DNA from: Reyranella sp.
GTDB taxonomy: Bacteria; Pseudomonadota; Alphaproteobacteria; Reyranellales; Reyranellaceae
NCBI GenBank assembly: GCA_016780605.1
Contig: JADHLS010000088.1
Span: forward strand, 1-11,082
Direction of reading: 5' to 3'
Length of the DNA: 11,082 nt
Below are positions 1-11,082 of this stretch, in pieces (within the stretch, counting starts at the first letter, position 1; every line of letters begins with the position of its first letter). The notes under the pieces are model-generated. The model was not told where the DNA came from. It saw nothing but the letters and a program-made list of their open reading frames with translations, and made no database searches. The translations under genes were made by a program, and so were the position numbers.

Positions 1-116
1 ATCGTTTCCAGGATGCCGATGCGGTACACGCGGCGGTCCTGTGCGCGGGCTGGCGGTGAGGTCAGCGGTGATAGGGCGGCACCGCCCAAGGCAACCACCA
101 CCATCCGCCGCTTCAT
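1..116 (-). CDS. ABC_sub_bind periplasmic binding protein, N-terminal part only (runs off left edge)
   Basis: Reading the minus strand from ATG at 116-114 gives 38 codons that are open to the window edge. The protein begins MKRRMVVVALGG, continues through a hydrophobic stretch to a cleavage-like ARAQ, and then reads RRVYRIGILET. This order (MKRR start, short signal peptide with AxA-Q, then V-Y-R-I-G-I-L as first beta strand of the mature domain) is the standard N-terminus of the ABC_sub_bind family and matches the five complete paralogs in this window. The product is expected in the periplasm as the solute-binding part of an unidentified ABC importer. The gene is divergent from the one at 284, with 167 bp between them. 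Only the signal peptide and first strand are visible, so ligand and completeness cannot be judged. The overlapping plus-strand frames have no comparable features. Confidence 0.8.
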   Translation of the reverse strand, partial: MKRRMVVVALGGAALSPLTSPPARAQDRRVYRIGILET

Positions 117-183
117 GCGACGGCCCCACGCACGGTGTGCGGTTGAGTCCTGGTTGTGCCCCCCGGCATCAGTGCCAGCCTAG

Positions 184-237
184 AGCGGAATCCCCCGAGA
201 TGGAACCGCGCGCAGTTCCATCTCGGCGGATTGCGCT
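184..237. repeat. 23-bp inverted repeat between divergent genes
   Basis: Bases 184-206 and 215-237 are reverse complements with two mismatches. The inner 12 bp (CCGAGATGGAAC / GTTCCATCTCGG) are perfect and enclose an 8-nt GC-rich loop. The element lies between two divergently transcribed binding-protein genes, so it is not at a gene end and a terminator role is unlikely. It begins with AGCGGAATC and ends with GATTGCGCT. Short dispersed palindromes of this general kind are common between genes in Rhizobiales-type genomes, so a dispersed repeat is the likeliest reading; a bidirectional operator is the alternative. Confidence 0.75.
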
Positions 238-283
238 TCAGCCAGATGTTGCGTCACAGGTCGCGGCCGGCTAGCTGGCTCAC

Positions 284-1258
284 ATGAACCGTCGTTCCCT
301 CCTCCAGTCCATCGGCGGTCTTGCCCTCACCGCGCCCTCGATCGTTCGGGCCCAGGCGGTCCGTCGCATCGGCTATCTCAGCCTGGGCTCGGCCGCAGCG
401 GAGGCGACGCGGTTCGATGCCTTCCGGTCTGGCCTTGCCGCGCTGGGCTATGTCGACGGCAAGAACCTCGCCATCGAAACGCGCTGGCTCGATGGCGCGC
501 CCTACGATCGCCTGGCCGAGCTTGCCCAGCAGCTGGTCGCGCTCAAGGTCGAGGTCATCGTCACCTATGCCACGCCGGGCGTGACGGCGGCGAAGAAGGC
601 GACCAGCACGATCCCGATCGTCTTCGCCACGGTGGGCGATGCCGTCGCGGTCGGCCTGGTGGCGAGCCTCGCCCGACCCGGTGGCAACGTCACCGGCACC
701 TCCTATTTCCTGCCCCAGCTTGCGGCCAAGCGGCTCGAGCTTCTCAAGGAGGCGATACCGGCGCTCGCGCAGTCGGGCGTGCTGTTCAATCCGGCGAACC
801 GCTCGGCTGTGCAGGTGCTGGCTGCGGTTCGCGAGACCGCACAGTCGCTCAAGGTGGACGTCTCGGACTTTCCCGTGCGTGATGCTGCTGAGCTAGAGCA
901 AGGCATTGCGGCCATGACCGCCAAGGCCGTGACAGCCCTCGTGGTGCCGGAGGATCCAATGCTGATCTACGCATCGCCCACCATCGCCAAGCTCGCGCTC
1001 GCGCATCGGTTGGCGTCCTGCGGCGTCGCCGAGCTGGCACAGGCCGGTGGGCTGATGGCCTACGGCATCGACTTCGTCGCGACCTGGAGGCATGCCGCCA
1101 CGTACGTCGACAAGATCCTGAAAGGCGCCAATCCCGGCGACATTCCGGTCGAGCAGGCAACGCAGTTCCGGCTGGAGCTCAACCAGCAGGCCGCGCGGGC
1201 ATTGGGTGTTTCCTTTCCGGCGACGCTGGTCGCTCGTGCCGACAATGTCGTGGACTAA
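284..1258 (+). CDS. ABC transporter substrate-binding protein (ABC_sub_bind family)
   Basis: The 324-residue product starts MNRRSLLQSIGG, a twin-arginine-like or Sec signal peptide ending near residue 25 (VRAQA), followed by RRIGYLS, the first strand of a periplasmic binding fold. Family landmarks are visible: GLAALGYVDGKN (about 50-61), AAKKATSTIPIVF (102-114), GLVASLARPGGNVTGT (124-139), and a C-terminal stretch of the type VEQATQFRLELNQQAARALG ending in ARADNVVD. Length is normal for PF04392/COG2984. The protein should bind a small solute in the periplasm and hand it to a permease, but no permease or ATPase gene is in the window, and the ligand cannot be read from sequence. The ATG at 284 sits right before the signal peptide; no strong Shine-Dalgarno is visible. 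The MFS gene follows after about 58 bp on the same strand and may be cotranscribed. Confidence 0.93.
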   Translation: MNRRSLLQSIGGLALTAPSIVRAQAVRRIGYLSLGSAAAEATRFDAFRSGLAALGYVDGKNLAIETRWLDGAPYDRLAELAQQLVALKVEVIVTYATPGVTAAKKATSTIPIVFATVGDAVAVGLVASLARPGGNVTGTSYFLPQLAAKRLELLKEAIPALAQSGVLFNPANRSAVQVLAAVRETAQSLKVDVSDFPVRDAAELEQGIAAMTAKAVTALVVPEDPMLIYASPTIAKLALAHRLASCGVAELAQAGGLMAYGIDFVATWRHAATYVDKILKGANPGDIPVEQATQFRLELNQQAARALGVSFPATLVARADNVVD

Positions 1259-1316
1259 GTTGCGCCTCTCGGCGAATTCGATACCTTGAATTCGGGGTGG
1301 GGGCGTATTGCATCCA

Positions 1317-2807
1317 ATGAAGGTTTCGAGCGCGGCGGGCCGCTGGGCCATACTGGCGATCGTGTCGAGCGCTGTGTTTCTCATCGTCATCGACATGACG
1401 GTGCTGCACACCGCTCTTCCGACCTTGACCCGCGATCTCGGCGCCAGCACCTCCGAGAAACTCTGGATCATCAACGCCTATTCGCTGGTCGTTGCGGGAC
1501 TTCTGCCCGGCTGCGGCACGTTGGGCGACAAGGTCGGGCACAAGCGCATGCTCGTCGCCGGCCTCTGCATCTTCGGCGTGGCCTCGCTGGTGGCGGCCTA
1601 CTCCTCCTCGCCCGTCATGCTGATCGGCGGTCGCGCGCTCCTCGCAGTCGGCGCCGCCACGATGATGCCGGCCACGCTGTCGATCATCAGGCTGACCTTC
1701 ACCGACGAAAAGGAATGCGCCCTGGCGATCGGCGTGTGGAGCGCAATAGCCTCCGGCGGCTCGGCCGTCGGGCCGCTGATCGGCGGTGTGCTGCTCGAAT
1801 ATTTCTGGTGGGGCTCGGTCTTCCTGATCAACGTTCCGGTGGTCGTGGTGGCGCTGGTCGCCGCCCTTGCCCTGATACGGTCCGACGAGGGTAGAAGCGA
1901 GACCCCGTGGGATTTCTTCGGGTCGATCCTGATCCTGATCGGGCTTGTCAGCCTCGCCTATGCGATCGAGGCGATCGCTCAGGCCGGTTCCCTTCCTGCC
2001 ATCGCAGTGTCGACCATCGCCGGTGCCGGCGCGCTCGCCTTCTTCGCGTGGCGGCAACGGCGCCGCGCCGTACCCCTGATCGATTTCAGCCTGTTCCGCG
2101 ATCGTGGCTTCACCATCGCTGTCCTGACGGCACTCGCCGCGGCCTTCTGCATCATCGGCATAGCGCTCGTCCTGAGCCAACGCCTGCAGCTCGTGCTCGA
2201 CTTCTCGCCGCTGCAGGCCGCGCTGTTCATGCTGCCGAGCTCCTTGATGGCCTTCGTCGGGGGCCCGCTCGCGGGCTGGCTGATGCCGCGTTACGGCACC
2301 GACCGCGTGCTCACCATTTTTCTTGTCATCGGCGGCTGCGGATTATCCGGCCTGTTTCTCTTTGCCCATGCCGGCGCTGTGCCACAGCTCGTCAGCCTGG
2401 CCGCGTTCGGCCTGGGCGTCGGCGCCGCGATCGCGGGCTCGTCGCACTCCATCATGAGCCATGCTTCGGCCGACCGCGCCGGCATGGCTGCCTCGATCGA
2501 GGAAGTCTCCATCGAGCTCGGCGGAGCGATCGGCGTCACCGTGCTGGGCAGCATTCTTGCCGGCGTGTACTCGCTCACCCTCGTGTTGCCCGAGAAGACC
2601 AACTATCCGCCGGCGGTGCGCGAAGGGATCGATCAGGCGCTGGTGGTGGCGAAAACCTTGCCGGCCGACGTCGCGCGCCCGTTCGTCCTGTCGGTGCATC
2701 AGGCGTTCGACACGGCCTACTTCGCCGCGCTCGCTCTCGGCGCTGCGCTCTTGTTCGTGCTGGCCATCGTGGGCTGGCTCGCGCGCGCGGCCAAGCCGAT
2801 GACCTGA
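1317..2807 (+). CDS. MFS multidrug efflux transporter, DHA2 (14-TMS) family, SmvA-like
   Basis: The 496-residue protein is hydrophobic throughout, with about 14 predicted membrane segments, as expected for DHA2 proton-coupled drug exporters (QacA/EmrB/SmvA type). An N-terminal IDMTVLHTALPTL stretch (about 25-37) resembles the first helix of SmvA/QacA proteins. The MFS loop signature GDKVGHKR is at 70-77, and the antiporter motif C region SGGSAVGPLIGG is at about 147-158. A periplasmic loop (about residues 423-457) precedes the last helix. It should pump hydrophobic or cationic compounds out across the inner membrane; the substrate is unknown. The start is uncertain: ATG 1317 is chosen, but an in-frame TTG at 1308 lies 4 nt after a G-rich run (1294-1303) and would add three residues. 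The gene follows the binding-protein gene at 284 on the same strand; a shared function is not obvious. Confidence 0.92.
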   Translation: MKVSSAAGRWAILAIVSSAVFLIVIDMTVLHTALPTLTRDLGASTSEKLWIINAYSLVVAGLLPGCGTLGDKVGHKRMLVAGLCIFGVASLVAAYSSSPVMLIGGRALLAVGAATMMPATLSIIRLTFTDEKECALAIGVWSAIASGGSAVGPLIGGVLLEYFWWGSVFLINVPVVVVALVAALALIRSDEGRSETPWDFFGSILILIGLVSLAYAIEAIAQAGSLPAIAVSTIAGAGALAFFAWRQRRRAVPLIDFSLFRDRGFTIAVLTALAAAFCIIGIALVLSQRLQLVLDFSPLQAALFMLPSSLMAFVGGPLAGWLMPRYGTDRVLTIFLVIGGCGLSGLFLFAHAGAVPQLVSLAAFGLGVGAAIAGSSHSIMSHASADRAGMAASIEEVSIELGGAIGVTVLGSILAGVYSLTLVLPEKTNYPPAVREGIDQALVVAKTLPADVARPFVLSVHQAFDTAYFAALALGAALLFVLAIVGWLARAAKPMT

Positions 2808-2821
2808 TCGGCATCTATCTA

Positions 2822-2840
2822 AAGGGTCAAAACCCATAAA
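2822..2840 (+). repeat. Left copy of 19-bp inverted repeat flanking the gene at 2987
   Basis: The sequence AAGGGTCAAAACCCATAAA lies 14 bp after the MFS stop codon. Its reverse complement, with one mismatch, is at 4094-4112. The match also includes GTCTGC, found 15 nt inward here (2856-2861) and as GCAGAC 16 nt inward at the other end (4072-4077). Between the two copies are 1,253 bp holding one complete gene. A 4-bp GGGT/ACCC hairpin inside is too weak to call a terminator. Confidence 0.7.
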
Positions 2841-2986
2841 AAGGTGGCGCTCCAAGTCTGCATCCAGCCTGATACCAGACATCGCTGACGTTAAGCCGTT
2901 CGTCAGACAGTGACCCAAGCCGGACATGGCGGCCTATTTCGTTGCCATGCAAAAACAGCCGTTAATGTGCTAGTGAGTGACTCTCG

Positions 2987-3997
2987 GTGGGGGAAGGAAG
3001 CCCAATTAAGAGGCGCGAGTTAATCATACGAGCAGGCGGCGCGGCGCTCGGTAGCTCGGCGGTGGCACAGCCGTTTGGGGTGACTGCCCAGCCCGGCGGG
3101 AAGATCCGGCGAATCGGCCAGGTATTTGCCGGAGCGCCTTCCTCCCCGGCCCCCGCCGCGGTCGAACACCGATTGCGAGACTTAGGTTACGTCGACGGCC
3201 GGAACATCGAGCTGCGGACTCGATATACAAAGCCGGAGCCGGGTCAAATGCGGGAAGTAATCTTGGAATTGCTGGGCGGCATCGACCTGCTCGTCGTCTG
3301 GGGGACGATCGGCGCCGTCGCGGCAAAATCGGCGATGGCAAAAATCCCGATCGTCTTCCTGTCAGTCGGAGCTCCGGTTGAGATTGGCCTTGTCGAGACG
3401 CTAGCGCGTCCCGGTGGCAACATGACCGGGATCACTTTTGAAGCCGCATCGGAAACCTATGCTAAGCGGCTACAGATGCTGAAAGACCTCGTGCGGAACC
3501 TTTCCTGCGTCGCGGTGCTCGGAGCAAAAGATGACCCGAACGTCCGCTTTGCCAAGGCATCGCTCGATTCGTCAGCGCCGAAGCTCGGTATTGCGGTGGT
3601 GTCGAGTGAGGTCGCCTCACCCGACGAATTCGGCAGAGCCTTCGAGGACATGCGGCGGCTCCAGTCGCAAGCGCTGATTGTCGTCGCCGGAGCGTTCACG
3701 CTCTTCCATCGCAAGGCAATTGTCGACTTGGCATTGTCCAATGGCTTGCCGTCCTGCCATGGGTTCGCCGAAGCTGTCGCAGCCGGTGGCCTGATCAGCC
3801 TTGGGCCGGATATGATCGAACTGGCCTATCAGGGCGCGCGCTTGGCGGCCAAAGTCATCGACGGCGCTCATCCTGCGGACCTGCCAGTAGAGCAACCGAC
3901 CCGCTATACCGTCAGCGTCAACCTCGAGACCGCCAAGGCGCTCGGCCTCGCCATCCCACCGACGATCCTCGCCCGCGCTGACGAGGTGATCGAATAG
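2987..3997 (+). CDS. ABC transporter substrate-binding protein (ABC_sub_bind family) in a repeat-flanked cassette
   Basis: A 336-residue product from GTG 2987; an in-frame TGA at 2978-2980 excludes any start further upstream. It shows the family pattern: KRRELIIRAGG, a signal region, KIRRIGQVF, HRLRDLGYVDGRN, AMAKIPIVFLSVGAPVEIG, ETLARPGGNMTGITF, and the C-terminal VEQPTRYTVSVNLETAKALG...ARADEVIE. The start is odd. Paralogs begin M-[KRN]-R-R, but here the matching position is ATT (3005-3007) before AAG AGG CGC. A good Shine-Dalgarno-like AAGGAAG (about 2994-3000) sits just before that ATT, whereas GTG 2987 has none. Codon use looks more relaxed (TTA, ATA, AAA, ATT appear) than in neighbours, which with the flanking inverted repeat hints at separate ancestry. 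It converges on the gene at 4111. Ligand unknown; periplasmic location expected. Confidence 0.88.
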   Translation: MGEGSPIKRRELIIRAGGAALGSSAVAQPFGVTAQPGGKIRRIGQVFAGAPSSPAPAAVEHRLRDLGYVDGRNIELRTRYTKPEPGQMREVILELLGGIDLLVVWGTIGAVAAKSAMAKIPIVFLSVGAPVEIGLVETLARPGGNMTGITFEAASETYAKRLQMLKDLVRNLSCVAVLGAKDDPNVRFAKASLDSSAPKLGIAVVSSEVASPDEFGRAFEDMRRLQSQALIVVAGAFTLFHRKAIVDLALSNGLPSCHGFAEAVAAGGLISLGPDMIELAYQGARLAAKVIDGAHPADLPVEQPTRYTVSVNLETAKALGLAIPPTILARADEVIE

Positions 3998-4093
3998 CGC
4001 CCCCCACCTCTGTTTATGGCCCATCTCTGACAATCCGCGCGACGTTGCGCATGCCTGGACTAGCACCGAAAGCAGACGCGGGCCGCACACGAC

Positions 4094-4112
4094 TTTATAG
4101 GTTTTGACCCTT
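4094..4112 (-). repeat. Right copy of 19-bp inverted repeat flanking the gene at 2987
   Basis: Read on the minus strand, this is AAGGGTCAAAACCTATAAA, identical to the copy at 2822-2840 except for one base. It overlaps the TAA stop (4113-4111) of the minus-strand binding-protein gene, so that gene's stop lies inside the repeat. The two copies point toward each other around the gene at 2987-3997. Confidence 0.7.
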
Positions 4113-5046
4113 AGTCGATCACCTCGTCGGCGCTGGCCACGAACAGCGGCGGTAGCGTCAGGCCCAGCGCCGCCGCGGTCTTGCGGTTGATCACCAGCTC
4201 GAACTTGGTGGCCTGCTGCACCGGCAAGTCGGACGGCTTGGCGCCCTTCAAGATGCGCTCGACCTGGCTTGCGACAGCGCGGTTGATCTCGGCCTGATCG
4301 GCGCCGTAGGAGAAGAGCCCGCCCACTTCGGCGAACTCGCGGCGAAACGAGAAGGCCGGCAGCCGTGCCTCTAAGGCTCTCGCCGCCATTGCCGTCATGC
4401 CGAGGCTTGGCTGGACGAGGACTCCGTCGACACGCCGGCTTGCCAGGGTGGTGAAGGCCTCGACCGGCTGGTCCTCCGGCTTCAGGAACACAGGCACGAG
4501 CTCGATCTTCTCGGCGCGGCTCGTCGCCTCGACGTCGCGCAGCAGCGGCACATGGAAAGGATCCGCCGCATTGAGCAGCAGGCCCACCGTCCTGGTCTGT
4601 GGCCGCATCTCGCGGAACAGCTGCAGGCCCTTGGCCGCCACGGTCGAGCTGGGGCTGAAGGCGCCGGTCAGGTTGCCTTCCGGCCGAGCCATGTTGGTCA
4701 CCAGACCGGTGACGGGCGCGCCGCCGTTGAACACGATCGGGATCGTCGAGGTCGTCTTTACCGCCGCAGCGGTCGCCGGTGACAGCACGGCAACGATCAC
4801 GCTGACCTTCAGGGCCACCAGCTCCCTGGCTGCCGCCTCGAGGCGCTCGGTGCTGTCGCCGGCGCGGAATTCGTAGGCGACGCTCTTGCCCTCGATCAGG
4901 CCAAGGCCGGCCATGGCCTTGCGGAACAGTCTCCAGGTCGGCTCCGGATCGCCCGCCACCAGGAAGCCGACGCGCGGCGGTGGCGCCTGTGCCCTGGCAG
5001 GCGCTGCGGTCAGGGATGCCGCGGCCAGGAAGAGGCGTCGCCTCAC
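4111..5046 (-). CDS. ABC transporter substrate-binding protein, third gene of a coupled operon (GTG start)
   Basis: The 311-residue product starts at GTG 5046-5044 and reads RRRLFLAAASL with a signal peptide ending APARAQA. The mature domain PRVGFLVAGD follows, then TTSTIPIVFNGGAPVTG, NMARPEGNLTGAF, and the C-terminal VQQATKFELVINRKTAAALG...ASADEVID, all typical of PF04392. Its GTG start overlaps the TGA stop of the preceding gene (sequence GTGA), so translation is probably coupled to that gene. This overlap decides the start. The protein should be an exported periplasmic solute-binding protein; substrate unknown. It is the last gene of the three-gene operon, and its stop codon lies within the inverted repeat shared with 2822-2840. 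Confidence 0.92.
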   Translation of the reverse strand: MRRRLFLAAASLTAAPARAQAPPPRVGFLVAGDPEPTWRLFRKAMAGLGLIEGKSVAYEFRAGDSTERLEAAARELVALKVSVIVAVLSPATAAAVKTTSTIPIVFNGGAPVTGLVTNMARPEGNLTGAFSPSSTVAAKGLQLFREMRPQTRTVGLLLNAADPFHVPLLRDVEATSRAEKIELVPVFLKPEDQPVEAFTTLASRRVDGVLVQPSLGMTAMAARALEARLPAFSFRREFAEVGGLFSYGADQAEINRAVASQVERILKGAKPSDLPVQQATKFELVINRKTAAALGLTLPPLFVASADEVID

Positions 5047-6002
5047 TCGATCACCTCGTCCGCGCGCGTGAGGATGAGGGGCGGCAGGTCGAGCCCCAGC
5101 GCGCGCGCCGTCTTGAGGTTTATGACCAGCTCGTAGGTCGCCGGCCGCAGCACCGGCAGGTCCGCGGGTTTCGCACCCTTCAGGATGCGGCCCGCGTAGG
5201 TGCCCAGCAGCCGGTACATATCGGCCCAGCGCGTGCCATAGCTGGCGAGCCCGCCGTCGGTCGCGAACTCGCGCGCCGGAAATATGCCGGGCAGGCGTCG
5301 CTCTTGGGCAAGCCTCAGGATGCGGCTACGAATGTTGATCAGGAAGGCGTCCGCGCCGACCGCAAGCGCATCGACCGTGGGCAGCGACTTGAACGCTTGC
5401 TCGACCTCGGAACTGCTGGCGGCGGCGAGCAGGACGAGATCGAGACCGAGCGTGCCGGCCACGTCCTTGGTGCGCGGCAGCAGCTCGGCGTAGCCCGGGT
5501 TCTCGGGGTTCATCAGCACCGCAACCTTGCGGGCCTTGGGCAGCATGTCGTGCAGCAAGTCGAGCCGCTTGGCATCGAGCTCGTTGGCCCACAGGGTCAT
5601 GCCCGTCAGGTTGCCTTCCGGCCGATTGAGGTTCTTGACCAGGCCGATGGCAACGGGGTCGGCGCCGGCGCCGAACACCACGGGGATGGTCGACGTCGCC
5701 GCCTTGAACGCGACGGCGACGGGATTGCCGCCGACGGCGACGATCAGGTCGGGTCTGGTCGCCACGACCTCGGGCGCAAGCTTCGCCAAGTCGGCATAAC
5801 GACCGTCGGCCCACTGCACCTCCAGCGTGACGTTCTGGCCCTCGACATAGCCGGTCGACTTCAAGCCATCGCGAAAGGCCTCCAGCAGATGAGCATCCGT
5901 GGCTTGCGAGCGACCGCTGAAATAGGCGATGCGCGGAACGGCTTGCGCCCGGACGACTGTCGGCAGGCAGGATGCCGCGGCGAGGAACGAGCGACGTCTC
6001 AT
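5043..6002 (-). CDS. ABC transporter substrate-binding protein, second gene of a coupled operon
   Basis: A 319-residue product from ATG 6002-6000. The open frame extends further upstream to 6173, but that extension is arginine-rich frame-shadow of the preceding gene. At 6002 a proper signal peptide begins (MRRRSFLAAAS ... VVRAQA), followed by VPRIAYFSG, the first strand of the mature fold. Further landmarks are TGYVEGQN, ATSTIPVVFGAGADPVAIG, NLNRPEGNLTGMT, and a C-terminal LVINLKTARALGLDLPPLI...TRADEVIE. The start overlaps the upstream stop as ATGA, and its own stop overlaps the next gene's GTG, so all three genes are tightly coupled. Length is normal for the family. Periplasmic solute binding is expected; no ligand can be assigned. 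Confidence 0.92.
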   Translation of the reverse strand: MRRRSFLAAASCLPTVVRAQAVPRIAYFSGRSQATDAHLLEAFRDGLKSTGYVEGQNVTLEVQWADGRYADLAKLAPEVVATRPDLIVAVGGNPVAVAFKAATSTIPVVFGAGADPVAIGLVKNLNRPEGNLTGMTLWANELDAKRLDLLHDMLPKARKVAVLMNPENPGYAELLPRTKDVAGTLGLDLVLLAAASSSEVEQAFKSLPTVDALAVGADAFLINIRSRILRLAQERRLPGIFPAREFATDGGLASYGTRWADMYRLLGTYAGRILKGAKPADLPVLRPATYELVINLKTARALGLDLPPLILTRADEVIE

Positions 6003-6760
6003 TCGATGGTCTCGTCGACAATGGCGCGCAGCGATGCGCCGATCTCGAGCCCGATGGCTTTGGCCGTCCTGAGATTGAGGGCGAGAACGAGCTTCGACGC
6101 CTGCTCGACTGGCAGGTCGGCGGGCTTTGCCCCCTTGAGGATGCGGCCGACATTGAAGCCGGCGCGCTGCCACAGGGCTTCGGCGTCCGGCCCATAGCTC
6201 ATCAGGCCGCCCTCGTTCACCGGCGCGATATTGTCGAACATGGTCGGCACGGCACGGCCGTTGGCAAGGGCAATGATACTGGCGCGGCGGGCGAAGTACG
6301 TGGCATCCGTGCCGACCAGCAGCGCGCTGTCGGGTTTCAGGGCCGCGAAGGCGGCGTCGATCTCCGCATCGCTGACGGCTTTCAAGATCTGCGCTTGGAC
6401 GCCCAAGGCCCGCGCCGCGATTTCGTGGGCGGCAATGACCGCCGCGGCGCTGGGGTGGTCGGAATGGATCAGCAGAGCGAGAGTGGTGGCCTTGGGTGCC
6501 GCCTGCCGCAGCAGCTCCAGCCGCTTCGGCACCAGCTCGACCGCCAGGGTGACAATGCCGGTGGCATTGCCGCCGGGCCGGCCGAGGCTTTTGACCAACC
6601 CCAGATCGACCGGCGGATCGGCGATCACGAAATAGATCGGAATGCTGTCGGTCGCTTTCTTGGCGGCAACGGCGGCGGGCAGGGCCTGCTGCGCCTGCGC
6701 GGCGGCCGGGGCGGTCACAGCAATGCTGCCAGCGAGTGCCGCGAACTCGCGCCGCTTCAT
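5999..6760 (-). CDS. ABC_sub_bind protein with in-frame loss of part of the N-terminal lobe
   Basis: A 253-residue product from ATG 6760-6758, with GGGG 8 nt upstream as a plausible ribosome binding site. It starts MKRREFAALAGS with signal peptide ending AQAQQ. After only about seven residues it reads VAAKKATDSIPIYF, which in full-length paralogs falls near residue 100. The family segment from R-I-G-Y-L through the T-P-G loop (about 70 residues, including the G-Y-V-x-G-x-N motif) is absent, while the frame is intact. Downstream family blocks are normal: SLGRPGGNATGI, VPKRLELLRQAAP, VEQASKLVLALNLRTAKAIG, and a divergent end AIVDETIE. Without the first strands of lobe 1 it may not bind ligand in the usual way. 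It is the first gene of the three-gene operon and ends with ATGA overlap. It diverges from the desaturase gene at 6873. Confidence 0.85.
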   Translation of the reverse strand: MKRREFAALAGSIAVTAPAAAQAQQALPAAVAAKKATDSIPIYFVIADPPVDLGLVKSLGRPGGNATGIVTLAVELVPKRLELLRQAAPKATTLALLIHSDHPSAAAVIAAHEIAARALGVQAQILKAVSDAEIDAAFAALKPDSALLVGTDATYFARRASIIALANGRAVPTMFDNIAPVNEGGLMSYGPDAEALWQRAGFNVGRILKGAKPADLPVEQASKLVLALNLRTAKAIGLEIGASLRAIVDETIE

Positions 6761-6872
6761 TTCATGATCCCCTGGCCCAAGGCACGGACTGTAGCTGGAC
6801 CGGCCGGGCGTTGGCGAGCCATTGCAGGCCCGATTCGTGCTAGGTTTTGTCCATCGGGAGGTGTGAGGTGCA
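6761..6872. other. Divergent intergenic region
   Basis: These 112 bp separate the start of the minus-strand binding-protein operon from the plus-strand desaturase gene, so promoters for both units should lie here. A ribosome-binding-like GGGAGG is at 6856-6861 and GAGG at 6865-6868 before the desaturase ATG. On the minus strand AGGGGAT precedes ATG 6760. No convincing -35/-10 pair was found by eye. Confidence 0.5.
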
Positions 6873-7799
6873 ATGAGCGCCTTTGTCGTGACGGGCCAGC
6901 GCGCCCGCCAGATGCGGGTCGTGCCCGCCGAGGTGCTGAAGCGCCTCTACAAGCGATCCGACGGGCATGGGCTGGTGCAGACGGCCGGCCATCTCGCACT
7001 GCTCGTGGCGGGCGGCTGGCTGGTGCTTGCGACCAAGGGCACCTGGTGGGTCGTGCCGGCGCTCCTGATCCAGGGCATCTTCGTCAATGCGCTGTTCGGC
7101 GCGATGCACGAATCGGTGCACTACGGCTCGTTCAAGACGCGCTGGATGGCCGACCTGCTCGCCTTCTTCTCGGGAGCGGCGATCCTGAACAATGCCGGCT
7201 TCTACCGGCATTATCACATGGCCCATCATCGCTATACGCAGGATCCTGCGCGCGATCCCGAGCTCGTCACCTCGGGCACGCCGCGCACCTGGGGCCAGTA
7301 TCTCTTCCGCATCAGCTCGATCCCGTTCCTGATGCTCAGGATTCGCGACATCTTCCTGTTCCCGTTCGGCTTCAAGGGCAATGTCGACTACATCCATCCC
7401 TCGGCGTGGCCCGAGGTGCGGCGCTGGGGCCGCTGGCTGCTGGCGTTTTATGCGGCGCTGGTCGGCGGATCGATCGCGCTGCAGACGACCGTCGTGTTGT
7501 GGGTCTGGTTCATTCCGCTGCTGGTCGGCCTGCCGTTCCTGCGGCTCTATCTGGTCTGCGAGCACACGCTCTGCCCCAACTCCGACGACGGCTTCGCCAA
7601 CACCCGCACGACGCTCTCCAATCCCATCGTGCGCTTCCTGATGTGGAACCTGCCCTATCACGCCGAGCATCACCTGTTCCCCAACATCGCCTTCCACAAC
7701 CTGCCCGAGGCGCATCGCTATCTGCGCCCGCACCTGAAGTATGTCGCCAGGGGGTATATCCAGGTGCAAGGCGAGATCATGCGCTCATTGTCATCCTGA
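6873..7799 (+). CDS. Membrane fatty acid desaturase family protein
   Basis: The 308-residue product carries the three histidine boxes of membrane di-iron desaturases and hydroxylases. They are HESVH at 79-83, H113-Y-H115-M-A-H-H119 (HxxHH at 115-119), and HAEHH at 263-267. Extra conserved histidines are at 231 and 275. Hydrophobic segments lie at about 38-75, 92-108, 148-165 and 186-225, matching the Desaturase_FA topology with iron ligands on the cytoplasmic face. The reaction is O2-dependent and needs an electron donor; the substrate (acyl lipid, carotenoid or other) cannot be decided. The ATG has GAGG 4 nt upstream. The stop codon TGA (7797-7799) lies inside the hairpin repeat that begins at 7789, so the last three codons come from the repeat. 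It is first in a four-gene plus-strand run. Confidence 0.9.
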   Translation: MSAFVVTGQRARQMRVVPAEVLKRLYKRSDGHGLVQTAGHLALLVAGGWLVLATKGTWWVVPALLIQGIFVNALFGAMHESVHYGSFKTRWMADLLAFFSGAAILNNAGFYRHYHMAHHRYTQDPARDPELVTSGTPRTWGQYLFRISSIPFLMLRIRDIFLFPFGFKGNVDYIHPSAWPEVRRWGRWLLAFYAALVGGSIALQTTVVLWVWFIPLLVGLPFLRLYLVCEHTLCPNSDDGFANTRTTLSNPIVRFLMWNLPYHAEHHLFPNIAFHNLPEAHRYLRPHLKYVARGYIQVQGEIMRSLSS

Positions 7800-7880
7800 G
7801 CGCAGCGAAGGATCTCGTGGTGCTGACGCCGGAGCACGGCATTGACGGCGATGAGATGCTTCGCTGCGCTCAGCATGACA
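7789..7880 (+). repeat. Hairpin repeat, copy 1 (between desaturase and hydrolase genes)
   Basis: Two 28-nt arms, 7789-7816 and 7853-7880, are reverse complements with two mismatches (arm positions 7 and 23), separated by 36 nt. The left arm begins TGTCATCCTGAGCGCAGCG and contains the desaturase stop codon. The right arm ends 12 nt before the hydrolase ATG. A second copy with the same layout and the same two mismatches is at 8869-8959. Elements with a TGTCATCCTGAGCG core are, to my knowledge, dispersed intergenic repeats in several proteobacteria. Confidence 0.9.
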
Positions 7881-7892
7881 TAGGGGCGTGGC

Positions 7893-8879
7893 ATGAGGAC
7901 AAGTGAAGGCACATTCGAGTGCGGCGACCTCTCGCTGCAGCGTGGCGGCACGCTCAAGGGCGCGCGCATCGTCTACAAGACCTACGGCACGCTCTCGCCG
8001 GCGCGCGACAACGTCATCGTCTATCCGACCAGCTACTCGGCGCAGCACAGCGATATCGAATGGCTGGTCTCGGTCGAGCACTGCCTCGATCCCAGCCGCT
8101 ATTTCATCGTCATTCCCAACATGTTCACCAATGGGCTGAGCTCCTCGCCGTCGAACACACCCCAGGGAGCGGCGGGCGAGTTCCCCGAGGTCACGACCTA
8201 CGACAACGTCATGCAGCAACGCCGCCTGCTGGCTGAGCTGTTCGGCGTCGATCGCGTGAAGATGGTCTATGGCTGGTCGATGGGCGCTCAGCAGGCCTAC
8301 CAGTGGGGAGCGCTGTTCGGCGAGGCGGTCGAGCGCATCGTGGTCAACTGCGGCTCGGCCAGGACTGCACCGCACAACTTCGTGTTCCTCGAAGGCGTGC
8401 GCACCGCCGTCCAGAACGCAAGGATACCGCAGGACGGCCTGCGCGCCATGGGCCGCATCTACGCCGGCTGGGCGTTGAGCCAGACCTTCTATCGGCGCGA
8501 GATGTGGCGCGGGCTGGGCTTCACCAGCCTGGAGGATTTCCTGGTGCGCTCGTGGGAGGCCAACTTCCTGCGCCGCGATGCCAGTGACCTGATGGCCCAG
8601 CTGTGGACCTGGCAGAACGGCGACATCTCGGCCAACGACCTCTATCGCGGCGACCTGCACATGGCGCTGGCCGGCATCAAGGCCAAGGTCCTGCTGATGC
8701 CGTCGGCCACCGACCTCTACTTCCAGACCGACGACAACCGCGAGGAGCTGCCGCATCTCAAGCACGCCCGCCTCGTCGAGATCCCGTCGGTCTGGGGCCA
8801 TCGCGCCGGCAACCCCGCCGTCATCCCCGAGGACGCGGCGTTCATCGATGCCCAGGTGAACGCCCTTCTGTCATCCTGA
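7893..8879 (+). CDS. Alpha/beta-hydrolase, homoserine O-acetyltransferase (MetX)-like family
   Basis: A 328-residue product with the MetX-type layout. The N-terminus (GDLSLQRGGTLKGARIVYKTYGTL) resembles the start of homoserine acetyltransferases. A nucleophile elbow G-W-S-M-G gives Ser129, with Asp274 (SATDLYF) and His303 (WGHRAGNP) as the other triad members. It is shorter than typical MetX (about 370) and has GWSMGAQQA in place of the usual GGSMGG context, so acyl transfer to homoserine should not be assumed. It may be a related acyltransferase or hydrolase. No signal peptide is evident; cytoplasmic location is likely. AGGGG (7882-7886) precedes the ATG. The stop TGA (8877-8879) lies inside the second hairpin repeat, so the C-terminal -LSS is repeat-encoded, just as in the upstream desaturase. 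Confidence 0.88.
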   Translation: MRTSEGTFECGDLSLQRGGTLKGARIVYKTYGTLSPARDNVIVYPTSYSAQHSDIEWLVSVEHCLDPSRYFIVIPNMFTNGLSSSPSNTPQGAAGEFPEVTTYDNVMQQRRLLAELFGVDRVKMVYGWSMGAQQAYQWGALFGEAVERIVVNCGSARTAPHNFVFLEGVRTAVQNARIPQDGLRAMGRIYAGWALSQTFYRREMWRGLGFTSLEDFLVRSWEANFLRRDASDLMAQLWTWQNGDISANDLYRGDLHMALAGIKAKVLLMPSATDLYFQTDDNREELPHLKHARLVEIPSVWGHRAGNPAVIPEDAAFIDAQVNALLSS

Positions 8880-8959
8880 GCGTAGCGAAGGATCTCATGC
8901 CGTTGAAATCGCGACTCGCTTCGACGGCGATGAGATGCTTCGCTACGCTCAGCATGACA
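8869..8959 (+). repeat. Hairpin repeat, copy 2 (between hydrolase and thioredoxin-domain genes)
   Basis: Arms 8869-8896 and 8932-8959 pair with the same two mismatches as copy 1, around a 35-nt spacer. At arm position 15, copy 1 has C and this copy has T; the opposite arm changes from G to A, so pairing is kept. The spacers are mostly unlike each other but share CGACGGCGAT or close to it next to the right arm. The left arm contains the hydrolase stop codon, and the right arm ends exactly where the ribosome binding site of the next gene begins. Confidence 0.9.
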
Positions 8960-8966
8960 GGAGAGG
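8960..8966 (+). promoter_or_regulatory. Ribosome binding site abutting the hairpin repeat
   Basis: GGAGAGG lies 3 nt before ATG 8970 and starts at the base after the repeat's right arm (ends 8959). It fixes the start of the thioredoxin-domain gene. Folding of the repeat in mRNA would place a long stem directly next to it. Confidence 0.7.
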
Positions 8967-8969
8967 CCC

Positions 8970-10424
8970 ATGCCCGACACCCTCCTCCCGCGCGACGGCC
9001 TGGTCATTGTCGCCAAGCGTGATTGCCCGACCTGCGTGCTGGTCGAGCCGGTGATGCAGAGCCTCGACCGCGCCGGCGCGCTGGCCGTGGTCAGCCAGGA
9101 CGATCCGACCTTCCCATCCGGCGTGCGGTCCGTGATCTATGACGACGCGCTGGAACGCTCCTTCCGCCTCAACATCGAGGCGGTTCCGACCCTGATTCGC
9201 TTCAAGGACGGCCGCGAGGTCGAGCGCACCGTGGGCTGGCAGCGCCAGGAATGGATACGCCTCGCCGGCGCCGCCGCCGAGGGCAAGGGCCTGCCCGACT
9301 GGCAGCCGGGCTGCGGCTCCAAGAGCGTCGAGCCTGGCGTGCATGAGGCGCTGATCGCGCGTTACGGCGATCCTGGGCTGAAGTCGCGGGAAATCTCCGT
9401 CGGCAACTGGGACGATCCGATGGAGGCCTGCTTCGAGCGCGGCTGGACCGACGGATTGCCGGTCGTGCCGCCGACCGACGAGCGCATCCTGCGCATGCTG
9501 GGCGGCACCGAGCGCAAGCCCGACGAGGTGGTTGGGCTGATCCCGCCCAACCTCGCGCCCTGCACCGTCGAGAAGGTTGCGATCAACGCCGTGATGGCGG
9601 GCTGCAAGCCCGAATACATGCCGGTGGTGCTGGGCGTGCTCGAGGCAGCGCTCGATCCGCTGTTCGTGATGCATGGGCTGCTGTGCACCACGCATTTCTC
9701 CGGGCCGCTGGTGATCATCAACGGGCCTGCGGCCCGGGCGATCGGCATGAACAGCGGCGTCAATGCGCTGGGCCAGGGCAACCGCGCCAACGCCACCATC
9801 GGCCGCTGCCTGCAGCTGATCGTGAGAAACGTCGGCGGCGGCCTGCCCGGCGCCATCGACCGCGCGACCTTGGGGAATCCCGGCAAGTACACTTTCTGCT
9901 TCGCCGAGGACGAATCCGATCCCGACTGGGAGCCGTTGTCGGTCCGCCGCGGCATCGAGCCGGGCAAGAGCGCCGTCACCCTGTTCCACGGCGAAGGCGT
10001 GCATGGCTTCATCGACCAGAAATCGCGCGCGCCCGAGGAGCTGGTGCGCTCGCTGGCCATGGGCCTGTTCGGCGTCGGCCATCCCAAGCTCTGCGACGCC
10101 GGCAACGCCGTGCTGGTGCTGACGCCCGAGCACTACAAGATCTTCAAGGACGGCGGCTGGAACCGCCGGCGCATCGAGGACGAGCTGTTCCAGGCGCTGA
10201 AGCGGCCCGGCCGCGACCTGGTGTGGGGCGCGCAGGGCGTGGCCGAGGGCCTGCCGCCCAAGTACGCCGACCAGATGGTCGACAAGTTCCAGCCCATGCC
10301 AGATGGCGTGCTGATCGTTCGCGCCGGCGGCGAGGCTGGGCTATTCTCGGCCATCATTGGCGGCTGGCCGGGTCAGCGCGTTCGGGAAGAGTGCCAGGCC
10401 GTTACCAGGGAGATTCGCCCATGA
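8970..10424 (+). CDS. Thioredoxin-like domain fused to a large uncharacterised DGLPVVPPT domain
   Basis: A 484-residue protein. Residues 1-105 look like a thioredoxin fold: strand LVIVAKRD, redox pair C19-P-T-C22, and the cis-proline loop EAVPTLIRFKDG (Pro73). A linker with WQPGCGSKS (about 111-119) leads to a second domain from about 145 to 484. That domain carries GWTDGLPVVPPTDERI (158-173), TVEKVAINAVMAGCKPEYMPVV (199-220), INGPAARAIGMNSGVNALGQGNRANATIGR (250-279), GNPGKYTFCFAED and LGPEH-like LTPEHYKIF (384-392). I recognise this second domain only as a conserved family without known chemistry. It has many cysteines (154, 198, 212, 239, 280, 310, 375, 475). No signal peptide is seen. The ATGA overlap with the selenoprotein gene (start at 10421) argues for coupled translation and a shared redox role, the thioredoxin domain being a plausible reductant. 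Confidence 0.85.
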   Translation: MPDTLLPRDGLVIVAKRDCPTCVLVEPVMQSLDRAGALAVVSQDDPTFPSGVRSVIYDDALERSFRLNIEAVPTLIRFKDGREVERTVGWQRQEWIRLAGAAAEGKGLPDWQPGCGSKSVEPGVHEALIARYGDPGLKSREISVGNWDDPMEACFERGWTDGLPVVPPTDERILRMLGGTERKPDEVVGLIPPNLAPCTVEKVAINAVMAGCKPEYMPVVLGVLEAALDPLFVMHGLLCTTHFSGPLVIINGPAARAIGMNSGVNALGQGNRANATIGRCLQLIVRNVGGGLPGAIDRATLGNPGKYTFCFAEDESDPDWEPLSVRRGIEPGKSAVTLFHGEGVHGFIDQKSRAPEELVRSLAMGLFGVGHPKLCDAGNAVLVLTPEHYKIFKDGGWNRRRIEDELFQALKRPGRDLVWGAQGVAEGLPPKYADQMVDKFQPMPDGVLIVRAGGEAGLFSAIIGGWPGQRVREECQAVTREIRP

Positions 10425-10948
10425 ATTCAGAGATGAAGCTGCGCGATCCCACCGCGGAAAGCTCGCCGGTCCGCCGGCCGCGGCTTGCTCCGCCATCGTC
10501 GCTCGACGGCAAGACCGTGGCGCTGATGGATATCGGCAAGTCGCGCGGGGCGGAGTTCATCGACCGCCTCGAGGGCCACTTCAGGAAAGCCGGTGTCGCG
10601 ACCAGGCGCTACGCCAAGCCGACCAACACCAAGGTGGCGCCGACCGCGCTGATGCAGCAGATCGCGGCGGAGGCGCAGCTCGCGGTGATCGCCTTAAGCG
10701 ATTGAGGCTCCTGCACATCGTGCAGTCTGCACGACCTTCATAATCTCGACAGCCGCGGCCTCCCGGGCGTGAACATCGTCACCACGGGCTTCGTCGACGG
10801 CGTCGAGGCGCAAAGCGATTCCCTGGGCTTCGATCCCGGCGTGGTCTACGTGCCCCATCCGATCCAGAACCGCACCAAGGCCGAGATCGAGGCGATCGCC
10901 GACCAGGCTTTCGACAAGGTGATGGCCCTGCTGCGGGCGCCGGGTTAA
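10421..10948 (+). CDS. UGSC-family selenoprotein (in-frame TGA at 10703-10705 read as selenocysteine)
   Basis: From ATG 10421 the frame reads 94 residues to VIALSD, meets TGA at 10703-10705, then continues without a break for 80 codons to TAA 10946-10948. The whole is 175 residues with Sec95. The motif is U95-G-S-C98 followed by T-S-C101, matching the UGSC selenoprotein family known from microbial selenoproteome surveys. Flanking text fits the family: SLDGKTVALMDIGKSRG (27-43), RYAKPTNTK (63-71), and after Sec SLHDLHNLDSRGLPGVNIVTTGF and YVPHPIQNRTKAEIE. The downstream half is clearly protein-like, so a true stop is unlikely. A SECIS-like hairpin follows the TGA. Sec95 and Cys98 could form a selenenylsulfide. 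The start overlaps the upstream stop (ATGA). Function is unknown; a selenol redox role is inferred. The Sec machinery (selA, selB, selC, selD) must be elsewhere in the genome. Confidence 0.92.
10703..10740 (+). promoter_or_regulatory. Putative bacterial SECIS element
   Basis: TGA at 10703-10705 is followed, with 12 nt between, by a perfect 7-bp stem (10718-10724 with 10728-10734) capped by the 3-nt loop G-U-C (10725-10727). The loop begins 20 nt after the TGA, and its first base is G, both within known bacterial SECIS rules. The apical sequence GCAGUCUGCAC closely resembles GCAGGUCUGCAC of E. coli fdhF, whose loop G and U contact SelB. A weak lower pairing of UGAGG (10702-10706) with CCUUCA (10735-10740) is possible. 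Position and sequence support selenocysteine decoding. Confidence 0.8.
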
Positions 10949-10978
10949 TGCGTCTACGGTACGTAAAAACTATCGTTA

Positions 10979-11007
10979 TTGACAATCACGGCGGTTGTTG
11001 ATAGAGT
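10979..11007 (+). promoter_or_regulatory. Sigma-70-type promoter downstream of the selenoprotein gene
   Basis: A perfect -35 box TTGACA (10979-10984) is followed by a 17-nt spacer and TAGAGT (11002-11007), four of six matches to the -10 consensus. It lies 30 bp after the selenoprotein stop in an AT-richer patch. Transcription would begin near 11014 and run off the right edge or end at the hairpin at 11057. Confidence 0.6.
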
Positions 11008-11056
11008 GCGGCCGAGTCCTCGCTCTATACATCGTTCATCAGACTCTCATTGCCGG

Positions 11057-11082
11057 GAGCGCGCCACTCCAGTGGCGCTCTT
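11057..11082 (+). terminator. Terminator-like hairpin at the window end
   Basis: GAGC + GCCACT (11057-11060, 11063-11068) pairs with AGTGGC + GCTC (11071-11080), giving a 10-bp GC-rich stem with a 2-nt bulge and a very short CC loop. It is followed by TT before the sequence ends. Whether a T-tract continues cannot be seen, so the call depends on bases outside the window. It could end the selenoprotein transcript, or a short RNA started at the promoter at 10979-11007. Confidence 0.45.

What the first reader, a model, noticed from the sequence alone, without database searches (positions are those of the whole stretch)
10421..10948. UGSC selenoprotein hidden behind an in-frame TGA
The frame continues for 80 codons past TGA 10703-10705 to a TAA, and both halves carry UGSC-family sequence. 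The residue at the TGA sits at the U of the UGSC motif, with Cys98 and Cys101 downstream. Standard gene calling would give a 94-residue fragment and leave 10706-10948 as non-coding. A selenoprotein outside the usual formate dehydrogenase set is uncommon for an aerobic-looking alphaproteobacterium.
Basis: partly seen in the sequence, partly recalled or inferred. Interest (0 to 1): 0.9.

Follow-up and report, generated by a model that had tools for sequence, protein, structure and literature searches.

The report
UGSC selenoprotein gene in Reyranella
A bacterial gene that ordinary gene calling would cut in half at a stop codon almost certainly reads that codon as the rare amino acid selenocysteine; it is a new member of a known but uncharacterised selenoprotein family, found next to a thioredoxin-bearing partner gene.

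Summary
Window 10421-10948 is one frame interrupted by a single TGA (10703-10705). Both halves match Pfam PF24696 (UGSC), and the TGA is the U of UGSC. The host is a Reyranella MAG, 61% complete.

All 37 genus members searched carry 2-5 UGSC matches (137 of 139 matches have exactly one TGA). Homologues from Burkholderiales and Saprospiraceae have Cys codons there. Selection is equally purifying on both sides of the TGA. A 7-bp hairpin with a G-U loop follows, conserved with compensatory changes, its loop at the same distance from UGA as in the MAG's formate dehydrogenase Sec site.

The MAG has selD but not selA, selB or selC. In 48 of 54 genomes with all three they share a contig, and a MAG contig ends about 230 bp before the selA frame would open, so an assembly gap is likely, not proven.

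The family is known, so this is a new member. Added here: a linked, sometimes fused partner with a thioredoxin domain in this subtype; a flavodoxin-like model; a weak PrdB resemblance; and PrdB-like genes with an in-frame TGA in the same genus. The reaction is inferred.

The parts
10421..10948 (+). UGSC family selenoprotein gene, 175 residues, TGA read as selenocysteine
10703..10705 (+). in-frame TGA, proposed selenocysteine codon (residue 95)
   Evidence: 89 of 94 aligned loci have TGA here, 3 TGC, 2 TGT; counted as distinct sequences 74, 3 and 2 of 79
10718..10734 (+). SECIS-like hairpin, 7-bp stem 10718-10724/10728-10734, loop GTC 10725-10727
8970..10424 (+). partner protein, 484 aa: N-terminal thioredoxin domain (CPTC) plus a conserved core without a Pfam family; its stop overlaps the UGSC start codon (ATGA)
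9378..10421 (+). partner core (about residues 137-484), with a match in 99 of 100 UGSC loci in hand and fused to UGSC in some
7893..8879 (+). alpha/beta hydrolase gene, upstream neighbour in 45 of 50 close orthologous loci, not in the more distant ones
6873..7799 (+). fatty acid desaturase gene, upstream neighbour in 43 of 50 close orthologous loci, not in the more distant ones

Best explanation
The gene encodes a UGSC-family selenoprotein. A ribosome reaching UGA 10703-10705 meets the hairpin just downstream (bSECIS), SelB delivers Sec-tRNA, and translation runs on to residue 175. The protein folds as a five-stranded flavodoxin/Rossmann-like domain with the selenol at the start of a helix (U95-x-x-C98-x-x-C101). 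It works as the catalytic redox subunit of a two-protein enzyme with the adjacent, overlapping partner gene's product, whose thioredoxin domain probably supplies the electrons. Shown by computation: the read-through frame, conservation of the TGA, the hairpin, linkage to the partner, Sec machinery in the genus. Inferred: actual Sec insertion here, the complex with the partner, electron flow from the thioredoxin domain, and the reaction (probably a reductive bond cleavage or dithiol-dependent reduction as in GrdB/PrdB; substrate unknown).
For: Both halves match one family. Codon 95 is TGA in 89 of 94 loci aligned and Cys (TGC/TGT) in 5; six more loci missed by that tblastn also have one TGA, in G-C-U-G-S-C. 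dN/dS of the window against 38 distinct orthologues is 0.22 before and 0.19 after the TGA. Codons 99-105 use one codon each in 39 distinct orthologues, against 11 of 97 outside columns with at least 95% conserved, degenerate residues. Hairpin: 7 of 7 pairs in 43 of 48 distinct TGA sequences, six in 4, five in 1; compensatory changes G-C/A-U and C-G/G-C, covariation score reached by 0 of 500 shuffles. The bases CAGTCT, which hold the loop, lie at the same distance from UGA in the MAG's formate dehydrogenase, which also folds a hairpin there. Sec machinery: selA 56, selB 58, selC 57 of 61 genomes; selD in the MAG. The partner core has a match in 99 of 100 UGSC loci and is fused to UGSC in L069-L071 and L073-L075. 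Models: pLDDT 92.3 and 90.0.
Against: selA, selB and selC were not found in this MAG, and the right border of the supposed gap is not syntenic: contig C52 starts with 219 bp that do not match the relative where selC would precede. Folded from the TGA on, the hairpin region is not unusually stable (z -0.94, 35 of 200 shuffles fold as well) and a rival fold has the lowest energy; without the TGA the hairpin is the lowest-energy fold. Rfam has no match. Two of five covariation measures are reached by 62 of 500 shuffles. The fused UGSC genes do not have this hairpin but another one. Of five Cys loci L110 keeps 6 of 7 pairs, the others 5, 4, 4 and 2, none with GU in the loop's first two bases. The NCBIfam UGSC cut-off is missed by 4.7 bits. 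No experiment.
Confidence: 0.95

Rival explanations
1. The TGA is a true stop: a 94-residue protein is made and the downstream half is a decaying remnant or a separate piece.
For: Standard gene calling ends at the TGA; selA/B/C were not seen in this MAG.
Against: Purifying selection is as strong after the TGA as before; the TGA is kept over the genus and its paralogues while full-length Cys homologues exist; no other stop in the frame.
Confidence: 0.02
2. Sequencing or assembly error that made a TGA from a Cys codon.
For: The window is from a MAG (515 contigs, 60.7% complete).
Against: The same TGA is in independent assemblies, among them Reyranella soli NBRC 108950 and Reyranella aquatilis KCTC 52223 (L086, L100).
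Confidence: 0.005
3. UGA read as another amino acid (Trp, or Cys by a tRNA variant) or by plain stop-codon read-through, not as Sec.
For: In this MAG alone three Sec genes are missing.
Against: Residue 95 is Cys in all 45 non-TGA homologues aligned; ARAGORN finds tRNA-Sec with anticodon TCA in the two relatives scanned at that locus; loop bases and spacing match the formate dehydrogenase Sec site; TGA ends other genes, e.g. the partner at 10422-10424.
Confidence: 0.02
4. Same selenoprotein, but the enzyme is a general thiol-disulfide oxidoreductase rather than a GrdB/PrdB-like reductase.
For: UxxC motif; thioredoxin domain in the partner; [quoted passage not shown] one of the paralogue loci looked at sits among housekeeping genes (L076).
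Against: The confident model is a (beta-alpha)5 flavodoxin-like fold. The UGSC profile scores 18.5-19.5 against the partner's thioredoxin domain and 30.5-30.9 against PrdB-like proteins, whose column shuffles reach at most 20.3; the thioredoxin profile was not itself shuffled.
Confidence: 0.4

Closest known systems
UGSC-containing selenoprotein family (Pfam PF24696; NCBIfam NF041046; Zhang and Gladyshev 2008, PMC2398784)
   Same: Sequence family, UxxC motif, Sec at the same place, higher share in non-marine samples reported in 2008; a UGSC fusion with a domain named Unknown_1 was reported then (passages).
   Different: Here a genus-wide set of 2-5 UGSC matches per genome in Reyranella, beside a partner whose subtype in this window carries a thioredoxin domain. 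Whether the partner core is Unknown_1 could not be checked (the figure is not held).
Glycine/sarcosine/betaine reductase selenoprotein B and D-proline reductase PrdB (PF07355, TIGR01918, TIGR04483)
   Same: UxxCxxC motif as stated for GrdB in PMC13188914 (passage); weak profile similarity over the active site and a later HP/FP-x-x-N motif; weak GrdF match of the window protein, E 9.7e-4.
   Different: No confident homology (hhalign probability 20-24%); UGSC is only 175 residues and has its own partner; no GrdA or pyruvoyl subunit was looked for.
Formate dehydrogenase-N alpha subunit (TIGR01553) of the same genome
   Same: In-frame UGA followed by a hairpin whose loop bases and distance from UGA agree.
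   Different: Unrelated protein; stem sequence differs.

Membership tests
UGSC family | match to Pfam PF24696 above the curated cut-off over its length | tested here: met
   115.4 bits against 25, positions 2-171 of 172
UGSC family | NCBIfam NF041046 equivalog cut-off (125 bits) | tested here: not met
   120.3 bits over the whole profile, 4.7 short, with Cys put in for U; so the NCBI equivalog name is not claimed, the Pfam family is
UGSC family | U/C-G-S-C motif | tested here: met
   U95 G S C98, invariant in the 57 rows of A1, which leaves out the fused forms; L069 has C-S-T-C
bacterial selenoprotein genes | in-frame UGA aligned with Cys in homologues | tested here: met
bacterial selenoprotein genes | bSECIS: stem-loop with G in the first two loop positions, apical loop 16-37 nt after UGA (as quoted from PMC13188914) | tested here: met
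   loop G is base 20 after the TGA
bacterial selenoprotein genes | selA, selB, selC, selD in the genome | tested here: inconclusive
   selD in this MAG; selA/B/C not found at 61% completeness; in the genus selA 56, selB 58, selC 57 of 61
bacterial selenoprotein genes | selenium in the protein | not testable with these tools
   needs mass spectrometry or 75Se
GrdB/PrdB (PF07355) | match to PF07355 | tested here: not met
   not among the 12 families matched by any of the 57 members at E up to 1
GrdB/PrdB (PF07355) | UxxCxxC active-site motif | tested here: met
   U95-G-S-C98-T-S-C101; C101 is Trp in L081, L082, L084 and Ala in the fused forms L070-L075
thioredoxin fold (for UGSC) | thioredoxin-like structure | tested here: inconclusive
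   model is a five-stranded alternating beta/alpha fold; top structural matches are mixed Rossmann-type chains at tied scores

The most novel reading that the evidence does not exclude
Reyranella is a selenium-rich genus that runs a set of selenium-dependent reductases: UGSC plus partner core is a minimal GrdB/PrdB-like selenol subunit paired with, or fused to, a dedicated substrate subunit and, in the window's subtype, its own thioredoxin, alongside separate PrdB-like selenoproteins. Several paralogues per genome would each act on a different scavenged compound.
Probability: 0.3. Interest if true: 0.65.

Novelty: new member of a known kind. Interest (0 to 1): 0.38.

Why it matters
Default annotation cuts the gene in half. 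The family has no known function in the papers seen, although it was among the major selenoproteins of the 2008 ocean survey. Named, cultured Reyranella strains with several copies, a linked partner and natural fusions make the function testable. If the PrdB-like genes with in-frame TGA are real too, this genus is an unusually selenoprotein-rich alphaproteobacterium.

Tried and rejected
Rfam scan of the window: no match at gathering threshold. Sequence search of solved structures with the UGSC profile: one chance hit, E 0.21. Foldseek and VIA-align for UGSC: many common Rossmann-like folds at tied scores, no family singled out. Foldseek for the partner: its thioredoxin domain is clear; the fumarase matches ranked first (E 4.6e-4) have TM about 0.2 and were discarded. 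First hhalign controls were run in a wrong mode and showed nothing; rerun in local mode. PF07355 in 398 genomes of the phylum: 8 with a match, 6 over the cut-off; seven loci made the PrdB-like set A3, the eighth (L121, own genome) was left out then because its frame stops early; that stop turned out to be a TGA. Neighbours of other paralogues are mixed: ABC and TRAP permeases, a CoA-transferase and a LysR regulator, but also seryl-tRNA synthetase, SurE and PCMT (L076) and gamma-glutamyltranspeptidase (L077), so they do not settle a role. Papers: UGSC plus selenoprotein 8, 'UGSC family' 0, UGSC plus Reyranella 0, Reyranella plus selenoprotein 3, Reyranella plus selenocysteine 1; the Reyranella ones, by listing and abstract start, concern crayfish, fish or pollution. 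Seen as passages only: PMC2398784, PMC13188914, PMC8124441, PMC9312934, PMC5029168.

Full report
What is there. Window 10421-10948 encodes 175 residues if the TGA at 10703-10705 is read through. The start codon overlaps the stop of the 484-aa gene at 8970-10424 (ATGA). Each half alone matches the UGSC family and together the halves leave out only the U position of the profile. Read through, the protein scores 115.4 bits against the Pfam cut-off of 25, and 120.3 against 125 for the stricter NCBIfam model.

Organism. The nearest named relatives are Reyranella (L086 R. soli, L100 R. aquatilis, several Reyranella MAGs). The window's assembly has 515 contigs and is 60.7% complete.

The TGA is a sense codon. 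Of 61 genomes searched 38 have UGSC matches: all 37 of the genus and 1 of 24 others. By my hand tally of that table there are 139 matches: 137 with one TGA, one with three TGA, one without a stop. That the TGA is at the motif was checked only in loci in hand. Of 100 UGSC loci in hand (some the same region from two collections), tblastn with the window protein aligned 94 at residue 95: 89 TGA, 3 TGC, 2 TGT, or 74, 3 and 2 of 79 distinct sequences. The six it missed each have one TGA in G-C-U-G-S-C. The Cys forms are from Burkholderiales and Saprospiraceae MAGs (L110-L113) and a fused form (L069). In alignment A1, 45 true Cys proteins and 12 TGA genes share an invariant column there. dN/dS against 38 distinct orthologues is 0.22 before and 0.19 after the TGA.

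The hairpin. Twelve bases separate the TGA from TCGTGCA-GTC-TGCACGA. In 39 distinct orthologues codons 99-105 are each a single codon, against 11 of 97 outside columns with conserved, degenerate residues. Over 48 distinct TGA sequences the stem is complete in 43, has six pairs in 4 and five in 1. Two pairs show compensatory exchange; the covariation score is 0.127 against 0.052 in shuffles, 0 of 500 as high, but the numbers of pairs with a double change and of pair types are reached by 62 of 500. The five Cys loci keep 6, 5, 4, 4 and 2 of the 7 pairs and none has GU at the loop start. From the TGA on, the window's region is not exceptionally stable and another fold is lowest; without the TGA the hairpin is the lowest fold. 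The fused UGSC genes L070-L075 lack this hairpin and fold a different one with a longer loop. The MAG's formate dehydrogenase (TIGR01553) has CAGTCT at exactly the same offset from its UGA and folds a hairpin around it.

The Sec machinery. Own MAG: selD yes; selA, selB, selC no. Of 61 genomes strong matches to selA are in 56, selB in 58, selC in 57, all three in 54; in 48 of these 54 all three are on one contig. The weak matches that the selB, selD and tRNA-Sec searches also give in control genomes were left out. In a relative (L123, from G012) the order is formate dehydrogenase, selA, selB, selC. In the MAG, contig C410 ends inside that dehydrogenase gene; C367 picks up about 60 bp later, carries its TGA, and ends at the place 468 bp before the SelA domain match and about 230 bp before the selA frame opens. 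Contig C52 resumes about 50 bp after selC, but its first 219 bp do not match, so on that side the order is not conserved. The absence is therefore probably, not certainly, a gap.

The partner. The 484-aa protein has an N-terminal thioredoxin domain and a core without a Pfam family. A homologue of the core is found in 99 of 100 UGSC loci in hand; the exception, L059, is cut 319 bp upstream. It lies upstream in most and downstream in some (L081-L084). In L070, L071, L073, L074 and L075 a TGA-containing UGSC domain and the core form one chain of about 568 residues (L072 is interrupted by N), and in L069 a Cys form does, 555 aa. Among 50 close orthologous loci (duplicates included) the alpha/beta hydrolase precedes in 45 and the desaturase in 43, several of the rest being short of DNA; in the six more distant loci they are absent. 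A UGSC fusion to a domain called Unknown_1 was reported in 2008, so fusion as such is not new.

Fold and mechanism. The UGSC model is confident (pLDDT 92.3), with five alternating strands and helices and residue 95 between strand 87-93 and helix 96-111. That differs from the thioredoxin fold the 2008 paper thought likely. The profile aligns weakly to PrdB-like proteins (scores 30.9 and 30.5 with two UGSC alignments; best of 100 column shuffles 20.3 and 20.0; probability 20-24%), placing residue 95 on the first Cys of CPxC. A review states that GrdB has UxxCxxC, as here. From this I infer a GrdB/PrdB-like selenol subunit fed by the partner's thioredoxin. Reaction and substrate are unknown, and neighbouring genes of other paralogues do not settle them.

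More Sec genes. L121, a PrdB-like gene of the same MAG (TIGR04483, 111 bits against a cut-off of 300 when read through), has a TGA exactly at the first Cys of CPxC, followed by a hairpin with GU in its loop. The MAG thus has at least five candidate Sec genes: three UGSC, this one and formate dehydrogenase.

Novelty. The family is known (2008 survey; a 2016 table gives it 26 and 33, headings not seen; Pfam and NCBIfam entries). The gene is a new member. The searches showed no paper on selenoproteins of Reyranella in the library held.

Noticed in passing
L121 1450-2280 (own genome, contig C490), TGA at 1942-1944: A PrdB-like gene with an in-frame TGA at the first Cys of the CPxC motif and a hairpin after it; relatives in 60 of 61 genus genomes, most listed rows with one TGA. 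A probable further selenoprotein family member of this genus.
   Followed up: partly
window 284-1258, 2987-3997, 4111-5046, 5043-6173, 5999-6760: A run of ABC-type substrate-binding protein genes; two were confirmed as PF04392, the others were judged from their translations; parts of the last three share a 149-nt direct repeat.
   Followed up: partly
window 7789-7880 and 8865-8963: Two copies of a palindromic repeat (arms 28-34 nt, 91-93% complementary) flank the alpha/beta hydrolase gene, the second lying just before the partner gene.
   Followed up: no
L069 3722-5389: A Cys-form UGSC domain (C-S-T-C) fused to the partner core in one 555-aa frame.
   Followed up: partly
L070-L075: TGA-containing UGSC-partner fusions with a different hairpin after the TGA (six-base loop) from that of the stand-alone genes.
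   Followed up: partly
G033:C7:1671-2132: A UGSC match with three in-frame TGA codons, unlike all others listed.
   Followed up: no
L114-L120: PrdB-like Cys proteins of about 320 aa with an invariant C-P-x-C-H-Q motif in other Proteobacteria.
   Followed up: partly
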